Of a DNA stretch of 64,000 nucleotides, positions 1 through 64,000 are shown piece by piece (within the stretch, counting starts at the first letter, position 1; every line of letters starts with the position of its first letter). The notes under the pieces were generated by a model. It did not search any database. It saw only the letters and a program-made list of their open reading frames with translations, and was not told where the DNA came from. Source of the stretch: Coriobacteriia bacterium (lineage in GTDB: Bacteria; Actinomycetota; Coriobacteriia; Anaerosomatales; Anaerosomataceae); the NCBI GenBank assembly GCA_030651765.1, contig JAUSBY010000005.1, forward strand, positions 62,001 through 126,000, written 5' to 3'. The position numbers and the translations under genes are program-made.

Positions 1-1089
1 GCCGTCCTGGTTGGCGCCGACGATCCACGCGTGCGAGCCCTCCAGCGAGCGGTCCGCGAGCACGAGGGTTCCCTCGGGTGCGCCGACCGGGCCGAGCGAG
101 CCCCGCGGGATGCCGAGCGAGCCGAACTCCTCCTCCTGGAGGAGGTTGAGACCGCCGGAAGCGCGGTCGGCCTTGAGGGGGTTGAGCTCGCGGTCACCGG
201 GAACGCAGAGATAGACGAGACGGCCATCGGCTGATCGGCCGGCCATCGTCTTGACGGTCGCAGCTGGCTCGACGCCAAAGAACGCGGCCACCTCGGCGAT
301 GGTGTGCGCGTCCGGCGTGGAAACCTTCTCGAGGGCGGCGGGCTCTCCCCCGCCCCGGCGCACGACTGTCTCGGCCACCTCGACGTTGGCTGCCCACCCG
401 CACCCGCAGTACACGAGGGCGGCCTCCCCGCTGTCGGCGAGCGCCATGAACTCCGTGGTGACGGATCCGCCGATCTGGCCGGAGTCGGCCACGACCGGAC
501 GCCAGGCCAGGCCCAGACGGTCGCAGATGCGGCCGTACGCGCCAGCCATGGCGTCGTAGTGCTCCTGGAGTGACTCCTGAGTGTCGTGGAAGGAGTACGC
601 GTCTTTCATGATGAACTCGCGTCCGCGCAACAGCCCGAAACGCGGACGCATCTCGTCGCGGAACTTCGTGTGGATCTGATAGAGCGAAACAGGCAGCTCG
701 CGGTACGAACGGAGCTCGTCGCGAACGGTCGCCGTGATGATCTCCTCGTGCGTCGGGCCGAGACAGAACTCTCGTCCCTGCCGGTCGGTGAGGCGCGCGA
801 GCTCGGGTCCGTAGACGTCCCAGCGGCCGGACTCCCGCCACAACTCGGCCGGTTGCACGACAGGCATCAGCACCTCCTGGCTGCCGATGGCGTCCATCTC
901 CTCGCGTACGATCTGCTCCACCTTGCGCACCGAGCGGTAGCCGAGCGGCAGGAAGGTGTAGATGCCCGCGGCTGCCTTGCGCATCAGACCGGCGCGGAGC
1001 ATGAGCCGATGTGAGGCGATCTCGGCCTCGGCAGGTTCCTCCTTGAGTGTGGGGGTGTACAGCGAGGTCATCTTGAGCGCGACCGTCAT
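1..1089 (-). CDS. proS: Prolyl-tRNA synthetase ProS, C-terminus beyond window
   Basis: Charges tRNA-Pro with proline in the cytoplasm. The visible 363 codons begin at an ATG preceded by a GGGAGA ribosome site. They contain the class II core of bacterial ProRS: GPTHEE, then the motif 2 region with RFGLLRGREF and MKDAYSFH. The last 150 or so residues enter the inserted editing domain of bacterial-type enzymes. The frame stays open to position 1, so the motif 3 and anticodon-binding parts lie outside the window. It is the last gene of the pyrH-to-proS run, the same end-point as in the Bacillus subtilis gene order as I recall it. A second ATG six codons in is a possible alternative start. Confidence 0.95.
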   Translation of the reverse strand, partial: MTVALKMTSLYTPTLKEEPAEAEIASHRLMLRAGLMRKAAAGIYTFLPLGYRSVRKVEQIVREEMDAIGSQEVLMPVVQPAELWRESGRWDVYGPELARLTDRQGREFCLGPTHEEIITATVRDELRSYRELPVSLYQIHTKFRDEMRPRFGLLRGREFIMKDAYSFHDTQESLQEHYDAMAGAYGRICDRLGLAWRPVVADSGQIGGSVTTEFMALADSGEAALVYCGCGWAANVEVAETVVRRGGGEPAALEKVSTPDAHTIAEVAAFFGVEPAATVKTMAGRSADGRLVYLCVPGDRELNPLKADRASGGLNLLQEEEFGSLGIPRGSLGPVGAPEGTLVLADRSLEGSHAWIVGANQDG

Positions 1090-1148
1090 GGTTCTCCCTG
1101 GTTGGTGGCGTGCACGGGCGTGGTTGCGGCGATGTGCGGCTGGTGACG

Positions 1149-1541
1149 CTAGCCGACACCGGTGTCGTGCGGGTGGAGGGTCGGCGCGAGCGTGTCGTCG
1201 CCGGTCGCCAGCGTCATCAGGAGACGGGCGACGAGGTCGTGGACGATGATCGTGTCGCTGTTGCCCTGCGCGCGGAACGCCTGCTTGAGCGAGGGTTTGA
1301 CCGATCGGTCACCGCTCACCTCGATGATCAGGTCGATCTCATCGGCCTTGGCGGCAAGCACGTCGGCGTCGGGCGTGAAGAAGATGCCGCGTTCTCTCGC
1401 GATGACCGCGCCGGGACTGTCCTCGTCGCGGTCTGCGACGCCGACGACCTGCAGGTACGGTAGCGCAAGGAGCGCTTCGAGCAGCGGGCCTCCCGTGCGT
1501 CCCCCACCAACGATTGCGACCGAGATGATGTCGTCGGCCAT
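1149..1541 (-). CDS. Small NAD(P)-binding Rossmann-fold protein, function unknown
   Basis: A 130-residue protein starting at an ATG with a strong GAAGGAGG site. The N-terminus has a dinucleotide-binding glycine motif (VAIVGGGRTGG), followed by a beta-strand ending in VGVADRDEDSPG. This resembles the first half of homoserine dehydrogenase, dihydrodipicolinate reductase or Gfo/Idh-type oxidoreductases. A second strand-like segment (IDLIIEVSGD) fits the same fold. No catalytic domain follows, so it is either a stand-alone nucleotide-binding or sensor domain or a remnant. It lies between ispG and proS with about 60-80 base gaps on each side and is probably co-transcribed. I do not recognise its function. 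Confidence 0.75.
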   Translation of the reverse strand: MADDIISVAIVGGGRTGGPLLEALLALPYLQVVGVADRDEDSPGAVIARERGIFFTPDADVLAAKADEIDLIIEVSGDRSVKPSLKQAFRAQGNSDTIIVHDLVARLLMTLATGDDTLAPTLHPHDTGVG

Positions 1542-1623
1542 GGTTGCCTCCTTCGATGCGCGGACGATGCGACCTCTCGGGAGAGGATACCGTAGCGCGC
1601 CTGCCACGACCACGGCCGATCCG

Positions 1624-2679
1624 TCACTCGCCGAGACGCGCGACCTCTTCCATCAGGGCGTCGACGATCTCAGCTTCGGGCACCTTGCGAACCGGCGTAC
1701 CGTGGGCGAACAGAAGTCCGACCCCCTTGCCGGCGGCAACGCCGACGTCGGCCTCGCGCGCCTCGCCCGGGCCGTTCACGACACACCCCATGACCGCGAC
1801 CTTCACCGGCGCCGCTACGGCGCGAAGCCGCTCCTCGATCTCGCGCGCGATGGGAACGAGGTCGACCTCGCAGCGGCCACAGGTGGGACACGAGATGAGT
1901 TCGGGCCCACGTCGCCTGATGTCGAGGGCGGCGAGGATCTCCCACGCGACACGCACTTCCTCCTCAGGGGGTGCGGTGAGCGAGACACGCAGCGTGTCGC
2001 CGATGCCCTCGGCGAGCAGTATGCCGAGGCCCACGGCCGACTTGACCGTGCCGGACAGCGACGTGCCTGCCTCGGTGATGCCGATGTGCAACGGATACGG
2101 GAGCCGTGCCGCCAGCAGGCGGTACGCATCGACCGACGGTATCACCGAAGACGCCTTGGCCGAGATGACGATGTCCTCGAACCCTCGCGTTTCGAAGTGC
2201 TCGGCGAAGGCCACGGCGCTCGAGGCGAGCTTCTCAGGGAGTGGGAGATCCACGTCGGCGTACTCGCGTGCGAGGCTGCCTGCGTTGACGCCGATGCGGA
2301 TCGGGATGCCCGCCGCCCCGGCGGCGTCGATGACGGCGTCGACACGCGACATCTCGCCGATGTTGCCGGGATTGATGCGGAGCTTGGCCGCGCCCCTGCG
2401 CGTCGCCTCGATGGCGAGCCGATGGTCGAAGTGGATGTCGGCGACCACGGGGATGGGGCTGGCGGCGCAGATGGCCTCGAACGGGTCCAGCGCGTCGGCG
2501 TGCGGGATGGCCACGCGGACGATCTCGCAGCCCGCGTCGTGTAGCGCCGCTATCTGTCCGAGGGTAGCCGCTACGTCCCGGGTATCGGTGTTCGTCATCG
2601 ACTGCACGACCGGAGGTGCGTCGCCGCCGATCTGAACGCCCCCTACCGAGACAGCGCGGGTGGTGCGCCGAGCATGCAC
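1624..2679 (-). CDS. ispG: 4-hydroxy-3-methylbut-2-enyl diphosphate synthase IspG (GcpE)
   Basis: Iron-sulfur enzyme of the MEP isoprenoid pathway that converts MEcPP to HMBPP. The sequence shows the N-terminal TIM-barrel start (VGGVQIGGDAPPVVQSMTNT), the lysine/asparagine-rich barrel strands, and the C-terminal cluster-binding region with SCPTCGR and GCVVNGPGEA. It follows dxr and rseP in the same run, so two MEP enzymes are near neighbours. I chose the GTG at 2679 because GGGGAGG lies six bases upstream. An in-frame ATG at 2706 that overlaps the rseP stop is possible but lacks such a site. About 351 residues, normal for the short bacterial form. Confidence 0.95.
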   Translation of the reverse strand: MHARRTTRAVSVGGVQIGGDAPPVVQSMTNTDTRDVAATLGQIAALHDAGCEIVRVAIPHADALDPFEAICAASPIPVVADIHFDHRLAIEATRRGAAKLRINPGNIGEMSRVDAVIDAAGAAGIPIRIGVNAGSLAREYADVDLPLPEKLASSAVAFAEHFETRGFEDIVISAKASSVIPSVDAYRLLAARLPYPLHIGITEAGTSLSGTVKSAVGLGILLAEGIGDTLRVSLTAPPEEEVRVAWEILAALDIRRRGPELISCPTCGRCEVDLVPIAREIEERLRAVAAPVKVAVMGCVVNGPGEAREADVGVAAGKGVGLLFAHGTPVRKVPEAEIVDALMEEVARLGE

Positions 2680-2695
2680 GGCAGTCCTCCCCGGG

Positions 2696-4003
2696 TCACT
2701 GCGCAAGTCTGGCGATGTCAGCGTACATGATGTAGCCGATGAGCGAGAACAGGAGCACCGCTCCGGCGGCGGACAGCCCGAGCGAGATCGTGCGGCTGAT
2801 CGGCCGGCCGATGACGCGTTCGGCGATCTCGAGCACGATCTTGCCCCCGTCGAGCGGCGGAAGCGGCAGGATGTTCATGATGCCGAGAGAAAGCGAGAGC
2901 ATCGCGATCAGCCCGGCGTAGGACAGTGGACCGGCGGCGGCTGCCTCGGCAGCCATGACCGAGATACCTACCGGGCCGCGAACGCCCTGGACGCTCGAGG
3001 CGAAGGTCGTCGGGTTGAAGAGATCGACGATGGCGCGGAAGACGAGGCCCGTCAGGCGGACGCTCTCGCCGAGGCTCTCGATCACGCTCGGCCGGACGGG
3101 TACCGCCGTCGGGCCGATGCCGGCGTATCCGTGTCCGTCCTTGTCGCCGAGTACGAGCGGAAGACCGACTGCGGAGCCGCCCCGCTCGACGGTCAGCGTC
3201 ACCGACTGTTCGGGCTTCGTGCGTGACATGAGCAGCTGGAAGCTGTCCCAGCTCTCGATCGGCTCGCCGTCGAGCGCGAGCAGCGTGTCTCCGGCGCGCA
3301 CGTCGGCTGCAGCGGCCGGCGTGTCGACGCCGACGGTGTCGATCGTGGTGGTGAGCTGGAGGTATCCCCACACGGACAGGACGATCGTGAACGTGAGGAT
3401 GGCAACGGTGAGGTTGGTGACGACGCCAGCCGCGAGGATGACCACACGCTTCCAGGTCGACTGGCCCCGGTACGTGGTGCTCCGGGCGCGATCCGCCATG
3501 CCTGCGGCATCGAGGGTCTCCAGTTCGCCCGTGAGAGCGAGCGTGAGACGATCACCGTCTTCGAGAACGGCCTTCCAGTCCACGAGGGTGAGCGCGATCG
3601 TGTGTGCACGCTCGACCGAGACACCGAGTGCGGAGGCGAGGCCCGCCGCATCGGTCGGTCCGTGGTCACGCAAGACGACGAGCGCCGAGCCGAGCAGCTC
3701 GTCTTCCGCACCCGGCTCCATGCCCGAGATCCGCACGTAGCCCCCGAGCGGGATCGCCGTGACGCCCCACGCCATATTCTTGGTGTGCAGCCGCAGCGCC
3801 GGTCCCGGGAGACCGACCATGAACTCGTGGACCTTCACGCCAAATGCACGCGCGGCAAGCAGGTGCCCCATCTCGTGGAAGACCACGAGGATCGAGAACG
3901 TGATGACACCCCAGATGACTACGTCGGCCGTTCCGAGCGCTGCGGTCACGTGTGCTCCTGTCGTGAATCCCAATACGTGCTGCCAGGTCAGGCCAACGAG
4001 CAA
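2696..4003 (-). CDS. rseP: Site-2 intramembrane zinc protease RseP/RasP family, with an extra cytoplasmic domain
   Basis: Membrane metalloprotease that cleaves transmembrane segments such as anti-sigma factors and remnant signal peptides. Zinc site HEMGH is at residues 43-47 inside the first membrane helix, and the second catalytic motif LPPLDGG is near residue 385 in a later helix. A PDZ domain (about residues 215-300) lies between them. Family members normally run directly from GMEPG to the membrane-approaching WKR segment. Here about 80 residues are inserted between residues 97 and 177 with a helix-turn-helix or winged-helix look (GLASALGVSVERAH followed by a basic/aromatic WKAVLEDGDRL). 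It starts 4 bases after the dxr stop and overlaps ispG only if the longer ispG start is used. Confidence 0.93.
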   Translation of the reverse strand: MLVGLTWQHVLGFTTGAHVTAALGTADVVIWGVITFSILVVFHEMGHLLAARAFGVKVHEFMVGLPGPALRLHTKNMAWGVTAIPLGGYVRISGMEPGAEDELLGSALVVLRDHGPTDAAGLASALGVSVERAHTIALTLVDWKAVLEDGDRLTLALTGELETLDAAGMADRARSTTYRGQSTWKRVVILAAGVVTNLTVAILTFTIVLSVWGYLQLTTTIDTVGVDTPAAAADVRAGDTLLALDGEPIESWDSFQLLMSRTKPEQSVTLTVERGGSAVGLPLVLGDKDGHGYAGIGPTAVPVRPSVIESLGESVRLTGLVFRAIVDLFNPTTFASSVQGVRGPVGISVMAAEAAAAGPLSYAGLIAMLSLSLGIMNILPLPPLDGGKIVLEIAERVIGRPISRTISLGLSAAGAVLLFSLIGYIMYADIARLAQ

Positions 4004-4006
4004 GCG

Positions 4007-5158
4007 TCAGGCCACCTCGCCGATACCGAGGATGCGCCGTGCCTCGCGCCGCGCCCACTCATCGACCGCCTCGACCTCTTCGATCGAGCCGGGTACGTGA
4101 ACATCGTGGGCGCCGAGGACCTGTTCGATCGTCGACGGGATGGCGGTGAGTGGGATCGACCCGCCGAGGAACGCCGCGACCGCGACCTCGTTGGCAGCGT
4201 TGAGCGCCGCAGGCATCGTGCCGCCGATCCGGCCGGCCTCGAGCGCAAGCCCGAGGCATGGGAACGTGTCGAGATCCGGCTCCTCGAAATCGAGTCGGCC
4301 GAGTGTCGCGAAGTCCACCGGTTCGACAGGAGACACCCAGCGGTCCGGCGCGCTGAGCGCGTACTGGATCGGTATGCGCATGTCCGTAGCTCCGAGGTGG
4401 GCCTTCACCGATCCGTCAACGTACTCGACCATCGAGTGGACGCACGACTGGGGGTGGACGACGATCTTGATTCGGTCGTAGTCGACGCCAAAGAGGTGGT
4501 GTGCCTCGATGACCTCGAGCCCCTTGTTCATGAGCGTCGCCGAGTCGATGGAGATCTTCGGTCCCATGGTCCAGCGCGGATGCGCGAGGGCCTCCTCGAC
4601 CGTCACATCGGCGAGCTCTCCGGGGCGGCGTCCGCGGAACGGGCCGCCTGAAGCGGTCAGCCACAGACGTGAGACGCACTCGGCGGGCTCGCCCAGAAGG
4701 GACTGGTAGATGGCCGAGTGCTCGCTGTCCACCGGCACGATCCTGTCGAGGCCGAGTGAGGTGACGAGTTCGCCCCCGACCACGAGCGACTCCTTGTTAG
4801 CGAGCGCGAGCCGCACGCCTGACGTGAGGGCGGCGGCCGATGCCCTGAGACCCGCTGCGCCGACGAGGGCGTTCAGGACGACATCCGCGCGCCCGTCTCC
4901 CGCAAGAGCGGCTACCGCCTCGGGGCCGGCGTGGACGGGCCGGCCTATCAGCGACGCGGCGCGCGCCGCCGCTTCGGGGTCGGCGAGGACAAGGTACGGC
5001 GCACCGGTCGCGCGTGCCTGCTCGGCGAACCGTTCCACACTGGTGCTCGCGGCCAGCGCGACGACCTCGACACGGTCGGGGTACCGGGATGCGACATCGA
5101 TCGCCTGGCGGCCGATCGAGCCGGTGGAGCCGAGAATCGTCAGCCGAAGTCTGCTCAT
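4007..5158 (-). CDS. dxr: 1-deoxy-D-xylulose 5-phosphate reductoisomerase Dxr
   Basis: Second enzyme of the MEP isoprenoid pathway, which rearranges and reduces DXP to MEP using NADPH and a divalent metal. The 383-residue protein begins with the nucleotide-binding motif ILGSTGSIG and contains NKESLVVGGELV and the metal/substrate motif VPVDSEHSAIYQ. It then has the SASGGPFRG loop and the AHLGATDMRIPIQYAL segment near the C-terminal domain. The ATG overlaps the cdsA stop as ATGA, which indicates coupling. Open reading continues upstream in this frame but shows no Dxr similarity, so the start given is well supported. Confidence 0.97.
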   Translation of the reverse strand: MSRLRLTILGSTGSIGRQAIDVASRYPDRVEVVALAASTSVERFAEQARATGAPYLVLADPEAAARAASLIGRPVHAGPEAVAALAGDGRADVVLNALVGAAGLRASAAALTSGVRLALANKESLVVGGELVTSLGLDRIVPVDSEHSAIYQSLLGEPAECVSRLWLTASGGPFRGRRPGELADVTVEEALAHPRWTMGPKISIDSATLMNKGLEVIEAHHLFGVDYDRIKIVVHPQSCVHSMVEYVDGSVKAHLGATDMRIPIQYALSAPDRWVSPVEPVDFATLGRLDFEEPDLDTFPCLGLALEAGRIGGTMPAALNAANEVAVAAFLGGSIPLTAIPSTIEQVLGAHDVHVPGSIEEVEAVDEWARREARRILGIGEVA

Positions 5159-5964
5159 CGGACCCCTACCAGTGTCAGCGTGTAGTACGTCACGACTGTG
5201 ACGAGAATGAAGCTGTCGAAGCGGTCGAGGAAGCCGCCATGTCCCGGCAGCAGCGTGCCGGAGTCCTTGACCATGACCTCGCGCTTGAAGCGAGACTCGG
5301 CCAGATCGCCGAGTGCTGCCGCCGCCGACGCGGACAGTCCGACGAAGACGAGCGCGGGCCAGGCCATCGAGGTCAGGTACGAGCCGCCCACCACCCACAC
5401 GAGGGTGGTCGCCAGTGTCCCCGCTGCAAACCCTTCCCAGGTCTTCTTCGGCGAGATGCGCGGGGCGAGCGGCGTGCGGCCGATCGAGGAGCCCGCGAGG
5501 TAGGCGAAGACGTCATTCACCCAGACGCCGAACACCAGGAGGAGGCAGAGCGCGACACCGCCACCGAGCTGCCGAATCAACACGAGATGCGCAAGCGTGA
5601 AGCCGATGTAGGCGACGCCGAACACGGTGACGGCGGTGTCCGAAAGCCGTACCGAGCGGATCACCACGTGCCAGACGAGCGCGGCGACGATGAGGACGCT
5701 GAAAGTCGTTGCCAGGCCCACGCTCCCGAATCGAGCTGTCGCGAGAGGGAGCGCGAAGATCGCGGCAAGACCGAACAGCTCGTTCGGGGTGCGACGCTCC
5801 TTGCGCGTGAGCGTGTAGAACTCGGCTGCGGTGAGCACGCCGATGGCCGAGGCCAGGATCGCGACGCCCCACACGCCGCCGAACACGATGGCGAGGAGCA
5901 TGACCGCGCCGAGCAGGGCAGCGCTCGTCGTGCGTACCGCGAAGTCGGCAAGAGGCGCGGTCAC
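5155..5964 (-). CDS. cdsA: Phosphatidate cytidylyltransferase CdsA
   Basis: Integral membrane enzyme that makes CDP-diacylglycerol from phosphatidate and CTP, the branch point for phospholipids. About 269 residues with roughly seven hydrophobic segments. The C-terminal family signature is present (GDLAESRFKREVMVKDSG followed by PGHGGFLDRFD), as is the upstream KKTWEGFAAG. I chose the GTG at 5964. It overlaps the uppS stop as GTGA and has GGTGGA seven bases upstream, whereas longer frames add a low-complexity leader with no family similarity. It lies between uppS and dxr as in many bacteria. Confidence 0.95.
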   Translation of the reverse strand: MTAPLADFAVRTTSAALLGAVMLLAIVFGGVWGVAILASAIGVLTAAEFYTLTRKERRTPNELFGLAAIFALPLATARFGSVGLATTFSVLIVAALVWHVVIRSVRLSDTAVTVFGVAYIGFTLAHLVLIRQLGGGVALCLLLVFGVWVNDVFAYLAGSSIGRTPLAPRISPKKTWEGFAAGTLATTLVWVVGGSYLTSMAWPALVFVGLSASAAAALGDLAESRFKREVMVKDSGTLLPGHGGFLDRFDSFILVTVVTYYTLTLVGVR

Positions 5965-6740
5965 GAACGTCCACCAAACCGGCGCGAGCGCTTCTGGAAG
6001 TCCACGACGGCGCGCAGGAGGTCCCCCCGCCGGAAGTCGGGCCACAGGACGGTCGTGACCCAGAGCTCGGAATACGCGAGCTGCCAGAGGAGGAAGTTCG
6101 AAACGCGTAGCTCCCCGCTCGTGCGAATCACGAGGTCGGGGTCCGGGATGTCGCGCGTGTAGAGACGCTCGGCGATGGTCGTCTCCTCGATATCGTCAGG
6201 TGACAGTTCTCCGCGCGCGACGTCGGCCGCGATGCTCTTCACCGCGTCGGCGATCTCTCCCCTGCCGCCATAGTTGAGTGCGACCACGAGTGTCAGGGCA
6301 TCGTTACGTGCGGTCAGCTGCTCGGTGCGGCGAAACGCATCCATCGTCGCCGTAGGCATGCCCTGCTCGCTGCCGATGACCCGCACGCGCACACGCTGCG
6401 CCTGCAGGCTGTCGAGTTCTCGTTCGAGCACCTCGACGAACAGCTGCATGAGACCGCCGACCTCCTCATCCGAGCGACGCCAGTTCTCGCTGCTGAACGA
6501 GTAGATCGTGAGGTAGTCGATGCCGAGCTCGATGCACGCCGCGATGGACTCGCGCACCGCCTTAGCGCCGGCCCGATGCCCGGCGATGCGGGGAAGCCCG
6601 CGTTTGGCCGCCCACCTGCCGTTGCCGTCCATGATCACGGCTACATGTCGGGGCGCGGACCCGGGATCCAGCCGTTCCAGCAGTAGGCGGTCGGCTCGCG
6701 TGTGGAAGAAGGCCTCGAGCGAGGTACGGGCAGTGCCCAT
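5961..6740 (-). CDS. uppS: Isoprenyl (undecaprenyl) diphosphate synthase UppS
   Basis: Cis-prenyltransferase that extends farnesyl diphosphate to the lipid carrier used for peptidoglycan. The 259-residue protein carries VIMDGNGRWAAKRG with the catalytic Asp, the GHRAG motif, the YSFSSENW segment, and the C-terminal RTSGELRVSNFLLWQ and YSELWV motifs. It starts at the ATG four bases after the frr stop and ends overlapping cdsA. Chain length cannot be read from sequence, so decaprenyl synthesis is also possible. Confidence 0.96.
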   Translation of the reverse strand: MGTARTSLEAFFHTRADRLLLERLDPGSAPRHVAVIMDGNGRWAAKRGLPRIAGHRAGAKAVRESIAACIELGIDYLTIYSFSSENWRRSDEEVGGLMQLFVEVLERELDSLQAQRVRVRVIGSEQGMPTATMDAFRRTEQLTARNDALTLVVALNYGGRGEIADAVKSIAADVARGELSPDDIEETTIAERLYTRDIPDPDLVIRTSGELRVSNFLLWQLAYSELWVTTVLWPDFRRGDLLRAVVDFQKRSRRFGGRS

Positions 6741-6744
6741 CGGC

Positions 6745-9039
<2,295 letters not shown>

Positions 9040-9094
9040 GTGTCCTCCTCTACCGGCTGCATACACCGGTCGTGTGTCGTTCTGTGCGTCGCGC

Positions 9095-9976
9095 TCAGGC
9101 CTCGGCGGGTGCCTCGGCATCGGCGACAGGGGCGTCTACCTGGTCATCGGGCGCCTCAGTCTCGGTGACGGGTGCCTCGACGGCGGGTTCGGCCACCGGT
9201 GCCTCCGGGGTCGGTGCGATGGCCTCGGCAGCGACGGGTGCGGTCTCCTCGGCAACTGGAGCAACGTCGACCTCGTCGCCGGGGACAGGCAGGCCGGCGG
9301 CCCTGCGACCGTCGATGGCTGCATCGGCGATCACACGGCAGATGAGGCTGACCGAGCGGATGGCGTCGTCGTTGCCGGGAATGACGTAGTCGACCTCGTC
9401 CGGATCGGCGTTGGTGTCCACCAGGCCGATGAGCGGGATGTCGAGACGGCGTGCCTCCTTGACGGCGATCGCTTCACGCTTGGTGTCGACCACGAAGACG
9501 GCCTTCGGCGTATCGGCCATGTCCCGGATGCCGTTCAGGTCGCGCTGTAGCTTCACCAGTTCGCGGCGAATGAGGAGGGCTTCCTTCTTCGGCCTCAGAG
9601 CGAGCGCTCCGGACTCCTCCATCTGCTCGAGCTCGAGCATCCGCTTGATGCGGCCGCGGATGGTGACGAAGTTGGTGAGCATGCCGCCGAGCCAGCGCTG
9701 GTTGACGTACGGCTGACCGGCGCGCTCCGCCTCGCGACGAATGGGGTCCTGCGCCTGCTTCTTGGTGCCGACAAGCAGCACATAACCTCCGCGAGCGGTG
9801 ATGTCGCGAACGAACCGGTACGCGGCGTCGACTTCCTGCAGCGTGCGCTTGAGATCGAGGATGTAGATGCCGTTGCGCTCGGTGAAGATGTACGGCTTCA
9901 TCTTCGGGTTCCAGCGGCGGGTCTGATGACCGAAGTGCACGCCGGCCTCGAGCAGGTTCTTCATGGAAACGGACAT
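9095..9976 (-). CDS. rpsB: 30S ribosomal protein uS2 with long acidic tail
   Basis: Ribosomal protein S2 of the small-subunit body. The 293 residues begin [15 protein letters not shown] and contain the usual [10 protein letters not shown] and [14 protein letters not shown] segments, with a core of about 235 residues. The last 55 or so residues are an Ala/Pro/Val/Glu tail with almost no basic residues, longer than in most S2 proteins. The ribosome site is AAGGAGG. A TG-extended -10 promoter lies about 120 bases upstream. Confidence 0.97.
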
Positions 9977-10094
9977 GGTGGTGCCTCCTTCTTCGGTTGT
10001 TCCTCCGCCCGCTTCTTCTCCCTGCCGCGACCGGACGTCGTGCGTCCGGCACCTCGCGCGGGATCCACGGGCGTGTGTGATAAGAGCGGGGCGT

Positions 10095-10123
10095 AGGATA
10101 CCACAGATGCCGCGTGCCACCAA
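10095..10123 (-). promoter_or_regulatory. Promoter candidate for rpsB-tsf
   Basis: On the minus strand TTGGTG, a 17-base spacer ending in TGG, then TATCCT. The TG one base before the -10 box makes it an extended -10. It lies directly after the response-regulator hairpin and leaves an rpsB leader of about 110 bases. Confidence 0.6.
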
Positions 10124-10142
10124 CCGCCCGAACGGCGGGCGG
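10124..10142 (-). terminator. GC-rich hairpin after the response-regulator gene
   Basis: A 7-bp stem (CCGCCCG/CGGGCGG) with a 5-base loop lies 27 bases past the stop at 10169 and abuts the rpsB -35 box. There is no U-run, so termination is uncertain. Confidence 0.4.
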
Positions 10143-10168
10143 CGGCTCGTATCGGGCGCTGGTCGACC

Positions 10169-10771
10169 CTAGGTGCCGGCGGCGAAGTCCCGGCCGCAGG
10201 CGACGCAGACGAAGTGCGCGTCGTAGTGACCGGCGTGCTCCGGGACGGCTACGAGTTCGAGCGACAACTCGGCCTCACAGGCGGGACACCAGAGGCGCCG
10301 CTTGAGTCCGGCATCCTCGATCAGGCACTCCGCGTCGGCGACGCGGTCCTTGATCTGCACGATGAACGAGGCAGCGGCGGCGCACTCCGGGCGTCCAAAG
10401 GCATCGAGCGTGAGCCGGACCTTCTCGGATACGTCAGCAGGGCGCGTCTCGTTCTTGATGAGGTAGTCAAGCGCGCCGAGGGCGATGGCCCGCTGGATGG
10501 TCTCTTCTTCCCCGAGGTTCGTGAGCACCACGATGGGAGTGCCCTGCGTGCGGGGGTCGGCCGCTACGGCCTCCATGACATCGAGACCGCCCATCCGCGG
10601 CATGATGAGGTCGAGCAGTATCAGATCGACCGGCTGACTTCTCAGAATCGCGAGTGCTGCCAGACCGTCGGCAGCCTCCAAGACCCGGTATCCGTCCGCT
10701 GCGAGCCTGTCGTGATACATGCGCCGCAGTAGGTCGGTATCTTCGACGACCAGGATTCGTTCCGAGGCCAT
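10169..10771 (-). CDS. CheY-like receiver with C-terminal zinc ribbon
   Basis: A 200-residue response regulator. Residues 4-120 form a receiver: acidic pair E10-D11, phospho-acceptor D54 in LLDLIMP, a conserved Thr in VVLTN, and Lys in YLIKN. There is no DNA-binding or enzymatic output. The C-terminus instead has two cysteine pairs (CPAC and CVAC about 30 residues apart), which suggests a zinc ribbon. The start has GAAGGAGCG upstream. It follows the WhiG/FliA-type sigma gene by 22 bases and precedes rpsB. No histidine kinase is in the window. It may act through protein-protein contact, but its target is unknown. Confidence 0.88.
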   Translation of the reverse strand: MASERILVVEDTDLLRRMYHDRLAADGYRVLEAADGLAALAILRSQPVDLILLDLIMPRMGGLDVMEAVAADPRTQGTPIVVLTNLGEEETIQRAIALGALDYLIKNETRPADVSEKVRLTLDAFGRPECAAAASFIVQIKDRVADAECLIEDAGLKRRLWCPACEAELSLELVAVPEHAGHYDAHFVCVACGRDFAAGT

Positions 10772-10793
10772 GGATCCGCTCCTTCCAGAAACG

Positions 10794-11585
10794 TCACAGC
10801 GCGGCGGTGAAGCCTTGGGCCGCGTGTAGTCGGGCACGCAGGCGCAGGACGGCCTTCGTGTGCAGTTGGCTCACGCGCGACTCGGTGACGCCAAGCACAG
10901 CGCCGATCTCCTTGAGCGTGAGTCCCTCGTAGTAGTAGAGCGCGATGACCGTCTTCTCACGGTCCGGCAGTCGCTCGATGGCACCCGCGAGGATGTCCTT
11001 GACCTCGGCAGACTCGAAGACCTGGACCGGATCGTCGGCGTCTCTGTCGGCGATGGCACTGAGCGGGTCCTGGCGGTCGTCGCGGTCCCCTGTGTTGGAC
11101 CACATCTCTTCAAACGACATGACCGATGTGTAGGAGAGCTTGGAGAGGATCTCGTGGAGGTCCTTCAGCGTGATCCCCATCTCGGTGGCGATCTCTTCAT
11201 CGCTCGGCACTCGCCGGAGTCGGTTCTCCAGAGCGATGTAGGCGGCCTCGAACTCGCGGGCGCGGGCACGGACCGAGCGGGGCACCCAGTCCATGGCGCG
11301 AAGCTCGTCGATGATGGCGCCCTTGATGCGGGCAATCGCATAGGTCTCGAACTTTATGCCCCGGGCGAGATCGAACTTCTCGATGGCGTCGATGAGCCCG
11401 AACACGCCGTAGGAGATGAGGTCCGCGGAGTCCACGGTCTGCGGGAGATTGGAAGACAGGCGCCCCGCGACGTACTTGACGAGCGGAGAATAGGCCAGGA
11501 TGAGGCTCTCCCGGGCATCAGGATCGGACGTGTCCTTGAACGTCGCCCAAACGGCAGACAAATCCGCGCGCGCGTCGGATTTCAT
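10794..11585 (-). CDS. whiG: RNA polymerase sigma factor, FliA/WhiG (sigma-28) family
   Basis: Alternative sigma factor of 263 residues. Region 2 is clear (DLISYGVFGLIDAIEKFD, then FETYAIARIKGAIIDELR and WVPRSVR). Region 3 has PSDEEIATEMGI, and region 4 has the helix-turn-helix LTLKEIGAVLGVTESRVSQ. The start is set by GGAGGG upstream of ATG 11585. In Streptomyces whiG lies close to rpsB-tsf-pyrH, and in Bacillus sigD lies at the end of the fla/che operon just before rpsB; both fit this location. No flagellar gene is in the window, so motility versus development control is undecided. The next gene encodes a CheY-like regulator. Confidence 0.93.
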   Translation of the reverse strand: MKSDARADLSAVWATFKDTSDPDARESLILAYSPLVKYVAGRLSSNLPQTVDSADLISYGVFGLIDAIEKFDLARGIKFETYAIARIKGAIIDELRAMDWVPRSVRARAREFEAAYIALENRLRRVPSDEEIATEMGITLKDLHEILSKLSYTSVMSFEEMWSNTGDRDDRQDPLSAIADRDADDPVQVFESAEVKDILAGAIERLPDREKTVIALYYYEGLTLKEIGAVLGVTESRVSQLHTKAVLRLRARLHAAQGFTAAL

Positions 11586-11601
11586 GCAGTGCGGCCCTCC
11601 A

Positions 11602-12510
11602 TCAGGCCCGTGGATGCGCCCCTTTGTGCACGTCACGCAGGTGTTTCGTGCTCACGTGAGTATAAATCTGGGTGGTGGACAGCGCAACGTGGCCGAGAAG
11701 CTCCTGGACTGTGCGCAGGTCAGCGCCCCCTTCGAGCAGGTGCGTGGCGAAGCTGTGCCTCAGATCGTGCGGCGTGAGAGCTGCCGCAGAACCGACCGCC
11801 GCGAGGTAGCGATCGAGCAGGCGCCGTACTCCCCCGCTCGTGAGGCGCGTTCCGAGCCGGTTGAGGAACAGGGCATCGTCGACGCGCTGCCTGCCGAGGA
11901 GTGGACGCCCACCGCCGAGATAGGCTCTGATGCGAGCGATCGCCGTCGGGTGCATGGGCACGGTGCGCTCCCGGGAGCCCTTCCCCATCACCGTGACGAG
12001 TCCCTGCACGAGGTCGATGTCGCCGAGGTCGAGGCCGGTGAGCTCGGAGACGCGGATGCCTGTGGCGTAAAGGAGCTCCAGGATGGCACGGTCACGAAGT
12101 CCCTGGGGCGTGGCGGCGTCAGGCGCGTCGAGGAGCCGGGTGAGAAGCTCGGTCCCGGCCACCGTTGGCAGATAGCGCGGGACCTTGGGCGTGGAGAGTA
12201 TCGCGACAGGGCTTGCCGCCGAGTAGCCGCGCATGACCAGGTACCGGTAGAACGACCGAGCGGCCGCCAGTCTCCGGGCGATGGTCCGGCGGGCGTATTT
12301 CGCACGGTCGAGGTCGGCGAGGTACCGGCGCAGAACGCGGTGATCGGCGTCCAGGACGTGGACTTCTGCGCGGCTGAGCCACTCGGCAAGCCCGGCAAGA
12401 TCGGACGCGTATGCCGCGATGGTGCGTTCCGAGAGTCCTCGCTCCACTCGCAGGTGGTCGAGATACTCGTCCAGGAGGGCCGGAGTGGTCGGGCGTGTGG
12501 ACATCGTCAC
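11602..12510 (-). CDS. xerC: Tyrosine recombinase XerC/XerD
   Basis: Site-specific recombinase that resolves chromosome dimers at dif. Residues 1-95 form the SAM-like core-binding domain and the rest the catalytic domain. Catalytic residues are visible: Arg in ATGIRVSEL, Lys in GKGSRERTVP, the HDLRHSFATHLL box, His in LGHVALSTTQIYTHVS, and the Tyr nucleophile in the last of these. Length is 302 residues. Its ATG overlaps the trmFO stop (ATGA). The position next to trmFO matches codV in Bacillus. Confidence 0.94.
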   Translation of the reverse strand: MTMSTRPTTPALLDEYLDHLRVERGLSERTIAAYASDLAGLAEWLSRAEVHVLDADHRVLRRYLADLDRAKYARRTIARRLAAARSFYRYLVMRGYSAASPVAILSTPKVPRYLPTVAGTELLTRLLDAPDAATPQGLRDRAILELLYATGIRVSELTGLDLGDIDLVQGLVTVMGKGSRERTVPMHPTAIARIRAYLGGGRPLLGRQRVDDALFLNRLGTRLTSGGVRRLLDRYLAAVGSAAALTPHDLRHSFATHLLEGGADLRTVQELLGHVALSTTQIYTHVSTKHLRDVHKGAHPRA

Positions 12511-13871
12511 TCCACCGCGTCTTCCCCTGCGGGTGGCACCGGTACCCGGCCGTGCGGAGGCGCGAGGTCCGGGCGGTCGTGGAGGAACGCGGCCATGTCC
12601 TTATGGGCGCGCTCGGCGTACGCCGCGTATCTCTCTCGCTTGCCGCGGACCGGAGGGTCGAGTGGGGGCATCAGCCCGAAGTTCACATGCATCGGCTGGT
12701 AGTCGACAGTCTCGGGGTCGGTTGCGTACGCGAGCAGCGAGCCGATGGCTGTCGTGGGAGGCATGACCACCGATGGGCGGTCGTTTCGCGAGGCGAGCAC
12801 GTCGAGTGCCGCGACGATTCCCGAGGCTGCAGCCTCAAGGTAGCCTTCCGTGCCGGAGAGCTGCCCTGCTATGCGCACATGAGGCTCGGAGCGCACTGCC
12901 AGCCCGGGGGTCAGTAGGCGTGGAGCGTCCACGAACGAGTTGCGATGCATGACGCCGTAGCGCAGGAACTCTGCGTGCTCCAGTGCAGGTATCAGGCTGA
13001 AGACGCGCCGCTGCTCCGCGAACGTGAGATTCGTCTGAAAGCCCACCAGATTGTATGCGGACCCGGTGGCGGTCTCGGGACGCAACTGTACGACCGCCCA
13101 CGGTCGTCTTCCTGTCTGAGGGTCGGTCAGTCCGACCGGCTTGAGTGCGCCGAACCTGAGCGCGTCGAGCCCTGTGCGGGCCACCTCCTCGACCGGCTGG
13201 CATGCGCTGAACAACTCGCGCTTCTCGAACGCCTTGGCATGCACCCTCTCTGCGCTGACAAGCGCGCTGATGAGTGCCGCGTACTCGTCACGCGTGAGTG
13301 GGCAGTTGAGGTAGTCGGCGCCTCCCTTGCCCCAGCGCGAGGCCGGAAAGGTCCGGTCATGGTCCAGGGATTCTGCGGAGATGATCGGCGCGGCTGCATC
13401 GAAGAATGCGAGTCTCCCGGAGCCTACGAGGGCTGTGAGCGCGTCTTCCAGAGCAGCGCCCGGGAGGGGCCCTGCTGCGACAATGACGTCGCCGTCCGGG
13501 ATGTCCGTCGTCTCCTGGCGGATCACCGTGATCGTCGGGTGAGAGTGGGCCATCCGGGTGAGCATCTGGGAGAACGCGGTGCGATCCACCGCAAGAGCAG
13601 AGCCCGCGGGCACACGACAGCGGTACGCTGCACCCAAGACGAACGATCCCAGTTCGCCGAGTTCGTGCTTGAGCAGGCCTGCGGCCGACGCCGGATCCGT
13701 CCCCTTGAGGGAGTTCGAGCACACCAACTCGGCGAAGTCCCCTGTGTGATGCGCCGGCGGCATGGTGCCGGGGCGCATCTCGACGAGGCGGACCGGCACC
13801 CCGCGTGCCGCAAGCTGAAGGGCGGCCTCGCATCCGGCAAGCCCCGCTCCAACGATGGTGACATGCTGCAT
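12507..13871 (-). CDS. trmFO: tRNA (uracil-54-C5) methyltransferase, folate/FAD-dependent TrmFO
   Basis: Makes ribothymidine at tRNA position 54 using methylene-tetrahydrofolate and FADH2. The 454-residue protein has the N-terminal FAD motif VGAGLAGCEAA and the LVCSNSLKGT segment with a catalytic-type cysteine. A second conserved cysteine lies in ELFSACQPVEEVA, followed by FGALKPVGLTDPQTG and the ending region YQPMHVNFGLMPPL. All are typical of the Gid/TrmFO family. It is coupled to xerC. In Bacillus, topA lies between dprA and this gene; here dprA is the direct neighbour. Confidence 0.96.
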   Translation of the reverse strand: MQHVTIVGAGLAGCEAALQLAARGVPVRLVEMRPGTMPPAHHTGDFAELVCSNSLKGTDPASAAGLLKHELGELGSFVLGAAYRCRVPAGSALAVDRTAFSQMLTRMAHSHPTITVIRQETTDIPDGDVIVAAGPLPGAALEDALTALVGSGRLAFFDAAAPIISAESLDHDRTFPASRWGKGGADYLNCPLTRDEYAALISALVSAERVHAKAFEKRELFSACQPVEEVARTGLDALRFGALKPVGLTDPQTGRRPWAVVQLRPETATGSAYNLVGFQTNLTFAEQRRVFSLIPALEHAEFLRYGVMHRNSFVDAPRLLTPGLAVRSEPHVRIAGQLSGTEGYLEAAASGIVAALDVLASRNDRPSVVMPPTTAIGSLLAYATDPETVDYQPMHVNFGLMPPLDPPVRGKRERYAAYAERAHKDMAAFLHDRPDLAPPHGRVPVPPAGEDAVE

Positions 13872-13929
13872 CCGGTCTCCCGTTTCTATGTGTCAGGTCA
13901 TTGTACGGCACGGAGGACCACGCTCCCTT

Positions 13930-14772
13930 CTACCGGACGCCGTATCGGCCATCGGCATACCGGACCACGTGCCCGGCGGCCTCGAGGGCGCCGAGGGTCC
14001 GGGCCGTGTGGACGATGTCTATGCCGAGCGCCCGGGCCAGATCGTCGGGTCGCATCGGATCGGCCACGAGCGCACGGAGCGTATCGTCCGCGGCGACATC
14101 ACCGGCTGCAGGCGTCGCCCCCTCCAGCCCCAGGTACTGTGCGAGTTCGCCGACGTCGGTGATGGGCATCGCCCCTTGCCGGATGAGGCGGTTGGAACCA
14201 CGGGATTCGGGTGAGAACACGGATCCGGGGACCGCCAGCACGTCGCGTCCGGCGTCCAGTGCGGCGTCGGCGGTGGAGAACGTGCCGCTGGGCAGCCCCG
14301 CCTCCACGACGAGGACCGCCCGTGCCAGCCCGGCGATGATCCTGTTGCGCCGAACGAATGACCAACGAGTAGGCTGCTGCCCAAACGGGCACTCGGAGAT
14401 GACCACATGGCAGCGCCGTAGCTCGGCCAGGAGGGGTGCTGAGCGCCGCGGGTAGTCTACATCGGGCCCGCATCCGAGGACGGCAAGGGTGTCTCCTCCT
14501 GCATCGAGGGCAGCGAGATGCGCCTCTCGATCACAGCCGATCGCGGCACCGGAGATGATCGATATCCCGTGTCCGGCCGCCCATCCGGCGAACAGGCGCG
14601 TGCATCGCAGGCCGTACGGTGTTGCGCGCCGGGCCCCGACGACGCCTAGACCCTCGACAAGCGCCGAGGGATCGCCGATGCCGTAGAGGACCCGTGGAGG
14701 ATCGGGTGTCTCGGCAAGTTGTGCCGGGTACCGCTTGTCTCCGAGGCGGAGTGTGAATCGATGCTCGCTCAT
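13930..14772 (-). CDS. dprA: DNA-processing protein DprA (Smf)
   Basis: Loads RecA on incoming single-stranded DNA in transformation. The 280-residue protein contains the Rossmann-like core (GVVGARRATPYG, ISGAAIGCDREAH, VLGCGPDVDYP, FVRRNRIIAGL, VVEAGLPSGTF). It ends with a winged-helix segment (MRPDDLARALGID) at about residues 225-275. The N-terminal SAM-like domain of longer DprA proteins appears shortened. Its ATG overlaps the comM stop. The comM-dprA pair suggests natural competence or retained DNA uptake functions, but no uptake machinery is in the window. Confidence 0.94.
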   Translation of the reverse strand: MSEHRFTLRLGDKRYPAQLAETPDPPRVLYGIGDPSALVEGLGVVGARRATPYGLRCTRLFAGWAAGHGISIISGAAIGCDREAHLAALDAGGDTLAVLGCGPDVDYPRRSAPLLAELRRCHVVISECPFGQQPTRWSFVRRNRIIAGLARAVLVVEAGLPSGTFSTADAALDAGRDVLAVPGSVFSPESRGSNRLIRQGAMPITDVGELAQYLGLEGATPAAGDVAADDTLRALVADPMRPDDLARALGIDIVHTARTLGALEAAGHVVRYADGRYGVR

Positions 14773-16229
14773 GCGGTATCCCACGATCGGTAGCCCAGCG
14801 CCTCGGCGACATGTGACACGACGATCGGGACGGACTGCTCCAGATCGGCGATGGTGCGCGCGACGCGGACGACGCGCGTGACGGCCCTACCGGACAGGTT
14901 GGCGTGGCGTGCAGCGTCCTCAAGCAGCGCGCGCGCGTCTGGTTGAAGTTGGGAGCGCATGCTTGACGGACGGCGGATGCCCGCGAACGCGTGCGCGGTG
15001 GCGATCCGGCCGCGGACGGTCTCGCTCATCGGTTTGACCGGCGCATCGTCGATGATGAGGGCCGGATCGACCCGGTCGATCCGCAGGGTGAGGTCCATGC
15101 GGTCATACAGCGGCCCGCCCACTCGCGCCGAGTAGCGCGAGACCGCGCCGTCGGTGCACCTGCACTCGCGCTGCGGATCACCCGCGTATCCGCACGGACA
15201 TGGGTTCATTGCTGCCGCGAGCGTGATACGCGCGGGATAGCGGACGGCGCCGTGTGCTCTGACGAGCGTGATGACGCCCTCCTCGATCGGCTGGCGGAGT
15301 GCCTGGAGCGACGCCGGTCCGAACTCAGGGAGTTCGTCGAGGAACAGGACGCCGTTGTGGGCGAGGCTCATCTCTCCCGGGCGCGGTGGAGTGCCGCCGC
15401 CCACGAGGCCCGCCACAGAGCATGAATGGTGCGGCGCTCGGAACGGCCGGATGCCATCAAGACACTGCCGGGGATCGAGGCCAGCCACGGAGTGGACGAG
15501 CGCGGACTCCAGAGACTCCGCCTCCGTGAGTGGGGGCAGCAGTCCGCAGAGCGCTCGGGCAAGCATGCTCTTGCCCGAGCCGGGTGGACCGACGAGCAGC
15601 AGGTTGTGCCGTCCGGCCGCGGCGATCTCGAGGCCCCGCTTGGCAGACTCGTGGCCGGCGATGTCGGCCACATCGAGGACCGGGACCGCCGGAGTCTGAA
15701 CGCGGGAGGCCTTCGGCGAGGCGGTGGCCGGCAGCCCGCCCTTCATTCGTCCCAGGGACTCGATCCCGCGGTATCTCAGCTGCGGAACCACGCCGACCAC
15801 CCGCCCGGCAGAGAAGGGTCCGAGCAGGTCACGATCCGCGCGCACGGCACTGATCGCGTGTGCGAGCATGCCGGGGATCTCGCGCACTGAGCCGTCCAGA
15901 CCGAGCTCGCCGACTGCGGTGACATCGTCGAGTGCGGCGCGGGGAACCTGGCCAGTGGCGGCAAGGACCGCCAGCGCGATCGGCAGGTCGAACCCGGTAC
16001 CGTGCTTGCGAAGAGGAGCGGGCGCGAGATTGACGATGACGCGGGCATTCGGGAAGTCGAAGCCTACCGAGCGCAGGGCAGCCCTCACCCGGTCGCGCGC
16101 CTCTTGCACCGCGGTATCCGCCAGTCCGACGATGCCGAACACCGGCAGGCCCGGGGAGACGTCAGCCTGGACTTCAACGGCGATCGCTTCGACGCCCGTG
16201 AGCGTCGTGGTGGCGACTGTGGCCTGCAC
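14769..16229 (-). CDS. comM: YifB/ComM family Mg-chelatase-like AAA+ ATPase
   Basis: Hexameric AAA+ helicase-like protein; ComM promotes branch migration in natural transformation. The 486 residues start with the ParB-/S5-like N-domain (PGLPVFGIVGLADTAVQE and LAPAPLRKHGTGFDLPIAL), then Walker A GPPGSGKS, Walker B GVLFLDELPEF, and a cysteine motif CPCGYAG characteristic of YifB. The GTG at 16229 is preferred because it lies right after the yraN stop with GGTGGA seven bases upstream. A longer frame adds an unlikely Arg/Pro-rich leader. Confidence 0.95.
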   Translation of the reverse strand: MQATVATTTLTGVEAIAVEVQADVSPGLPVFGIVGLADTAVQEARDRVRAALRSVGFDFPNARVIVNLAPAPLRKHGTGFDLPIALAVLAATGQVPRAALDDVTAVGELGLDGSVREIPGMLAHAISAVRADRDLLGPFSAGRVVGVVPQLRYRGIESLGRMKGGLPATASPKASRVQTPAVPVLDVADIAGHESAKRGLEIAAAGRHNLLLVGPPGSGKSMLARALCGLLPPLTEAESLESALVHSVAGLDPRQCLDGIRPFRAPHHSCSVAGLVGGGTPPRPGEMSLAHNGVLFLDELPEFGPASLQALRQPIEEGVITLVRAHGAVRYPARITLAAAMNPCPCGYAGDPQRECRCTDGAVSRYSARVGGPLYDRMDLTLRIDRVDPALIIDDAPVKPMSETVRGRIATAHAFAGIRRPSSMRSQLQPDARALLEDAARHANLSGRAVTRVVRVARTIADLEQSVPIVVSHVAEALGYRSWDTA

Positions 16230-16231
16230 GG

Positions 16232-16594
16232 CTATTCCACCACGAACGCTGCGCGGTGGTGGCGGAGCAGCGCTCGATCGGGACCGAGGACGTGGATGGC
16301 GATGACATCGAAGCGCACCGGACACGGCTCGATCCCGGCCGAGCTGAGGTAGGTCTCGGCCATGCGCACCAGCTTGCGGCGCTTCGACTGGGAGACCGCC
16401 TCCTCGCCCGTTCCCCGCGCCGCGGAGGTTCGCGTCTTCACCTCGCAGAAGACCAGATCATCGCCGTCGATGGCGATGATGTCGATCTCCCCGCGCTCCG
16501 TTCTCCAGTTCCGTTCGACGACGTCGAGCCCCTGGCGCTCGAGATATGCCGTCGCCGCATCCTCCCCGCGCTTCCCGACTTCACTGCGGTCCAT
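16232..16594 (-). CDS. yraN: UPF0102 endonuclease-like protein YraN
   Basis: A 120-residue restriction-endonuclease-like fold protein. It begins with GKRGEDAATAYLERQG and carries the nuclease-type motif GEIDIIAIDGDDLVFCEVKTR, in which the acidic residues and Lys form a PD-(D/E)XK site. Its role is not firmly known; neighbours in DNA uptake and repair suggest DNA processing. The start has AAAGGAGCG upstream. It ends 3 bases before the comM start. Confidence 0.92.
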   Translation of the reverse strand: MDRSEVGKRGEDAATAYLERQGLDVVERNWRTERGEIDIIAIDGDDLVFCEVKTRTSAARGTGEEAVSQSKRRKLVRMAETYLSSAGIEPCPVRFDVIAIHVLGPDRALLRHHRAAFVVE

Positions 16595-16676
16595 GGCTGC
16601 GCTCCTTTCGACGAGCGCAGCATGAGCCATGGGTCGAAACCAGATCACTACAGGATGTGGGTGGCGCCTTAACCCG

Positions 16677-17453
16677 TCAGAAGAGCCGGGATTGGCTGCA
16701 GGGTCCGAACGTCAGCCGGTGTTCGGCGCACGGTCCTCGCTCGGCGAGCGCCCGGAGATGGCCGCTGCTGCCGTACCCCTTGTTTCCCGAGAATCCGTAC
16801 CCTGGGTGCGCCGAGTCCAGGTCGCACATCAGCGCGTCCCGGGAGACCTTTGCCACGATGGCGGCCGCAGCGATCGAACGCACGGTGTCGTCGCCCTTGA
16901 CCACAGCGGTGTGGGGATATGCGAGCGCGACATCGAGGCCGTCAACGAGCACGTGATCGACGCTGATGCCAAGCGCCTCCACGGCTTCGTGCATGGCGGC
17001 AAGCGTGGCCGGTGCGATGCCGATCCGGTCGACCCGGGCGGCCGGGACATGGGCCACAGCGACCGCGACGGCGACACGCCTGATTTCTACGTCGAGTGTC
17101 ACCCGCGCTTCGGCTGAGAGCGCCTTGGAGTCGCGCAGTCCGCGGATCGTCGCATCGGCGGGCAGTACGCAGGCTCCGGCCGAGACAGGCCCGGCGAGCG
17201 CCCCCCTGCCCACTTCGTCGACTCCGGCGATGACCGTGAGTCCGCGCCGCCTGAGTTCTCGCTCAACCGTGGTAAGCGCCTCGATCCGGCGTGACTCGGC
17301 GTCTTGGCGGTCCAGGCGTCGGCGGGCGACCCCGAGCGCGCGGATGACGCCCGGACGCGGATCGCCCTCATAGCGATCGACCGCCTCCGAGACGGTACGG
17401 GGGTCGGCATCGGCCAGCAGTTCGATGATTGCAGAGACAGCGAGCGGTTCCAT
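16677..17453 (-). CDS. rnhB: Ribonuclease HII
   Basis: Removes RNA from RNA/DNA hybrids and single ribonucleotides from DNA. The catalytic domain starts near residue 74 with IAGVDEVGRGALAGPV and contains LRDSKALSAEAR, VKGDDTVRSIAAAAIVAKVSRD and the C-terminal PGYGFSGNKGYGSSGH. About 70 residues precede it, with a helical, Arg/Glu-rich character like the N-terminal extension of some Bacillus RNase HII proteins. There is no ribosome site before the ATG, but TAGACT lies exactly seven bases upstream, so the mRNA may be leaderless. Confidence 0.95.
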   Translation of the reverse strand: MEPLAVSAIIELLADADPRTVSEAVDRYEGDPRPGVIRALGVARRRLDRQDAESRRIEALTTVERELRRRGLTVIAGVDEVGRGALAGPVSAGACVLPADATIRGLRDSKALSAEARVTLDVEIRRVAVAVAVAHVPAARVDRIGIAPATLAAMHEAVEALGISVDHVLVDGLDVALAYPHTAVVKGDDTVRSIAAAAIVAKVSRDALMCDLDSAHPGYGFSGNKGYGSSGHLRALAERGPCAEHRLTFGPCSQSRLF

Positions 17454-17460
17454 GCCGAGC

Positions 17461-17466
17461 AGTCTA
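17461..17466 (-). promoter_or_regulatory. -10 box placed for a leaderless rnhB mRNA
   Basis: TAGACT on the minus strand, then seven bases, then the rnhB ATG, so transcription would start at or beside the A of the start codon. No clear -35 hexamer is seen, because that position falls in the rplS terminator stem. Confidence 0.45.
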
Positions 17467-17484
17467 ACGCATGGGACAACGTCA

Positions 17485-17510
17485 ACGACCCGGGCGGTGG
17501 CCCGGGTCGT
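17485..17510 (-). terminator. Terminator hairpin after rplS
   Basis: An 11-bp perfect stem (ACGACCCGGGC with its complement) and a 4-base loop lie 38 bases beyond the rplS stop. The following tract (GTTGACGTTGTCCC on the minus strand) has scattered U residues. Confidence 0.6.
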
Positions 17511-17547
17511 CGTGAGATGCGTCGTGATGGTGAGGCGTGCCGCGCGG

Positions 17548-17910
17548 TTAGCGGCGCTCCTTGATGCGGGCGGCCTTGCCGACCTTGTCGCGGAGGTAGT
17601 AGAGCTTCGAACGACGGACCTTGCCCCGGCTCACGACCTCAAGGCTCATGATCTTCGGCGAGTGCACCGGGAAGGTGCGCTCGACACCAACGGCGAACGA
17701 CACTTTCCGGACCGTGAACGTCTCACGGTTACCGGCGCCGTGGCGACGGATGACGATGCCCTGGAACGGCTGCACGCGCTCGCGGCTGCCCTCGACCACC
17801 TTGTACATGACCTTGACCGTGTCGCCGACGCCGAACTCCGGCAGGTCCTCACGCAGCTGCTGCTGCTCGATTGCGCGAATCTTGTCCATTACGCGTTCCT
17901 GTTCCGTCAT
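17548..17910 (-). CDS. rplS: 50S ribosomal protein bL19
   Basis: Ribosomal protein L19, located at the subunit interface. The family core is clear: [53 protein letters not shown] and [13 protein letters not shown]. The start at 17910 (120 residues) gives an N-terminus of normal length. An in-frame ATG at 17889 is an alternative. It has its own promoter and terminator, so it forms a monocistronic unit between lepB and rnhB. Confidence 0.96.
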
Positions 17911-17926
17911 GGGGTGTTTCCCGTGG

Positions 17927-17940
17927 GTGCCCGAAGGCAC
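17927..17940 (-). other. UUCG hairpin at the 5' end of the rplS mRNA
   Basis: GTGCC-TTCG-GGCAC on the minus strand, a 5-bp stem with a UUCG tetraloop. It begins within a few bases of the predicted transcription start, 16 bases before the rplS ATG. It may stabilise the mRNA or belong to an L19-type leader; this is tentative. Confidence 0.4.
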
Positions 17941-17948
17941 GAGTGGAC

Positions 17949-17977
17949 AGTATAGACGAGAGGTGGGAGGCAGGCAA
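17949..17977 (-). promoter_or_regulatory. Promoter of rplS
   Basis: TTGCCT, a 17-base spacer, then TATACT on the minus strand, in the gap between lepB and rplS. It leaves a leader of about 30 bases. Confidence 0.7.
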
Positions 17978-18028
17978 TCTCCGTGTCAACACGCTCCCGT
18001 GCAGGTGACGTCGCGGTGGCGCAAGTGC

Positions 18029-18646
18029 TCAGAGGCTACCGATCCGGTCGATCGGCCAGAAGCGGAAGAAGGCCTTGCCGCGCACCTCGGCGACGGGTAC
18101 TGCACCGAAGTAGCGCGAGTCCTGACTGTCGGTCCGGTTGTCCCCCATCACCCACACGGAGTCCTCGGGGACCACATACGGGAACGTGACCGTCTGAGGC
18201 AGGCTCGGTTTGCCGTGCGTGTACGGCTCGTCGAGCGGTGCACCGTCTATGACGACCAGGCCATCCACCAGGTCGATCGTCTGTCCGCCGACGGCCACCA
18301 CGCGCTTTATGAGCGTGGGCACACTCTCGGTGGGGTCGTCGAGTACCACGACGTCGCCCGCCTCGACTTCAGCGAAGCGGTAGATGAACTTGTTGGCGAT
18401 GACACGGTCCCACAGTTCGATCGTCGGGATCATGGAACCGCTCGGGATCACGTAGGGCTGGATGATGAACGTCCGGATGCCGGTAGCGAGAAGGAATGCG
18501 AGCGCCACCATCAAGACGAGCTCGGCGACCCAGCGTATGAACGACGGCCGCTCCTCGGTCGCGTTCGCCGAGGTTTCGTGGACCGGCTCCTCTGCGGGAG
18601 GTGCCACGGGATCGGTCCCGAGTGTGGTTTCGAGTTCGTCAGTCAC
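18029..18646 (-). CDS. lepB: Signal peptidase I (first copy)
   Basis: Membrane serine protease that removes signal peptides outside the membrane. The 205 residues comprise an acidic cytoplasmic N-terminus of about 35, one membrane helix ([19 protein letters not shown]), and box B with the catalytic Ser ([11 protein letters not shown]). The catalytic Lys is in [10 protein letters not shown], and box E is [13 protein letters not shown]. All active-site residues are intact. Its start overlaps the trmD stop by eight bases. A second signal peptidase lies at 22203-22742. Confidence 0.95.
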
Positions 18647-19388
18647 GGTCGGTGGTCTCCACTTCGTCGATGATGTCTTGCGCGCGTGCGCGCTCCTGCG
18701 GCGAGAGCAGCGCCTTCCCGATCAGGTCCGGACGCCGCTCGGCGGTACGTCGGACTGCCTGGTCACGACGCCACGCGGCGATCTTCGCGTGGTCGCCGCT
18801 CAGCAGCACCGGAGGTACGCCCATCCCTCGATACTCGGCAGGGCGGGTGTACTGAGGATACTCCAGCAGGCCTCCGTTGAACGACTCATCTTCGGCCGAT
18901 GTCTCGTCACCGAGCGCGCCGGGGAGCAATCGGGCGACCGCGTCGATGATCACGAGTGCGGGCAACTCCCCCCCGGTCAGTACGTAGTCGCCGATGGAGA
19001 CCTCGACATCCGCCAGTGTGCGTATGCGCTCGTCGAACCCCTCGTAGCGGCCGCAGATGAACAGCAGGCGGTGTTCGGAGGCGAGCGATCGGACGAGATC
19101 CTGATCGAGACGGCGACCGGAAGGGCACACCAGCACGGTGATCGTTCGCGCCGGATGCATCGCCGAGATGTCGGCGACCGCACTGAAGACAGGCTCCGGC
19201 TTCATGACCATGCCCGGGCCTCCGCCGAACGGGCTGTCGTCGGTGGTTCGATGGCGGTCGGCCGTCCAGTCTCGAAGATCGTGTACCGCGACGTCGAGGA
19301 CGCCCGATGCTATCGCCCTGCCGAGGATGGATGCGCCGAGTACCGGCGCAAACACCTGCGGTAAGACGGTGACGACGTCGATCCTCAC
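18639..19388 (-). CDS. trmD: tRNA (guanine-37-N1) methyltransferase TrmD
   Basis: SAM-dependent SPOUT-class enzyme that forms m1G37 and prevents frameshifting. The 249 residues show [17 protein letters not shown], the trefoil-knot segment ([15 protein letters not shown], then [21 protein letters not shown]), [10 protein letters not shown] and [11 protein letters not shown]. The start overlaps the rimM stop (ATGA). It belongs to the rpsP-khpA-rimM-trmD operon. Confidence 0.98.
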
Positions 19389-19909
19389 CGGTCTTCACCC
19401 TCGATGAGGCCGTCGAGCAGCGCGACGCGTATGGTGTCCGATCCCTTGTCGATGAACTCGACGACGTCGTCGATGACCGGCACCAGTACCTGGCCGTAGA
19501 CCGGGCCCTCGACCACAAGGACGTCATTGGCTCCGGTGACGATGACGTCGGTGACGGTCCCTACGCGGCCGCGTATGGCATCGACGACCTGCATGCCGAT
19601 CAGTTCGTCCGCACCGGACGTCAGCGCGGCGGGAGTGTCGGTCTCGTGCGCCAGTAACCAGCGCCCGGCGAGGGCGCCTGCCGCCCCGGCTGTCGCGTCC
19701 TCATCGAACCGGACGATCGCAGCCTTCGGTCCCGGACGGACACTGGTGGCCCGGAAGGCGCGTGCGCCTCGCGGGCCGGGCGGCACGAGAAAGAGATCGA
19801 TGCCTTCCAGGCATGACGAAGGGAGGCCGGCGCTCATGGCGACCGATACCTCCCCGTGTGTTCCGTGTGGCTTGAGCACGCGGCCGATTCGCCGGTACGG
19901 CGCAGCCAC
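19385..19909 (-). CDS. rimM: Ribosome maturation factor RimM
   Basis: Assists assembly of the 30S head by binding S19. The N-terminal RimM domain begins [14 protein letters not shown]. The C-terminal PRC-barrel has [22 protein letters not shown], then [14 protein letters not shown]. It has 174 residues, overlaps trmD by four bases, and begins three bases after khpA ends. Confidence 0.96.
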
Positions 19910-19912
19910 GGT

Positions 19913-20170
19913 CTATCCGGTCACATCGACCGTCGCGTCGGCGCCATCGACCGATGCGGCGGCGCGTACGAGTACGCGAATCGCCTTGATGATGCGCCCT
20001 CCCCTGCCGATCACCTTGCCGGTGTCGTCAGGGTGCACCGTCACCTCGTACGCCGTGCTCGCCTCGCCGTCGCGACGTGCGATCGTCACGTCTTCGGGAT
20101 GCTCGACGAGCGATGTGACGAGATAGCGTACCAGGGCCTCGGTGTCAGCAGCAGCGGGTGACATGGTCAC
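19913..20170 (-). CDS. khpA: KH-domain RNA-binding protein KhpA (YlqC family)
   Basis: Small RNA-binding protein of 85 residues. A single type II KH domain carries the GxxG loop in [15 protein letters not shown]. KhpA with KhpB affects cell division and small RNAs in Firmicutes. Its ATG overlaps the rpsP stop as ATGA; a second in-frame ATG two codons later is equally possible. Same position between rpsP and rimM as in Bacillus. Confidence 0.94.
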
Positions 20171-20679
20171 TCGGCGGTCTCTTCGGCTGCCTCAGCATCG
20201 GCGGCCTCGTCGGTCGCAGGCTCCTGTGCAGCGGCGTCCTCGGCGACCTCAGCCTCGGCGTCCTCGACCGGTGCAGCCTCAGGCTCTTCGATGACCTCGG
20301 CCTCAGGCTCCTCGACGACCTCGGCCACAGGCTCCTTGGCCGGAGCCGCAGCGGCTTCGGCTGCCTTCTTCTCGGCTTCAGCAGCTTTGGCGGCAGCCTT
20401 CTTGGAGACCGGGGCCACCTTTGCGGGCGGTGCAGCCTCGGGGTTGCGGGCGATGGCGATGAGCTTACCGACCGTCTCGGTCGGCTGGGCTCCCTTTGCG
20501 ATCCACGCGTCGACCTTGTCCAGATCGAGCTCGATCGTCGACGGGTCGGTACGGGGATTGTAGCGCCCGAGGATCTCGATGAACCTGCCGTCACGTGGGG
20601 CGCGCGAGTCTGCCGCGACCACGCGGTAGAACGGGGCCTTCTTCGCGCCTGCACGCGCCAGGCGGATCTTGACTGCCAA
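20167..20679 (-). CDS. rpsP: 30S ribosomal protein bS16 with long acidic tail
   Basis: Ribosomal protein S16. The core ([47 protein letters not shown]) takes about 80 residues. It is followed by about 85 residues of Ala/Glu/Pro/Lys-rich sequence, first mixed charge and then almost purely acidic, which doubles the usual length. The start is taken as TTG at 20679 because it gives the canonical M-AVKIRL terminus and has GGAGG eight bases upstream. The GTG three codons earlier would overlap that ribosome site. Confidence 0.95.
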
Positions 20680-20698
20680 GTGTTTCACCTCCGTGTAG

Positions 20699-20716
20699 GT
20701 GGCCCGATAGGGCCAC
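20699..20716 (-). other. Leader hairpin just upstream of the rpsP ribosome site
   Basis: A 7-bp stem (GTGGCCC/GGGCCAC) with a 4-base loop lies about ten bases before the GGAGG of rpsP in a leader of about 50 bases. It could modulate translation of the operon. Confidence 0.4.
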
Positions 20717-20738
20717 TCGTGAGCAAGAGCAGCGACTA

Positions 20739-20767
20739 ATGATACGAGATGAGTCCCGAGGGGTCAA
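20739..20767 (-). promoter_or_regulatory. Promoter of the rpsP-khpA-rimM-trmD-lepB operon
   Basis: TTGACC, a 17-base spacer, TATCAT on the minus strand, in the 127-base gap after ffh. Close to the consensus. Confidence 0.75.
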
Positions 20768-20806
20768 AGCGAGTTGAGAACGCAGGTCCTACGGACTCTG
20801 TTCGGG

Positions 20807-22150
20807 CTAGAACGGGCCGGACATCCGGGGCATCCCGCGAAACCTGCGCTTCTTGCCGCCACCGGGGATGGCGCCGAGTTGCTTCATCATCTTCTGCGCC
20901 TGGGTGAACTGTTTGAGCACCTGGTTGACATCGAACACGCGAACGCCGGCGCCGTTGGCGATACGCTCGCGGCGCGAGCCGTTGATCCGGGAGGGCTTGG
21001 CCCGCTCGGCAGGGGTCATGGAGCGGATGATCGCCTCGGTTCGTGCGAGCGCGCCTTCATCGATCTCGGCATCTTTCGGGAGGCGGTTGGCGCCCGGGAT
21101 CATCGAGATGATGTCCGAGAGCGACCCCATCTTCCTCACCTGCTGCAGTTGCGACAGAAAGTCGTCGAGAGTGAACACGCCGCTGGCAAGCCGCGCTTCG
21201 AGGTCCGAGGCGGCGTCCGCATCGATCGTATCCTGGGCCTTCTCGATGAGCGAGACGACGTCGCCCATGCCGAGTATGCGCTTGGCCATCCGCTCCGGGT
21301 GGAACGGTTCGAGCGCATCGAGCTTCTCGCCGACACCTGCGAACTTGATCGGCTTGCCGGTGACCGCGCGTACCGAAAGCGCAGCGCCGCCGCGGGCGTC
21401 GCCGTCGAGCTTTGTGACGATGACACCGTCGAAGTCCACCCGCTCGGCGAACGCTGCGGCGGCGTTCACGGCGTCCTGGCCCGTCATGGCATCGATCACC
21501 ATGAGCACCTGATCGGGTCTCACCGCCTGCCGAATGGCAGCGGCTTCGGCCATCATGTCCTCATCCACGTGCAGTCGGCCCGCTGTGTCGACGATCACGA
21601 CATCGCGCATCCGGGCGATGGCGTCCTTAATACCCTCGCGAGCGATGGCCACGGCGTCGAGGCCCTCTCCCCGGTAGACCGGGATCTCAAGCTGCCGACC
21701 AAGCGCTTCGAGCTGGTCGATGGCGGCGGGACGGTACACGTCGCACGCGACCAGGAGCGGACTCTTGCCCTGCTTGCGCAGGAGATTGGCGAGCTTGGCT
21801 GCGGCTGTCGTCTTGCCGGAGCCCTGCAGGCCGACGAGCATGATGACCGCGGGCGTTCGGCTGGAGAGCACGAGACGCGACTCGCTGCCGCCCATCAGCG
21901 CCGTCAACTCTTCGAGCACGATCTTGACGACCATCTGGCCGGGCGTGAGGCTCTTCATGACGTCCGCGCCCACCGCGCGTACGCGTACGCGTGCGACGAA
22001 CTCCTTGACCGTCTTGAAGTTCACGTCGGCCTCGAGCAGGGCCATGCGCACCTCGCGCATAGCGGCGTCGACGTCGGCCTCGGAAAGCGCGCCGCGACCG
22101 GTGAGCTTGCTGAAGACCGCCTGCAGACGGTCGCTGAGGTTCTCGAACAC
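20807..22150 (-). CDS. ffh: Signal recognition particle protein Ffh (SRP54)
   Basis: GTPase that targets nascent membrane proteins. N domain at residues 1-90; G domain with P-loop VGLQGSGKTTAAAKL, DVYRPAAIDQL, VDTAGRLHVDED and TKLDGDARGGAAL. The M domain follows (MIPGANRLPKDAEID and MTPAERAKPSRINGSRRERIANGAG, which binds SRP RNA), ending MKQLG...GMPRMSGPF. It has 447 residues and a GTG start preceded by CTGGAGG. Its receptor FtsY is encoded upstream. Confidence 0.97.
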   Translation of the reverse strand: MFENLSDRLQAVFSKLTGRGALSEADVDAAMREVRMALLEADVNFKTVKEFVARVRVRAVGADVMKSLTPGQMVVKIVLEELTALMGGSESRLVLSSRTPAVIMLVGLQGSGKTTAAAKLANLLRKQGKSPLLVACDVYRPAAIDQLEALGRQLEIPVYRGEGLDAVAIAREGIKDAIARMRDVVIVDTAGRLHVDEDMMAEAAAIRQAVRPDQVLMVIDAMTGQDAVNAAAAFAERVDFDGVIVTKLDGDARGGAALSVRAVTGKPIKFAGVGEKLDALEPFHPERMAKRILGMGDVVSLIEKAQDTIDADAASDLEARLASGVFTLDDFLSQLQQVRKMGSLSDIISMIPGANRLPKDAEIDEGALARTEAIIRSMTPAERAKPSRINGSRRERIANGAGVRVFDVNQVLKQFTQAQKMMKQLGAIPGGGKKRRFRGMPRMSGPF

Positions 22151-22202
22151 TGAAAGCCTCCAGAAGTAAGACGGGGACTACACCCTACGGAGGAGCACGC
22201 GG

Positions 22203-22742
22203 TCAGTCAATGACGTGAAAACGGCCGAGTGGCAAGATCACGGCCGCGACCCTGCCCTGGACGTCAGCAAGCGGTATCGGACCCACGATCCGGCTGTCGA
22301 ACGAGATCGCCCTGTTGTCGCCGAGGACGAACACCGCATCCGCCGGAACGATGACCGGCTCGGACTCGGCCCCGTTCGGCTCGAAGGTGGTATCGGGGTC
22401 TGTGGCGAAACGCTCGCCGTTCACGTAGGCGGCATCTCCGCGCATGGTGACCGTGTCTCCACCCAGAGCGATCACGCGCTTGAGCACGGCCACCCTCTCC
22501 CCGAGATCGAGCACCGTGAGTGAGACGATGTCCCCGCGCCGCGGGTTGGGATACGTCTTGGTGACTAGCACCCGATCCTCGTGAAGCAGCGCGGGAGACA
22601 TGGAGTCGCCGTCGACCCTCACCGTGGTGAAGACGATGTACAAGGTGCCGATGAGCAGGCCGAGCGTGAACGCAAGGACCAGCGTGAGGGCGAGGTACTT
22701 CCGGTCACGCTCCCGCCATGCGATGAACACCGGGACGCGCAT
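22203..22742 (-). CDS. lepB: Signal peptidase I (second copy)
   Basis: Second signal peptidase of 179 residues, distinct from the copy at 18029-18646. One N-terminal membrane helix (residues 17-40), catalytic Ser in VDGDSMSPALL, catalytic Lys in VLKRVIALGGD, and box E in VLGDNRAISFDSR; the active site is complete. The start overlaps the ftsY stop by one base (TGATG). Its position between ftsY and ffh couples processing with SRP targeting. Confidence 0.94.
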   Translation of the reverse strand: MRVPVFIAWRERDRKYLALTLVLAFTLGLLIGTLYIVFTTVRVDGDSMSPALLHEDRVLVTKTYPNPRRGDIVSLTVLDLGERVAVLKRVIALGGDTVTMRGDAAYVNGERFATDPDTTFEPNGAESEPVIVPADAVFVLGDNRAISFDSRIVGPIPLADVQGRVAAVILPLGRFHVID

Positions 22743-23668
22743 CAGGACCCAGCGGGACGCTCACCGACGATCGCAGCGGCGAACGCGTCGGGCTCGAAGG
22801 CTGCGAGATCGGCCACGCCCTCCCCCACGCCGACACGCACGACGGGGACGCCAAGTTCGCGGGAGACCGCGACGACGATGCCACCCTTGGCGGTGCCATC
22901 GAGCTTGGTGAGGACGAGGCCGTCGAGCCCCATCGCCCGGTGAAACTCCCGAGCCTGGACGAGGCCGTTCTGTCCGGTTGTCGCGTCCATGACAAGGACG
23001 ACACGGACCGGGTGCGGGCTTTCGCGGTCGGCCACGCGCTTGACCTTGACGAGCTCGGCCATGAGGTCGGATGAGGTGTGGAGGCGCCCGGCAGTGTCGA
23101 TGAGGATGAGATCGGCTTCTCTCGCCCGACCTTCGGTGATGGTGTCGAAGACGACAGCGGCGGGATCGGCGCCGTGGGCGCGCTCGATGACGGGCACCGA
23201 CGCGCGCTCGGCCCAGATGCGGAGTTGTTCGATGGCGGCGGCCCGGAACGTGTCGGCCGAGCCGATGACGACGCGGCGTCCCGCGTCGGCGGCGGCCTTC
23301 GCGATCTTCCCGACGCTCGTGGTCTTGCCCGTGCCGTTCACGCCGACCACAAGAACCGTGGCCGGACCCGAGGCGAAGGGATCGTCGCCGGGGACGCGCA
23401 CCTCGGCAGCGATCTCGTCTGCGAGCCGTGCGAGCACGGAGGTAGCGTCGGCTAGGGCCTCGCGAGTCGCCGTGTCACGCAGGCGCCCGGTCATCTCGGT
23501 GGTGGCGGTGACGCCCATATCGGCCTGGAGAAGGGCGTCTTCGAGTTCCTCCCAGAACTGTTCGTCGAGATCCGGCCCGCGGCGCAGGAGGACGTTCAGG
23601 TGCCCCTGGAGCTCGCCTCGCGTGCGTGCCAGCCCGTTGCCGAGGCGCTTGTACCACGGCTGGGTCAC
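22742..23668 (-). CDS. ftsY: SRP receptor GTPase FtsY
   Basis: Membrane-associated partner of Ffh. The NG domain shows P-loop GVNGTGKTTSVGK, ADTFRAAAIEQL, IDTAGRLHTSSDLM and TKLDGTAKGGIVV. At 308 residues it lacks the long acidic A domain of enterobacterial FtsY and uses only a short basic N-terminus. The GTG start overlaps the smc stop (GTGA). Confidence 0.97.
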   Translation of the reverse strand: MTQPWYKRLGNGLARTRGELQGHLNVLLRRGPDLDEQFWEELEDALLQADMGVTATTEMTGRLRDTATREALADATSVLARLADEIAAEVRVPGDDPFASGPATVLVVGVNGTGKTTSVGKIAKAAADAGRRVVIGSADTFRAAAIEQLRIWAERASVPVIERAHGADPAAVVFDTITEGRAREADLILIDTAGRLHTSSDLMAELVKVKRVADRESPHPVRVVLVMDATTGQNGLVQAREFHRAMGLDGLVLTKLDGTAKGGIVVAVSRELGVPVVRVGVGEGVADLAAFEPDAFAAAIVGERPAGS

Positions 23669-26600
23669 GACGACGTCGCCTCGGCCGTCGCGCGCTCGAT
23701 CTTCTGACTGACGACCTTGCTCACGCCGTCGGCCTGCATCGAGACACCGTAGAGTACGTCGGCGGTCTCCATCGTCCGGCGCTGGTGGGTCACCACGATG
23801 AACTGGGTGTGCGCCCTGAGGCTATCGACGAAGGTGATGAACCGGCGAAGGTTCGTGTCGTCGAGGGCGGCTTCGACCTCGTCGAGGATGTAGAACGGGC
23901 AGGGGCGCGTACGGTAGACGGCGAAGAGCAGCGCGAGGGCGGTCAGTGACTTCTCGCCGCCCGACAGGAGACTCATCTTCTGAAGTCGCTTGCCGCGTGG
24001 CTGTGCAGCCACCTCGACGCCGGTGGTTTCGGGCTCATCGGGGTCGGTCAGGATGAGCGAGGCCTGTCCTCCCGGGAACAGCAGCGCAAAGATGTCCTGG
24101 AAGTGATGGTCGACAAGCTCGAACGTCTCGAGGAATCGATCCCGGACTTTGCGGTCGATTGCCGCGATGACCTTCTGGAGGGCTTTGCGGCTCGATGTGA
24201 GGTCGTCGAGCTGGTGCTGCATGAAGTCGCGGCGGTCGCGGAGGTGGTCGAACTCCTCAACGGCGACCGGGTTGACCGGGCCGAGGTTGGCGATGCGCTT
24301 GCGGAGCCGGTGGGCACGGTCGCTGGCCGTGGTCCGGTCGCCGATCGGTGGCACCTCCAGGGCGCGTTCGATGGGCACGCCGAGGTCGTCAACGATGTGT
24401 TTGACCGCCGAGGTGACCTGCACCTCGAGTGCGGCCTTCTCCACACGGACCGCGGTCACCGACTCGAGCGTCTCGTCGACGGCGGCCTGCGCGGTGCGGA
24501 CAGCCTCCTGGCCGTCATGGATCGTGGTCCTGAGCGACTCGGAGTCGGCCTGCTCGAAACGAGCGCGGTCGCGCAGCTTGTCGGCCCAGTGTTCGGAGCG
24601 CTTGAGGAGCGCGTCCCACAGCTCGTGGAGCGGCTGGATGCGCTCGAGGAGCGCTTCGAGCGCCACCTCGGTCGTCTTGGACTGCTCCACCGTCTGACCG
24701 AGTTCCTTCGTCTCCGCCGTGAGTGCTCCGTAGCGCCGCTTCAGGTGCACCTCGCGCTCGGAGACGGCGGCGATCTCGACCTGGCACGCCGAGAGCCGAT
24801 TCGCGACCTCGGTCTCCTCACGGAAGCGCGTGTCGCGCTCCTCCCGGCGGGCGATGGTGGCGTCCTCAAGCTCCTCGATGCGCACGAGCCCCTCGGCTAT
24901 GCGGTCCGAAAGCGCGCGTTGGTGCGGGCGATCCTTGGCCGTCTTCTCGTCGATCTGGCGAAGCCGCAGGTCGATGGAGGCGACCTCGGTGTCGGACTCG
25001 GTGATGGTGCGCTCGAGCCGGCCGACGTCCTCCCGAAGCGACGCCTCCTCGCCCGTGAGCGAGGCGATGCTCTGGCCGAGTTCGAGGGCGTCTTGCTGCG
25101 ATGCGGACAGCGCCTCGGTCGCATCGACGAGCGCGGCCTCGGACTCCCCTACGGCGGCGTCGAGCGCTTCGGCGCGGCCTTTGAGCTCGACGAGTGCGCG
25201 ACGCCGGCCAAGGACACCGGCGTCATCATCGAGCGACGGCCCCACGCGGACCTTGCCCGAGGGGAAGACGGTGTGGCCGGCGCTGGTGGCCAGACGCCAC
25301 GGGGACTGTGGCGCGTCGAGCGCCTGCTCGAGGGTCTCAACGACGCGTACGTCACCGATCAGCGCACGCAGGCTGGCCCTGATCTCGGGCGCGCAGTCGA
25401 TGACGTCGATCAAGCGTACGCCCGGTCCGTCGGCGGGGAGCGTGTCGTCGGCGTCAGAGCCCACGGGGATGAGTGCGAAGTCGTTGGCGCCATGCTCCTC
25501 GAGGACCGCGACGGTCTTGAGGATCGAGCCGCGGTCGTGCACGAGCACGCAGAAGACGTCGGCGCCGAGTATCCGCTCGACGACCCGCTCGTACTCTTTC
25601 GGTACGGTGATGTGCTCCGTGACCGGGCCGATGACGCCCGGAAGTTCGTGCTCGCGCGCGAGCAGCCAGGCAAGAGCCGGAGACGCCGAGTCGAACGCCC
25701 GGTCGACTTCCTCGATGCCGCGGATCTCCGCACGCACGTCGGCCAGCTCGGCACGCAGCTTGTCGAGCGCGGTCTGTCGGGACTCGGCAAGGCGCACGCG
25801 CCGGTCGACGTCCGAGGCCGCAAGCGCCGCCTCCTTGCGTCCGTGGTCGATGCGGTTGCCGAGCTGCTCGAGCCGATCGCGTCTGGCCGAAAGCGTCTGC
25901 ATGAGCGCCGAGCGCTGGTTGCGGACCGTCGTGAGCCGCTCGGCAAGCATCTCGGACTCGAGTGCGAAGCCGGAGAGCGCCTGCTGGATATCGGCAAGGT
26001 CCGCGCGGGCGTCGTCGACGTCCTTGCGCGTCCGCCGCGCCTCGGTCATCACCTCGGCGAGCGTTTCGTCGGCGGCCAGCCGTTCCTTCTTGATGGTCTC
26101 GGACTCGCGCCGGAGTTCGCCGAGCTGGGTGTACAGCGCGTGCAGCTTGGCCTCGGTGACGGCGCGCTCCTCGGCGATCTGCTGGAGTTCGGCGGTGCGC
26201 GACTCGAACCGGCTGCCGCTCTGGTGGACCTTCTGGCGCAGTTCCGAGAGCCGCTCGACGAGGTTCTTGCCCTTCTCCTCGAGCAGAAGCAGACCGGAGT
26301 TGGTGCGTTCGAGCACGGACTGCAGGCGCCGTCGCTGCTCGGACAGGTCGCCGACGAACAGCCCCTTCTCCTCGAGGAGTGACTGGAACGTCTCAAGCTC
26401 GCGTTGACGCTCGGCGAGCCGGTAGCGGGCGAGCTCGACTTCGGCGTCGTGCTCCCGCTCGCGCTTCTCGAGGGCGTCCCATGCCTCCTGCAGCACTCTG
26501 AGATCGCCGACGGCGAGCGCGACTTCCAGGTCGCGGAGCTCGGCGCCGATCTCGCGGTACTCGGCGGCCTTGTCGGCCTGTCGCTGGAGCGGCCTGAGCT

Positions 26601-27201
26601 GGCGATCGATCTCGATGAGCACATCGCGGATCCGGTCGAGGTGCACGTCCATCATCGAGAGCTTGCGGATGGCGCGCTCCTTGCGCTTCTTGTGCTTGAG
26701 GACGCCCGCGGCCTCCTCGATGAGCGCTCGCCGTTCCTCGGGACGGGAATTGAGGATCTCGTCGATGCGTCCCTGGCTGATGATCGAGTGCGTGTCCCGG
26801 CCGAGGCCCGTGTCGTGCAGGAGTTCCTGTACGTCCATGAGCCGCGTGGGCGTCTGGTTGATGAGGTACTCGCTCTCCCCGTTGCGGAACATGCGCCGGG
26901 TGATCGTGACCTCGGAGAACTCGATCGGCAACTGTCCGTCGTGGTTGTCGAGCACCAGGTCGACTTCGGCCACACCCACTGCCTGCCGTGCCGAGGAACC
27001 CGCGAAGATGACGTCTTCCATCGCGTTGCCTCGGAGCGCCTTGGCGGACTGCTCGCCGAGTACCCATAAGACGGCGTCGGAGATGTTCGACTTGCCGGAG
27101 CCGTTTGGGCCGACGACGACCGTCACCCCGGGCTCGAGGGAGAGCCGGCTGCGGTCCGCGAAGGACTTGAATCCCTTCAAGGTGAGCGACTTCAGGTACA
27201 A
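23665..27201 (-). CDS. smc: Chromosome segregation ATPase SMC
   Basis: Condensin subunit of 1178 residues. Walker A near residue 32 (GPNGSGKSNISDAVLWVLGE), coiled coil about 170-490, hinge about 500-660 with GVIGPVTEHI, second coiled coil to about 1010, then the ABC signature LSGGEKSLTALALLFA and Walker B (FYILDEVEAALDD). The start is TTG at 27201 with GGAAAG nearby. No scpA or scpB is in the window. It forms an rnc-smc-ftsY run shared with Actinobacteria and Firmicutes. Antisense open frames over this gene are high-GC artefacts. Confidence 0.97.
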   Translation of the reverse strand: MYLKSLTLKGFKSFADRSRLSLEPGVTVVVGPNGSGKSNISDAVLWVLGEQSAKALRGNAMEDVIFAGSSARQAVGVAEVDLVLDNHDGQLPIEFSEVTITRRMFRNGESEYLINQTPTRLMDVQELLHDTGLGRDTHSIISQGRIDEILNSRPEERRALIEEAAGVLKHKKRKERAIRKLSMMDVHLDRIRDVLIEIDRQLRPLQRQADKAAEYREIGAELRDLEVALAVGDLRVLQEAWDALEKREREHDAEVELARYRLAERQRELETFQSLLEEKGLFVGDLSEQRRRLQSVLERTNSGLLLLEEKGKNLVERLSELRQKVHQSGSRFESRTAELQQIAEERAVTEAKLHALYTQLGELRRESETIKKERLAADETLAEVMTEARRTRKDVDDARADLADIQQALSGFALESEMLAERLTTVRNQRSALMQTLSARRDRLEQLGNRIDHGRKEAALAASDVDRRVRLAESRQTALDKLRAELADVRAEIRGIEEVDRAFDSASPALAWLLAREHELPGVIGPVTEHITVPKEYERVVERILGADVFCVLVHDRGSILKTVAVLEEHGANDFALIPVGSDADDTLPADGPGVRLIDVIDCAPEIRASLRALIGDVRVVETLEQALDAPQSPWRLATSAGHTVFPSGKVRVGPSLDDDAGVLGRRRALVELKGRAEALDAAVGESEAALVDATEALSASQQDALELGQSIASLTGEEASLREDVGRLERTITESDTEVASIDLRLRQIDEKTAKDRPHQRALSDRIAEGLVRIEELEDATIARREERDTRFREETEVANRLSACQVEIAAVSEREVHLKRRYGALTAETKELGQTVEQSKTTEVALEALLERIQPLHELWDALLKRSEHWADKLRDRARFEQADSESLRTTIHDGQEAVRTAQAAVDETLESVTAVRVEKAALEVQVTSAVKHIVDDLGVPIERALEVPPIGDRTTASDRAHRLRKRIANLGPVNPVAVEEFDHLRDRRDFMQHQLDDLTSSRKALQKVIAAIDRKVRDRFLETFELVDHHFQDIFALLFPGGQASLILTDPDEPETTGVEVAAQPRGKRLQKMSLLSGGEKSLTALALLFAVYRTRPCPFYILDEVEAALDDTNLRRFITFVDSLRAHTQFIVVTHQRRTMETADVLYGVSMQADGVSKVVSQKIERATAEATSS

Positions 27202-27291
27202 GCGAGGCTCTTTCCGCTGGTAGTGGCACGTATCCGCATGAAGCCGACCTCGGCGGGCGACGCTGTGTATCCTATCACAGCGGCAGTCGCG

Positions 27292-28008
27292 TCAGGCGTC
27301 GGACGCACCACGGGCGTCGTCGGCGAAGAGCGCGTCGAGAGCCGCCGCCGCCGCGGCCTTCTCGGCGGCCTGTTTCGTGCCGCCGGCACCGGAACCGAGC
27401 ACACGACCGAGGACGTGCACGTCGGCCGTGAAGACACGCTGATGCGGCGGCCCCGCGACCTCGCGGATCCGGTACTCGGGAAGCGCCGAGAGCTTGCCCT
27501 GCGTGTACTGCTGCAGCGCCGACTTCGGGTCGGCATCCGGCGGTGCCGGCGCCGCGTAGCGCGACTCGAGCGCGCGAACGGCGAAGGTCGTTGCCGCCTC
27601 GAGGCCGCCGTCGAGGTACAGCGCGCCGATGACCGCCTCCATGACGTTCTCGAGGATCGACGAGCGCAGGCGCTCGCCTGCGGACTCGGCACCCCGTCCG
27701 AGCGATACGAACGAGCCGAGACCAAGGTGCTCGGCGACCTCCGCGAGTGCCTCTCCCGATACCGCATTGTGCTTGCGGCGCGTGAGTTCACCCTCGGGCG
27801 CGTCGGGCAGGGACACGTAGAGCGCATCGGAGACGATGAAGCCGAGGACGGCATCGCCGAGGAACTCCAGGCGGTCGTAACCGGGGCAGTCGTCGTGTTC
27901 GCACGCGTACGACGGGTGGGTGATAGCGGCCTCGAGGAGCGCGGGGTCCGAGAAGGTGTGGCCGAGGATCGCCTCGATCCGTGCGCGTCGCTTCCCGTCC
28001 ATGCCCAT
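27292..28008 (-). CDS. rnc: Ribonuclease III
   Basis: Double-strand-specific RNase that processes rRNA precursors. Catalytic domain with YDRLEFLGDAVLGF and the acidic ENVMEAVIGALYLDGG; the C-terminal double-stranded-RNA-binding domain starts near residue 155 (DPKSALQQYTQGKL) and ends GTKQAAEKAAAAAAL. It has 238 residues. The ATG at 28008 overlaps the fabF stop by one base; an ATG two codons later is possible. Confidence 0.96.
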   Translation of the reverse strand: MGMDGKRRARIEAILGHTFSDPALLEAAITHPSYACEHDDCPGYDRLEFLGDAVLGFIVSDALYVSLPDAPEGELTRRKHNAVSGEALAEVAEHLGLGSFVSLGRGAESAGERLRSSILENVMEAVIGALYLDGGLEAATTFAVRALESRYAAPAPPDADPKSALQQYTQGKLSALPEYRIREVAGPPHQRVFTADVHVLGRVLGSGAGGTKQAAEKAAAAAALDALFADDARGASDA

Positions 28009-29240
28009 CAGGAGTCCAGTCGCCTGAACACGAGCGTCGCGTTGTGGCCGCCGAAGCCGAAGGAGTTGCTCATGATCGCGTCGACGGTCGCCGCGCGGGC
28101 GACGTTGGGCACGTAATCGAGGTCGCACGCCGGGTCGGGCGTCTCGTAGTTGATGGTTGGCGGCAGGATCCCGTCGGTCAGGGCCCGCACGCAGATGACG
28201 GCCTCGAGCGCGCCCGCTCCACCGAGGAGATGGCCGGTCATCGACTTGGTCGATGAGACGGGTGGTGCGTCCGACCCGAAGACGGCCTTGATGGCGCCGG
28301 TCTCGGCGGCGTCGCCGAGCTGGGTCGAGGTGCCGTGCGCGTTGATGTAGCCGATCTCGGCCGGAGTCATGCCGCCGCGTGCGAGCGACTGGAGCATGGC
28401 GCGGCGGGCGCCGTCCCCGTCGGGCGCCGGTGCGGTGAGGTGGTAGGCGTCGGCCGAGGCGCCGTATCCGGCGAGCTCGGCGTAGATGCGGGCTCCGCGG
28501 GCGCGTGCGTGCTCGAGTTCCTCGAGTATCAGGATGCCGCCGCCCTCGCCCATGACGAAGCCGTCGCGACCGGCGTCGAAGGGACGTGACGCCCGGGTGG
28601 GGTCGTCGTTGCGGGTGGACAGCGACCGAGCGGCGCAGAACCCGGCGAGCCCGAGCGGCGTGGTGCCGCAGTCGAAGCCTCCGGCGATGACCACGTCTGC
28701 ATCACCGCGCTTGATGATCTCCCCCGCCTCGCCGATGGCGTGGTTGCCGGTGGCGCACGCGGAGACCGGGGCGTAGTTGATGCCTTTGGCGCCGAGCCGG
28801 ATGGAGATGTGCCCGGCGGCGAGGTCGACGATCATCATCGGGACGAGGAACGGGCTTACCCGTCCCGGTCCCTTCGCGTCGAGGATCTCCTTCTGTTCCT
28901 CCATCGTGCCGAGTCCGCCGATCCCGGAGCCGACGATGACGCCTACCCGATCCGCCTCGGCCTCTTCGATGACGAGTCCCGCGTCGTCGACCGCCTGCTG
29001 GGCCGCGGCGACGGCGAACTGCTGGAACCGGGCCAGGCGACGGGCCTCCTTCGGCTCGAGCCATGGCGTGGGGTCCCAGTCGTCGATCATCGCGGCGAAC
29101 CGGGTGGAGTATGCCAAGACATCGAATGCGGTGATGGGCGCCACGCCGCTTATGCCGGCATTGACCGACGCACATACGGCGTCGGCGCCGATGCCGACAG
29201 GACTGACGACTCCGAGGCCGGTGATGACGACGCGTCTCAT
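28008..29240 (-). CDS. fabF: Beta-ketoacyl-ACP synthase II FabF
   Basis: Elongating condensing enzyme of type II fatty-acid synthesis. The 410 residues start RRVVITGLGVVSPVG. The catalytic triad is visible: Cys in VSACATGNHAIGEA, His in NAHGTSTQLGDAAET, and His in TGHLLGGAGALEA, followed by GFGGHNATLVF at the end. The ATG overlaps the stop of the flavin oxidoreductase gene and the end couples to rnc. Confidence 0.97.
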   Translation of the reverse strand: MRRVVITGLGVVSPVGIGADAVCASVNAGISGVAPITAFDVLAYSTRFAAMIDDWDPTPWLEPKEARRLARFQQFAVAAAQQAVDDAGLVIEEAEADRVGVIVGSGIGGLGTMEEQKEILDAKGPGRVSPFLVPMMIVDLAAGHISIRLGAKGINYAPVSACATGNHAIGEAGEIIKRGDADVVIAGGFDCGTTPLGLAGFCAARSLSTRNDDPTRASRPFDAGRDGFVMGEGGGILILEELEHARARGARIYAELAGYGASADAYHLTAPAPDGDGARRAMLQSLARGGMTPAEIGYINAHGTSTQLGDAAETGAIKAVFGSDAPPVSSTKSMTGHLLGGAGALEAVICVRALTDGILPPTINYETPDPACDLDYVPNVARAATVDAIMSNSFGFGGHNATLVFRRLDS

Positions 29241-30199
29241 GACTGGTCTCCTTCGCTCGCTGCCCGCCACTCGGCACACAGGCGGTCGATCAGTTCGGCC
29301 GCGGTCGGGACGTCGTGGACATGGGCCGCAGACGTCCCGGCGAAGATGAGGCCGCGCTCGACGTCGCCGCGCTGTGCGATCTCGAGCGCGTCGATGATGC
29401 AGTACTCCTTGCCGCACTGCTTGAGACACGCCCGGCACCGCTCGATCGGCGGGTAGTCGGCCCGGGCTATGCGCTCCGTGAGCGGAGAGGTGATCGCGCG
29501 TCCGGGCAGTCCGACCGGACTCTTGGTGACGATGATGTCATCCGCGGTCGCCTCAACGTACATCTGCTTGAACGCGTCAGGTGCCGAGGACTCGACCGTG
29601 GCGGCGAATACCGAACCCATCTGCACTCCCGCCGCCCCCGCATCGAGCGCGCGCTTGATGTCAGCTCCGGTGGCCAGGCCGCCTGCGGCGATCACCGGGA
29701 TGTCGACGGCGTCGAGGATCTCGGGGAGCAGGTCGAACAGGTGCCGGTCCGTGCCGAGGTGTCCGCCCGCGTCGCAGCCTTCGACAACGACCGCCGATGC
29801 GCCGAACTTCTCGGCCAGGCGCGCGACACGCGCCGAGCCAACGATAGGAACGAACTCCACACCCGCCTCGCGGCACCACGTGAAGACGTCACGGGAGAAC
29901 CCGGCGCCGGCCACGACGAGATCGACGCCTTCTGCGAGTGCCGCATGAACCAGGTCCTTGAAGATGCGGACGGCGACCATGATGTTCACGCCGATGACGC
30001 CCGAAGTCGCCGCGCGCGTGCGGCGGACTTCCTCGGCCAGTTCGGCAGGACTCAACCCTGAGCCCGCGATCAGGCCGATGCCGCCGGCGTCGGCCACCGC
30101 GGTCGCGAGCGGTCCCAGCGAAATGCGTACGGCCATGCCGCCCTGGATTATGGGGAGCCGGGCGGTGCGTGCGCCGATGGTGAGCGTAGGCAACTCCAT
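29237..30199 (-). CDS. FabK/nitronate-monooxygenase-like flavin oxidoreductase with C-terminal cysteine motif
   Basis: FMN-binding TIM-barrel protein of 320 residues, paralogous to FabK at 32234-33178. N-terminal PIIQGGMAVRISLG and the GCDAGGHLGTD loop with the family His are present. The C-terminal quarter differs: it holds four cysteines in about 15 residues (CRACLKQCGKEYC), which FabK lacks and which could bind iron-sulfur or zinc. It sits between acpP and fabF, so a lipid-related reduction is plausible, either a second enoyl-ACP reductase or an isomerase-like role. The start is fixed by AGGGAGAGG before ATG 30199. Confidence 0.85.
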   Translation of the reverse strand: MELPTLTIGARTARLPIIQGGMAVRISLGPLATAVADAGGIGLIAGSGLSPAELAEEVRRTRAATSGVIGVNIMVAVRIFKDLVHAALAEGVDLVVAGAGFSRDVFTWCREAGVEFVPIVGSARVARLAEKFGASAVVVEGCDAGGHLGTDRHLFDLLPEILDAVDIPVIAAGGLATGADIKRALDAGAAGVQMGSVFAATVESSAPDAFKQMYVEATADDIIVTKSPVGLPGRAITSPLTERIARADYPPIERCRACLKQCGKEYCIIDALEIAQRGDVERGLIFAGTSAAHVHDVPTAAELIDRLCAEWRAASEGDQS

Positions 30200-30273
30200 G
30201 AGTTCCTCTCCCTGGTGACGAGACGGCGCCACGCTCTCGCATGACGCCGCCTCGTAAGCGGCTCGAGACCGCA

Positions 30274-30516
30274 TCACTCCAAATTTGCGGCGATATAGTC
30301 GACAGCGTCGCCGACCGTCTTGATGGACTCGGCCTCCTCATCGGGGATCGAGATGCTGAACGAGTCCTCCAGCGCCATGACGAGCTCGACGATGTCGAGC
30401 GAATCGGCGCCAAGGTCGTCGATGAACGACGCCTCCGGCGAGACGTCGTCCTCGTCTGCGGAGAGCTGGTCGACGATGACCTCCTTCACCTTGGCGTAGA
30501 TCTCATCGTGCTCCAT
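30274..30516 (-). CDS. acpP: Acyl carrier protein
   Basis: Carrier of growing acyl chains. The 80-residue acidic protein has the phosphopantetheine Ser in [16 protein letters not shown]. The start ATG 30516 is preceded by AAGGAGG. It is placed between fabG and the flavin oxidoreductase gene within the fab run. Confidence 0.97.
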
Positions 30517-30558
30517 GCGTACCACCTCCTTCCGGGGTCGTGGATAAGAATCTGCAGG

Positions 30559-31308
30559 TCAGACGCACGTCATGCCGCCATCAACGGCGATCGTCTGGCC
30601 TGTGAGATACGAAGCGTCGTCGGAAGCGAGAAACGCCACACAAGCCGCGACGTCCTCAGGCATACCGAAGCGCCCCATCGCTATGGCGGCGGCTGCCCCG
30701 TCGCGAGCGGCCTCGGGAAGCGCATCGGTCATGTCGGTGGCGATGAAGCCGGGGGCCACAGAGTTGGCGCGTACGCCGCGCGACGCGAGCTCGCGGGCAA
30801 CGGACTTCGTCATCCCGATGAGGCCGGCCTTAGCCGAGGCGTAGTTGACCTGACCGGCGTTGCCGGTGAGCCCGACGACCGAGGATATGTTGATGATCGA
30901 ACCCGCCCGCGCCTTCATCATGACCTTGCCGGCCGCGCGGGTGACGAAGAACGCTCCCGAGAGGTTCGTCCCGACGACCGCGTTCCAGTCGTCGTCGGAC
31001 ATCCGTACGAGAAGACCATCGCGGGTGATGCCCGCGTTGTTCACGAGCACGTCGAGGCGGCCGAAGCGCTCGACGACGGCCGTCACCAGGTCGGTCGCGG
31101 CCGTCGAATCACCGATGTCCGCCTGGAACATCTCGGCGGTCCCCCCGCCGGAGACGATCTGCGCCACGACGTCTGCGGCAGCCGATGCATTACCGGCGTA
31201 GTTGACCGCGACGGTAGCGCCCTCGGACGCGAGCCGGAGCGCGATGGCGGCCCCTATGCCGCGGGAACCACCGGTGACCAGTGCGACGCGACCCTCGAGC
31301 CGTCTCAT
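30559..31308 (-). CDS. fabG: 3-oxoacyl-ACP reductase FabG
   Basis: NADPH-dependent short-chain dehydrogenase of 249 residues. Cofactor motif VTGGSRGIGAAIA, NNAGITRDGLL, catalytic Ser/Tyr/Lys in INISSVVG and NYASAKAGLIGMTK, and the ending LTGQTIAVDGGM. The start overlaps the fabD stop by four bases. Confidence 0.97.
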   Translation of the reverse strand: MRRLEGRVALVTGGSRGIGAAIALRLASEGATVAVNYAGNASAAADVVAQIVSGGGTAEMFQADIGDSTAATDLVTAVVERFGRLDVLVNNAGITRDGLLVRMSDDDWNAVVGTNLSGAFFVTRAAGKVMMKARAGSIINISSVVGLTGNAGQVNYASAKAGLIGMTKSVARELASRGVRANSVAPGFIATDMTDALPEAARDGAAAAIAMGRFGMPEDVAACVAFLASDDASYLTGQTIAVDGGMTCV

Positions 31309-32237
31309 GCGGCAACCTCCTCACGGAGCTTCTCGATACCGACGGTCTCCGCGGCGTACACGGACAGCCCGTCGACCCGGCGTCCGAGTCCGGTGAGAAC
31401 CGCTCCCGGTCCCGCTTCTACCACGATACGGATGTCGCGGTCGAGGATCGCGAGCATCGTCTCGGTCCAGCGCACCGGAGAGACTATCTGATCGCGGAGT
31501 CTGGCGCGGATGACGTCGGGATCGGTGGCAGCCCGCGCGGCGGTGTTCTGCAGGATGGGTACGGTCGCCTCACGCAGCGGTGTCGACTCGAGGACGCGGG
31601 CGAACTCCTCGGCGGCGGACTCCATGAGCGGCGAGTGGAACGGGCCGGCGACGCTGAGCGGGATGATCTTGCGCGCGCCAGCCTCGGACAGTGCGTGGGT
31701 GGCGATCTCGATGCCGGCGTGCGTGCCGGTCAGCACGATCTGGCCCGGAGCGTTGTCGTTGGCGATCCACACGCCGTCAAGCGGCGCAACGAGATCGGAG
31801 ACGACCGATGAGTCCATGCCGAGTACGGCGGCCATGGTGCCGGGCGTGGCTTGTGCCGCCTCGGCCATCGCCCGGGAGCGCTCGACCACGAGCTCGAGTC
31901 CCGATGCGACGTCGAAGACGCCCGCAACGGCGAGCGCGGTCAGTTCGCCGAGGCTGTGACCCGCGACGACCGTCGGCCGGATGCCGGCCTCGGCGATCGC
32001 GGATGCCCAGGCCCAGCCTGTGAGGAACAGGAGCGGTTGAGCCGCACGCGTGTCGGCCAGTGCGGCATCGGGCCCCTCGGCTGCTATCGCGCGCAGTTCG
32101 AGGCCGGAGAGCGACTCGGCGTACTCGAGCAGGCCCGCGATCCCGGCTTTGTTCGGGACGGTCTCGAGCATGCCGATGCGCTGCGACCCCTGCCCTGGGA
32201 AGACGAGTGCGACCTGAGACGTCACGGCGCCCGTCAC
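31305..32237 (-). CDS. fabD: Malonyl-CoA:ACP transacylase FabD
   Basis: Loads malonyl groups onto ACP. The 310 residues include VFPGQGSQRIGM, the nucleophile elbow GHSLGELTAL, catalytic His in PLSVAGPFHSPLM, and the C-terminal EAGPGAVLTGLGRR. The start overlaps the fabK stop by four bases. Confidence 0.96.
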   Translation of the reverse strand: MTGAVTSQVALVFPGQGSQRIGMLETVPNKAGIAGLLEYAESLSGLELRAIAAEGPDAALADTRAAQPLLFLTGWAWASAIAEAGIRPTVVAGHSLGELTALAVAGVFDVASGLELVVERSRAMAEAAQATPGTMAAVLGMDSSVVSDLVAPLDGVWIANDNAPGQIVLTGTHAGIEIATHALSEAGARKIIPLSVAGPFHSPLMESAAEEFARVLESTPLREATVPILQNTAARAATDPDVIRARLRDQIVSPVRWTETMLAILDRDIRIVVEAGPGAVLTGLGRRVDGLSVYAAETVGIEKLREEVAA

Positions 32238-33178
32238 CGGCCGCAGACCGAGGGAAGCGCGCGCATGGCGGCCTCCGCCTCTTCGACAAGCGCGCGGACG
32301 ATGGCCCCGGCCGGCTCGATGGCGCAGACCATGGCCGCAGCCTGACCGGCCATGAGCGAGCCCATGTCGAGGTCACCTTCGCGCATAGCGAGTGCGAGTC
32401 GTCCGGTTCCGAGGACCTCGATCTCCTCGGGCTTGTTGTCCCGGTCGAGCTCTTCGATCATGCGGGAGAGCTTGTTCTTGATGACGCGCACCGGGTGCCC
32501 TGTGGAGTAGCCGGTCACGACGGTGTCGCGGTCGCGTGCCTTGACGATGCGCGCCTTGATGTCGGGATGGATGGTGCACTCCTCGGCACACATGAAGCGC
32601 GTGCCGACCTGCACACCTTCTGCGCCGAGTGCGAAGGCCGCGGCCACACCCCTGCCGTCGGCGATGCCGCCGGCCGCGACGACCGGCACGCCGACCGCAT
32701 CGACGAGTTGTGGCGTCAGGACCATCGTCGTGAGCTCGCCGATATGGCCACCGGCCTCCATGCCCTCACCGATGATCGCGTCGGCGCCGATGGACTCAAG
32801 CCGCTTGGCGAGCGCCACGCTCGGGGCGATCGGGAGCACCTTGATGCCGCGTTCCTTGAAGTCTGCCATGTACTTCCCGGGATTGCCCGCCCCGGTAGTC
32901 ACGACGCGGACCTCCTCGTCGAGCACCATCTGCACGAGCTCATCGATGTGCGGGGTGAGCAGCATGAGGTTCACGCCGAACGGACGGTCGGTTGCCGCCT
33001 TGGCGTTGCGGATCTGCTCGCGAAGCAGATCGGTGGGCATGTGTCCCGCGCCGATGACACCGAGGCCGCCGGCGTTGCTCACCGCGGCGGCGAGTTCGGC
33101 AGTCGCGGTCCACGCCATCCCGCCCTGGATGATCGGGTGCTCGATGCCGAGCAGCGTGGTCAGTCGGGTGCGTATCAT
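32234..33178 (-). CDS. fabK: Enoyl-ACP reductase II FabK
   Basis: FMN-dependent enoyl-ACP reductase that replaces FabI in many anaerobes and Firmicutes. The 314 residues start IRTRLTTLLGIEHPIIQGGMA. They contain the FabK-type loop GMEAGGHIGELTTM with the catalytic His, and the C-terminal GSLMAGQAAAMV. The start overlaps the fabH stop. No FabI-like gene is in the window. Confidence 0.94.
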   Translation of the reverse strand: MIRTRLTTLLGIEHPIIQGGMAWTATAELAAAVSNAGGLGVIGAGHMPTDLLREQIRNAKAATDRPFGVNLMLLTPHIDELVQMVLDEEVRVVTTGAGNPGKYMADFKERGIKVLPIAPSVALAKRLESIGADAIIGEGMEAGGHIGELTTMVLTPQLVDAVGVPVVAAGGIADGRGVAAAFALGAEGVQVGTRFMCAEECTIHPDIKARIVKARDRDTVVTGYSTGHPVRVIKNKLSRMIEELDRDNKPEEIEVLGTGRLALAMREGDLDMGSLMAGQAAAMVCAIEPAGAIVRALVEEAEAAMRALPSVCGR

Positions 33179-34167
33179 CTGGTGGGCTCCTTGGTCCATC
33201 TGACGATCGCGGCGCCCCACGTGAGTCCGGCGCCGAAGCCGACGAGTGCGACCACGTCTCCGGGCCGCAGTTGGCCGCTAGTATACAGGTCGTTCAAAGC
33301 GAGCGGTATCGAGGCGGCAGAGGTGTTGCCGACGTGCTCGATGTTGGATACGACGCACGCGCGATCGAGCCCGAGACGGTCGGCTACCGTGTCCAGGATC
33401 CGCTTGTTGGCCTGGTGCGGGACGAGCCAGGTGATGTCGTCGGCGCTCATCCCCGAGGAGGCCAGCGCGCGTTCGGTCGTGTCCGGGATCATGCGGACCG
33501 CGAACTTGAACACTTCGCTTCCGGCCATCTGAACGTAGTGGAGGCCCTGCGCGACGCGTTCGGGCGTGCACGGCAGCGCGGAACCGCCTGCCGGGATCTT
33601 GAGAACCTCTGCGCCGCTGCCGTCGGTACCCAGGTCGATGCCGAGGACACCCGCCTCGTCGGCGGACTGAACGACGACCGCGCCGGCACCGTCACCGAAC
33701 AGCACGCATGTGGCGCGATCGGTGAAGTCTACGTGACGGGTGAGCGCGTCGGCACCTATGACGAGGACACACGTGGCGCGGCCGGCCTCGATCATGGACG
33801 TCGCGTGCTGGAGGGCGAATATGAAGCTCGTGCAGGCCGCCATGATGTCCACGCCGGGGCACGACAGGCCGAGCGCGTCTTGGACGAGCGCCGCCGTCGA
33901 GGGGAAGATGTGGTCCGGGCTCGATGTGCCCACCACCACGAAGTCGACCTCGGACGGCGCGACACCCGCGTCGGCGAGCGCAGCGAGTCCGGCAGCGGTA
34001 GCCAGGTGCGACGTGGCCTCGCCGTCGGCGGCGAGCCTGCGCTCCGAGATCCCCGTCCGCGTACGGATCCATTCGTCGGTGGTGTCGACCATGACCTCGA
34101 GGTCGGCATTGGTGAGCCGGCGCTCGGGCAGATAGCTCCCGATCCCGGTGATTGCGGCGTGTCTCAT
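33175..34167 (-). CDS. fabH: Beta-ketoacyl-ACP synthase III FabH
   Basis: Initiates fatty-acid synthesis from acyl-CoA and malonyl-ACP. The 330 residues have ITGIGSYLPERRLTN, WIRTRTGISERR, catalytic Cys in IMAACTSFIFAL, His in WLVPHQANKRI and Asn in NIEHVGNTSAASIP. Ribosome-site signal is weak (GAGGAG 12 bases from the ATG). It has its own promoter in the gap after plsX. Confidence 0.96.
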   Translation of the reverse strand: MRHAAITGIGSYLPERRLTNADLEVMVDTTDEWIRTRTGISERRLAADGEATSHLATAAGLAALADAGVAPSEVDFVVVGTSSPDHIFPSTAALVQDALGLSCPGVDIMAACTSFIFALQHATSMIEAGRATCVLVIGADALTRHVDFTDRATCVLFGDGAGAVVVQSADEAGVLGIDLGTDGSGAEVLKIPAGGSALPCTPERVAQGLHYVQMAGSEVFKFAVRMIPDTTERALASSGMSADDITWLVPHQANKRILDTVADRLGLDRACVVSNIEHVGNTSAASIPLALNDLYTSGQLRPGDVVALVGFGAGLTWGAAIVRWTKEPTR

Positions 34168-34229
34168 ACGCGGGGTGTGCTCCTCTATGCGCGGCCTACC
34201 CGACGCATGACGGCTGCGAATGTCCGTGT

Positions 34230-34257
34230 AGTGTACACGTTCGGGAGCTGCGGGCAA
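34230..34257 (-). promoter_or_regulatory. Promoter of the fabH-led fatty-acid operon with overlapping dyad
   Basis: TTGCCC, a 16-base spacer, TACACT on the minus strand. The -10 box is embedded in a small dyad, CGTGT-N5-ACACG, which could be an operator. It lies in the 117-base gap between plsX and fabH. Confidence 0.6.
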
Positions 34258-34284
34258 ACGGCTCTGAACCGCACCCGAGACACC

Positions 34285-35271
34285 CTATCGGGACAGTCCT
34301 TCGGCGATGGCGCCCGTCAGGCCGCCACGCACCGCTCGCGCCCCGACCGCGATGCCGTTGGCGATCGCCCGGGGACCGGCGCTCCCGTGACCGATGATGC
34401 ATACGCCGTTGACGCCGAGCAGTGGTGCGCCGCCGTACGCGTCGGGGTCGAGGCGGTCTTTGATGGCGCGCAGCGACGGAGAGACGATGCCCGCGGCCAG
34501 GCGATTGATGGTCGTTTCGGTGAGCGCGGCCTTGACCTGACCCAGCAGCATCGCCGACAGGCCCTCGAGCACCTTCAGGGTGACGTTACCGGTGAAGCCG
34601 TCGGTCACGATGACGTCCACGTCGCCTGAGGGCACGCTCCGCCCCTCGACATTGCCCACGAAGCCGGGTACTTCGGCGGCCATGAGCGCGTACGCTTCCT
34701 GTGCGAGGAGCGAGCCCTTGGTCGGCTCCTCGCCGATGTTGAGAAGTCCGACCCGCGGCGCCTCGATGCCGAGGATGATTCGAGCGTACGCGCTACCCAT
34801 GTGGGCGAACTGCACGAGCATGTCGGCCTTGACATCGGCGTTGGCGCCAACGTCAAGGAGCACGGTCGGGCCTGCGGCGCCCGGGATCACGGTGGCGATC
34901 GCGGGACGGGAGACGCCCGGGATGCGGCCCATGACGAGCGTGGCTGCCGCCATGCACGCGCCGGTGCTTCCGGCGCTGAAGAACGCGTCGGCCCGGCCCT
35001 CGCGCACGAGCCTGCACCCGACGACGATCGATGAGTCCTTCTTCGTGCGAACCGCCGAGGCAGGATGTTCGTCCATGGCGATGATCTCGGTGGCGACGAC
35101 CGGCTCGAGCCGGTCGGACGCGAGCGGGGTGACGATCGCCTCCGGGCCCACAAGGAGGACTCGCAGTGTGGGATCGGCCGCAAGTGCCTCGGCGACCCCG
35201 GACAGCACGACGCCCGGTGCAGCGTCGCCGCCCATCGCGTCGACGGCGACCGTCGCAGTGCTCTGTGACAT
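34285..35271 (-). CDS. plsX: Phosphate acyltransferase PlsX
   Basis: Converts acyl-ACP to acyl-phosphate for phosphatidate synthesis. The 328 residues start TVAVDAMGGDAAPG and contain MDEHPASAVRTKKDSS, SAGSTGACMAA, LLNIGEEPTKG and VVTDGFTGN-like motifs. It lies between fabH and the DRTGG-domain gene. The expected partner PlsY is not in the window. FakA and DegV at 43-45.5 kb could also feed acyl-phosphate into the same step. Confidence 0.96.
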   Translation of the reverse strand: MSQSTATVAVDAMGGDAAPGVVLSGVAEALAADPTLRVLLVGPEAIVTPLASDRLEPVVATEIIAMDEHPASAVRTKKDSSIVVGCRLVREGRADAFFSAGSTGACMAAATLVMGRIPGVSRPAIATVIPGAAGPTVLLDVGANADVKADMLVQFAHMGSAYARIILGIEAPRVGLLNIGEEPTKGSLLAQEAYALMAAEVPGFVGNVEGRSVPSGDVDVIVTDGFTGNVTLKVLEGLSAMLLGQVKAALTETTINRLAAGIVSPSLRAIKDRLDPDAYGGAPLLGVNGVCIIGHGSAGPRAIANGIAVGARAVRGGLTGAIAEGLSR

Positions 35272-35287
35272 CGGCGCTCCTCGCGGC

Positions 35288-36358
35288 TCAGTCGATGCCG
35301 AACGCGGCGAACAGACGCTGCGTGTCGACCTCGCGCTCGAACATCCCGCGTATTCTAGCAGCCTTGTCGGGGTCGTGGAGCCGCATGCGGCCTATGAGTG
35401 CGTCCAGGGTTTCGACGGCGCTCAGCGTGTCGGTCTCCACCAGGACCATGGGTACGCCGAGTTCCTCGGCGCGGGCGGCGACCGCCGGTCCGGGGGGCAT
35501 GTTGCCCGTGAGCACGATGCAGCGGGTGTTCGTCTCGAGCGCCGCGAGCTGGACGTCGGCACGGTCGCCGCCGGTGATGACCGCCTTGCGGGCCTTGCGC
35601 CGGAAGAAGCGCAGCGCCTTGTCCTGGCCCATGGCGCCGACCATGAAGGTCTCGACGGTATCGCCGAGACGGTCGGTCGCGGTGAGCACCGTCCCGCCGA
35701 GCGCGTCGACGATCTCGGCCACGGTCACGGAGCCGAGTGCGGGGTCGTGGGGCAGCGCGCCGAAGACCGGGATTCCGCGGCTTTCGAGGAACGGGACCAC
35801 CCTCTCGGCCACGATCGTCGTGTGCGCCTCGTGGATGCCGTTCAGGACGACGCCGCCAAGGCGGCGGCCCAAAGCCGAGCCGAGGAACAGCGCATCTTCC
35901 GGAAGATCCGTCGGGCGGGGGCGATCGATCACGAGCACGCACGCGTCGAGGAGGTCGGCGACCGACGCCGGTGACAGGCCCGCCGCGGTGCCCTGGGCAG
36001 GCTCGGTGGGGCCTTCAACCACCATGATGTCGCGTCCGGCGGCACAGCGGCCAAACGCGTCGCGTACGGTCTCCAGTCCCGGGACGTCAGCTCCGGCGAG
36101 CACATCTTCGACGAAGGACTGGGAGCGGACGACCGGACAGACATCGGAAAGCTCCGACGGCCGCTTGAGCGATCGGTTGATATACAGAGCGTCCTCGTCG
36201 GTGAGCAACTCCCCGGCGTGGACCGGCATCGTGCCGTACGGCTTGAAGTAGCCGACATCGTGTCCCCGGTCGGCGAGGATGCCTATGAGCGTGAGTGCGA
36301 TACCGCTCTTGCCCGTGTAAGGCCTGGTGGACGTCACGACGATCGTCTTCATGATCAT
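35288..36358 (-). CDS. BioD-like P-loop plus DRTGG domain protein (Pta N-terminal-like)
   Basis: A 356-residue protein resembling the regulatory N-terminal half of long phosphotransacetylases, without the catalytic acetyltransferase domain. Residues 1-200 form a dethiobiotin-synthetase-like P-loop fold (VTSTRPYTGKSGIALTL, DIMVVEGP). The DRTGG domain follows (VITGGDRADVQLAALETNT, IVLTGNMPPGPAVAARAEELGVP). Its ATG overlaps the stop of the ADP-forming acetyl-CoA synthetase, so it probably works with or regulates that enzyme. Such pairs are known in anaerobes, but the exact role is not established. Confidence 0.88.
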   Translation of the reverse strand: MIMKTIVVTSTRPYTGKSGIALTLIGILADRGHDVGYFKPYGTMPVHAGELLTDEDALYINRSLKRPSELSDVCPVVRSQSFVEDVLAGADVPGLETVRDAFGRCAAGRDIMVVEGPTEPAQGTAAGLSPASVADLLDACVLVIDRPRPTDLPEDALFLGSALGRRLGGVVLNGIHEAHTTIVAERVVPFLESRGIPVFGALPHDPALGSVTVAEIVDALGGTVLTATDRLGDTVETFMVGAMGQDKALRFFRRKARKAVITGGDRADVQLAALETNTRCIVLTGNMPPGPAVAARAEELGVPMVLVETDTLSAVETLDALIGRMRLHDPDKAARIRGMFEREVDTQRLFAAFGID

Positions 36359-38448
36359 TCTCCTATACCGATGCGCACGTCGGCGGCCACTGCACCGGTT
36401 CCCCGGTCTCCTACGATGAGCGGATTGATGTCGAGCTCCGTGATCTCGGCCGTGTCGACGGCGAGCGCGGACACGCGGCAGATGACGTCTACTATGGCCT
36501 CGATGTCGGCCGGGGCCTGACCGCGAGTGCCGCGGAGTATGCCGAAGCCGCGAATCTCGGCGATCATCTCACGGGCGTCAGCCGGCGTGACGGGGCACAG
36601 GCGGAACGTGACGTCCTTGAGGACCTCGACGTACACGCCGCCGAGGCCGAACATCAGGATCGGGCCGAAACTCGGATCGCGATCGATGCCGATGATGACC
36701 TCGCGGCCGACGGGCAGCTGTTCCTGGACCGTGACACCCCAGATCGTGGCGTCGGGCATGCGCTGTTGGACGCGCGACATCATGCGCTCGTAGGCCGCGT
36801 CGAGCTCGCTCTCCGAGGTGATATCGAGTGCGATGCCGCCGATGTCGGACTTGTGGAGGATGTCGGGACTCGCGATCTTGACGACCACCGGGTAGCCGGT
36901 GTCTGCGGCGAGTTGCCGGGCGGCGGCGCGGTCCGGTGCGAGACCGCCTTTGGGAACAGGAATCCCGTAGGCAGCAGCGATGCGATGCGCCGATGCGTCG
37001 GTCACGAACGTACGGTCCGCGGCGCGAGCGTGCGCAATGGCCTCGGCGACGACCGACGTGTCGGCAGCGATCTCGAGGGGCTCGGATGGCGCGCGGTCGA
37101 GGCGTTCGCGATGTCGCTCCATCGCGGCGAGGGTGCCGACGGCGCGCTCGGGGAACGAGTAGCCCGGTATCCCGCCGTCTTTGAGAGCCTGCATCCCGGC
37201 TGCGACCGAACGGTCTCCCATGAATGCCGCGAGCGTCGTGATGCCGGATTCGTGTGCGATCGCGGCGATACGCTCGGCGGTCGCCCCGGCGTCGGTCATC
37301 GCCTGGGGCGTCAGCACGACGAGCAGCGAGCGGACGCCGGGGTCGGCCACCAGGATGCGAGCCGCGGCCTCGTAGCGGTCGGGCCCTGCGTCGCCGAGGA
37401 TGTCGACGGGGTTGTAGACCGCGGCTGCATCGGGCAGGACCTCGCGGAGCGCTGTGACCGTGGCGGCGTCGAGGGACGCGAGCGCGACCCCGTTGCGATC
37501 GCAGGCATCGGTGGCGAGAATGGCCGGTCCACCCGCGTTGGTGAGGATGACGGTTCCGGAACCGGCGGGTAGCGGTTGACGCGAGAACCCCTCGGCCAGA
37601 TCGAAGAGCTCCTCGACGGTGGTGACAGCCACCGCACCGGCTTTGCGAAACGCGGCTTCGTAGGCCACGCGCGACCCCGCGAGACTGCCGGTGTGCGATG
37701 AGACGGCCCGTGCGCCGGCATCCGAACTGCCGGCCGTCAGTGCGATGAACGGAACGCGGGTCACGAGTCGGGACACGGCATCGACGAACGCGACCCCGTC
37801 GGCGATGCCCTCGAGATACGCCACGACGACGCCGGTGTCGGGATCCTCCGTCCAGGCACGGATGAGGTCGACCTCGGAGATGTCCGCCTTGTTGCCGAGG
37901 CTGACGAAGTGCGCCAGGCCGATTCCCTCGCCAGCCGCCCAGTCGAGGATGGCGGTTCCGAGGGCACCGGACTGCGACAGGAACGAGATGGATCCGCGTT
38001 CGGGCATGATCGGCGCGAACGATGCATTGAGTCCGGAGCGCGTGGCGATCAGGCCGAGGCAGTTGGGTCCGAGTAGCCGAACCCCGCCCGCGCGCGCGGT
38101 CGTGACCAAGACGCGTTCGAGGGCCGCTCCGTCGGGTCCCGCCTCCCTGAAGCCGGCGGAGATGACGATTGCTGCGGGGATCCCGAGCGTCACGCACTCC
38201 TCGACGACGGCGATGGTTCGGGCCGCAGGCACCACGATGACAGCGCAGTCGACGCGTTCAGGCAGGTCTCCGAGCGTGGGATACGCGGTGTGGCCCAGTA
38301 CCGAAGGACTTCTAGGGTTGACCGGGTAGACGGGACCCGTGTAGCCGCCGGACAGGAGGTTCGCGAAGACGGCGTGGCCGACCTTGGCCTCATCCTGTGA
38401 GGCGCCGACGACTGCGATCGACCGTGGTGCGAAGAACGCCTCGAGCAC
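36355..38448 (-). CDS. Acetate/acyl-CoA synthetase, ADP-forming, fused alpha-beta subunits
   Basis: Makes ATP from acetyl-CoA or acyl-CoA plus ADP and phosphate (NDP-forming). The 697 residues combine the CoA-binding domain (FFAPRSIAVVGASQ, PVNPRSPSVLG) and the succinyl-CoA-ligase-like alpha domain with a phospho-His candidate in SSHTGSLAGS. The ATP-grasp beta part from about residue 475 includes YGIPVPKGGLA, VVVKIASPDILHKSDIGG, PILMFGLGGVYVEVLKDV and TELDINPLIV. The GTG start is supported by TGGAGG. It indicates fermentation to acids with substrate-level ATP formation. Confidence 0.93.
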   Translation of the reverse strand: MLEAFFAPRSIAVVGASQDEAKVGHAVFANLLSGGYTGPVYPVNPRSPSVLGHTAYPTLGDLPERVDCAVIVVPAARTIAVVEECVTLGIPAAIVISAGFREAGPDGAALERVLVTTARAGGVRLLGPNCLGLIATRSGLNASFAPIMPERGSISFLSQSGALGTAILDWAAGEGIGLAHFVSLGNKADISEVDLIRAWTEDPDTGVVVAYLEGIADGVAFVDAVSRLVTRVPFIALTAGSSDAGARAVSSHTGSLAGSRVAYEAAFRKAGAVAVTTVEELFDLAEGFSRQPLPAGSGTVILTNAGGPAILATDACDRNGVALASLDAATVTALREVLPDAAAVYNPVDILGDAGPDRYEAAARILVADPGVRSLLVVLTPQAMTDAGATAERIAAIAHESGITTLAAFMGDRSVAAGMQALKDGGIPGYSFPERAVGTLAAMERHRERLDRAPSEPLEIAADTSVVAEAIAHARAADRTFVTDASAHRIAAAYGIPVPKGGLAPDRAAARQLAADTGYPVVVKIASPDILHKSDIGGIALDITSESELDAAYERMMSRVQQRMPDATIWGVTVQEQLPVGREVIIGIDRDPSFGPILMFGLGGVYVEVLKDVTFRLCPVTPADAREMIAEIRGFGILRGTRGQAPADIEAIVDVICRVSALAVDTAEITELDINPLIVGDRGTGAVAADVRIGIGE

Positions 38449-38477
38449 GGCGGACCTCCAATGCCGTGAAAGAAGAA

Positions 38478-38501
38478 CGGCGCCGGAAGTCTCCGGCGCC
38501 G
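38478..38501 (-). terminator. Intrinsic terminator after rpmF
   Basis: A 10-bp perfect stem (CGGCGCCGGA and complement) with a 4-base loop, seven bases past the rpmF stop. It is followed on the minus strand by TTCTTCTTTC, a good U-tract. It separates rpmF from the acetyl-CoA synthetase unit. Confidence 0.8.
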
Positions 38502-38507
38502 CGTGCG

Positions 38508-38684
38508 CTACTCGGTGTCGATGATCTCTTTGCCATCGTAGTACCCGCACTCCGGGCAGACCCGGTGCGGGAGCTTCGGCTGGTGGCACTGCGAGCACAG
38601 CGAGCGGGACGGCGCCTCGACGTGATGCTGGGAACGGCGTGCATCGCGCACTGCGCGTGTCGTCTTCCGCTTGGGTACGGCCAT
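38508..38684 (-). CDS. rpmF: 50S ribosomal protein bL32, zinc form
   Basis: Ribosomal protein L32 of 58 residues starting AVPKRKTTRAVRDARRSQH. It carries two cysteine pairs (CSQC and CPEC), so it is the zinc-binding type. The start has AAGGGAG upstream. It has its own promoter and a strong terminator. Confidence 0.95.
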   Translation of the reverse strand: MAVPKRKTTRAVRDARRSQHHVEAPSRSLCSQCHQPKLPHRVCPECGYYDGKEIIDTE

Positions 38685-38765
38685 CGGTGGTACTCCCTTC
38701 ACGCGCCGCGAGCACGCGGCGATCTCATGCGACATGCGGCCGACCCTGGGCCGGCGCAAGGCGAC

Positions 38766-38796
38766 ATGATAGCACAGGACGCGGCCGACCGGGCAA
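38766..38796 (-). promoter_or_regulatory. Promoter of rpmF
   Basis: TTGCCC, 19-base spacer ending TGC, TATCAT on the minus strand. The TG one base before the -10 box makes an extended -10, which can compensate for the long spacer. A 7-bp hairpin (38704-38721) lies in the leader. Confidence 0.6.
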
Positions 38797-38807
38797 GGCG
38801 TGACGTG

Positions 38808-39344
38808 CTACCGAGGGTCCTCGGGTGGCAGCAGGTCCTTGAGCGCGGCGAACGGTGACGATGACAGATCCGGCCCGCACGAACAGTCTCCCTCGGAAAG
38901 ATCTTTCCCACAACTCACACAGATGCCGGCGCAGTCCTCGGCATGGACGGGCGCGAACGGCATGGCGAGCACTATGGCCGAGAGCACCGGCTCCATGATG
39001 TCGACAGAGCTCTCATCGATGAAGAGGAACTCCTGCTCTTCGGGCAGCTCGTGCTCGCGACCGTGGTGGATGTAGAAGCCGTCGACCTCAGATGAGACCG
39101 AGAGCGCGAACTCCTCGAGACAGCGGCTGCATACCGCCGTGACCTCGAGGTCGACTGTTCCGGCGAGCACGATGCCGGAGCCGGTGTTCGTGAGCGTGAC
39201 GGCCGCGTGCGCAGGGCCACGCGCAGGATACTTCTCGTAGCCCAGGACGATCGCGGGAACCTCGATGTCGGCGTCCACGGTGACCGTGGCGGCGAGATCG
39301 TCGAGGATGTCGCGTACGTCGACACGATACGACGTGGAAGACAT
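38808..39344 (-). CDS. yceD: YceD/DUF177 family protein
   Basis: A 178-residue protein with the DUF177 cysteine motif CSRCLEEF near residue 75 and a C-terminal cysteine cluster (CAGICVSCGKDLSEGDCSC) typical of the family. YceD homologues precede rpmF in most bacteria and have been linked to 23S rRNA accumulation. Here it follows the coiled-coil gene with one base between and precedes rpmF, which has its own promoter. Confidence 0.9.
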   Translation of the reverse strand: MSSTSYRVDVRDILDDLAATVTVDADIEVPAIVLGYEKYPARGPAHAAVTLTNTGSGIVLAGTVDLEVTAVCSRCLEEFALSVSSEVDGFYIHHGREHELPEEQEFLFIDESSVDIMEPVLSAIVLAMPFAPVHAEDCAGICVSCGKDLSEGDCSCGPDLSSSPFAALKDLLPPEDPR

Positions 39345-39345
39345 G

Positions 39346-39807
39346 CTACTGCCCGCGCTGGGCGACCTTGCCCTGAAGCCGATCGCGGCCGCGCTGGACG
39401 GCGGTGAGGAGCTTGCCGAGGTTGACCTCGAGGTTGGCCAGCATCTCGTCTGCGTAGTCCTCGGCCCCGAGGCGGATCTCCCTCTCGCGGGTCCGTGCGT
39501 CATCGAGGATCTCGGCGCGCTGCTGCTCGGCGAGCTTCACGATCTCCTGTTCGGCCGCCATGGCCTCGGCGCGCGACTTGGCGTCCTCAAGGATGCGGTT
39601 GGCCTCCTTCTCGGCCTCCTCGAGCATCTCCTGCCGCTCCTTGACGATCCAGCGAGCCTGCTTGAGCTCGTCGGGGAACTGGGACCGGATCTCGTCGATG
39701 AGTTCGTAGACCCGCTCGGGGTCGACCATCTTCGATGCGGTGAACGGCACGTTGCGACCGCTATCGATGAGTTCTTCGATACGGTCGATGAGCGCCAAGA
39801 TGTCCAT
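39346..39807 (-). CDS. Coiled-coil protein, possible SepIVA/DivIVA-like
   Basis: A 153-residue, highly charged protein with one long helix (residues about 45-130, rich in Glu, Arg and Ala). The N-terminus has the pattern DILALIDRIEELIDSG...DPERVYELIDEI, and there is no membrane segment. It resembles DivIVA-like or ATP-synthase-b-like coiled coils. Location between coaD and yceD recalls mycobacterial sepIVA, which is next to a yceD gene and is a septation factor. Function is inferred from position and composition only. The ATG at 39807 has AGGGAGG upstream. Confidence 0.75.
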   Translation of the reverse strand: MDILALIDRIEELIDSGRNVPFTASKMVDPERVYELIDEIRSQFPDELKQARWIVKERQEMLEEAEKEANRILEDAKSRAEAMAAEQEIVKLAEQQRAEILDDARTREREIRLGAEDYADEMLANLEVNLGKLLTAVQRGRDRLQGKVAQRGQ

Positions 39808-39818
39808 GCTCAACCTCC

Positions 39819-40322
39819 CTAGAGGGACTGGTGCGATCGCGAGGCAAGCGCCTCACATACTGCGTCTGGCACGAGCCCTTTCACCGACCCGCCGTGGCGG
39901 GCTATCTCCTTGACTGCCGACGAACTCAGATAAGCGTACTCGGGGATGGACATGATGAACATGGTCTCGACCGCTTTGTCGAGCCGGTAGTTCAACTGCG
40001 CCATCTGGAACTCCCGCTCGAAGTCCGTCACTGCACGAAGGCCCTTGATGATGACCGTCGCGTCCATCTCCTGCGCGAATTCTACCAGCAGTTTATCAAA
40101 GGGGCGCACTTGAACGTTATCGAGTGCCGCGACGGAGTCTTCGATGAACGTGACGCGCTCCGCGACGGTGAACAGCGGGCCGCCGCCTTTGTCGGGACTG
40201 AGTGCGACCGCGACGACCACCTCGTCGAAGATCGCCGAGGCACGCTCGATCACGTCGAGGTGTCCGTTGGTGACCGGATCGTAGGTTCCCGGGCATATCG
40301 CACGCTTCACGTTCCCGCTCAC
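39819..40322 (-). CDS. coaD: Phosphopantetheine adenylyltransferase CoaD
   Basis: Fourth step of coenzyme A synthesis. The 167 residues have the nucleotidyltransferase motif PGTYDPVTNGHLDVIERA, ATVIIKGLRAVTDFEREFQMAQ, and the ending YLSSSAVKEIARHGG. The GTG start overlaps the rsmD stop by four bases, the usual rsmD-coaD pair. Confidence 0.96.
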   Translation of the reverse strand: MSGNVKRAICPGTYDPVTNGHLDVIERASAIFDEVVVAVALSPDKGGGPLFTVAERVTFIEDSVAALDNVQVRPFDKLLVEFAQEMDATVIIKGLRAVTDFEREFQMAQLNYRLDKAVETMFIMSIPEYAYLSSSAVKEIARHGGSVKGLVPDAVCEALASRSHQSL

Positions 40323-40879
40323 CCCCCGTAGATGCCGTAGGTCACTTCAGTATCCCCGTACCGCCTGACGCCCTCCTCCGAGAAGCCGGAGGGCCACGAC
40401 GGCTGCGTCTTGGTGGCATGCTCGTAGACCATCAGCGCGCCAGATGAGAGAGCGCCGCCAGCCGCCAGCGCTTCCAGTACCTGGCTGAACTCGGCCGCGT
40501 CTATCCTATAGGGAGGGTCGGCAAAGAGCAACGAAACGGGTGCTGCACGCAGGCGGGAAGCGTCAAACCGTTCAACGCGCGTCACCTGCACGGTGGCGTC
40601 GTGGGCGCCCAGAGCCGCGATGTTCGCCCGGATGGTATCTGCGGCGCGTCGGTCGCTTTCGACGAACGTCACGTGGGCGGCCCCACGTGAGAGCGCTTCG
40701 ATGCCGAGTGCGCCGCTTCCGGCATACAGGTCGAGGACGTGCACACCATCGAGCGAGCCGAGTCGCGTGATGACCGAGGAGAAGACCGCCTCACGCACGC
40801 GATCGGCGGTCGGACGCGTCTCGCTTCCGGCTGGCGCGGTGATCCGCCTCCCGCGCCACTTTCCTGCTATGACCCTCAT
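40319..40879 (-). CDS. rsmD: 16S rRNA (guanine-966-N2) methyltransferase RsmD
   Basis: SAM-dependent methyltransferase of 186 residues. It begins MRVIAGKWRGRRI and contains LDLYAGSGALGIEALSRGA and the catalytic LLFADPPY. The start overlaps the recG stop by four bases. Confidence 0.95.
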   Translation of the reverse strand: MRVIAGKWRGRRITAPAGSETRPTADRVREAVFSSVITRLGSLDGVHVLDLYAGSGALGIEALSRGAAHVTFVESDRRAADTIRANIAALGAHDATVQVTRVERFDASRLRAAPVSLLFADPPYRIDAAEFSQVLEALAAGGALSSGALMVYEHATKTQPSWPSGFSEEGVRRYGDTEVTYGIYGG

Positions 40880-42990
40880 CCGGCGCTCACCCGCCTCCAC
40901 GCATCGCCGAGCAGACGGGCGATGTATCCGGCGAGCGGACGATGCTCGGGACGATCGAGCGTGGGGTCTTCGGCAATGATGCTCCGGGCTTCGGTGCGGG
41001 CGAGGTCGAGCAGTTCATGGTCGCGCGCGGCCGATGCCAGCCTGAGCGCGGGCAGTCCGCTCTGGCGCTGGCCGAGCACGTCGCCCTCCCCTCTCAGGCG
41101 AAGATCGTACTCGGCGAGCTCGAACCCGTCGTTGGTCGACGCGATCGCCTCCATGCGCGCTCGGCCGTCGGCGGTCTTAGGATCGGCGAACAGCAGCACC
41201 TGTCCGGCCTTCTCGCCGCGCCCGACGCGACCACGAAGCTGATGGAGTTGGGCGAGCCCGAACCGCTCGGCGTCCTCGACGATCATCACGGTCGCCTCTG
41301 GCACGTCGACACCGACCTCGATGACAGTCGTGGCGACGAGAACGTCGGTTTCGCCAGCACGGAACCGCTCCATGGCCGCTCGCTTCTCTGCGGGGGGCAT
41401 GGCGCCGGTCAAGAGTCCCACCTTGAGGTCGGGGAAGACCGAACGCTGGAGCCTGCGCGCTTCGGTCGTGGCTGCGCGGGCCTGCGTGGCGTCGCTCTCG
41501 TCTATCAGCGCGCATACGACGTATGCGCGATCACCCGCCGCGACCGCTGTGCGCACGGCTGCGTACGCCTCGGCGCGGCCGGACGTGGGCACGACACGGG
41601 TTGTGACGTGGTCGGCGGGACGGTCACCGGGGCGCTGGCGCACGTACGTCGTCTCGAGATCGCCGTAGGCTGTGAGCGCCAGACTGCGCGGGATCGGGGT
41701 CGCCGTCATGACGAGCAGGTCGAGGCCCTCGCCCTTGTCCCGCAGGGCAAGGCGCTGGTCGACGCCAAAACGGTGCTGCTCGTCGACGATGGCGAGCGTG
41801 AGGTGCCGGTATGCGACGTCTGGCTGGATGAGGGCATGCGTGCCGAACGCGACCGTGAGCGATCCGTCGGCAAGTCCGCCGAGGACACGGGTGCGCTCCG
41901 CGGCAGGGGTCGAACCGGTGAGCAGCGCCCACGTGATCCCGGCAGCATCGAGCAGCGGGCCGACCGCGCGTGCGTACTGGGTGGCGAGCACCTCGGTCGG
42001 GGCCATCATCGCGGCCTGAGTGCCGGAGTCGGCGCATGCGGCGAGCGCGTGTGCGGCGACGACGGTCTTACCGGTGCCGACGTCGCCGAGGAGCATACGG
42101 TTCATCGGATGCGTGCCAGCCATGTCGGCCAGGATGGTCACGACCGCCTCGGCCTGATCGGTCGTGAGTGCGAACGACAGCGCGGCGACCAGCTTCTCAA
42201 CGCGCGGCCCGTCGACGGTGTGTTCGTGACCGGGGTGGGCGTCCACGAGTTGGTGGCGTCTGAGGGACATGGCGAGCTGGACCGTGAACAGCTCGTCGAA
42301 GATAAGTCGCCGCCGCGCCTCGGCAAGCTCAGACGCCGAGTCGGGGAAGTGGATCGACCGGAGCGCGGTCGCGAGGGGCACGAGGCCGTGTGCGGCTCTT
42401 AGACGCGCCGGCAGCGGGTCGGGAACGTCGGCCGCGATGACGAGCGCCTCAGTGACGAGCCGCCGGAGCCAGTTGGTGGTGAGCCCTTCGGTCGTTCGGT
42501 GCACCGGGAGGATCCGGGCTATCTCCGGGCCGGAATCCGCGTCGGGGAGGCGTTCTACGAACGGGTTCCGCATCTGCTTGAGCCCGTAGTCGAGCGTCAC
42601 GGTACCGGCGAACGCGACGCGCTCCCCCACCCGGAACGAGCGTGCGACGTGAGGCTGATTGAACCAGACGCCGATGAGCGCACCCGTGCCGTCGACGATA
42701 GCGACCTCGGTGATCGCGAGCTTCTGACGTGGACGTTTGACGTTGATCTCGTGTACGCGTCCGACCACCGTCGCCTCGGCTCCCGCCAGAACCGTGCGCA
42801 GGTCCGCGGTGGTCGTGAGATCGAGGTATCGGAACGGGTAGTGCGAGACCAGTTCGCCCACGGTGTGCACGTCGAGCCGTGCGAGCGCTTCGACCCGACG
42901 AGCATCGACGAATCGGACCGCGGAGACGGGGTCGGTCCAGCGATGGAGGGCGGCGATACGTGCCGCCGGCGCGGCGAGTGCACCGCTCAT
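40876..42990 (-). CDS. recG: ATP-dependent DNA helicase RecG
   Basis: Remodels stalled replication forks and Holliday junctions. The 704 residues have the OB-fold wedge domain (about 60-160), then helicase motifs: LLGDVGTGKTVVAA, TEVLATQYAR, AIVDEQHRFGVDQR, VMTATPIPRSLALTAYGDLE, ATTVIEVGVDVPEATVM, and QLRGRVGRGEKAG. The start is 9 bases after the degV stop. Confidence 0.96.
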   Translation of the reverse strand: MSGALAAPAARIAALHRWTDPVSAVRFVDARRVEALARLDVHTVGELVSHYPFRYLDLTTTADLRTVLAGAEATVVGRVHEINVKRPRQKLAITEVAIVDGTGALIGVWFNQPHVARSFRVGERVAFAGTVTLDYGLKQMRNPFVERLPDADSGPEIARILPVHRTTEGLTTNWLRRLVTEALVIAADVPDPLPARLRAAHGLVPLATALRSIHFPDSASELAEARRRLIFDELFTVQLAMSLRRHQLVDAHPGHEHTVDGPRVEKLVAALSFALTTDQAEAVVTILADMAGTHPMNRMLLGDVGTGKTVVAAHALAACADSGTQAAMMAPTEVLATQYARAVGPLLDAAGITWALLTGSTPAAERTRVLGGLADGSLTVAFGTHALIQPDVAYRHLTLAIVDEQHRFGVDQRLALRDKGEGLDLLVMTATPIPRSLALTAYGDLETTYVRQRPGDRPADHVTTRVVPTSGRAEAYAAVRTAVAAGDRAYVVCALIDESDATQARAATTEARRLQRSVFPDLKVGLLTGAMPPAEKRAAMERFRAGETDVLVATTVIEVGVDVPEATVMIVEDAERFGLAQLHQLRGRVGRGEKAGQVLLFADPKTADGRARMEAIASTNDGFELAEYDLRLRGEGDVLGQRQSGLPALRLASAARDHELLDLARTEARSIIAEDPTLDRPEHRPLAGYIARLLGDAWRRVSAG

Positions 42991-42999
42991 CGGCAGGCC

Positions 43000-43851
43000 C
43001 TACGGCAACCGATAGAAGGCTGCCCCGATGGCCCGTGGGCCGGCGTACGTCCCGATGACCGCGCCGACACCGACGGTATGAAGCAGCTCGTAGCGCGCGC
43101 CCGCCGCGTCGAGGGCGGCGCGCAGTTCGTCTACCAGGTCCGGAGCCTGGGCGTGAAGCAGCCCGAGCTTGACGGGGCCATCTGCCGAGGCTTCGGTCAC
43201 CTGGGCGGCGATCTCGGCGATTGCCTTCTTCATGCCCTTCGCCTTCTTGAACGGCTCGATGATGCCGTCGCTGTTGAAAGTGAGGACCGGCTTGATATTG
43301 AGGAGCGATGCTGCGAGCCCCTGGGCCTTGCCGGCCCGACCGCCCTTGACCAGATAGTCGAGCGTGTCCAGGGCGAAGAGGATCCGGACGTTGTCGGCCG
43401 CTGCCTGGGCGGCAGCCTCGACGCCGTCAAGGTCCGCGCCGGCCTCGCGCGCTACGTGTGCCGCATCGACGACGAGTGCGGTGGCTGCCGAGACGACGTG
43501 CGTGTCGATGATCCGTACGGGGACGGGCGACTCGTTGGCGGCCATGATCGCCGACTCGATGGTGCCCGAGAGGGCCGAGGTCAGGTGTACGGAGACGATA
43601 CCGGTACACCCCTCGTCGGCGAGTCTCCCGTAGACCGCGCCGAAGTCGGCCGGGGAAGGCTGCGATGTCTTGGGGAGCGTGTCGGCGGCGGCGAGCTTCT
43701 CGTAAAACGCCGCCGGCGTGAGTTCAGTCCAATCGAGGAAGGACTCCGTGCCGAAGGTGACCTTCAGCGAGACCATTACGATGTCGTGATCGGCAAGCCA
43801 CTCCGGCCCCAGGTCGCACGTACTGTCGCAGACGATGCCGATCTTAGTCAT
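43000..43851 (-). CDS. DegV family fatty-acid-binding protein (FakB-like)
   Basis: A 283-residue DegV protein. It starts KIGIVCDSTCDLG and has TSQPSPADF, the HLTSALSGT motif that contacts a bound fatty acid carboxylate, and LDYLVKGGRAGKAQGL. In Firmicutes FakB proteins of this family present fatty acids to the kinase FakA. FakA is encoded immediately upstream (fakA ends at 43862), which supports that role. The start has GGAGCC upstream. Confidence 0.92.
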   Translation of the reverse strand: MTKIGIVCDSTCDLGPEWLADHDIVMVSLKVTFGTESFLDWTELTPAAFYEKLAAADTLPKTSQPSPADFGAVYGRLADEGCTGIVSVHLTSALSGTIESAIMAANESPVPVRIIDTHVVSAATALVVDAAHVAREAGADLDGVEAAAQAAADNVRILFALDTLDYLVKGGRAGKAQGLAASLLNIKPVLTFNSDGIIEPFKKAKGMKKAIAEIAAQVTEASADGPVKLGLLHAQAPDLVDELRAALDAAGARYELLHTVGVGAVIGTYAGPRAIGAAFYRLP

Positions 43852-43861
43852 GTGAGGCTCC

Positions 43862-45469
43862 CTATTCGACAGAGACGATGATCGGGTACAGCGGCTGGCC
43901 GCCGCGATGTGCTTCGACCTCGGCTTCTGGGTGGGCCTCCGCCAGGCGAGTCTCGAGTGCTGACATCGCCTCGTCGTCGAGGTCCTCCCCACCGAGTAAG
44001 GTGATGGTCTCGCCGTCACCGATGATGTGCTCGACTACCCTGAGCGTGACGTCGGCGACATCGGAGCCGGTGACCTCGATCTCGTGATCCACGATGCCGA
44101 TGACATCCCCAGCTTTGATCGGGCCTACCTTACCGCTGGCGTCCTTGACTGCGACGGTCACCTCAGCCGTACGCACCTCGCCTGCAGCAGCGGTCATCTC
44201 CGCGATGATCGCGTCGAGGTCGTCCGAGCCGTCGTAGGCGAGCAGCGCGGCAAAGGCCTGCGGAATGGCGGTCGTCGGGACGACGGCGACCGGGCGATCG
44301 GCGACTCCGGTGACCTGCTGCGCCGCAAGGATGATGTTCCTGTTGTTGGGGAGAAGCACGATCTTCTCGGCGTTGATACTCTGCGCGGCCTCAAGGAGCT
44401 CGGCCGTAGATGGATTCATGGTCTGCCCGCCGCTGACGACCACATCGGCGCCGAGGCTTAAGAGGATGTCCTTAAGACCCTGGCCTGCGGCGACCGCGAC
44501 GAAACCGACCGGCTTGGTCGGCTCGGCGTCCCGTTTGATCCCGGCGGTGCGCTCGGCGGTCTGGCGGCGCATGTTGTTGATGTGGACGTCGGAGACCTCA
44601 CCGAGACCGGTCGCCCATGTCAGTACGGTACCCGGCGTGTCGGTGTGGACGTGGATCTTGTACGTCTCGGCATCGCCGACGACGAGTTCGGAGCCGCCGA
44701 TTTCGGCGACGTACTCTTCAAGGACCGAGATGTCGGCCTGGGCGCCGTGGAGGAGTAACTCCGTGCAGTAGAGGTACTCGTCGTCGGCCCAGTCGTCGAC
44801 CGGTTGGACCAGGAGAGGACCCGAAGTGAACGTGACGTCATGATCGCGAACTTCGTGGCCCTCGAGGGCGGCGACGAAGCCTTCGGCAAGGATCGCGAGG
44901 CCGAAGCCTCCTGCATCCACCACGCCGTTCTCCTTCAGGACGGGGAGCAGGTCCGGCCCCCTGCGGACGGACTCGAACGCGGCTTCGACGACCGCCTCGA
45001 GAAACTCGTCGAGCTTGAGTCCGGCCTTCACGCCGGCACCCGCTGCGGCCGCCGAGTCCTTCAGGACGGTAAGCATCGTCCCTTCGACCGGTTTGCGCAC
45101 GGCCTGGAACGCGACGGTCGTGCTGCGGTCGAGGGCGGATGCGATCACCTGCGGAGTGAGTTCGGTTGACTGCCCTGCTACCTCGCACAGCCCGCGAAGC
45201 ATCTGGCTCAGGATGACGCCGGAGTTGCCGCGGGCGCCCATGAGCGAGCCGTGCGTTATCGCCGTTGCGATCTCGGCGACAGAGGCCGACGACGGAAGCC
45301 TGTCCAGGTCTGTCTGGACCGCCTCAAGCGTGAGGGACATGTTGGTCCCCGTGTCTCCGTCCGGTACGGGGAACACGTTGAGTCGGTTGACCTCGTCGAC
45401 GCGGTCCGCGAGCGCTCGAGCGGCAGCGGCGAACAGTTCCACGGCCGCGGGCCGCGAGTGGGCACTCAT
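43862..45469 (-). CDS. fakA: Fatty acid kinase FakA-like (DAK2 domain protein, YloV family)
   Basis: A 535-residue protein. The N-terminal DAK2/DhaL nucleotide-binding domain has FPVPDGDTGTNMSLT, HGSLMGARGNSGVI and KENGVVDAGGFGLA. The middle domain has KIHVHTDTPG, and the C-terminal DegV-like domain ends GGQPLYPIIVSVE. It phosphorylates exogenous fatty acids bound to FakB for use by PlsY/PlsX. Its start overlaps the asp23 gene by four bases. Order asp23-fakA matches yloU-yloV in Bacillus. Confidence 0.93.
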   Translation of the reverse strand: MSAHSRPAAVELFAAAARALADRVDEVNRLNVFPVPDGDTGTNMSLTLEAVQTDLDRLPSSASVAEIATAITHGSLMGARGNSGVILSQMLRGLCEVAGQSTELTPQVIASALDRSTTVAFQAVRKPVEGTMLTVLKDSAAAAGAGVKAGLKLDEFLEAVVEAAFESVRRGPDLLPVLKENGVVDAGGFGLAILAEGFVAALEGHEVRDHDVTFTSGPLLVQPVDDWADDEYLYCTELLLHGAQADISVLEEYVAEIGGSELVVGDAETYKIHVHTDTPGTVLTWATGLGEVSDVHINNMRRQTAERTAGIKRDAEPTKPVGFVAVAAGQGLKDILLSLGADVVVSGGQTMNPSTAELLEAAQSINAEKIVLLPNNRNIILAAQQVTGVADRPVAVVPTTAIPQAFAALLAYDGSDDLDAIIAEMTAAAGEVRTAEVTVAVKDASGKVGPIKAGDVIGIVDHEIEVTGSDVADVTLRVVEHIIGDGETITLLGGEDLDDEAMSALETRLAEAHPEAEVEAHRGGQPLYPIIVSVE

Positions 45470-45831
45470 GCGCGCTCCGGGTGCTTGCGCACCTTGATCC
45501 CCTGTACATGGACGTTGACCTCGGTGACGACAACGTCGGCGTCATGGGTCAGCGCGTAGCGCACCCGGTCGGAGAGGTTGCGCGAGACCTGGGTCAGGTT
45601 GGTCCCATGCTCGATGATGACGTAGAGGTCCACGAGCACGCTGCGTTCGTCGGTGTTGGCGATGACGACGCCCTTGCGCAGCTTGTCGCGCGACAGCAGT
45701 TGGGCCACACCGTCCCTGAGCGACGGGCTGGCCATGCCGACGACTCCATAACACTCGAGCGCTACATAACCTGCGATGTCCTGGAGGACGTCGTTGGCGA
45801 TCGTAACGGTACCCGGGGGCTCCACAGCCAT
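45466..45831 (-). CDS. Asp23/Gls24 family protein (YloU-like)
   Basis: A 121-residue protein with the Asp23 fold: GTVTIANDVLQDIAGYVALECYGVVGMA, then VIANTDERSVLVDLYVIIEHGTNL and VNVHVQGI. Members are linked to envelope stress and alkaline shock. The start has GAAGGAGGG upstream. It begins the run that continues through fakA, degV, recG, rsmD and coaD. Confidence 0.93.
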   Translation of the reverse strand: MAVEPPGTVTIANDVLQDIAGYVALECYGVVGMASPSLRDGVAQLLSRDKLRKGVVIANTDERSVLVDLYVIIEHGTNLTQVSRNLSDRVRYALTHDADVVVTEVNVHVQGIKVRKHPERA

Positions 45832-45887
45832 TGAGGTCCCTCCTTCGCGATGATGAGCGGCTGCATACACGAGTGCAGCGTGAGGGT

Positions 45888-45893
45888 AGTATA
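45888..45893 (-). promoter_or_regulatory. -10 box of the asp23-fakA-degV-recG run
   Basis: TATACT on the minus strand about 57 bases before the asp23 ATG. No good -35 hexamer is seen at normal spacing. It is divergent from the rpmB promoter. Confidence 0.5.
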
Positions 45894-45971
45894 GCGGAAC
45901 ACGCAGACGTCGTGCCGGCGCTTGGTCCGAGTAACGCAAGGTCAGCACGGCAACACGCGTTCCGTGGTGGG

Positions 45972-46001
45972 TTTACCCTCATGCGCGGCCTGTGCTAACA
46001 T
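45972..46001 (+). promoter_or_regulatory. Promoter of rpmB
   Basis: TTTACC, an 18-base spacer ending TGC, TAACAT; a TG-extended -10. It leaves a leader of about 60 bases before rpmB. Confidence 0.65.
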
Positions 46002-46069
46002 CGGTGCGCTTTTGCGGACATCGGCGGCGGCGTCGCCGCCTCGAACGACCAAAGGACGGATGACTCCAT

Positions 46070-46258
46070 ATGTCCAAGGTGTGCAGCGTGTGCGGGAAGC
46101 ACCCCAGCGCGGGTCGCAACGTGAGTCACTCTCACCGGGTGACCAACCGGATGATCTATCCGAACGTGCAGAAGGTGTCGGTCGTTGTTGACGGCACGGT
46201 CAAGAAGATGAACGTCTGTACCAAGTGCATGAAGGCGGGCAAGGTCACCCGGGGCTAG
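46070..46258 (+). CDS. rpmB: 50S ribosomal protein bL28, zinc form
   Basis: Ribosomal protein L28 of 62 residues: [30 protein letters not shown], and a second cysteine pair [10 protein letters not shown]. The four cysteines indicate the zinc-binding form. It is a plus-strand single gene inside a minus-strand region. It is divergent from asp23 as in Bacillus, and convergent with the HD-GYP gene 21 bases away. A GC-rich dyad around its stop (46248-46265) may help end transcription. Confidence 0.96.
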
Positions 46259-46279
46259 CTCCGGGCGGTCGCCGTCACG

Positions 46280-48001
46280 CTACGACGGGACCCGGTTCGA
46301 TCCATCACGCAGGATGTCGCGCAATGCGTCGACGACGGCGGGATCGAACTGGGTCCCTGCTTTGTCTTCCACCTCGCGCAGCGCCTCGGCGGGCGTGAAC
46401 GCCCGCCGGTACGGACGATCCGACGTCATGGCGACGTATGCGTCGGCGACAGCCAGGATGCGGGCGCCGATCGGTATGGACTCCCCCGCCAGACCGTTGA
46501 GGTAGCCCGCCCCGTCGAACCACTCGTGATGATGGTAGACGATCGGTACGACGTGCCTGAGTGCCGGCGCCTCGGTGAGTATGTCGGCGGCTATCTGCGG
46601 GTGCAGCTTCAGAAGCGCGCGCTCGACGGTTGTGAGCGTGCGATCACCCTCGGCCACGGCGTCGCCGACGGAGGCCATGCCGATGTCGTGGAGCAGCGCT
46701 GCGATACGCAACGCCTCACGCTCCTGGTCCGTCAGGCTGAACGCGGCCCCGAGCGCATCGGCGCACGCCAGTACACGGTCGGTGCCACCGCGTGAGTACG
46801 GGTCCTTCGTTTCGAGTGCAAGCGCGAGCGCCTTGAGCGTGTCGAAGTACAGCTCACGCGACTCGGTCACGGCCCGCGCGTTGCGCAGCGCAGTCGCTGT
46901 CTGACGACCGAGCATCTCGATCGTCCGCATGTGGGAGTCGCCGAACCGCGCAGGAAACGAACGGCTGCCGACGTTGAGGACGCCGAGGACGCCGTCATCA
47001 TCGGCGATAGGTACAGACACTGCGGAGCGGATGCCGTGACGCCGTGCGGCCGGAGTGCGTGCTGGCAGATCTTCGACGAGCAACGGCTGACGGGTGGCGA
47101 GCACCCATCCAGCGATACCTTCGCCCTCTCCGAGCGAGGTCGACCGGACGACCTCTTCCGGCAAACCCCGGGAGATGGTGATCACCAGCCGACCGCTGTC
47201 GGGATCGAGGAGCATGACGCTGCCCGTGGCGGCGCCGGAGATCTCCATGGCGGTTGTGAGTGCGGTAGAGAGGACCTCCTGTGGGTCGAGGATCCTGCTG
47301 AGCGCCCGCGCCGCGTCCACGAGTGCGTGCGCCGTCTCGAGCTCCGCACGCGCGACGTAGAGCGCCAGCGTGCCGGCAAGGGCCCCCCGCAACGGTGCCG
47401 TAGCGACCGGGAGATCGGTCGGGTCAGGCCGCCCGGTCGCGCGGAAATCGATGGCGGCGACACCCTGATGCTCGCCTGCAAGCACCGGGATGGCGAAGCG
47501 CCACAGTGCGTCGTTGCCGGAGGCGCCTCGCAGGCGGGCGATCTCTTCCATCTCGGCAGTGCCTTCGGCGTGCGCACGGGCCATGACCCGATCGTCGTCA
47601 AGGGGTATCGGCTGAGCCGATGGAGCCATGGGCCCGAAGCCGGCGATCTGCCGCAAAGTCGCCGAGGAGTCGTCCGCAAGCCACAGGGAGGTCCCGACCG
47701 GATCGGCGATGTGTCGAACCGCATCGGCAAGCGACGCGAGCACGATGTGAGGATCGAGGGTCGCCGGGACGCGCGCCACGGCCACTTCGGCAGGAGTCTC
47801 GCTCTCGGGAGTCGGGACAGGATCGGAGGCGGCACGGGACACCGGTCCGGCGAGTACGGCTATGGTGAGGCCGACTGCGAACAGAGCCGCGCCCAGTCCC
47901 ACGACGACCGGCCAGGACAGCACGTATCCCGCCACAAGGCCGGCGAGGCCGATTGCGACGAGAGATACCGTGCGTATGGTACGCAGCCGAGCTTTGTCCA
48001 C
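46280..48001 (-). CDS. Membrane-anchored GAF and HD-GYP-like signalling protein, degenerate motifs
   Basis: 573 residues. Two membrane helices (about 10-55), a GAF-like region (80-215), a clear GAF domain (230-375) and a C-terminal HD-GYP-type domain (385-560). HD is present at 438-439 (LLHDIG), the HHE segment at 490-493, and ILAVADAY at 515-522. Three signature positions differ: Gly replaces His at 406 (YSRGGTDRV), Met replaces Lys at 442 (HDIGM), and Leu replaces Pro in GYP at 501. Cyclic-di-GMP hydrolysis is therefore uncertain and the domain may only sense. The GTG start has GGGGAG upstream. Confidence 0.88.
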   Translation of the reverse strand: MDKARLRTIRTVSLVAIGLAGLVAGYVLSWPVVVGLGAALFAVGLTIAVLAGPVSRAASDPVPTPESETPAEVAVARVPATLDPHIVLASLADAVRHIADPVGTSLWLADDSSATLRQIAGFGPMAPSAQPIPLDDDRVMARAHAEGTAEMEEIARLRGASGNDALWRFAIPVLAGEHQGVAAIDFRATGRPDPTDLPVATAPLRGALAGTLALYVARAELETAHALVDAARALSRILDPQEVLSTALTTAMEISGAATGSVMLLDPDSGRLVITISRGLPEEVVRSTSLGEGEGIAGWVLATRQPLLVEDLPARTPAARRHGIRSAVSVPIADDDGVLGVLNVGSRSFPARFGDSHMRTIEMLGRQTATALRNARAVTESRELYFDTLKALALALETKDPYSRGGTDRVLACADALGAAFSLTDQEREALRIAALLHDIGMASVGDAVAEGDRTLTTVERALLKLHPQIAADILTEAPALRHVVPIVYHHHEWFDGAGYLNGLAGESIPIGARILAVADAYVAMTSDRPYRRAFTPAEALREVEDKAGTQFDPAVVDALRDILRDGSNRVPS

Positions 48002-48094
48002 GTCACTCCCCTGACGGGCACGACCGTACAGCGCGTGGTGCGCTCGGTCAGTGTATCGGTCATTGGCAGCGCGTACTGTACCCCGGGGCAGTGG

Positions 48095-48745
48095 TCAGGG
48101 CGACGGGGCGAACACAAGGACTCTTCCCGTTGAGACCGAGATCGTCTGGTGCGGCTCCGTCACGACATTGCTCAGCCCCCGGGATGTCCACATCTCGAGC
48201 GTCTCGTCGACCAGCGGGTATCGCACACCGGATACGCTGAGAGTTGTGCCGGCATCGGCGGAGAAGAGCGACAGTGTCGCCCCGACGGGTAGGTCGAGAT
48301 CGAGTGCGGGAAGATGTGTGGCGTCGACCACTAAGGCAGTGAAGTGCGGTTCGGCGGCCCGTGCATCCAGATCGGCAGCCCGGAGAAGGACTCCGAGGGA
48401 CGCGAACGTATGGTCGGGACGCCCGGCGAATGCAGCCGTGATAGTGACGGGCGCGAGTCCCCTGTTCCGGGCCTCCGCTACTGCAAGGTCGAGGTCGGAT
48501 GCGTCCTTCTCGACAGGAAAGGTGAGGATCTCCGCGCCGTTACGGCGCGCGGTCGCCAGCGACTGCGGTGTGACGGAGTCGAAGTCGCCTACACACACGT
48601 CGGGTGTGCGCCCGGATGCGAGGCACAGGTCGAGTCCTCCGTCCGCCGCGATGAGGACTTCGGCCGCACGGATGGTCGCGTGGTAGAACCCGTGATCGAA
48701 CGGGCTCGGACAAGCGCCGACGATCAGTGCGGAGCGTGCGCCCAT
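48095..48745 (-). CDS. thiN: Thiamine pyrophosphokinase ThiN
   Basis: Converts thiamine to TPP. The 216 residues have the catalytic-domain motifs AADGGLDLCLASG, DVCVGDFDSV, DASDLDLAVAEA and AFAGRPDHTFA, with a C-terminal thiamine-binding beta domain. The start overlaps the thiT stop by one base (TGATG). With thiT and a TPP riboswitch it forms a thiamine salvage unit. The same gene (yloS) occupies this region in Bacillus. Confidence 0.95.
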   Translation of the reverse strand: MGARSALIVGACPSPFDHGFYHATIRAAEVLIAADGGLDLCLASGRTPDVCVGDFDSVTPQSLATARRNGAEILTFPVEKDASDLDLAVAEARNRGLAPVTITAAFAGRPDHTFASLGVLLRAADLDARAAEPHFTALVVDATHLPALDLDLPVGATLSLFSADAGTTLSVSGVRYPLVDETLEMWTSRGLSNVVTEPHQTISVSTGRVLVFAPSP

Positions 48746-49317
48746 CACGTCGCCTGCCTCGAGACGAGTCGGTGCAGCTGTGGCATGACCGCGCCAAGTA
48801 CCGCGGCACAGGCCGCCGCCGACACGAGGACGAACGAGTTGTAGGCGAGTGAGTAGATGAGCGGGGCCTGTCCGGCGTCGATGGCGTAGCTCGAGAAGAA
48901 GACGAGTCCGGAGGCGACGTGCGAGGCGTACCGCCCGAGGGCGCCGAGAACGACGCCCGGGACGATGGCCGTCCAGAAGGCGGACGCGCCGCGCCCTTCG
49001 GCCGCCTGCCGTTGCCAGCGCAGCGACGCGAAGCCGGCGAGTCCGACGAGTGCGTAGGCGAGCGGATAGTCGAGGATCCACTGCGCGGGATGGAGCGGCG
49101 GGTACGGCTTGATGAGGAAGTCGATGACGCCGTACAGCGCACCGGCGGTGAGCCCGGCCGAAGGGCCTCGCAGAAGCGCGATCACGAACAGCGGCGCCAT
49201 CGTGAGCGAGTAGCTCCCCCCCTGGGGAAGCTGCCATACGGCGATGAGTTGCAGAACCGCCGCCAGAGCGATGGAGAGGCCGATCTCTGCAGCGATCCTC
49301 ACACGAGAGGGGTTCAT
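48745..49317 (-). CDS. thiT: ECF-type thiamine transporter S-component ThiT
   Basis: Integral membrane thiamine-binding subunit of 190 residues with about six hydrophobic segments. The ThiT signature is visible: QLPQGGSYSLTMAPLFVIALLRG, GVIDFLIKPYP, and HPAQWILDYPLAYALVGLAG. It needs the shared EcfA/A'/T module, which is not in the window. It lies directly behind a TPP riboswitch whose predicted hairpin covers its ribosome site. Confidence 0.94.
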   Translation of the reverse strand: MNPSRVRIAAEIGLSIALAAVLQLIAVWQLPQGGSYSLTMAPLFVIALLRGPSAGLTAGALYGVIDFLIKPYPPLHPAQWILDYPLAYALVGLAGFASLRWQRQAAEGRGASAFWTAIVPGVVLGALGRYASHVASGLVFFSSYAIDAGQAPLIYSLAYNSFVLVSAAACAAVLGAVMPQLHRLVSRQAT

Positions 49318-49323
49318 GCTGGT

Positions 49324-49359
49324 CTCCTGTCCCGGCGCTGTGCGCCTGTCGGACGGGAG
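49324..49359 (-). promoter_or_regulatory. Ribosome-site-sequestering hairpin of the thiT TPP riboswitch
   Basis: On the minus strand CTCCCGTCC pairs with GGACAGGAG (eight of nine pairs). A second 5-bp helix (GGCGC/GCGCC) is nested inside. The 3' arm contains the GGAG ribosome site of thiT, so the hairpin would block translation when formed. It lies 39 bases after the riboswitch P1 stem. Confidence 0.6.
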
Positions 49360-49397
49360 TGCCCGGACTGCTGAAGGGTAGCCCGGCTTCACGCCCA

Positions 49398-49493
49398 CTA
49401 CCTCCCGTTCTTCTGGCCCGCATTATCGGCCCAGTCCTCGGTCGCGACGGCAGTCGCCTCTCAGCCGCGCACGCGCAGCTCCCGATACGGTAG
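49398..49493 (-). promoter_or_regulatory. TPP (THI-box) riboswitch upstream of thiT-thiN
   Basis: A 96-base element on the minus strand. P1 is closed by CTACC/GGTAG. The pyrimidine-sensor arm holds the highly conserved GGCTGAGAGG, and the pyrophosphate-sensor arm holds CTGGGCCGATAATGC...CCAG, followed by a purine-rich GGGAGG. This matches the THI element arrangement and its location before thiamine uptake genes. It turns off thiT and thiN when TPP is plentiful. Confidence 0.92.
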
Positions 49494-49535
49494 AACGCGG
49501 GCATCGTCGCACACGCGACGGTCCCGGGGCAAGTG

Positions 49536-50552
49536 CTACTGCATCTGCCTCAGGTACGGATACGGGTTCACGGCCGCGCCGCCACCGGGATGGATCTCGA
49601 AGTGGAGGTGTGGCGCGCTTGCCGAGGCGTTGCCGGTACTGCCGACGTAGCCGATGACCTGACCGGCGCTCACACGGCCGGACGTCACCGCGTACGAGCT
49701 CAGATGTGCGTAGTAGAACGCCCAGCCGTTGTCGGCGGTGAGCCAGATGGTCTTTCCGCCGAGACTGTTGGACTTGGAACGCACCGTTCCCGAGAGCACC
49801 GCCACGCAGGGCACCCCGTTCGCGGCCATGATGTCGGTCCCCTTGTGGGAACGTCCGCCAGAGCGCGCTGCGCCCCACGTATCGTTGTAGTAGTTGGGTC
49901 CGCGCACCGGGAAGACCATGCCGTTCGGGCCGGCCTTGGCAGTGGTCGTACCGGTCTTGGCCTTCTCGGCTGCGACCGCGGCCTTGAGCTTGGCCTGCAG
50001 CTTGTCGTACTCCTTCTGCTGCGCCTTGAGCTGACCCTCGATCCGGTCCGCTTCCTTCTTGAGCTTACTTGCCTCGGAGGCCTGGGTCTCCTTGAGAGCG
50101 TCGAGGTCGGTGCGTTTGACGTCCAGCTCCGCCTTGAGCCGGTCGACCGTGGCGATCGTCTCCGCATCCTGGCGGCCTATGCGCTGGACGTACTCCAGAC
50201 GCACGAGCATGTCGTCGAAGTCCGCCGTGGACAGGAGGATCTGAAGGTAGTCGGCGCCGCCCGTGCGGTACATCTCGGCAGCACGTTGCGACAGGCGCGC
50301 GTTGGCCTCGGCGAGCTCGGCTGTGGCGACTTCGATCTCCCTGTCGACCGTAGCCAGCTCGGCACGTGTCTGGTCGAGTGCCCAGTATGCTTTGGAGTAG
50401 GCCTCTCCGGCGCGCTTCACATCACCCTGCAGGTCCTTGATCTGGGCCTGCAGCTTCTGGACCTCAGTCTCCGCCGCGAGGGCGACTGACGAGAAGCCGA
50501 GTGATGCGACAAGTACGAGCGCGAGGAGGACTCTCATGCGAGATAGGCGCAC
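49536..50552 (-). CDS. Secreted M23 (LytM-type) peptidase with coiled coil, EnvC-like
   Basis: 338 residues. Signal peptide (basic start, then LLALVLVASLGFSSVALAAE), a long coiled coil (about 30-190), then an M23 peptidase domain. Zinc ligands are intact: GGRSHKGTDIMAANG (His and Asp) and APHLHFEIHPGG (HxH), with YYAHLSSY between. It likely cleaves peptidoglycan cross-bridges, or activates other hydrolases if EnvC-like. The GTG at 50552 is chosen because GGAG is five bases upstream; ATGs on either side lack a site. It lies between the PASTA gene and the TPP riboswitch. Confidence 0.9.
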   Translation of the reverse strand: MRLSRMRVLLALVLVASLGFSSVALAAETEVQKLQAQIKDLQGDVKRAGEAYSKAYWALDQTRAELATVDREIEVATAELAEANARLSQRAAEMYRTGGADYLQILLSTADFDDMLVRLEYVQRIGRQDAETIATVDRLKAELDVKRTDLDALKETQASEASKLKKEADRIEGQLKAQQKEYDKLQAKLKAAVAAEKAKTGTTTAKAGPNGMVFPVRGPNYYNDTWGAARSGGRSHKGTDIMAANGVPCVAVLSGTVRSKSNSLGGKTIWLTADNGWAFYYAHLSSYAVTSGRVSAGQVIGYVGSTGNASASAPHLHFEIHPGGGAAVNPYPYLRQMQ

Positions 50553-50606
50553 GGTGTCTCCGTCCATTTCATCAAGCGGTACCGCGATAGTGTACACGAA
50601 CAGCCC

Positions 50607-51686
50607 TTAGCGGGAAGCGAACGCCGTGCCGACGGCGCGGTACACCGCCCGGGCAACCGAGTCCGCCCATGCCGGATCGGTCATGCGGACACGATCCGCC
50701 TCGGCCATGACGTCGCCGACGATGATGCGGACTCCGAGCTGCGGGAAGGCCGCCAGAATCGGGTCGGGGGTAGCCTGCGGCTCGACGACCGAGATCCCCG
50801 GGAGTTGGGCGGCGCGCGTCACCGCGCGTGCAAGGTCCATGGAGGCGTTCAGGGAGTCGGCAGATGTACCCTCCGAGGTCCGGTGTAAAGCGCGGAGGCC
50901 GGCCTCTGACGTTCGGCCAACGTCGATGCCGATCAGCAGGTCGCCGTTGGAGGACCGGGCGGCCTCGGTGCGCGCGTCGATGGAAGGTGCGGTCTCGGTG
51001 GCCGAGCGCGTGACCGTCACCGTGGCGCCCGCGGCCTGCAGCAGCGCACTCAGTCGGCGGGTGACGTCGAGCGCGGGATCCCCGGCGTCCACAGGCTCGG
51101 GAGGCGATGGGTCGAGGACGACCGTCACGCCTGCGAGGTCATAGGGCAACATGAGATCGCCCCCCTCGGAGCCACCGGGAACCGACAGACGAACGACATC
51201 GCCGGTGTTCACGCTCGTCCCCGGGGAGGGGAACATCTCGACGACGACGCCGGCGCTTGCCTCGGCCGACACGCCTATGACATTGACGACGAGCCCGCGG
51301 CTGACCAGCTGCGCCCGCGCCTCTTCGACCTGGATGCCGAGCACGTCTGGCAGGGCGAAGGACTGCGGGCCGGCCGAGAGGACGAGACGGACTTCACCCC
51401 CCCGCCGCATTTCGGCACCGGCAGGCGGGTCCTGGCTGACAACCGCACCTTCGGGGACGTCCACCGATACCCGTGTGCCGGTCACGGTAGCCGTCAGAGA
51501 GGAGACCTCGAAGGCTCGCTCGGCGATGTCGAGGGGCAGTCCGGTTACGTCGGGGATGACCACGACACGGGAGTTCGCCCAGAAGACGGATGCTGCGATC
51601 GCGCCCGCGATGAGTGCGACACTCACCGCTGCGGCGATGATCGCCGAGCGTGGGATAAGGGCGCGTCGTCGGTTGGGAGCTGACAT
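50607..51686 (-). CDS. Membrane protein with two PASTA domains and a degenerate amidase_3-like domain
   Basis: 359 residues. Basic cytoplasmic N-terminus, one membrane helix (14-36), PASTA repeats at about 41-107 (VVVIPDVTGLPLDIAERAF) and 108-171 (ALPDVLGIQVEEARAQL), then a domain at about 183-355. This last domain follows N-acetylmuramoyl-L-alanine amidase order (LAGVTVVLDP, LLQAAGATVTVTRS, DLLIGIDVG). The usual LDPGHGG reads LDPSPPE and the usual SIHAN-type strand reads GIDVG, so both zinc histidines are missing. Probably a peptidoglycan-binding, non-catalytic protein. There is no ribosome site; TATACT lies seven bases before the ATG, so it is probably leaderless. A start two codons earlier is less likely. 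Confidence 0.85.
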   Translation of the reverse strand: MSAPNRRRALIPRSAIIAAAVSVALIAGAIAASVFWANSRVVVIPDVTGLPLDIAERAFEVSSLTATVTGTRVSVDVPEGAVVSQDPPAGAEMRRGGEVRLVLSAGPQSFALPDVLGIQVEEARAQLVSRGLVVNVIGVSAEASAGVVVEMFPSPGTSVNTGDVVRLSVPGGSEGGDLMLPYDLAGVTVVLDPSPPEPVDAGDPALDVTRRLSALLQAAGATVTVTRSATETAPSIDARTEAARSSNGDLLIGIDVGRTSEAGLRALHRTSEGTSADSLNASMDLARAVTRAAQLPGISVVEPQATPDPILAAFPQLGVRIIVGDVMAEADRVRMTDPAWADSVARAVYRAVGTAFASR

Positions 51687-51693
51687 AGTCATC

Positions 51694-51699
51694 AGTATA
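51694..51699 (-). promoter_or_regulatory. TG-extended -10 box for leaderless PASTA mRNA
   Basis: TGC-TATACT on the minus strand, then seven bases, then ATG 51686. Transcription would start at the start codon. The -35 is weak (GGGACA at 19 bases). Confidence 0.6.
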
Positions 51700-51717
51700 G
51701 CAATCGGGCCTCCCGGC

Positions 51718-51746
51718 TTGTCCCCGCGGACCGCGGCGGGTATGCT
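51718..51746 (+). promoter_or_regulatory. Promoter of the FmdB-like gene
   Basis: TTGTCC, 17-base spacer, TATGCT on the plus strand. It lies back to back with the PASTA promoter in a 92-base gap. Confidence 0.6.
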
Positions 51747-51778
51747 CCGTATCCGCAGAGCGCGATTACGGAGGAGCC

Positions 51779-52054
51779 ATGCCCGCATACGACTATCGCT
51801 GTGAGTGTTGCGACACGCGCTTCGAGGTGACCCGGTCGTTCGGGGACACCACGAAGGCCGCATGCCCGTCGTGCGGTTCAGCTGCCAAGCGCGTCTTCAC
51901 TCCGGTCGGCGTCGTGTTCAAGGGCTCCGGCTTCCACAACACCGACTATCGCAAGCCCCCGGTGGACGCTGCGCCGTCGGAGAAGCCGGCCACGGGCGCA
52001 TGCCCGTCTGCGGGCACAGGCGGGTCGTGCGCGTCCTGCCCTGCTGCCGACTGA
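51779..52054 (+). CDS. FmdB-family zinc-ribbon protein
   Basis: A 91-residue small regulator-like protein. FmdB zinc ribbon at 1-45 (YDYRCECCDTRFEV and CPSCGSAAKRVFTP) with a GSGFHNTDYRK tail motif typical of the family, then a Pro/Ala/Gly linker ending in two more cysteine motifs. Function is unknown; the name comes from a methylotroph formamidase regulator. Strong GGAGGAG ribosome site. It is the second plus-strand gene inside the minus-strand run, convergent with glpX. Confidence 0.9.
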   Translation: MPAYDYRCECCDTRFEVTRSFGDTTKAACPSCGSAAKRVFTPVGVVFKGSGFHNTDYRKPPVDAAPSEKPATGACPSAGTGGSCASCPAAD

Positions 52055-52075
52055 CGAGACCGACTCCAGAGCGGT

Positions 52076-53041
52076 CTAGTCCATCCGGACCCAGAACTTC
52101 TCGGCACCTGTGCGGAACACCGTCTCTATGAAGTGCACCGTGCCGGTCTTGTTGTCCATCGCGATCGAGTGCGTACGGGCTCCCTGACCGAAGTACTTGA
52201 CGCCGCGCAGCATCTCGCCGTCGGTGACGCCCGTGGCGATGAATGCGGCCTCATCGCTGTTGACGAGGCAGTCCATGTCGAGCACGCCATCGATATCGCA
52301 CTTGGTCATGCCCTCGGCGCGCTCGCGCTCCTCGGGGCTGCGGAAGGCGAACCGGCCCATGAAGCACCCGCCGATGCAGCGCATCGCCGCAGCGGCAAGT
52401 ACACCTTCGGGAGAGCCGCCCGCCCCCATGTAAAGATGGATGCCGGTGCCCTCGATCGACGTGGCGACCGCCCCAAACACGTCCCCGTCACTGATCAGGC
52501 GGATTCTGGCGCCTGCGGCGCGCACCTCCGCGATGAGGTCGGCGTGCCGATCGCGCTCAAGGATGCATACAACGATGTCTTCAACGGGCCGCTTGAGCGC
52601 GCGGGCGACGTTGCGGACGTTCTCCGTGGGGCTCGCGTCTATGTGGACGACGTCGGCCGCGGCGGGCCCGGTGGCGATCTTCCACATGTAGGTGTCCGGA
52701 GCGTTGAGCAGGGTACCCTTGGGTGCGAACGCGAGCGTTGCCAGAGCGTTGGGCTGACCGTATGCGCACAGGTTCGTGCCTTCCAGCGGGTCGACCGCTA
52801 TGTCGATGGCCTCTCCGCCCGCCCCGACCTTCTCACCGATGAAGAGCATGGGAGCCTCGTCACGCTCCCCCTCACCGATGACGATCTCACCGGAGATGTC
52901 GATGCTGTCAAACGCCGTGCGCATCGCCTCGACGGCCGCGGTGTCGGCGGCTTCCTTGTCTCCCTTGCCCATCCATCGGCCTGCAGCGAGCGCTGCAGCC
53001 TCGGAGACCTCGAGCATCTGGATGATTCGGGTGCTGTGCAT
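52076..53041 (-). CDS. glpX: Class II fructose-1,6-bisphosphatase GlpX
   Basis: Gluconeogenic phosphatase, metal-dependent. The 321 residues contain the metal site [12 protein letters not shown] and [14 protein letters not shown], then [24 protein letters not shown] and [12 protein letters not shown]. The start has GGGGAGGGG upstream. It is transcribed after rsmB with a 26-base gap. Confidence 0.96.
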
Positions 53042-53067
53042 GACCCCTCCCCTTTCGATACAGACGA

Positions 53068-54414
53068 TCAGATCGCGGCGCGCCTCACTGTCGCGACGTA
53101 ATGCCCATCCGGTCCTCCCACTGTCGGCCAGGACTGGAAGCATCCATCGCCGTCGATGAACATCCGCCACTCGGCAGGTACGCGTTCCGCAACGGGCTCG
53201 AGGGTGAACTCCGCGCCGCGGGGACCCGCGAGGAACCGCCGAACCACCTCCCCGTTCTCCCGGGGAGCAAGGCTACAGGTAGAATACACCAGCATTCCGC
53301 CGGAGCCGACGCGTTCGGCGGCTGCGGCGATAAGCGCGTCTTGCAGCGCCGCCAGGCGCTCCACGTCCCCGGGCTCCAGCCTCCACCGCTTCTCAGGATA
53401 GCGTCTGATGGTGCCGAGGCCGGTACAGGGTGCGTCGAGCAAGACGATGTCGAACATGCTCTCGGCCAGGGCGGGCGGCATCTCGAGCGCGTCTGCGGCA
53501 CGCACCGTCACGCCAGGGACCCCGGAACTGTCGAGCCGCTCGCGAAGCTGTCGGACCTTGTGCTCGTGCAGGTCGACCGCCGTGATATCGGCGGGGCCAC
53601 CCGACCGGAGTGCGGCGGCCTGCAGGCAGACGGTCTTGTTGCCGCGTCCGGCACCGATGTCCAGGACGGTCGCCCCGGGTCCGGCGTCGCACAACGCCGG
53701 CGCCATCTGGGCGGCCGCGTCCATGGCGAACCATCCGACAGCGTCCGTTCCGCGTGAGTACAGATGTGCGGGCTCGGCAAGTCTGAAGCAGTCGAGGTCG
53801 GGTGGTGACTGGCTGGGGCCGGCCGACTCGAGATCGGCGAGAGTCTCCGCGCGATCCCGGGCGAACGGATCGAGGCGCACGTAGGATGGCGACGGCTCGA
53901 GTCCGGCCGCGAGCGCCTCACGTCCGGCGACCTCCCCGAGTGCATCGAGCGTGAGGTCGACGATCCACCGCGGCGTCGCCGAAGCACGCCCGAGAGCGTC
54001 GCGGTCCTGTGCCGGATCGCCCCACGGGAAGGCCGGCGCGTCGTCGGCCAGCCGCCGTAGCACCGCATTGGCCATGCCGGCGGCCTGCGGGCGGATCGCC
54101 CGGACCGACGCGACAGCCTGATCGACGACAGCGTAGGCCGGAGCGCGCCCGAAGAGAATCTCGTACGCAGCGAGCCGCAAAGCATCGGCGACGCGCGGCT
54201 CCGGTGCCGTGCGGGCGTACCGGGCGATCGCACCGTCCAGGACGCCGCTCGTAGCGAGCACGCCGTAGACGAGACGTGTGGCAAGCGCGCTATCCTGCGG
54301 ATCGAGCGTCCCGCGCGAAAGCTCGGCAGCCAGGGCCGCACCGGCGAAAGCCGCATCGCGGCGGACGCGGCCGAGTACCTTGAGCGCTGCATGACGTGCG
54401 GGCGCCACCCTCAT
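53068..54414 (-). CDS. rsmB: 16S rRNA (cytosine-967-C5) methyltransferase RsmB
   Basis: 448 residues. N-terminal NusB-like domain (about 1-140, [32 protein letters not shown]), then a SAM-methyltransferase domain with [12 protein letters not shown], the [18 protein letters not shown] motif with one catalytic cysteine, and [15 protein letters not shown] with the other. Start and fmt stop overlap by four bases. Confidence 0.95.
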
Positions 54415-55331
54415 CGCGTGCACCGCCAGCACGTGCCCTCGGACATGCGGGCACCCCGGGCCCACTCGGCACCGGTCATGTCCGCCTTGCCGGCGGGGCG
54501 GACGATCTCGAGCACGAGGGCACCGTCCGTGAAGCCGAGGACGGGCGAGCCGTCCTCGATACAGACCGCGCCGGGGCCGATGGGCTTGGGATCCTGCGTC
54601 GCACGCACGACCGTGATCTCCCGGTCGCCGAGGCACGCGCGAGCCGGCGCCCGCCGGTTAGACGCGCGGACGCGCCGGTAGGCCCCTTCCGTGCAGATGT
54701 CAGGAAGCAACGCCACATCATCTTTCGTGATCTTGGCCGCGTTGGTGGCATCCGCCGCGTTCTGCGGGGTCCAGCGCACCAGGCCGGATTCGACACGTGC
54801 GAGGACCTCGATGAGGGCATCGGCGCCGAGCGCGGCGAGCTCGGCCTCGATCTCGTCGGCGTAGCGATGCTCGATATCGAGCGTGCGCTGCAGCGCGTAC
54901 GGTCCGGTGTCGAGCCCTTCCTCCATCTGCATGATGCTCACGCCTGTGACGAGGTCTCCTTCGAGCACCGCCCGCTGGATGGGTGCGGCCCCCCGGTGAC
55001 GCGGCAGAAGCGAGGCGTGCACGTTGATGCACCCGTGTCGGGGTACCGCGAGCGTCTGCGGCGGAAGAAGCATCCCGTAGGCAGCGACGCATACGACGTC
55101 GGGCTCGAGTGACGCGAGTATCTCGGTCGCCTCGCCGCGGAGCGTAAGCGGCGCTACGACATCGATACCGAGTGTGCGGGCGCGGCGCTTGACCGGCGAT
55201 GGGATGAGTGCGCCGCCCCGGCCGGCTCGCGCATCCGGGCGCGTGAAGACACAGACGACCTCGTGCGCCTCGGCCAGCCTATCCAGAGAGGGCACCGCGA
55301 ACTCGGGCGTGCCCATGAACACGACGCGCAC
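54411..55331 (-). CDS. fmt: Methionyl-tRNA formyltransferase Fmt
   Basis: Formylates initiator Met-tRNA. The 306 residues start RVVFMGTPEFAVPSL and contain the active-site segment CINVHASLLPRHRGAAPIQRA and the GVSIMQMEEGLDTGPY motif. The C-terminal oligonucleotide-binding part ends near a Cys/Arg-rich tail. GTG start with GGGGGAG upstream. def lies 22 bases upstream. Confidence 0.95.
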   Translation of the reverse strand: MRVVFMGTPEFAVPSLDRLAEAHEVVCVFTRPDARAGRGGALIPSPVKRRARTLGIDVVAPLTLRGEATEILASLEPDVVCVAAYGMLLPPQTLAVPRHGCINVHASLLPRHRGAAPIQRAVLEGDLVTGVSIMQMEEGLDTGPYALQRTLDIEHRYADEIEAELAALGADALIEVLARVESGLVRWTPQNAADATNAAKITKDDVALLPDICTEGAYRRVRASNRRAPARACLGDREITVVRATQDPKPIGPGAVCIEDGSPVLGFTDGALVLEIVRPAGKADMTGAEWARGARMSEGTCWRCTR

Positions 55332-55353
55332 GGCTCCCCCTTCACCGGACGGA

Positions 55354-55839
55354 TCAGAGGCCGTTGGCCTCGTTGTATGCTCTAACGAGCTCCTTGCGCA
55401 GCTCGGCGGGCGCCCGGTCCAGGATGAGGACACCGTCGAGGTGATCGATCTCATGCTGGATCACACGGGCGAGCAGGTCGTTGGCCTCGATCGACACGTC
55501 ACTGCCCTCGATGGTGAGCCCCTTGCAGACGACGCGCGTGCTGCGCGTGACCGGCACGGTGACGCCGGGTACCGAAAGGCAGCCCTCGTCATCGACCGCC
55601 GTCTCTTCGCTGGCTTCCACGATGATCGGGTTGCACACCGCAGCGAGACGCTCGTCGACATCGAAGACGATGACACGTTTGTCGACGCCGATCTGTGGCG
55701 CAGCGAGGCCGATCCCGTTCTCGTCGTACATGGTCTCGGCCATGGCGCGGACGAGATCCAGCAGGCCTGCGTCGACCGACGTGTCGACCTCGGAGGCTCT
55801 GCTCTTCAAGACGGGGCTCGGGTGGTGCAGGATCTCCAT
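55354..55839 (-). CDS. def: Peptide deformylase
   Basis: Removes the N-formyl group from nascent proteins. All three motifs are intact: GIGLAAPQIG, DEGCLSVPG and HEIDHLDG. The start at 55839 (161 residues, MEILHHPSPVL) is preferred because AGGA lies at correct spacing; an ATG three codons earlier sits on top of that site. priA lies 72 bases upstream. Confidence 0.96.
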   Translation of the reverse strand: MEILHHPSPVLKSRASEVDTSVDAGLLDLVRAMAETMYDENGIGLAAPQIGVDKRVIVFDVDERLAAVCNPIIVEASEETAVDDEGCLSVPGVTVPVTRSTRVVCKGLTIEGSDVSIEANDLLARVIQHEIDHLDGVLILDRAPAELRKELVRAYNEANGL

Positions 55840-55910
55840 CGCTTCCATTCCTGTTCGTTCGGCTCGGGCCTCGCAGCAACATCGGTGCCGCCCGCTATTC
55901 TACACCGCTC

Positions 55911-58148
55911 TCAGAGCATGCTGGCGGGGTCGACGTCGATGACCATCGTCACGCCGTCGGCCGAGCGTCTGTCGCCAAGGGCGCTGCGAAGAACGGCCGA
56001 AACGTCCGCATCGGGGGGCGCTTTGAGCAGCATGTGCCATCTCCAGTTGCCCTTGAGCCGTGCGATGGGCGCCGAGGCGGGGCCTACGAGTTCCCAGCCG
56101 TCGGCAAGGTGCCCCGCAACGGCGGCGGCCGCGCCCTTTGCCTCGACCTGGACCGCAGCGGCGTTGCCGCCGCTCAGGACGATGTTCACGATGCGCCCGA
56201 ACGGCGGGAAGCCGAGTGCACGCCGGTCTTCGCGCTCGGCATCGTACAGAATGGCGGAGTCCCCGAGTGCGACTGCGCGGACCGCCGGATGCTCGGGCCA
56301 GTATGTCTGGATGATCACGCGCCCGCCCTTTGGCCCGCGACCGGCACGCCCCGCGACCTGCTGGAGGAGCTGATACGTACGCTCGGCTGCGCGGAAGTCG
56401 GGCACGTGCATGCTCGTGTCTGCATTGAGAACCCCGACGAGAGTGACGTCGGGATAGTCAAGACCCTTCGCGATCATCTGTGTTCCCAGCAGGACACCCG
56501 AAGACATCGCTTCGAAGCGCAGAAGCGCCTTCTCGTGCCCTCCCTTGCGTGACGTGGTATCCGCGTCCATGCGGACGATCTGGAGGTCGGGCATGAGGCT
56601 GGCGAGATCGGACTCGGCGCGCTGGGTACCGGCGCCGAATCGCCGCAGGTATGCGCTGCCGCACCGGGGGCACGTGGGCGGGACCGGCTGAGAGAGGCCA
56701 CAGTGGTGGCACTGTAGCCGTCCGATGTCCTCGTGGTACGTGAGGGAGACGCTGCACGACGTACAGCCGGGGACAAACCCGCACTCCCGGCAGAGAAGGA
56801 ACGACGCGTAACCGCGCCGATTAAGGAACAGCACCGCCTTCTCGCCACGCTCGGCGACCGTGGCCAGCGCATCGTGCAGCGGCCGCGAGTAGATAGAGCG
56901 GTGCCCGGCAGAGAACTCCGCGGTCATGTCCACGACATCGATGCTCGGCGGCCTGCCGCCGCCGACACGCCTGGTGAGCGGAAGCCTCACGTAGGATCCG
57001 GCGTCGGCGCGTGCGAGGCTCTCGAGACTCGGCGTGGCAGAGCCTAAGACGAGCGTGGCACCGCGTGCCGCGCACAGACGCTCGGCGACCTCGCGGGCGT
57101 GGTAGCGCGGCGACTGACCCTGCTTGTACGAAGGCTCGTGTTCCTCGTCTATGACGACGAGCCCGAGGTCCCGGACAGGCGCGAAGAGCGCCGACCGGGC
57201 ACCCACGACCACCTTGACCCGGCCCTCGAGGGCGAGCTGCCACTGGTCGAACCGCTCTCCCACCGAGAGTCGGCTGTGAATGACCGCGACATCATCGCCG
57301 AGGCGCGAACGGAAGCGTCCGACGGTCTGGGGGGTGAGCGATATCTCGGGAACGAGCACGATAGCAGTCCGGCCCTCGGCGATGATCCGCTCGATCGCGG
57401 CGAGGTAGACCTCGGTCTTGCCCGACCCGGTGATGCCTTCCAGGAGTGCGACTCCCCCGCCGCGCCCTGACATCTCGGCGATCGCGGCGACCGCCGCCGC
57501 CTGCTCGTCGGTGTGCGGATGCCGTGGCGCTTCTCCGGCCGACCCCGGCGGGCGGCGGTACGTCCTGCGGTCCAGCGTACTCACCGCTCCGGCCTTCTCG
57601 AGGGCGCGCACGGTCGCCGCCGCGCCGGAGATCTCTGCCGAGAGTTCCGAGACGCTGACCGGCCCTGCGGCGAGTGCTTCGAGTACGGCGCGCTGGACCG
57701 TTGCGTTGGGACGCGGCTCGAAGGGCGCGGCAAGCATCACGAGTCGTTCTGCGGCAGGAGCGGTCTGGCGCCCTTCGTAGCGCCACTCGCCCGACGAATC
57801 ACGCACCACACGCGGAGCGCCACCGGGCGGAAGGAAGAGTCTGAGGGCCTCGGACAGAGGGGCGAGGTACTCGGCAGCGATCCACGTGGCATGTGCCAGC
57901 GCGTGTTCGTCGAAGACAGGTTGGCCGAGGACTGCGTCGATCTCCTTGAGGGCGCCCTCGTACGAGGTCTCGGACACGACGTCGACGACGTAACCGACGC
58001 ACCGGCGGGCACCGAATGCGACGGCGACCGGACGCCCGACAGACACCTCGGCGGCAAGGGGCTCGGGGATCGCGTAATCGAACGGCTCGGTCAGTGCGCG
58101 AGCGGGGACATCGATGACGACCCTGGCTATGAGAGGTGCTCTATCCAT
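55911..58148 (-). CDS. priA: Primosomal replication protein PriA (helicase)
   Basis: Restarts collapsed replication forks. The 745 residues have the N-terminal DNA-binding domain, then helicase motifs LEGITGSGKTEVYL, VVIDEEHEPSYKQG and LVLGSATPSLESL. The paired zinc cysteines are present (CRECGFVPGCTSC and CHHCGL...CPRCGS), then GTQMIAKGLDYPDVTLV and QVAGRAGRGPKGG. There is no ribosome site before the ATG, but TATGCT lies seven bases upstream, so the mRNA is probably leaderless. The promoter abuts the metK terminator. Confidence 0.96.
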   Translation of the reverse strand: MDRAPLIARVVIDVPARALTEPFDYAIPEPLAAEVSVGRPVAVAFGARRCVGYVVDVVSETSYEGALKEIDAVLGQPVFDEHALAHATWIAAEYLAPLSEALRLFLPPGGAPRVVRDSSGEWRYEGRQTAPAAERLVMLAAPFEPRPNATVQRAVLEALAAGPVSVSELSAEISGAAATVRALEKAGAVSTLDRRTYRRPPGSAGEAPRHPHTDEQAAAVAAIAEMSGRGGGVALLEGITGSGKTEVYLAAIERIIAEGRTAIVLVPEISLTPQTVGRFRSRLGDDVAVIHSRLSVGERFDQWQLALEGRVKVVVGARSALFAPVRDLGLVVIDEEHEPSYKQGQSPRYHAREVAERLCAARGATLVLGSATPSLESLARADAGSYVRLPLTRRVGGGRPPSIDVVDMTAEFSAGHRSIYSRPLHDALATVAERGEKAVLFLNRRGYASFLLCRECGFVPGCTSCSVSLTYHEDIGRLQCHHCGLSQPVPPTCPRCGSAYLRRFGAGTQRAESDLASLMPDLQIVRMDADTTSRKGGHEKALLRFEAMSSGVLLGTQMIAKGLDYPDVTLVGVLNADTSMHVPDFRAAERTYQLLQQVAGRAGRGPKGGRVIIQTYWPEHPAVRAVALGDSAILYDAEREDRRALGFPPFGRIVNIVLSGGNAAAVQVEAKGAAAAVAGHLADGWELVGPASAPIARLKGNWRWHMLLKAPPDADVSAVLRSALGDRRSADGVTMVIDVDPASML

Positions 58149-58155
58149 GGTGCAC

Positions 58156-58161
58156 AGCATA
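58156..58161 (-). promoter_or_regulatory. -10 box for leaderless priA
   Basis: TATGCT on the minus strand, seven bases, ATG. It begins at the base directly after the metK terminator stem, so the -35 region lies in that stem. Confidence 0.55.
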
Positions 58162-58195
58162 CAGAAGGCCACCGACATCGGTCGGCGGCCTTCTG
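58162..58195 (-). terminator. Terminator of metK
   Basis: A long hairpin 20 bases after the metK stop: 15 paired positions with a 4-base loop. One pair is G-U in the minus-strand RNA but an A/C mismatch on the plus strand, which fits transcription from the minus strand. There is no U-tract, because the priA -10 box follows at once. Confidence 0.7.
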
Positions 58196-58215
58196 AAGGT
58201 GTGCAGGCGGCAGTT

Positions 58216-59463
58216 CTAGCCGATGGCCGCCTTGAGCGCGTCGATCTTGTCGAGCCGCTCCCAGGTGAAGTCGCGGTCGTCGCGACCGAAGTGACCGTAT
58301 GCCGCGGTCTTGCGGTAGATCGGGCGGCGCAGATCGAGATCGCGGATGATCGCGCCGGGCCGGAGGTCGAAGACCTCGCGAACGGCAGCTTCGATCTTCT
58401 CGCGGGGGACGGTCTCGGTGCCGAAGGTCTCGACGAGGATGGAGAGCGGGTGCGCCACGCCGATGGCGTACGCAAGCTCGATCTCACAGCGCCCGGCAAG
58501 GCCGGCAGCCACGACGTTCTTGGCGACCCATCGCGCCGCGTACGCGGCCGAGCGGTCGACCTTCGTGCAGTCTTTGCCCGAGAACGCACCGCCGCCGTGG
58601 CGGCCCATTCCGCCGTACGTGTCGACGATGATCTTCCGGCCGGTCAGGCCGGTGTCTCCCATCGGGCCGCCGATGACGAAACGCCCGGTCGGGTTGACGT
58701 AGATCTTCGCGCCTTCCCACTCGATGTCCTCGAGCGAGAGCACCGGCTCGATGATGTGCTCGATGAAGTCGGGCTTCATGAGCGCGTCGATGTCGACACC
58801 GTCGGCGTGCTGCGACGAGATGAGGATCGTGTCCACGGCCACCGGCTTGCCATCGACATAGCGCACAGTCACCTGCGTCTTGCCATCGGGGCGGAGGTAG
58901 TCCAAGACGCCCGCCTTGCGGACGGCAGTGAGGCGCTCAGAAAGGCGATGCGCGAGGTAGATCGGCATCGGCATGAGCTGCGATGTTTCGTTGCACGCAT
59001 AGCCGAACATCATGCCCTGGTCACCGGCGCCGATGAGATCGAGGGGGTCCGAGTCGCCGTGCTTGACCTCGTACGCCTCGTCCACGCCCATAGCGATGTC
59101 GGTGCTCTGCTCGTCGATGGCCGTGATCACGCCGCAGGTCTCATAATCGAACCCATACTTGGCGCGCGTGTAGCCGATGTCGCAGACTGTCTCGCGTACG
59201 ATCGCGGGAATGTCCACGTACGCGTGTGTCCGAACCTCTCCGGCCACCACGATGAGTCCGGTGGTGACGAGTGTCTCGCACGCAACGCGCACGTAGTCCG
59301 CTGACGCCGTCGAACCCTTGTCGGTCACGTATCCTTCCGCTGCAAGCTCGGCCTCTCGCGCGATTATCGCGTCGAGAACCGCATCCGAGATCTGGTCGCA
59401 CATCTTGTCGGGGTGGCCTTCCGTGACCGACTCCGAGGTGAACAGGTACTCTCTCTCCGACAT
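58216..59463 (-). CDS. metK: S-adenosylmethionine synthetase MetK
   Basis: Makes SAM from methionine and ATP. The 415 residues show [21 protein letters not shown] in part, [16 protein letters not shown], the [19 protein letters not shown] loop and the C-terminal [14 protein letters not shown]. The start has AGAAGGAGG upstream. It is regulated by a SAM riboswitch and intrinsic terminator in a leader of about 255 bases. The promoter is divergent from the psiE-like gene. Confidence 0.98.
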
Positions 59464-59522
59464 CGAGCCTCCTTCTGGCTCCGTGCCCGCGCGACCGCGG
59501 GCGCTCCACTGGTCGTGCCGGA

Positions 59523-59557
59523 CAAAGAAGAATCCCCTGTCCGGGCAGACAAGGGAT
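59523..59557 (-). terminator. Riboswitch-controlled intrinsic terminator before metK
   Basis: On the minus strand ATCCCTTGTC pairs with GACAGGGGAT (10 positions, one G-U) around a 6-base loop, followed by TCTTCTTTG. It lies 32 bases after the SAM riboswitch and 60 bases before metK, a typical expression platform. Confidence 0.8.
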
Positions 59558-59588
59558 ACAGACGGTGGCACACGTGTGCCGCGCTCTT

Positions 59589-59719
59589 CCCTCATCTTTC
59601 AGACGTCGCCGTCTGCCGCAATGTGGCACCGTACGCCGTTTTCGCGCCGGTTGCCGGGGTGTCGTCGGGTGCGGTCCCTCGACCCTCTGCAGCGCTCTCG
59701 CGCTGCCTCGTGATGAGAA
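59589..59719 (-). promoter_or_regulatory. SAM-I (S-box) riboswitch upstream of metK, with an extra hairpin
   Basis: A 131-base element on the minus strand. P1 is closed by CTCATC/GATGAG. The conserved GAGGGA kink-turn region, CCCGGCAACC and GGTGCCA-type core, and a P4 hairpin CAGACG-GCGA-CGTCTG followed by AAAGATGAG are all present. An additional 7-bp hairpin with a GAGA loop (59689-59706) sits between P1 and P2 where S-boxes usually have only a short purine joint. High SAM should favour the downstream terminator. Confidence 0.92.
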
Positions 59720-59727
59720 CGTCTGTG

Positions 59728-59756
59728 ACGATAGCACGCACCGTGCCGACTGCCAA
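59728..59756 (-). promoter_or_regulatory. Promoter of metK
   Basis: TTGGCA, 17-base spacer ending TGC, TATCGT on the minus strand; TG-extended. Transcription would start just before the SAM riboswitch. The -35 box overlaps the -35 of the opposite psiE promoter. Confidence 0.75.
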
Positions 59757-59778
59757 GCGAGGCGCGAGCCGCTATAGT
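59750..59778 (+). promoter_or_regulatory. Promoter of the PsiE-like gene
   Basis: CTGCCA, 17-base spacer, TATAGT on the plus strand. The -10 box covers a GTG at 59777, which therefore cannot be the start codon; this decides the start at 59810. Confidence 0.6.
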
Positions 59779-59809
59779 GGACGAATCCATCGACACCCTG
59801 GAGTCCTCT

Positions 59810-60226
59810 GTGAAGTACATGAACCTGCTCAACCGCGTGGTGCTCTACATAGAAGGAGCGGTCACCGTGCTGCTGGTGATTCTTGCCGCACTCGGCGTGG
59901 TCGACATCGTCCTGAAGATGCTCGAGGTCACCCGCGCCGACGGTTTCATGACACCCGAGGGCATCACAAGGACGATCGACACCGTCCTTGTGGTCTTCAT
60001 CGTCATCGAGCTCATCCGCATCGCGGTGTCGTACATGCAGCACAAGAACGTCATCGGCACGGTGCTCGAAGCCGGCCTTGTCGCGGTCGTTCGGAAGCTC
60101 GTCATCTTTGAGAGTGGCGAGGGTATGCTCGAGAAGGCGATCGCGCTCGCCATCCTGATCCTTGCGGTCGGCGTGACGTGGTACCTGCTGCAGCGGGGTA
60201 AGCTCTGCTCTGACGACCCACGCTAG
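59810..60226 (+). CDS. PsiE-family small membrane protein
   Basis: A 138-residue protein with four hydrophobic segments (about 9-34, 55-77, 83-100 and 112-132), resembling phosphate-starvation-inducible PsiE. Characteristic pieces are LEVTRADGFMTPEGI and HKNVIGTVLEAGLVAVVRKLVIFE. Function of the family is not well known. The GTG start has GGAG six bases upstream. It is divergent from metK and 32 bases before gltX, so it may be co-transcribed with gltX. Confidence 0.85.
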   Translation: MKYMNLLNRVVLYIEGAVTVLLVILAALGVVDIVLKMLEVTRADGFMTPEGITRTIDTVLVVFIVIELIRIAVSYMQHKNVIGTVLEAGLVAVVRKLVIFESGEGMLEKAIALAILILAVGVTWYLLQRGKLCSDDPR

Positions 60227-60258
60227 CCCGCCAACATCCCAAGCCGAGAGGACCGCAT

Positions 60259-61728
60259 GTGACCCGTCCCGTACGCGTACGCTTCGCGCCCAGCCCTACC
60301 GGAAGCCTGCACATCGGCGGAGCTCGGACCGCCATCTACAACTGGGCGTTCGCCCGTCGCTCGGGCGGCACGTTCATCTTGAGGATCGACGACACCGATG
60401 CCGAGCGTTCCACTCAGGAGAACACCGGCGTCATCCTGCGCTCGCTACGCTGGCTGGGGCTTGACTGGGACGAGGGGCCCGAAATCGGCGGAGCGTATGG
60501 TCCGTACTTCCAGGCCGAGCGCGCAGGTCTCTACCACGAGGCTCTCGAGTCTCTACGAGCGTCGGGACACGCGTACCCGTGCTTCTGCTCGGCCGAGGAA
60601 CTCGCGGCCAAGCGGGAGGCCGCCCGCAGTCGCGGTGGATTCTCGGGCTACGACCGCACCTGCCGTGCCCTGTCGGCGCAGGAAGCCGCCGACCGCATCG
60701 ACGCGGGCGCTCCGCACGTGTGGCGGATCAAGGTACCCGTCGGGCGCGACGACATCACCTTCGACGACGCTATCCGGGGCGAGATCATCTTCCCTGCCGA
60801 TGCGATGGACGACTTCGTGCTCGCCCGCACCGACGGCTCCCCCACCTACAATTTCGCGACGGTGGTGGACGACTGGAAGATGGAGATCACGCACGTCATC
60901 CGAGGCGACGACCACCTGTCCAACACGCCCCGCCAGATCGTCGTGTTCGAGGCGCTCGGTGCCGAGGTACCCCGCTTCGCTCACCTGTCCATGATCTGGG
61001 GCGCCGACGGCAAGAAGCTCTCCAAGCGCCACGGCGCAACGTCGGTCGAGGCGTACCGTGACGGGGGCATCCTGCCCGAGGCACTGCTGAACTATCTCGC
61101 GCTGCTCGGGTGGTCACTCGATGGTGAGACCACGATCGTCTCGGCGCGCACCCTCACAGAGAACTTCTCGATGGAGCGCATCTCGAAGAACCCGGCGATC
61201 TTCGATCTTGAGAAGCTCGAGTGGATGAACGGTGTCTACATCCGCGAGATGAGCCCTCGCCAACTTGCCGAACGGATGATGCCGTGGCTTGCCGAGGCAG
61301 GCCTCACCGCCGCCGATGACTTCCAGACCAGGGAGACCTGGTATCTTGAGCTGGCGCCGCTCGTGTCCGAGCGCGTGAAGCGCATGACCGAGATCGCGCC
61401 GGCTGTCGGCTTCCTGTTCGCAGACGAGGTGACCGCCGAGGCGTCGGCAGCTGCCAAGGCCTATGCGGACGAGACTGCCGTGAGTGCGCTAGCCGCGGCT
61501 TCTGACGCCCTGTCGGGGCTCGATGTCTGGTCGACCGAAAGCGTCGAGGCGGCTTTGCGCGCCGTGCCGGAGTCGCTCGGCATCAAACCGAAGGTGCTGT
61601 TCCAGGCCGTGCGTGTCGCGGTCACCGGTTCTCTTGTATCGCCGCCGCTGTTCGAGTCGCTGGCCCTGCTCGGACGCGAGGCGTCCGTGGCCCGGCTGCA
61701 GGCCGCCCTCGCGTTGGCCAACGGATAG
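60259..61728 (+). CDS. gltX: Glutamyl-tRNA synthetase
   Basis: Class I synthetase of 489 residues. N-terminal RFAPSPTGSLHIGGARTAIYN (HIGH motif), HLSMIWGADGKKLSKRHGATSV (KMSKS motif), and a C-terminal helical anticodon-binding domain from about residue 320. GTG start with AGAGGA upstream. tRNA-Gln and tRNA-Glu genes follow, then glnS. With GlnRS present, it need not mischarge tRNA-Gln. Confidence 0.97.
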   Translation: MTRPVRVRFAPSPTGSLHIGGARTAIYNWAFARRSGGTFILRIDDTDAERSTQENTGVILRSLRWLGLDWDEGPEIGGAYGPYFQAERAGLYHEALESLRASGHAYPCFCSAEELAAKREAARSRGGFSGYDRTCRALSAQEAADRIDAGAPHVWRIKVPVGRDDITFDDAIRGEIIFPADAMDDFVLARTDGSPTYNFATVVDDWKMEITHVIRGDDHLSNTPRQIVVFEALGAEVPRFAHLSMIWGADGKKLSKRHGATSVEAYRDGGILPEALLNYLALLGWSLDGETTIVSARTLTENFSMERISKNPAIFDLEKLEWMNGVYIREMSPRQLAERMMPWLAEAGLTAADDFQTRETWYLELAPLVSERVKRMTEIAPAVGFLFADEVTAEASAAAKAYADETAVSALAAASDALSGLDVWSTESVEAALRAVPESLGIKPKVLFQAVRVAVTGSLVSPPLFESLALLGREASVARLQAALALANG

Positions 61729-61737
61729 CGCGGCGGG

Positions 61738-61766
61738 TTGACACCCCTTAGCCCCGCAGGTAGCAT
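61738..61766 (+). promoter_or_regulatory. Promoter of the tRNA-Gln/tRNA-Glu unit
   Basis: TTGACA (perfect), 17-base spacer, TAGCAT; 34 bases before tRNA-Gln. The best promoter match in the window. Confidence 0.8.
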
Positions 61767-61800
61767 TCCTATTCGCGCCCAGGCAGCGCATGGCGCGTAC

Positions 61801-61876
61801 TGGGGTGTGGTGTAACTGGCAACACGCCGGATTCTGGTTCCGGAGAGTCTAGGTTCGAGCCCTAGCACCCCAGCCA
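61801..61876 (+). tRNA. tRNA-Gln (anticodon CTG)
   Basis: Complete cloverleaf with acceptor TGGGGTG/CACCCCA, anticodon arm CCGGA-TTCTGGT-TCCGG, T arm CTAGG-TTCGAGC-CCTAG, discriminator G and encoded CCA. The weak U1-A72 pair is typical of tRNA-Gln recognised by GlnRS. glnS lies 147 bases downstream. Confidence 0.96.
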
Positions 61877-61880
61877 GCAT

Positions 61881-61956
61881 GGCCCGTTCGTCTAGCGGTT
61901 AGGACACCGCCCTCTCAAGGCGGAGATCACGGGTTCGAATCCCGTACGGGCTACCA
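61881..61956 (+). tRNA. tRNA-Glu (anticodon CTC)
   Basis: Complete cloverleaf with acceptor GGCCCGT/ACGGGCT, anticodon arm CCGCC-CTCTCAA-GGCGG, T arm CGGG-TTCGAAT-CCCG, and encoded CCA. Four bases after tRNA-Gln, so the two are co-transcribed. Confidence 0.96.
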
Positions 61957-61964
61957 AGAGTCCC

Positions 61965-61998
61965 AAGACCCCCCTCGGCAGACGCTGAGGGGGGTCTT
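61965..61998 (+). terminator. Intrinsic terminator after the tRNA pair
   Basis: A perfect 12-bp stem (AAGACCCCCCTC with its complement) and a 10-base loop, followed by CAGTTTGTG. It starts 8 bases after tRNA-Glu. Confidence 0.8.
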
Positions 61999-62008
61999 CA
62001 GTTTGTGC

Positions 62009-62014
62009 TATCCT
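62009..62014 (+). promoter_or_regulatory. TG-extended -10 box for leaderless glnS
   Basis: TGC-TATCCT, then eight bases, then ATG 62023, with no ribosome site. The -35 region falls in the tRNA terminator stem and shows no match. Confidence 0.5.
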
Positions 62015-62022
62015 CGGCCACC

Positions 62023-63723
<1,701 letters not shown>

Positions 63724-63797
63724 TTCTGCCACGTGTCATCCGCGCTCGGCCCGTCGTGAGGCGACAAGCCGGATGCCGTATGTGGCGCGCTACCTGC

Positions 63798-63803
63798 TAG
63801 AAT
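63798..63803 (+). promoter_or_regulatory. TG-extended -10 box of rnpB
   Basis: TGC-TAGAAT about seven bases before the first base of the RNA. No convincing -35. The 74 bases between glnS and this box hold nothing else recognisable. Confidence 0.6.
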
Positions 63804-63809
63804 GGTCGC

Positions 63810-64000
63810 GGGAGCGGGCCGGGCGGCCGCGCGGGTCTCTTGTTAGACCCGTGAGGAAAGTCCGGACTCCACAGGGCAGGGTGCCTGCTAACGGCAGGGC
63901 GGCGCGAGCCGACGGAAAGTGCCACAGAAAAGAAGACTCCGGATCTACGGGTCCGGAAAAGCTGAAACGGTGCGGTAAGAGCGCACCAGCGTCACGGTGA
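63810..64000 (+). ncRNA. rnpB: RNase P RNA (rnpB), 5' part, cut by window end
   Basis: Catalytic RNA that matures tRNA 5' ends. The conserved P4 sequence GAGGAAAGTCCGGACTCC is followed by CACAGGGCAGGGTGCCTGCTAAC in sequence order (in part), CGCGAGCCGACGGAAAGTGCCACAGAAA, and AACGGTGCGGTAAGAGCGCACC. These match the order of the 5' half of a type A bacterial RNase P RNA. The 3' half with the second P4 strand lies beyond the window. Confidence 0.93.

Follow-up and report, generated by a model that had tools for sequence, protein, structure and literature searches.

A conserved PASTA protein of Coriobacteriia whose Amidase_3 domain lacks the zinc-binding and catalytic residues

The window analysed here, a 64,000-nucleotide stretch of contig JAUSBY010000005.1 from a Coriobacteriia bacterium, carries on its minus strand the genes priA, def, fmt, rsmB, glpX, pseudo-amidase, M23, thiT, thiN, HD/GAF, asp23 and dak-like, with fmdB on the other strand between glpX and the pseudo-amidase gene. 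Family searches gave the names of rsmB, glpX, M23, thiT, thiN and HD/GAF, and the other genes of the locus were named from their sequence. The pseudo-amidase gene has the coordinates given in the preliminary description, runs on the minus strand from 51686 to 50607 and encodes a PASTA protein of 359 amino acids (identified by Pfam, AlphaFold and alignment to amidases). Upstream lies an ORF for a small FmdB-like zinc-ribbon protein (51779..52054, plus strand; name from sequence), the divergent position of which is conserved across the order. Directly downstream is a gene for an M23 (LytM) peptidase with a PcsB-type coiled coil (49536..50597, minus strand; Pfam M23 81.6 bits, CC_PcsB 31.7 bits), and its metal ligands are intact as described earlier, with HxxxD and HxH visible in the translation. 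The order rsmB-glpX-(fmdB)-pseudo-amidase-thiT-thiN is retained across the taxonomic order.

Pfam and the AlphaFold model bear out one membrane helix, two PASTA repeats and an amidase_3-like domain. A short basic tail (residues 1-12) precedes the transmembrane helix, which spans residues 13-38 (51573..51650, minus strand) according to the AlphaFold secondary structure. PASTA repeat 1 occupies residues 41-104 (51375..51566, minus strand; Pfam and model) and repeat 2 residues 109-170 (51177..51362, minus strand), for which Pfam finds two PASTA stretches and the model supplies the boundaries. The repeats score 95 bits with Pfam, and PASTA was found in 54/54 members of the order. The Amidase_3-fold pseudoenzyme domain follows at residues 188-357 (50616..51125, minus strand), as supported by Pfam, AlphaFold, Foldseek against the PDB and profile-profile comparison. 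Its match to Amidase_3 (PF01520) reaches 34.2 bits with a cut-off of 27 and covers profile positions 26-172 of 174. The same family was matched in 54/54 orthologues of the order at E <= 0.01, a few of them falling under the cut-off in the genome search.

The AlphaFold model, run on an alignment of 54 orthologues, has a pLDDT of 88.7, and the amidase-like fold at residues 188-357 is modelled at a pLDDT of about 90. Foldseek against the PDB returned many Amidase_3 structures, the best at an E-value of about 1e-10, with target-normalised TM scores mostly of 0.65-0.79. The top structures were Ami1/Rv3717, C. difficile amidases, LytH, CwlD, CwlV and AmiA/B/C (E-values of 1e-10 to 1e-8), together with PASTA kinase ectodomains, and a profile search of PDB sequences retrieved the same two sets. 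The homology of the dead domains with intact amidase domains is beyond doubt because the profile-profile comparison gave an E-value of 1.1e-16 over 166 columns. Structure prediction and comparison with amidase structures, which the preliminary description had proposed as a check, thus recovered the amidase fold, with both His positions and the Glu position replaced.

The reference set for judging the active site consisted of 32 intact Amidase_3 domains, 31 from the same relatives and one from another class; all four catalytic-site residues are present in 32/32. Aligned to these, the pseudo-amidase has P195 at the position of the first zinc His, A201 at that of the zinc Glu, D255 at that of the second zinc His and I322 at that of the catalytic Glu. 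The first zinc motif, DPGH(G/Q), is replaced by LDPSPP at residues 191-196 (51099..51116, minus strand), and the second has degenerated to GIDVG at residues 253-257 (50916..50930, minus strand), so the earlier reading of a lost catalytic site holds against the full reference set. Among the 70 family members from the class, none has His at either zinc-His column, and 36/70 have Asp at the second; Glu is kept at the zinc-Glu column in 6/70 and at the catalytic column in 1/70. Homologues with intact ligands in close relatives, which would have spoken against a pseudo-amidase, were not found in this family. Since the Amidase_3 match recurs in all 54 orthologues and the zinc His in no family member, chance is excluded. 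The old active-site columns vary freely among the family (A/G/T/S; D/S/T; R/V/I/S). Judged by its residues, the domain would probably neither bind zinc nor cut.

A first search gave a match in 61/61 genomes, the weakest matches being PASTA repeats of other proteins. For the analysis of spread, the class-wide family comprised 70 members and the order-level alignment 54 full or near-full orthologues. In the class-wide search the family reached the lineages f17, f20 and f21, which belong to other parts of the class, likewise without ligands; in f18, f19 and f22 the matches seen span only the PASTA repeats, as in kinases. No protein outside the class matched across the dead domain in a phylum-wide sample, and the best match from outside was an intact two-PASTA amidase of a genome from another class (G577), aligned over residues 5-196. 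Among named genomes, the pseudo-amidase protein matched UBA2272 and a PASTA ORF of Veillonella and nothing else. The search of related genomes for the same architecture, suggested in the preliminary description, found it kept across the order and beyond.

The amidase-domain tree places the dead domains in a single clade (support 100/100, stem 1.43) that stands apart from the PASTA-amidase clade and from other active amidases; this computation shows that the pseudo-amidases share one ancient origin. Purifying selection acts on the dead domain, whose dN/dS is 0.08 against the nearest relative (G001) and 0.28 against a relative with 62% identity (G010). Alignment, tree and dN/dS agree that catalysis was lost with the sequence kept under selection. 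Conservation across the order and beyond, together with the dN/dS values, rules out a recent pseudogene or decay in a single strain, and the absence of any PHROG match disposes of a phage origin. In one genome a second pseudo-amidase ORF follows the gene and resembles a duplication (L066:5491-6347; G045:C40). It repeats the end of the gene and the start of leuS in tandem, which makes an assembly artefact probable, and we read it as such.

In Bacillus, prkC lies between rsmB and thiN. The preliminary description placed the pseudo-amidase in the same slot and took it to stand in place of the PrkC kinase. The slot itself was confirmed, but the gene is flanked there by glpX/fmdB and M23/thiT. A full PASTA kinase is present on another contig of the genome (NCBIfam PknB_PASTA_kin, 637 bits), adjoining an ORF for FtsW plus transpeptidase and a PP2C gene, and therefore the idea of a stand-in for an absent PrkC fails. 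It would be most improbable, too, that the protein descends from a truncated PrkC and retains the kinase's sensor and signalling in the prkC slot. Besides the shared position, such a descent could draw on the PknB_PASTA_kin match of the protein, which amounts to 84 bits with a cut-off of 450 and covers only the transmembrane helix and PASTA repeats. This match is no sign of kinase ancestry, because the intact PASTA-amidase of G577 gives it too, at 99.5 bits. Pfam finds no kinase domain in the pseudo-amidase, and no kinase remnant is left.

Ten residues, D203, R210, R211, L215, A218, R320, W340, D342, R346 and Y349, reach 81-99% conservation within the dead family, which active amidases do not share, with identities of 97% for D203, 97% for R211, 99% for A218, 99% for D342 and 97% for Y349. 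By helical periodicity, several of the conserved residues of the first helix would lie opposite its buried face, and those of the last helix would flank its buried face. The near-invariant parts of the two helices suggest a binding interface; the conserved faces could instead form an internal salt-bridge network between the first and last helices. The most conserved region of the protein is the tail, at 2.36 bits per column, where R7 and P12 hardly vary. Positions 51633-51686 of the window encode this N-terminal cytoplasmic tail with its conserved basic motif, consensus RPxRRPLVPRW. Its high conservation suggests a cytoplasmic contact.

The zinc-binding and catalytic residues were lost long ago, yet the protein was kept throughout the lineage, and this makes it probably a regulator or scaffold in the remodelling of the cell wall and not a cutting enzyme. 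We consider it reasonably probable that the pseudo-amidase evolved from a peptidoglycan amidase into a regulatory or scaffold protein that is anchored in the membrane and works outside the cytoplasm. The basic tail would be cytoplasmic and the single helix would cross the membrane, while the two PASTA repeats, going by what is known of the PASTA family, would bind the cell wall. The dead Amidase_3 domain may serve as a protein-binding module, with a putative binding face that comprises D203, R210, R211 and A218 on the first helix and W340, D342, R346 and Y349 on the last. By such binding, the protein would hold a wall hydrolase or synthase in place or regulate it. The partner might be the EnvC/PcsB-like M23 peptidase linked to the gene, the active PASTA-amidase encoded in the same genome, or a division or elongation complex, which would be reached via the conserved cytoplasmic tail. 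The domain could also have acquired another ligand or activity.

The preliminary description had proposed a pseudoenzyme that may control the neighbouring peptidase; the pseudoenzyme part stands, and control of the neighbour is possible but not obligatory. Dedicated control would mean that the dead Amidase_3 domain attaches to the live LytM domain, thereby switching its activity or fixing its location; we hold this as a tentative and on the whole rather unlikely explanation. It would reverse the arrangement of E. coli, where EnvC uses its dead LytM domain to bind and activate an Amidase_3 domain that is live. The M23 gene lies directly downstream on the same strand and adjoins the pseudo-amidase in 30/41 related loci of the order, counting only loci with the next gene visible, and mutual binding of Amidase_3 and LytM domains is known (PMC10268282). 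However, no locus from f17, f20 or f21 has it next to the pseudo-amidase, and f5, f9 and one f15 genome keep the pseudo-amidase but carry the M23 orthologue unlinked, elsewhere in the genome. In f7 (4 genomes), f17 and f20, searches for an M23 orthologue gave only weak non-specific matches. Since these lineages keep the pseudo-amidase, the M23 peptidase is not an obligatory partner. No insertion matching the AmiA/B regulatory domain is apparent in the dead domain either. In G577, the gene for an EnvC/PcsB-like M23 peptidase orthologous to that of the window is directly preceded by one for an intact, lipoprotein-like amidase with two PASTA repeats (L184:6795-9200; G577:C44). This pair suggests an older functional tie, but it is the only such pairing in 19 intact PASTA-amidase loci examined. 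Somewhat more doubtful still is a mirror image of EnvC-AmiB, in which the membrane-held dead PASTA-Amidase_3 protein would directly regulate a live EnvC/PcsB-like LytM enzyme and would derive from an ancestral pair of active enzymes, as still found in G577.

A purely wall-binding role, with the PASTA repeats and a dead domain that still binds stem peptides acting as an envelope tether that has no specific enzyme partner, would account for the presence of both modules within one ectodomain and for the retention of the pseudo-amidase where the M23 peptidase is missing. The unconserved columns of the former substrate site speak against retained substrate binding there, and we regard this role as unlikely. 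The same variability of the cleft makes it very improbable that the domain is an enzyme of altered, zinc-free chemistry. The conserved charged residues D203, R210, R211, R320 and D342 could be taken to favour such chemistry, but by helical spacing many of the conserved charged residues would be at a distance from the former catalytic site.

Whichever partner the regulator or scaffold protein may have, the family affects annotation, as Pfam would label it 'N-acetylmuramoyl-L-alanine amidase' and this is wrong. It also provides a defined, testable protein for the control of wall remodelling in environmental relatives of the Actinomycetota. To our knowledge, regulation of wall cutting outside the membrane by dead hydrolases has mostly been described for LytM factors, and CwlM, the known case among Amidase_3 proteins, resides in the cytoplasm. 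An Amidase_3 pseudoenzyme that is conserved, extracytoplasmic and joined to PASTA repeats would represent a second type of dead-hydrolase regulator. In the open-access literature we found nothing on a pseudoenzyme for an Amidase_3 amidase, nor on PASTA combined with Amidase_3; what appeared on a catalytically inactive amidase concerned ActS.

The closest known systems include active proteins. The pseudo-amidase has the fold and domain order of Amidase_3 amidases (Ami1/Rv3717, LytH, CwlD, AmiB), but it lacks both zinc His residues, the zinc Glu and the catalytic Glu, and its zinc-loop region is shortened. Active PASTA-Amidase_3 proteins, a type found in many Actinomycetota genomes (e.g., G000:C14:225920 and G577:C44:65994), likewise carry PASTA repeats followed by Amidase_3, whereas they have all catalytic residues, form a separate clade and occupy other loci. 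The genome studied here has such a second, intact PASTA and Amidase_3 gene beside an integrase-like gene (G000:C14:225905-226828), and separate intact amidases occur alongside the pseudo-amidase in the related genomes examined. With PrkC/PknB PASTA kinases the protein shares the transmembrane helix, the PASTA ectodomain and, for Bacillus, the rsmB-thiN slot; it differs from them in having no kinase domain and in coexisting with a separate PASTA kinase.

Among inactive proteins, the dead LytM factors EnvC, NlpD and DipM share with the pseudo-amidase a peptidoglycan-hydrolase fold without activity, and they regulate autolysins; EnvC and DipM are known to control amidases as well as further autolysins (PMC10268282, PMC10336132). 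Their dead domain is LytM; in the present protein the Amidase_3 domain is the dead one, and the LytM domain of the adjacent gene has its ligands intact. CwlM of mycobacteria is, like the pseudo-amidase, an Amidase_3 homologue without zinc-coordinating residues, and it serves an essential regulatory role (PMC4946905), though any residual enzyme activity of CwlM is a matter of dispute (PMC6180346). Going by its published description, CwlM is a cytoplasmic protein that PknB phosphorylates and that acts on MurA, degeneration affects only its His ligands, and no PASTA repeat or membrane helix is reported for it. The pseudo-amidase, on the other hand, has an N-terminal transmembrane helix and a PASTA ectodomain in the AlphaFold model. 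The family differs from EnvC, DipM and CwlM in both domain make-up and location.

Follow-up and report, generated by a model that had tools for sequence, protein, structure and literature searches.

SAM-I is among the best studied of the riboswitches, and its core had seemed settled. A metK leader in a 64,000-nucleotide stretch of a Coriobacteriia genome of the order Anaerosomatales (the window, by which we mean the whole stretch of DNA analyzed) raises the question of what an additional helix is doing inside such a core: whether it is a conserved part of the RNA, where exactly it is inserted, how widely it is distributed, and what it might contribute to the switch. An earlier note had described a perfect 7-bp hairpin with a GAGA loop at 59689-59706, and the minus strand indeed reads GCAGCGC-GAGA-GCGCTGC from 59706 to 59689. 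The MFE and centroid folds of the leader each contain the hairpin, and in isolation it folds at -13.5 kcal/mol. The accompanying remark that all core motifs remain is borne out as well, as P1 through P4, the GA/GA of the kink-turn (its positions assigned by analogy with the available text of PMC5061560), the pseudoknot, and GCAACC...GGUGC are all found (Table 1). The placement proposed for the helix survives in part: it does lie 5' of the kink-turn, but it is not a lengthened joint between P1 and P2, being instead inserted in P2a after G13.

The surroundings of the aptamer fit a transcriptional switch ahead of metK. Two promoter-like sites, one per strand, occur in 59400-59850, against a mean of 0.0 in shuffled sequences, and a -10-like motif is seen 5' of P1 in 104 of 105 loci of the class by a loose pattern applied without a control. 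The P1 3' strand GAUGAGGG can form 8 pairs, two of them G-U, with CCCUUGUC (59555-59548) in the terminator's 5' arm; pairing between these two strands is the usual S-box antiterminator. SAM binding would thus close P1, free the 5' arm of the terminator and stop transcription, and without SAM the P1 3' strand would pair with that arm and metK would be transcribed. It is from the sequence and from known S-box switches together that we infer this SAM-off logic. Across the class, a terminator-like stem follows the aptamer in 93 of 105 loci and at least 5 bases complementary to the P1 region are seen in 74 of 105, both being counts without a shuffled control in which the end of P1 was set too early at some loci. 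In all but one of the 29 loci with enough sequence (28 of 29), the metK signature GHPDK appears 133-196 nt past the P1 3' side, these distances being taken from a starting point that is placed somewhat early in some of them. Divergently oriented upstream of metK is an ORF for a 149-aa protein (59777-60226, plus strand) that is weakly PsiE-like (38.7 bits, cut-off 138) and whose start is separated by some 20 bases from the -35-like element of metK. Elsewhere in the window, a class A RNase P RNA (63811-64000, plus strand) is interrupted by the window end; ahead of it lie two tRNA genes and an ORF that, judged by eye from its sequence, resembles glutaminyl-tRNA synthetase.

Table 1. Features of the metK leader and gene in the window
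Feature	Position	Strand	Evidence or remark
metK, methionine adenosyltransferase	58216..59463	-	TIGR01034, 562.5 bits (cut-off 309.4)
Shine-Dalgarno-like AGAAGGAGG, ahead of the metK AUG		-	read from sequence
Promoter-like TTGGCA, 17 nt, TATCGT, with TG preceding the -10	59728..59756	-	
Predicted SAM-I aptamer	59717-59591	-	RF00162 match
P1 5' strand CUCAUC	59712..59717	-	P1: 99.6% of cells paired, 45 sequences
J1/2 ACGA	59708..59711	-	G59709 and A59708 are the counterparts of SAM-site G11 and A12
G13 equivalent	59707	-	proposed first P2a base pair, with C59656
Extra hairpin, 7 bp, GAGA loop, in the base of P2a	59689..59706	-	
Linker AGA, 3 nt, hairpin to P2a	59686..59688	-	
P2a 5' strand GGGU	59682..59685	-	partner 59657-59660; P2a: 99.4% of cells paired
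P2a 3' strand ACCC, then C59656	59657..59660	-	
Kink-turn and P2b-L2, CGA GGG A CCGCA CCC GAC GAC	59661..59681	-	
Pseudoknot, L2 strand CCGCA	59670..59674	-	
Pseudoknot, J3/4 strand UGCGG	59616..59620	-	
P3 with GGCAACC...GGUGCC core	59625..59655	-	
P4	59600..59615	-	96.6% of cells paired
P1 3' strand GAUGAG plus GG	59589..59596	-	also the putative antiterminator strand
Intrinsic-terminator-like stem, then UCUUCUUUGU	59532..59557	-	1 found, 0.1 expected

The extra hairpin is a real, conserved helix. A search with the RF00162 model, which does not include this hairpin, in 61 genomes (the window's own and 60 relatives of the same order) matched 55, and in all 55 loci first read from this order the hairpin stands at the same place. 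From 45 own-order sequences we built a hairpin-containing covariance model (R1); the class genomes matched by it yielded 58 further loci, six of them belonging to the own order, and the hairpin is clear in 57, the remaining one (L105) having a long insert of ambiguous pairing. The resulting 113 canonical class loci (L001 and L004-L115, some identical in sequence) come from the own order and from 9 other family codes, with L105 as the only one from f24. An automatic parser succeeded on 106; the other seven (L016, L056, L081, L094, L099, L102, and L105) were judged by eye, and all have an insert at the P2a site, which forms a hairpin in the six besides L105. The insert is therefore present at this site in 113 of 113 canonical loci. 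In the alignment of 45 relatives, 98.9% of the cells in the hairpin are paired, compared with 81.1% in shuffles, and the covariation score is 0.558, compared with 0.197, with none of 500 shuffles as high in either measure; five of the six hairpin pairs changed on both sides, a number reached by 3 of 500 shuffles. With all pairs taken together, including the pseudoknot, 98.4% of cells in the 45 rows are paired, and any slid version stays at or below 45.5%. A count independent of structural alignment, which used anchors only and took the five outermost pairs at a fixed 3-nt linker, gave 81 of 90 paired over 18 distinct arm pairs within the own order (59 parsed sequences; shuffled mean 67.4, maximum 75) and 130 of 145 over 29 distinct arm pairs outside it (47 parsed sequences; shuffled mean 98.0, maximum 110). 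The check on relatives that the earlier note had called for thus shows the pairing of the extra stem kept through compensatory changes both inside and outside the order.

The same loci fix the position of the insert. G11 and A12 are conserved J1/2 nucleotides that contact SAM, according to the accessible part of PMC3764141. The GAG that holds them stands 5' of the hairpin in all 106 parsed loci, the G13 equivalent is G in all 106, and the nucleotide preceding GGCAACC, its would-be partner, is C in all 106; because both bases are invariant, this pair is proposed rather than backed by covariation. The outermost pair of the hairpin is likewise G-C in every parsed locus. On its 3' side, the hairpin is followed by a linker of 3 nt in 98 of the 106, 4 nt in seven, and 2 nt in one, with the length at each locus taken as the value that yields the longest stem. 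Its first base is A in 94 of 106, and the remaining bases are variable (AGA in 46 loci, AUA in 20, AGC in seven, AAA and ACA in six each, others fewer). Because GAG is invariant on the 5' side and the bases on the 3' side vary, we place the helix as an insertion in P2a after its first nucleotide (G13 in Thermoanaerobacter tengcongensis numbering). A placement between P1 and J1/2 was rejected: the linker would then need to supply G11 and A12, yet it varies, being AAAA or UUAA in some class loci. In the standard SAM-I of Streptomyces, Frankiales, and other groups, among the matches listed, GAG leads directly into P2a. Beyond its root, the arm is freely variable. The insert measures 17 to 68 nt; the contiguous stem is 4-10 bp in 104 of the 106 parsed loci and 5-8 bp in 93; and the loop is GNRA in 36. 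The two exceptions in stem length (L089 and L090) have a mismatch near the root of the hairpin, which leaves the parser with contiguous stems of 1 and 2 pairs.

Outside Coriobacteriia, the hairpin was absent wherever SAM-I loci were read in our searches. R1 matches 116 of the 396 class genomes searched, with scores of 102.8-155.7 bits for own-order members (including the 45 used to build it) and 62.7-131.7 bits for the matched rest of the class. In a search of the phylum, six matching class members score at least 105 bits and all other Actinomycetota at most 64.6, and the hairpin is absent in all 24 SAM-I loci fetched from the latter. At E values of up to 1e-12, the best R1 scores in two further phyla were 67.3 bits (299 genomes, the phylum of a Brevibacillus) and 70.2 bits (251 genomes, the phylum of a Chloroflexi genome), and the hairpin is absent in the 11 loci read of their 19 matches. 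Scanning named genomes with a pattern that allows an insert matched at least 118 stretches, which were binned automatically, with corrections made by reading. Among the matches listed, 22 have the insert, about 91 are standard SAM-I elements without the hairpin that owe the match to a chance upstream AAGAG, and five (L142, L148, L181, L193, and L205) are not riboswitches. All 22 with the insert, including those from Anaerosomatales and Olsenella, are placed in Coriobacteriia, a probable placement in the case of L188, L203, L209, and L233 (Olsenella porci belongs to the Atopobiaceae of this class); one Anaerosomatales record, L153, matches at the same contig place as a genome of the window's order, G052. 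Three pattern matches in viral contigs are all of one standard type. The suggestion that the element is a SAM-I variant of this lineage is in keeping with these results, the hairpin-bearing form having been found only in Coriobacteriia in the searches made. We call it a clade-specific SAM-I variant on this distribution; the sampling is partial, and hairpins may occur at this site elsewhere.

Not every SAM-I element of the class has the hairpin. An RF00162 control on 246 class genomes matched 128 and uncovered a second type in family codes f19 and f22 and in one f24 genome, which R1 did not find in the 396 class genomes. The 33 compact loci of this type (L264-L296, read from 30 genomes; another 12 genomes of f19 and f22 gave matches 91-93 nt long) have neither P4 nor the hairpin, and 26 of the 33 score above the RF00162 cut-off. 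In them CCAACC/GGUGG replaces GCAACC/GGUGC, which amounts to an inverted G43-C59 pair, and most have a Shine-Dalgarno sequence at the P1 3' strand, followed within a few bases by the start codon. These loci overturned the statement that the class has no SAM-I element without the hairpin; since they lack it, the hairpin is a trait of the canonical metK switch with P4 and not of every SAM-I in the class. At five loci (L311, L312, L314, L315, and L316), the gene behind a compact switch encodes a small protein (about 144-221 aa) that has no Pfam match above the cut-off and shares a pattern seen by eye (LGHQMRYSVE and HVLQL, for example). This protein is possibly an unnamed family under SAM control.

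What, then, might the arm do? The hairpin would leave the 5' strand directly after G13, without a spacer, and return through the 3-nt A-rich linker, so that the first pair of P2a, the rest of P2a, and the hairpin would form a three-way junction situated directly above the SAM-contacting J1/2. Under the three-way-junction scheme reported by Lescoute and Westhof, a linker 3' of the hairpin and none 5' of it would point to an arm that leans along P2a. The constant site and closing pair and the near-constant linker length, set against a free tip, indicate that the root is the part that matters. Our preferred reading is that of a permanent side arm that would act through its root and not its tip, bracing the boundary of J1/2 and P2a and tuning folding or affinity; we hold it with evenly balanced confidence. 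In a stronger form of this reading, the leader would be a clade-defining SAM-I subclass whose inserted helix, with its near-constant A-rich linker, converts the J1/2-P2a boundary of the four-way junction into an additional three-way junction and so governs how the metK switch of the class folds or responds to SAM; to this we give a shade less than even weight. The hairpin's presence, pairing, and site, and its restriction to the lineage in the searches made, are observed; the geometry of the junction and any effect on SAM binding are deduced. The side arm is favored by the covariation in two separate sets, the fixed site, and the presence of the insert in 113 of 113 loci, and the 33 compact loci, SAM-I elements from other families of the class that lack the hairpin, are evidence against it.

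The rival that survives best, and one we regard as a tentative but serious possibility, is that of an inert, tolerated insertion, which would have arisen once in an ancestor, must pair with itself to leave the aptamer undisturbed, was never cleanly deleted, and has no role of its own. Folding in silico bears on both readings. When the hairpin and linker are deleted from 45 sequences (secondary structure only, without the pseudoknot), the pairing of the other helices is essentially unchanged (P1 0.94 to 0.95, P2a 0.62 to 0.69, P2b 0.85 to 0.87, P3 0.87 to 0.88, P4 0.84 to 0.89), and when the letters of the insert are shuffled, P2a falls to 0.25 and P2b to 0.56. The harmless deletion gives no sign of a need for the hairpin at the level of secondary structure and led us to reject a role as a folding insulator; the harm done by an unpaired insert means that the pairing could persist only because an open GC-rich insert misfolds. 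These results fit an inert insert equally well. In its favor are also the wide variation of loops and stem lengths and, from the available portion of PMC2258182, the tolerance of riboswitches for stem-loop "variable insertions." Such an insert is, however, harder to reconcile with its never being absent from the 113 canonical loci even though its length changes freely, or with contiguous stems of 4 bp or more in 104 of the 106 parsed loci, a near-constant linker length, and a constant closing pair. The idea that the hairpin compensates for a weak kink-turn found no clear sign in the 3b.3n position. Among 106 class loci, A.G is seen here in 13 and C.C in 48, the numbers among 113 loci outside the class being 58 and 17, and by the folding rules in the accessible text of PMC5061560 the combinations not predicted to fold number 34 of 106 against 22 of 113 (with U.G counted as foldable), a weak difference in raw counts that ignore kinship.

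The other roles for the arm fare far worse. The earlier note had considered a tertiary docking element, in which a GNRA-type loop would dock into a receptor helix of the aptamer, and GAGA, GCAA, GUAA, GCGA, and GGAA loops do recur in the window's own family; but about a third of the parsed loops are GNRA, and stems of 4-10 bp would place the loop at very different distances. Tetraloop docking in the usual sense is thus rejected as a general role, and we consider it improbable for the arm. Slightly less probable still is that the hairpin binds a protein or a small RNA or takes part in antitermination: it is close behind the predicted promoter and widespread in the lineage, but its loop has no sequence conserved to the eye, and the antiterminator that can be read in the window is formed by the 3' strand of P1, not by the hairpin.

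The helix does not seem to have been noticed before in the sources covered. In the available part of PMC7657543, which re-analyzed the RF00162 seed alignment and describes an A-U pair, extensions of helices, and a pseudoknot, there is no mention of it, and none of the passages covered on SAM riboswitches, metK in Actinobacteria, and three-way junctions describes it, a body that takes in few subscription papers and no figures. Many members of one bacterial class have an extra helix beside the ligand pocket that is missing from the public family model, and so many of their metK leaders score below the annotation cut-off. The window leader itself scores 41.1 bits with RF00162 (cut-off 44.4), and only 13 of the 61 own-order genomes exceed this threshold though 55 match, the gathering cut-off being a rule of annotation and not of biology. 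In the window, RF00162 aligns P1 with the hairpin's 3' arm; in the alignments of relatives that were inspected it does the same or takes part of the hairpin as P2b. The extra helix also provides a natural experiment on the tuning of a known aptamer by helices at its periphery.

Comparison with known systems places the element with SAM-I. The comparison of family models that the earlier note had proposed returned RF00162 as the best fit at the locus, and the two findings that could have undone the claim of novelty did not materialize, since relatives keep the pairing and the RF00162 consensus is without such a helix. That the leader belongs to SAM-IV (RF00634) or SAM-I/IV (RF01725), whose architecture would explain the helix, is barely credible and was rejected: they are of the same clan, and the 5-bp pseudoknot resembles PK-1 of SAM-IV (PMC6890682, in its accessible text), but in its own genome RF00634 has no match at the locus and RF01725 reaches 17.7 bits against a cut-off of 41.1, and the window type has both P4 and the P2 internal loop. 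By the same text, SAM-IV shares the SAM core and a 5-nt pseudoknot strand and differs in lacking P4 and in having P5 with PK-2. SAM-I/IV shares the SAM core and P4, and from the available parts of PMC6890682 and PMC2864571 it has no P2 internal loop and no PK-1, unlike the window type with its kink-turn internal loop and 5-bp pseudoknot. The k-junction of TPP riboswitches, as presented in the accessible portion of PMC5061560, similarly has a third helix near a kink-turn that makes a three-way junction; there, however, the helix is fused opposite the kink-turn bulge, whereas here the four base pairs of P2a separate it from the kink-turn, and so the element is not a k-junction in that sense.

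With SAM-I, the window type has in common P1-P4, the kink-turn, the L2-J3/4 pseudoknot, the GCAACC/GGUGC core, G11 and A12 in J1/2, the position in a metK leader, and the terminator platform. The SAM-I helices P1, P2, P3, and P4 are paired in 91.7-100% of cells (45 rows); 104 of 106 class loci have both a P1 in which 5 or all 6 pairs form and a P4 of 4 bp or more, with positions chosen to fit; and the kink-turn GA stands opposite G at 2n in 96 of 106 and opposite U at 2n in 10. The pseudoknot of 5 bp, listed as a difference from RF00162, is found in 45 of 45 aligned rows, with three of its five pairs covarying, and in all 102 class loci where it parsed (four of the 106 did not parse); in the outside standard set, L2 is 4 nt long in 87 loci and 5 nt in 27, and a 5-nt L2 is therefore not unique to the class. 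The other difference from the RF00162 consensus is the extra helix itself, with its 3-nt linker, inside P2a. The SAM-I family being known, we file this helix as a variant of SAM-I and not as a new class.
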